From NCBI GenBank assembly GCA_001871075.1, contig MNUP01000089.1:1-5465 (forward strand): a stretch of 5,465 bases of DNA, given 5' to 3'. The position numbers and the translations under genes are program-made. Shown piece after piece: positions 1 through 5,465 of this stretch (position 1 is the first letter of the stretch; the number at the start of each line of letters is the position of its first letter). This stretch comes from Candidatus Desantisbacteria bacterium CG1_02_49_89. GTDB taxonomy: Bacteria > Desantisbacteria > UBA1551. A model generated the notes under the pieces. The model saw only the letters and a program-made list of their open reading frames with translations, was not told where the DNA came from and ran no database searches.

Positions 1-2
1 CC

Positions 3-320
3 CTGCGTTCCCGCGCAATTGATAACGGCGTGTTCCTTGTGTCTGCCTGTTACGGCAAGCATCCTGATGAATCCTGGAAGCCGGGAATGATGCAGGGTAG
101 AACGGGTGTTGTGGGCCCTGACGGGATGATACTCGCGGAAGCAGGCAGGGAAGCAGGGATCGTTATGGCAACCGTGGACCTGAACCAGAAGCTATACAAG
201 GCGTATTTTACCACGAATTCGGAAAAGGACGATTTCAGGAAGGAAATGCTTGACGACCGCAGGCCGGAAACGTATAGGGCTATAACAAAAGTTAAAAAGG
301 TTAAAGGGGTTAAAAGTTAA
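3..320 (+). CDS. Carbon-nitrogen hydrolase (nitrilase superfamily), C-terminal part only
   Basis: This is the 3' end of a gene whose start lies left of the window; the frame is open from the first complete codon, so the GTG at 30 is internal and not a start. Nitrilase-superfamily enzymes cleave C-N bonds of amides, carbamoyl compounds or nitriles with a Glu-Lys-Cys triad in the cytoplasm. The triad is in the missing part. What is visible is the typical C-terminal half: RAIDNGVFLVSA (the 'RAxENxxxxxxxN' strand), then a GRTGVVGPDGMILAEAG segment matching the family's 'S.i.dPdG.vla.a' strand, GIVMATVDLN, and a tail with RRPETYR that is common in the family. The last nine residues (VKKVKGVKS) are lysine-rich and are encoded by an intergenic-type GTTAAA repeat, so they are probably not part of the ancestral fold. 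Substrate cannot be assigned. The family call is fairly secure, the specific enzyme unknown. Confidence 0.85.
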   Translation: MRSRAIDNGVFLVSACYGKHPDESWKPGMMQGRTGVVGPDGMILAEAGREAGIVMATVDLNQKLYKAYFTTNSEKDDFRKEMLDDRRPETYRAITKVKKVKGVKS

Positions 321-332
321 AAAGGTTAAAAA
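291..332 (+). repeat. GTTAAA tandem array spanning the stop codon of the nitrilase-like gene
   Basis: Five units begin at 291, 300, 309, 316 and 325, each G-TTAAA followed by A/G padding (for example GTTAAAAAG). The period is 9, 9, 7 and 9 bp. The first units are read as codons (Val-Lys-Lys, Val-Lys-Gly, Val-Lys-Ser), and the 7-bp unit shifts the phase so that TAA at 318-320 becomes the stop. The array then continues into the gap. This is seen directly. How it arose, by slippage or insertion, is inference. Confidence 0.85.
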
Positions 333-404
333 TTCGCAGAAATTCGTGAGAATTCGTGGTTAAATGGATTTGTATGTGGTTTTGTGGTAAGGTTCGTGGT
401 TTTC
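333..404 (+). repeat. AATTCGTGG-type leader repeat, copy A
   Basis: This block fills the rest of the gap before the first UroD-like gene. It opens with three degenerate units of about 10 bp (AATTCGCAG, AATTCGTGAG, AATTCGTGG), with TTCGTG at 343, 353 and again at 393. The stretch 351-388 matches 1742-1780, upstream of the second UroD-like gene, at about 34 of 38 positions with one gap. It runs directly into the ribosome binding site. Reading it as coding, as a GTG start at 384 would require, turns repeat sequence into protein and is not favoured. Confidence 0.8.
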
Positions 405-413
405 GGGGAAAAA
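405..413 (+). promoter_or_regulatory. Ribosome binding site that decides the start at 414
   Basis: A purine run (GGGGAAAAA) sits immediately before ATG 414, with its GGGGA core about four bases away. The alternative in-frame GTG at 384 has only TTCGTGG repeat sequence before it and no purine-rich site, so 414 is preferred. Confidence 0.65.
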
Positions 414-1622
414 ATGATAGCGAATGAAAACCTGATAACGGATGATATGAGGGCTAAGGCAAAAGAACTCGTTAAATTGGCGCGTGGCAATAACGGGCTT
501 GCCCCTGTTGACACCGGAAGGTTCTGGAATGACAACAACACAGCTTCCAGGGATCCGTTCGGCAAAGATATTCCTCAGATACCGCTGGGCATAGGCATGT
601 TGGATGAGTGCGTTTTCGCCGAACTCGGGATCAGCGCGGATTTCAAGCGATTGCTTGAAGACGAAGCGTGGGCGATCTCTTTGAAAAAAGCCTATAACGA
701 CAAGGCTGAAAAAATAGTGGGAAGGCGCCTGCTCAGCGGGAAGCCTGTTGATAAAACCAGGCAGTATCCTCCGGTGAAGGGCCTGCACGACGTTTTTGAG
801 GCGAAGAACGTGTGGAATTCCGGTTCATGGTGGCTTGAACAGTCGGTAAGGAACGAGAAAGAACTTGAAGAACTGCTTTGCCGTGTTGAAGAACGCAACA
901 AGGACCTGCGCACTTTTATCCTTCCGCCCGAATGGGAAAAGGAGAAGGAACGCCTGATGAAAGCCGGTATTAAACCGGCTATGTACAGGGGCCAGCGCGG
1001 GCCGATGACTTTTGCGGGTTCTGTTTACGGAATTGAAAACACGATATTCCTGATACTGGATAACCCGAAGCTCGCCGCAAGGTTCAGGGACGCTATCATC
1101 AACACGATGCTGAATATAGCGGGAGTGCTCGATAAAGAAGCCGGTTATTCGGAAACGGACGCGCCGAAAGGCTTTTCTTTTTGCGACGACAATTGCGCGA
1201 TGTTCAACCCGAAGATGTATGAGTTTTTCGGTTACCCGATACTGAAAGCGGTTTTTGAGCGGTACAGCCCTGGTCCCTCGGACTCGCGGTACCAGCATTC
1301 TGATTCAGATATGAGGCACCAGCTCCCCGCGCTTGGAAGATTAGGGTTGACCGGTGTAAATTTCGGGCCTACGCTCAGCGTTACCGAGATAAGGGAGCAC
1401 TGCCAGCGCGCTGTGATAGACGGGCAGCTCGCGCCATTTACGTTCTGCCGCAACGAAGAAGAGAATATTGTACTGGAATTACTGCGGGATTTCGAGCAGT
1501 CAAAAGAAAAGCGCGGTGTCCGTTTCGCGACAGCAGGTTCTGTTAATAACGGTTCTATGCTTACGGGGTTGCGCCTTGTAATGTCCGCGATACAGCGTTA
1601 CGGAAGATATCAGGTTGGATAA
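414..1622 (+). CDS. Uroporphyrinogen decarboxylase-fold (UroD/MtaA-like) protein, first of two
   Basis: A protein of 402 residues from ATG 414. The family (UroD, PF01208) contains haem-pathway decarboxylases and zinc methyltransferases such as MtaA that move methyl groups from corrinoid proteins. This one lacks recognisable haem-pathway signatures and belongs to the broad, mostly uncharacterised environmental branch. Supporting segments are RGPMTFAG, a DDNCAMFNPKMYEFFGYPIL block (the family's 'D...SP..y.ef..P' helix), and HSDSDM near residue 295 followed by NFGPTL near 316. These correspond to the family strand that carries the metal-binding His and the following (beta/alpha)8 strand. In MtaA that motif is His-x-Cys; here it is His-Ser-Asp, so a standard Cys-liganded zinc site is doubtful. 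The rather long N-terminal region (residues 1-180) was not matched to any domain. It is paired with a second UroD-like gene downstream. The fold is likely; the reaction is unknown. Confidence 0.78.
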   Translation: MIANENLITDDMRAKAKELVKLARGNNGLAPVDTGRFWNDNNTASRDPFGKDIPQIPLGIGMLDECVFAELGISADFKRLLEDEAWAISLKKAYNDKAEKIVGRRLLSGKPVDKTRQYPPVKGLHDVFEAKNVWNSGSWWLEQSVRNEKELEELLCRVEERNKDLRTFILPPEWEKEKERLMKAGIKPAMYRGQRGPMTFAGSVYGIENTIFLILDNPKLAARFRDAIINTMLNIAGVLDKEAGYSETDAPKGFSFCDDNCAMFNPKMYEFFGYPILKAVFERYSPGPSDSRYQHSDSDMRHQLPALGRLGLTGVNFGPTLSVTEIREHCQRAVIDGQLAPFTFCRNEEENIVLELLRDFEQSKEKRGVRFATAGSVNNGSMLTGLRLVMSAIQRYGRYQVG

Positions 1623-1639
1623 CTGGACGACTGGATAAT
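1616..1639 (+). repeat. TGGATAAC x3 array over the stop codon of the first UroD-like gene
   Basis: Three exact 8-bp steps are TGGATAAC, TGGACGAC and TGGATAAT. The TAA stop at 1620-1622 lies inside the first unit, so the last codons (Val-Gly-stop) are shared with the array. Seen directly in the sequence. Confidence 0.75.
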
Positions 1640-1652
1640 TAGCCAGATTAAT

Positions 1653-1670
1653 TCAGTGTCCTCAGTGGCA
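1653..1670 (+). repeat. TCAGTGTCC/TCAGTGGCA 9-bp pair
   Basis: Two 9-bp units share TCAGTG and sit between the stop-codon array and the GTTTACAA array. The GTG-rich style resembles the TTCGTG blocks found before the genes. With only two units this could be chance; it is listed because it fits the pattern of the gap. Confidence 0.45.
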
Positions 1671-1681
1671 GATTTTATATA

Positions 1682-1713
1682 GTTTACAAGCTTACAAGTC
1701 TATAAGTTTACAG
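1682..1713 (+). repeat. GTTTACAA 8-bp array, copy 1
   Basis: Four contiguous 8-bp units are GTTTACAA, GCTTACAA, GTCTATAA and GTTTACAG. The same motif family recurs in the next gap (2921-2955). In both places it lies shortly upstream of a TTCGTG block and the next gene. Confidence 0.82.
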
Positions 1714-1720
1714 GTAATTA

Positions 1721-1780
1721 TAATTCGTGGAAATTCGTGCAAATTCGTGGTTAAATGAGCTTGTCTGTGGTTTTAGTGGT
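1721..1780 (+). repeat. AATTCGTGG-type leader repeat, copy B
   Basis: Three perfectly spaced 10-bp units (TAATTCGTGG, AAATTCGTGC, AAATTCGTGG; TTCGTG at 1724, 1734 and 1744) are followed by a conserved tail, TTAAATG...CTTGTCTGTGG...GTGGT. The part from 1742 aligns with 351-388 before the first UroD-like gene. The 10-bp spacing puts each TTCGTG on about the same face of the helix. The end of the block supplies the weak GGTGGA ribosome binding site of the next gene. Confidence 0.83.
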
Positions 1781-1785
1781 GGAAA

Positions 1786-2847
1786 ATGACTTCACAGGAA
1801 CGCATAAAGATCGTATTGGGCGGAGGGGTGCCTGACAGGGTGCCGCTGTGCGAAACAGGTTTCTGGCCGCAGACGATCGAACGCTGGAAGAAGGAAGGCC
1901 TGCCTGAAGGCGACCCGCTGGACTATTTCAAGATGGACCACATATCCGGCATTTCGTATGACGGCACGTTCCGCCTGCCGGGCAAAGTGCTTGAAGAAAC
2001 TGCCGAATACAGGATCGAGACCGATGGTTACGGCAGGACATTCAAGGCATGGAAAAACGAGAACTACAGCCCGCCCCAGTATATGGATCACCTGTTTAAG
2101 GAAAGGGGCCAGTGGGAGGAATTAAAGAAGAAACTCACACCTTCCAAAGACAGGATACAGAAAGATCTGAAAGCCCAGTATGAGAACCTTCGTAAAAGGG
2201 GAGATTTCGTTTTTCTGAGCCCTGACGAGCCGTGCTGGTTTGTGCTTAACAGGACAATGGGCTTTGAGAACGGCCTTTCCAAAATGGTAGAAGAACCGGA
2301 TCTTATAAGGGACATAATAAACACGCACACTGATTTTATCCTTGAAATGTGCAATATTTTCCTGAGTGAAGGGATGAAGCCGGATGCGATCTGGCTATAT
2401 TCAGACCTGTGCTATAAGAACGGGATGCTTTTTTCGCCGAAGGTTTACAGGGACCTGGTGATGCCCGCGCATAAGAAGATAAAACAATTCTGCCTTGAAA
2501 ACAACCTATTCTGGATCTATCACTGCGACGGAAATATTAAGGAACTGCTCCCCCTGCTTATCGAGTCAGGCATCAACGCCATACAGCCGCTTGAGGCAAG
2601 GCAGGGTAATGATGTAAGGATTTATAAAAAGCAGTACAGTAATAAGGTTACGTTCTTCGGCAACATTTCGGCTGATGTCCTCAGCTTGGATAAGGAAAGA
2701 ATACGGGAAGAGGTGGAAAGCAAGGTTACAGCGGCTATGAAAGGCGGGGGGTACATATTCCATTCAGACCATTCCGTACCGCCGACTGTCAGCCTTGAGA
2801 ATTATAAGTATGCCGTGGAGCTGGCGAAAGATGTCGGGAAGTATTAG
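1786..2847 (+). CDS. Uroporphyrinogen decarboxylase-fold (UroD/MtaA-like) protein, second of two
   Basis: A protein of 353 residues, the usual length of UroD/MtaA-type proteins. The start is secure: an in-frame TAG at 1774-1776 leaves no other start nearby, and MTSQERIKIVLGG...PDRVPLCE is the standard family N-terminus. The ribosome site (GGTGGA) is only about two bases from ATG and is made from the repeat upstream. Further family segments are YKNGMLFSPKVYRDLVMP, WIYHCDGNIKELLPLLIESG (His246, Asp248), FFGNISADVL near 292, and the C-terminal FHSDHSVPP...SLENYKYAVELAK near 326. MtaA-type enzymes bind zinc with His-x-Cys plus a late Cys. Here the corresponding positions look like His-x-Asp and Asp/His, so metal use, if any, is different. 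No corrinoid protein gene is present. It may act with the UroD-like protein encoded just upstream, which shares its leader repeat. The exact reaction cannot be given. Confidence 0.9.
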   Translation: MTSQERIKIVLGGGVPDRVPLCETGFWPQTIERWKKEGLPEGDPLDYFKMDHISGISYDGTFRLPGKVLEETAEYRIETDGYGRTFKAWKNENYSPPQYMDHLFKERGQWEELKKKLTPSKDRIQKDLKAQYENLRKRGDFVFLSPDEPCWFVLNRTMGFENGLSKMVEEPDLIRDIINTHTDFILEMCNIFLSEGMKPDAIWLYSDLCYKNGMLFSPKVYRDLVMPAHKKIKQFCLENNLFWIYHCDGNIKELLPLLIESGINAIQPLEARQGNDVRIYKKQYSNKVTFFGNISADVLSLDKERIREEVESKVTAAMKGGGYIFHSDHSVPPTVSLENYKYAVELAKDVGKY

Positions 2848-2880
2848 AGTCAAAGATTCATAGAGTCATAGAGTCAGAGT
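2845..2880 (+). repeat. TAGAGTCA x4 array beginning at the stop codon of the second UroD-like gene
   Basis: Four exact 8-bp steps are TAGAGTCA, AAGATTCA, TAGAGTCA and TAGAGTCA, plus a trailing GAGT. The first three bases of the first unit are the TAG stop codon itself. The following 2881-2918 has no clear repeat apart from a minor GCAA/TTGC hairpin of four pairs. Confidence 0.83.
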
Positions 2881-2920
2881 AACTGCAAGGTTTTGCCGGA
2901 AGCTGAATACCATAAAGATA

Positions 2921-2956
2921 GTTTATAGAGTTTACATAGTTTACAAGTTTATAAAG
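2921..2956 (+). repeat. GTTTACAA-type array, copy 2
   Basis: Four units are GTTTATAGA, GTTTACATA, GTTTACAA and GTTTATAAA, with an 8-9 bp period. The motif is that of the 1682-1713 array, and the position is the same: after a stop-codon array and before a TTCGTG block. This shows that the two gaps share a modular order. Confidence 0.82.
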
Positions 2957-2963
2957 TAAAATA

Positions 2964-3017
2964 TTTCTCTGTGGTGTTCTTTCGTGACTTCGTGATACTT
3001 TCGTGTTTTCGTGGAAA
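2964..3017 (+). repeat. TTCGTG leader block, copy C
   Basis: TTCGTG occurs at 2981, 2989, 3000 and 3008 (spacing 8, 11, 8), preceded by CTCTGTGGTG and ending in TTCGTGGAAAA. It is related in style to the blocks at 333-404 and 1721-1780 but is not collinear with them. It keeps the downstream frame open back to a GTG at 2971, which is not the true start. Confidence 0.75.
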
Positions 3018-3021
3018 ATTT

Positions 3022-3026
3022 GGAGG
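3022..3026 (+). promoter_or_regulatory. Ribosome binding site that decides the start at 3031
   Basis: A perfect GGAGG lies four bases before ATG 3031. This, together with the Rossmann strand starting right after it, rules against the upstream in-frame GTG at 2971. Confidence 0.85.
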
Positions 3027-3030
3027 AACT

Positions 3031-3984
3031 ATGGATAAAGTAAAAGTTGCGCTGATCGGGGCAGGGGGTATGGCGAACGCGGTCCATTATCCCTCGCTGG
3101 CTGAATTTCCTGACGTGGAAATAACCGGGTTGTGCGACCTGGTTGAGGATAAGTTGAAGGCAACGGCGAAGGCATTCAAGATAGAAAAGACGTTCGCGGA
3201 CTACAGGAAGATGCTGGATGAGACAAAACCCCGGGCGGTTTATATCCTTATGCCGCCCCACCATCTTTTTGACATTGTCATACACTGCCTTAACCGGAAG
3301 CTGAACGTTTTTATAGAAAAGCCGCCCGGAGTTTACACGGGACAGACCGTAGAGATGGCAAACCTGGCCGAGAAGAACAAGTGCATTACGATGGTTGGGT
3401 TCCAGAGACGGTTTGCGCCTTTGAGCGTTGCGGCGAAGAAAAGGGTGGATGAAAGGGGAATGCTGCAGTGTTCCGCGATGTTCATTAAGAATTACACCGG
3501 CGGGCCGTATTATGACGGAGCGGTTGATATCCTGACGTCAGACGCGATACACGCGGTTGACAACCTGCGCTGGATGGGCGGCGAAGTAAAGAAGGTTTTC
3601 AGCGACGTGAAAAAGGTGGATTTTGACTACCACAACATGTTTAACGCGATGGTGCAGTTCGAGAACGGAAGCATCGGGTTCCTTATCGCGAACTGGAGGG
3701 CGGGAAAGCGCATATTCAGAGTTGAAATGCACGGGAGAGGTATTTCCGCTTTCGTTGAGCCGGAAGCGAGGTCCGTTATTTACAAGGACAGCAATGAAGA
3801 CGGCGAGATAACCGCCGCAAAAGATGCCGCTGGCAGCGCGGAGTTTTACAAAACAGCGGGTTTCTTCGCGGAAAACAGGCATTTTATTGACTGCGTTAAG
3901 GAAGGAAAGCAACCGGTTACGAATTTCTCCGACGCGGTCAAAACAATGGAGCTCTGCGATAAAATCTACAGATCGCAAATATAA
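3031..3984 (+). CDS. Gfo/Idh/MocA family NAD(P)-dependent oxidoreductase
   Basis: A protein of 317 residues from ATG 3031, a little shorter than many family members. These cytoplasmic enzymes oxidise or reduce sugars, inositols and sugar derivatives with NAD(P). The N-terminal Rossmann fold shows VALIGAGGMA (residues 6-15, a GxGGxA form of the nucleotide loop) and an acidic Asp36 at the end of strand 2, which usually favours NAD. The hallmark EKP is at 96-98, with Lys97 the expected catalytic residue. GFQRRF at 123-128 is the usual 'G.n.Rf' segment. DAIHAVDNLRWMGG (171-184) carries the His174 of the active-site 'D..H..D' motif. The C-terminal region fits the family's beta-sheet domain and ends in FIDCVKEGKQPVTNFSDAVKTMEL, the usual closing helix region. 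The substrate is unknown; neighbours suggest a modified sugar. Confidence in the family is very high. Confidence 0.95.
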   Translation: MDKVKVALIGAGGMANAVHYPSLAEFPDVEITGLCDLVEDKLKATAKAFKIEKTFADYRKMLDETKPRAVYILMPPHHLFDIVIHCLNRKLNVFIEKPPGVYTGQTVEMANLAEKNKCITMVGFQRRFAPLSVAAKKRVDERGMLQCSAMFIKNYTGGPYYDGAVDILTSDAIHAVDNLRWMGGEVKKVFSDVKKVDFDYHNMFNAMVQFENGSIGFLIANWRAGKRIFRVEMHGRGISAFVEPEARSVIYKDSNEDGEITAAKDAAGSAEFYKTAGFFAENRHFIDCVKEGKQPVTNFSDAVKTMELCDKIYRSQI

Positions 3985-3986
3985 AT

Positions 3987-4021
3987 GCGTGTCAGCGTAT
4001 CAACGTATCAGCGTGTCAGAG
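3987..4021 (+). repeat. GCGTGTCA x4 array, left arm of an inverted array pair
   Basis: Two bases after the TAA stop come four 8-bp units, GCGTGTCA, GCGTATCA, ACGTATCA and GCGTGTCA, and a trailing GAG. They are near-complementary to the array at 4064-4097. The segment 3996-4006 pairs perfectly (11 bp) with 4087-4097, and the pairing extends to 26 positions with three mismatches and two G-U pairs. Confidence 0.87.
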
Positions 4022-4030
4022 CAAATGCAA

Positions 4031-4045
4031 GGAATAGTTTATTCC
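4031..4045 (+). other. Perfect small hairpin in the loop of the inverted array pair
   Basis: GGAATA and TATTCC form six pairs around a GTT loop. It is nested in an outer CAAGGA (4028-4033)/TCCTTG (4052-4057) complement, with which it competes in part. No T-run follows, so it is not called a terminator. Confidence 0.6.
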
Positions 4046-4063
4046 AATAAATCCTTGTTGTTG

Positions 4064-4097
4064 CGTTGACACGTTGACACTTTGACACGTTGATACG
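4064..4097 (+). repeat. CGTTGACA x4 array, right arm of an inverted array pair
   Basis: Four 8-bp units are CGTTGACA, CGTTGACA, CTTTGACA and CGTTGATA, then CG. They are the reverse-complement family of 3987-4021. The array ends just before the ribosome binding site of the PIG-L gene. The repeated TTGACA looks like a -35 box but arises from the unit itself. Confidence 0.87.
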
Positions 4098-4104
4098 TAT
4101 TTAC

Positions 4105-4110
4105 GGGAGG
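4105..4110 (+). promoter_or_regulatory. Ribosome binding site of the PIG-L gene
   Basis: GGGAGG lies four bases before ATG 4115. It is strong and well placed, and it lies outside the repeat array. Confidence 0.85.
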
Positions 4111-4114
4111 CAGC

Positions 4115-4795
4115 ATGCTTACTTGGAAGAAAGTGCTCGTGTTCGGGGCGCATAGCGACGATGAGATAATAGGGCCGGGCGGGACCATAGCGAAACTGAG
4201 CAGGCAGGGGGCTGCGGTCACTGTTGTGACCTTCACCACAGGGGATATGGGTTATTCAAAACTTTCGCATAAGGGCAGGATTGGCAGGATCCGCAGTATC
4301 GAGGCAAAAAGATCGGCAAAGATCCTCGGCATCAGGCAGGTCGTGAACCTCGGGCTTCCCACTCAGTCAGTAGTAAACGTCAGGGAGGTGTACCAGGAAT
4401 GCGTGCGCCTGATACGCAGGTTCAGGCCGGACGTGATATTCACGCATTACAAATGCGATAAGCACAGGGACCACAGAGCTGTAAGCGAGATAACGGACGA
4501 GGCAAGGTGGAAGGCAAGCGAGAATATCATGCCGGATTTCGGCAAGCCCTGGTACACGCAGGAGTTTTATTTCTACGAAGTCCTTGAGCTGTTCACGTCG
4601 CCTTCGGTCCTGGTTGATATAACCGGGACGCTTAACGCGAAGGTCAGGGCGATGAAGACGCAGGCCAGCCAGATGAGTAACCTGCGGGGCATGGAAAGGT
4701 ATATTGAGGGGGTCGCGGCAGCGCGGGGGTTCCTGCGCGGCACGAAATACGCGGAAGCCTTCTTAGCTTCTAATTTCCTTCCCAGGAAATTATAA
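4115..4795 (+). CDS. PIG-L/LmbE family zinc-dependent deacetylase
   Basis: A complete protein of 226 residues, typical for the family. PIG-L enzymes remove N-acetyl groups from amino sugars and their conjugates (GlcNAc-PI, the mycothiol precursor, bacillithiol-type precursors) using one zinc ion. The first motif is AHSDDE at residues 12-17, where most members have AHPDDE. By comparison with MshB, His13 and Asp16 are zinc ligands and Asp15 is the general base. GPGGTIAKL follows at 21-28. R-S-I-E at 60-63 is the conserved 'RxxE' before AKILGI. DKHRDH at 115-120 is the second motif, giving His120 as the third zinc ligand and His117 as the likely catalytic partner. No signal peptide is seen, so it acts in the cytoplasm. 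Its neighbours (sugar-type dehydrogenase, SGNH esterase) fit removal of acetyl groups from a glycan-derived compound. The substrate is not determined. Confidence 0.94.
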   Translation: MLTWKKVLVFGAHSDDEIIGPGGTIAKLSRQGAAVTVVTFTTGDMGYSKLSHKGRIGRIRSIEAKRSAKILGIRQVVNLGLPTQSVVNVREVYQECVRLIRRFRPDVIFTHYKCDKHRDHRAVSEITDEARWKASENIMPDFGKPWYTQEFYFYEVLELFTSPSVLVDITGTLNAKVRAMKTQASQMSNLRGMERYIEGVAAARGFLRGTKYAEAFLASNFLPRKL

Positions 4796-4798
4796 GCT

Positions 4799-4829
4799 GC
4801 TTATGGCTTATCGCATATCGCGTATCGTT
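4799..4829 (+). repeat. 7-bp array GCTTATC x4, left arm of an inverted array pair
   Basis: Four 7-bp units are GCTTATG, GCTTATC, GCATATC and GCGTATC, beginning three bases after the stop codon. TATCGTT at 4823-4829 pairs perfectly with AACGATA at 4840-4846 around a ten-base loop. Other registers also pair, for example 4819-4827 with 4863-4871 (nine of nine). Confidence 0.85.
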
Positions 4830-4841
4830 TGAAGCTTTTAA

Positions 4842-4871
4842 CGATAAGCGATTAGCGATGTGCGATACGCG
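4842..4871 (+). repeat. 7-bp array CGATAAG x4, right arm of an inverted array pair
   Basis: Four 7-bp units are CGATAAG, CGATTAG, CGATGTG and CGATACG, then CG. They are the reverse complement of the unit family in 4799-4829. The array stops just before the AAGGAG ribosome binding site. The period here is 7 bp, against 8 bp in the preceding gap. Confidence 0.85.
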
Positions 4872-4875
4872 TTTT

Positions 4876-4881
4876 AAGGAG
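4876..4881 (+). promoter_or_regulatory. Ribosome binding site of the SGNH hydrolase gene
   Basis: AAGGAG ends five bases before ATG 4887. It supports that start, which also fits the family N-terminus. Confidence 0.85.
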
Positions 4882-4886
4882 TTGAC

Positions 4887-5465
4887 ATGAAGGACACATT
4901 TTTAATACAGGACGGGCAGATCCTTGTGTTCATGGGGGACAGCATAACGTCCGACGCCAAGGGTTACGCGGCGCTTGTGGAAGAGATCGCGCGCCTGAGG
5001 TATCCTGAGAGGAACATGAAATTCATAAACGCAGGCATCGGCGGCAACCGTTCAACGGACATGCTGGCAAGGTTTGAAACCGACGTGCTCAGGCACAAGC
5101 CTAAACTTGTTTCCATAACGTCAGGCGCAAACGACATAGCCAGGTTCATAACAGACCCACCCACGGCTTTAGGCCTGCCGGATTACTCGCAAGCAATCAG
5201 CTCCATGGCGGAAAAGACCATATCAGCGCACGCTTTTCCCATACTTGTCTCACCCCCGCCTTTTGAGGCGCACTGGCATGCGGAAGGCGGAGCAGCAGAA
5301 GTCAACAAACGCATGGAAAAATACGCGAAATGGATGAGGGAATACGCGGAAGAGAACAGGCTGGTTTACGTGCCATTTTTTGAGGAATTCCTGGAAGTTT
5401 CAAAAAAGTTCCGCAAACGCGCGCCGGACTTCAGGCTCACGGAGGACGGGGTGCACCTTAATTTC
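4887..5465 (+). CDS. SGNH/GDSL-type hydrolase (esterase), N-terminal 193 residues, runs off the window
   Basis: The frame is open from ATG 4887 to the right edge with no stop, so the gene is cut by the window. SGNH hydrolases are serine esterases or lipases; many bacterial ones remove acetyl groups from sugars. Block I is VFMGDSIT with the nucleophile Ser19. Block II is GIGGNRSTDML (50-60), where a Gly supplies the oxyanion hole. Block III is SGANDI (79-84) with Asn82. Block V is EDGVHLN (186-192), giving Asp187 and His190 of the triad, so all four SGNH blocks are visible and probably only the last helix is missing. No signal peptide or membrane segment appears at the N-terminus, suggesting a cytoplasmic enzyme. 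It follows the PIG-L gene across a short repeat-filled gap. The family is certain, the substrate unknown. Confidence 0.94.
   Translation, partial: MKDTFLIQDGQILVFMGDSITSDAKGYAALVEEIARLRYPERNMKFINAGIGGNRSTDMLARFETDVLRHKPKLVSITSGANDIARFITDPPTALGLPDYSQAISSMAEKTISAHAFPILVSPPPFEAHWHAEGGAAEVNKRMEKYAKWMREYAEENRLVYVPFFEEFLEVSKKFRKRAPDFRLTEDGVHLNF

Follow-up and report, generated by a model that had tools for sequence, protein, structure and literature searches.

Why should every space between the co-directional genes of one cluster in Candidatus Desantisbacteria bacterium CG1_02_49_89 hold short tandem arrays of the same format, and what makes or keeps them? The window, the whole stretch of 5,465 nucleotides analysed here, contains five such gaps, and the arrays with a period of 7 to 10 bp reported in the preliminary description were present in all of them (Table 1); the observed array score of each gap was reached by 0 of 1000 dinucleotide shuffles. 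The arrays had been placed directly after a stop codon, which needs correction for gaps 1 to 3, where an array covers the upstream stop codon itself. The count of three to five units is not random, being fixed by the word at four for the commonest 7- to 8-mers and at three for 10-mers. Both AATYCGTGNN arrays run directly into TAAAT, as do other copies in the genome, and the array in gap 2 is one of 47 exact triples of this word there. Rfam and tRNA scans returned no matches. The functions of the genes behind the window arrays look unrelated. The order of the second URO-D gene and the Gfo/Idh gene, with one gene between them, is kept in a Desantisbacteria relative, so the gene cluster looks vertical.

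Table 1. Arrays and core in the five gaps of the window (positions in the 5,465-nucleotide stretch)
Gap	Feature	Position	Strand	Remarks
1	(G)GTTAAAA-type array	291..331	+	4-5 units; spans stop codon 318-320 of upstream CN-hydrolase ORF
1	AATYCGTGNN-type array, AATTCGNNNN x3	331..360	+	units AATTCGCAGA AATTCGTGAG AATTCGTGGT
2	TGGATAAC x3	1616..1639	+	includes stop codon 1620-1622 of first URO-D gene
2	GTTTACAAG x4, AGTTTAYAN family	1682..1714	+	diverged units
2	AATTCGTGNN x3, AATYCGTGNN array	1722..1751	+	exactly 3 units, then TAAAT
3	TAGAGTCA x4	2845..2876	+	opening 3 bases are stop codon of second URO-D gene
3	AGTTTAYAN x4	2920..2957	+	then AGTAAAATATTT half-core, common to other copies
4	CGTRTCAR, exactly 4 units	3988..4019	+	5' tip of inverted element
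4	Palindromic core GAGCAAATGCAAGGAAT...AAATCCTTGTTGTTGC	4020..4065	.	also in elements with tips of a different word family
4	CGTRTCAR x4, inverted	4066..4097	-	3' tip of element with 5' tip 3988..4019
5	GCNTATC x4	4799..4826	+	5' tip
5	CGATNNG x4, inverted	4842..4869	-	3' tip

The genome-wide excess in gaps that had been suggested as a check was found in a census of 286 gaps from a sample of 0.5 Mb. An array with a period of 6 to 11 bp occurred in 130 of the 286 gaps, with 0.3 expected from shuffles and 3 of 286 in coding controls; the arrays are thus neither confined to this locus nor equalled by shuffled sequence. They are concentrated in intergenic DNA and spread across the genome. Period 7 was the commonest (85 of 172 arrays), periods 8, 9 and 10 were also frequent (40, 25 and 22, respectively), and there were none at 4 to 6. 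The idea that each gap has its own motif does not hold at the scale of the genome, where a limited vocabulary recurs (135 exact triples of CGTRTCAR and 99 of AGTTTAYAN). That a format is kept was borne out in more than 12 word families, which share a period of 7 to 10 bp, three or four units, tips pointing inward and a location downstream of one gene's stop codon and ahead of the ribosome site that follows.

The arrays had been thought unlike a dispersed repeat. On the contrary, they make up the outer tips of inverted elements that are dispersed, have cores in common and show no relation in their outer flanks. The element with ARTTATG tips occurs in at least 36 places genome-wide; nine copies were aligned, most of them about 104 bp long, with tips of 4 + 4 units spaced 43 to 49 apart, a conserved inner flank and unrelated outer flanks. 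One core occurs both with period-7 and with period-8 tips, and two gaps are 90% identical across 224 bp but inverted relative to each other. Inverted complementarity of the gap halves was at or above threshold in 41 gaps, against 10.9 with partners swapped. Not every array is the tip of an intact element, as many are solitary or paired with a tip of another family. No consistent target-site duplication was apparent by eye in 24 same-family pairs. No mobilising gene for the elements was found, nor, in the 31% of the genome read as stretches, any transposase with array ends.

The number of units is narrowly set. Runs of two, three, four and five CGTRTCAR units numbered 41 (39 expected by shuffle), 5, 47 and 3, giving four units in 47 of the 55 runs longer than two. 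ARTTATG had 29 runs of four and ten of three, with none longer. For AATYCGTGNN there were three units in 39 of 40 runs and four in the other, and for CACRGAGN three in 26 of 26. Unit number follows the word: the commonest 7- and 8-mers have four units, 9-mers mostly four, and the 10-mers, together with CACRGAGN, three. Degeneracy is confined to fixed positions in the unit; in CGTRTCAR most positions are at least 98% conserved and the others vary freely.

It is on balance probable that the dispersed, palindrome-like intergenic elements tipped by these arrays have spread by copying and that recognition at the level of DNA keeps their unit number. Each half of such an element consists of a tip, made of a fixed number of degenerate 7- to 10-bp words, and an inner half-core, and two halves of the same or different word families are opposed across an AT-rich centre. 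The elements have probably been copied, presumably by transposition or recombination, into the short stretches that separate co-directional genes and tolerate insertion, and the copies now constitute a large part of the intergenic sequence. Both the words and their number are presumably kept by a protein, either mobilising or binding, that reads three or four units per tip. The modular nucleic-acid binder or repeat-reading activity proposed in the preliminary description is a possible candidate for this role; no candidate protein for it was found.

The arrays might instead be immobile sites, selected gap by gap, to which a single DNA-binding protein or several of them (regulators or nucleoid proteins) bind. 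The combination of conserved and free word positions, the fixed number of sites and the strand-symmetric placement fit such sites, but dozens of words would require dozens of proteins, the genes behind the window arrays have no evident function in common and whole elements have clearly been copied, which makes this explanation unlikely.

Local replication slippage, which would make short arrays in unconstrained gaps with a period of 7 to 10 bp given by the polymerase footprint, would account for the tandem format and the intergenic bias, and the excess of heptamers in bacteria has been attributed to it (PMC4692102). AGTTRAA and a mixed ACGTNNG set show local homogeneity, with adjacent units similar as slippage would give, and long perfect runs exist in other genomes (G268, G190 and G098). 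The main families, however, lack both the broad distribution of unit number and the alike neighbours of a microsatellite: their unit number is quantised at three or four, neighbouring CGTRTCAR units are not alike and adjacent units of AGTTTAYAN and TCAAGTR are less alike than chance, even with unit order kept. Furthermore, distant loci share words together with conserved inner flanks. Slippage, also raised in the preliminary description, is therefore contradicted for the main families, if partly apt for AGTTRAA, and we consider it an improbable general cause.

If the inverted arrays formed RNA hairpins (terminators or mRNA stabilisers) under selection at the transcript level, pairing should persist in the transcribed strand, with G-U tolerated and A-C not. 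Two gaps of the window, taken alone, looked convincing, gap 4 folding at -59.5 in the sense strand versus -46.4 and gap 5 at -38.3 versus -26.2. In 39 paired-arm gaps, however, G-U mismatches (66) were equal to A-C mismatches (72), and the sense strand folded better in just 18 of 38. There was no covariation between mirrored units, the complementarity threshold was attained in just 10 of the 30 gaps with two arrays and no terminator-like excess was present in the window. Selection on the transcript thus has little to recommend it.

Mobilisation of REPIN-like elements by RAYT (Y1) transposases was rejected as well and seems just as doubtful. The genome (G000) yielded 10 matches to Y1 transposases and contains numerous REP-like hairpins, a few of which are nested within arrays and cores, but all eight Y1 flanks examined have hairpins or short end tags and none has a tandem array; on inspection, no hairpin tagged with GTAG/CGTC was seen in the arrays, and the tag is missing from the cores. 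Phage origin (a CGTRTCAR triple in only one viral contig), plasmid origin (one weak match) and integron cassettes (given the conserved order of the second URO-D and Gfo/Idh genes) were also rejected.

The relatives compared were all of the same order; in the nearest of them arrays were essentially absent (3 in 166 kb), and this comparison never showed an insertion as a filled orthologous site set against its empty counterpart in a close strain. Some words recur in other phyla with unchanged unit number. AATYCGTGNN triples were found in all three genomes examined of another phylum. Triples of CACRGAGN occurred in 15 of 290 genomes; one of these, the complete genome G203, has more than 100 of them and carries CACRGAGN as inverted paired tips around a different core. 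Words common to different phyla could be convergent in part. Since unrelated bacteria share this format and several of the words, copy number appears to be fixed by a process of copying or recognition and not by accidental stuttering.

Bacterial heptamer repeats have been on record for decades, without agreement on how they arose. The cyanobacterial STRR heptamers comprise several intergenic 7-mer families, for which, to our knowledge, neither fixed unit number nor paired tips have been described. A literature search with the array sequence strings gave no match. The closest known repeats are the GGGAATC/GGGANTN heptamers of Xanthomonas and GGGGA(C/T)T of Nostoc, which are likewise intergenic, degenerate, mostly of four units and near the upstream stop codon, with 70 to 75 convergent inverted pairs per genome, and are rare between divergent genes (PMC4692102). 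They differ in having a single G-rich word per genome and runs of up to 26 units (PMC4692102), whereas the arrays described here have dozens of words, periods of 7 to 10 and mosaic halves. The four-unit mode of GGGAATC-type repeats has been ascribed to G-quadruplexes (PMC4692102); as CGTRTCAR, ARTTATG and ATGNACG contain no G-tract and yet peak at four units, G-quadruplexes cannot be the general reason. The TAACTGA repeats of Beggiatoaceae, Cyanobacteria and Bacteroidetes are also intergenic heptamer direct repeats with a patchy distribution across phyla, in sets of two to six copies in the main genome, but consist of one word, lie mainly forward just before start codons and have not been reported as inverted element tips (PMC4679880). 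REP, REPIN and BIME elements are similarly dispersed intergenic mosaics of inverted modules, but these modules are single hairpins rather than arrays (PMC2817692, PMC3116915), and the link to a mobiliser, sought here among the Y1 flanks, was not found. MITEs are short, inverted, dispersed and non-coding, and terminal inverted repeats are present here too; in this case they are arrays, and neither a target duplication nor, in the 31% of the genome read, a parent transposon was seen.

The elements may, more tentatively, represent a class that crosses phyla, in which shared degenerate words of 7 to 10 bp are each read at a fixed count of three or four by an unrecognised family of cognate DNA-binding or mobilising proteins, with the heptamers of Xanthomonas, cyanobacteria and Beggiatoaceae as single-word members. 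The presence of many word families side by side in one genome makes sequence and format separable. From family to family the word differs but the unit number and the inverted arrangement are retained, which argues against slippage and against a G-quadruplex reading of the four units, and what reads or copies the arrays becomes a testable question.

All five gaps of the window, which spans contig C43 completely in a draft genome totalling 2.48 Mb, contain a 7-10 bp array, as the preliminary description claimed, and in no gap was this matched by any of 1000 shuffles. The window encodes the end of a CN-hydrolase, two URO-D-family proteins, a Gfo/Idh oxidoreductase, a PIG-L deacetylase and a GDSL lipase; comparison of the Gfo/Idh protein gives Candidatus Desantisbacteria CG1_02_38_46 as the closest named relative (76% identity). 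Since the stop codons of three successive genes fall within arrays (see table), the window arrays supply gene ends.

Arrays are not confined to this locus. In the first 0.5 Mb, a period 6-11 array was found in 130 of 286 gaps, against 0.3 in shuffled gaps and 3 in matched coding pieces, revealing the genome-wide excess for which a check had been proposed. In all, 60 stretches were sampled, which together make 785 kb or 31% of the genome, with approximate gap borders because genes were predicted by a home-made dicodon caller. Periods were 7, 8, 9 and 10, with hardly any at 4-6 or 11-13. Array density was 38 per 100 kb, compared with 1.6 per 100 kb in 80 loci from other organisms; a genome of the same order (G001) had 3 arrays in the 166 kb covered, and its co-directional gaps had a median length of 24, compared with 124 here. 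In the full sample (n = 381), 293 arrays were entirely intergenic, 17 lay over a stop codon and 62 were within called ORFs, part of which may be spurious gene calls.

The suggestion that each gap has a private motif was not borne out, as the same motifs return across the genome (triples, including overlapping matches: CGTRTCAR 135, AGTTTAYAN 99, ARTTATG 96, AATYCGTGNN 47). Orientation varies with the side of the gap: CAACGTGT-type arrays occupied the 5' half of co-directional gaps in 11 of 11 cases and their complement the 3' half in 8 of 8. Gaps 1 and 2 of the window share a right part (AATTCGTG x3 GTTAAATG), while the left-hand array is from a different family in each.

In each family, conservation covers the inner but not the outer flank, so the array edge is an element edge. 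The clearest case is the ARTTATG element (nine aligned copies, mean identity 82%), mostly about 104 bp long (98-105), with four units per tip and tips 43-49 bp apart. It usually lies a few bases past a stop codon, ahead of the next gene, and a whole-genome pattern search placed it at 36 or more sites. A core, CAAGGAAT...ATCCTTG, is common to ARTTATG and CGTRTCAR tips, and some mosaic gaps combine halves bearing different tips. Two gaps in locus L013, about 3 kb apart and flanking two genes, are inverted copies that include several different arrays; unit number in their AGTTTACA array is unequal. A further inverted family, GATTACAGTGATT ... AATCACCGTAATCA, with words doubled at both ends, occupies many gaps. 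REP-like hairpins are nested within arrays and cores; GC-rich ones (CCGCCC...GGGCGG) in CGTGTCA arrays are apparently later insertions.

Coordinates of features in the window and in sampled loci
Locus	Position	Feature
Window	318-320	Stop codon within array
Window	1620-1622	Stop codon within array
Window	2845-2847	Stop codon within array
Window	290-383	94-nt stretch in gap 1; 71% alike to 1681-1774
Window	1681-1774	94-nt stretch in gap 2
L013	2407-2654	Gap; 90% identity to 5659-5940 across 224 bp, inverted
L013	5659-5940	Gap
L020	2916-3056	GATTACAGTGATT ... AATCACCGTAATCA family
L009	4533-4652	GATTACAGTGATT ... AATCACCGTAATCA family
L009	5610-5716	GC-rich hairpin in CGTGTCA array
L018	19445-19683	GC-rich hairpin in CGTGTCA array
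L021	3667-3881	GC-rich hairpin in CGTGTCA array

Slippage, one of the processes initially suggested, was assessed from unit number and likeness, in word families picked after the data were seen and with tests that are not independent, as copies are related. Counting runs of at least two units with one mismatch permitted, CGTRTCAR gave 41 runs of two units (39 expected), 5 of three, 47 of four and 3 of five. ARTTATG gave 29 of four and none above, AATYCGTGNN 39 of three and 1 of four, and CACRGAGN 26 of three and none above. Most unit positions are 95-100% constant, one or two being free to vary, and there adjacent units were generally no more alike than units of separate arrays. Neighbours were less alike in AGTTTAYAN (0.10 versus 0.28 across arrays) and TCAAGTR (0.16 versus 0.35), even with unit order kept, a stricter control under which the neighbour effect was lost for CGTRTCAR and AATYCGTGNN. 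Position 4 of AATYCGTGNN showed within-array likeness above chance. As neighbours are alike in AGTTRAA and a mixed ACGTNNG set, slippage or local conversion may be at work in these.

The genome has 10 Y1 transposase matches, and the eight flanks examined carried hairpins or short end tags instead of arrays; visual inspection showed no target-site duplications. In locus L295 (contig C23), GTAACTCAAACCTTCAGGTTTGA-type hairpins flank a Y1 transposase gene, which probably mobilises the REP family they represent.

If paired arms functioned as RNA hairpins, G-U should exceed A-C mismatches on the transcribed strand. This role found no support: 39 paired-arm gaps had 66 G-U and 72 A-C mismatches, and the sense strand was the better fold in 18 and the worse in 20. 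At the free base, mirrored units of ARTTATG elements showed no agreement. On this evidence, the striking way in which window gaps 4 and 5 fold on the sense strand does not hold generally.

The array evidence comes from one draft genome, with a genome of the same order (G001) as the nearest one compared. AATYCGTGNN triples with varied free bases occurred in all three genomes examined from another phylum, where the reversed pattern had no match. CACRGAGN triples occurred in 15 of 290 genomes, with exactly three units in several, although the reversed control also matched in some and some had longer perfect runs. G203, from another family and probably another phylum, had 113 such matches (57 and 56 by strand), and its paired inverted tips enclose a palindromic core of another sequence; at L306, directly after a stop codon, three units precede AACTGCAAC...GTTGCAGTT and three inverted units. 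Three other genomes had one ARTTATG triple apiece, one of them adjoining a four-unit CAATTGA array and a AATCCGTG run. CGTRTCAR and AGTTTAYAN had no matches elsewhere among 191 genomes. The sole CGTRTCAR triple match among viral contigs was L167 (IMGVR_UViG_3300031730_000087; 4.6 kb), which has GCGTGTCA arrays and an inverted TGACACG array.

Like the arrays here, Xanthomonas GGGAATC repeats most often have four units, are degenerate at some positions and form convergent pairs (PMC4692102); TAACTGA repeats resemble the arrays in position and patchy spread (PMC4679880). The Xanthomonas authors tied four units to G-quadruplexes (PMC4692102), which cannot be the general cause, as the words here lack G-tracts. 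The arrays first described are real, and the observation is stronger than was claimed. They are best read as parts of array-tipped intergenic elements spread across the genome, and these, we infer, would be maintained by a recognition process acting at the DNA level.
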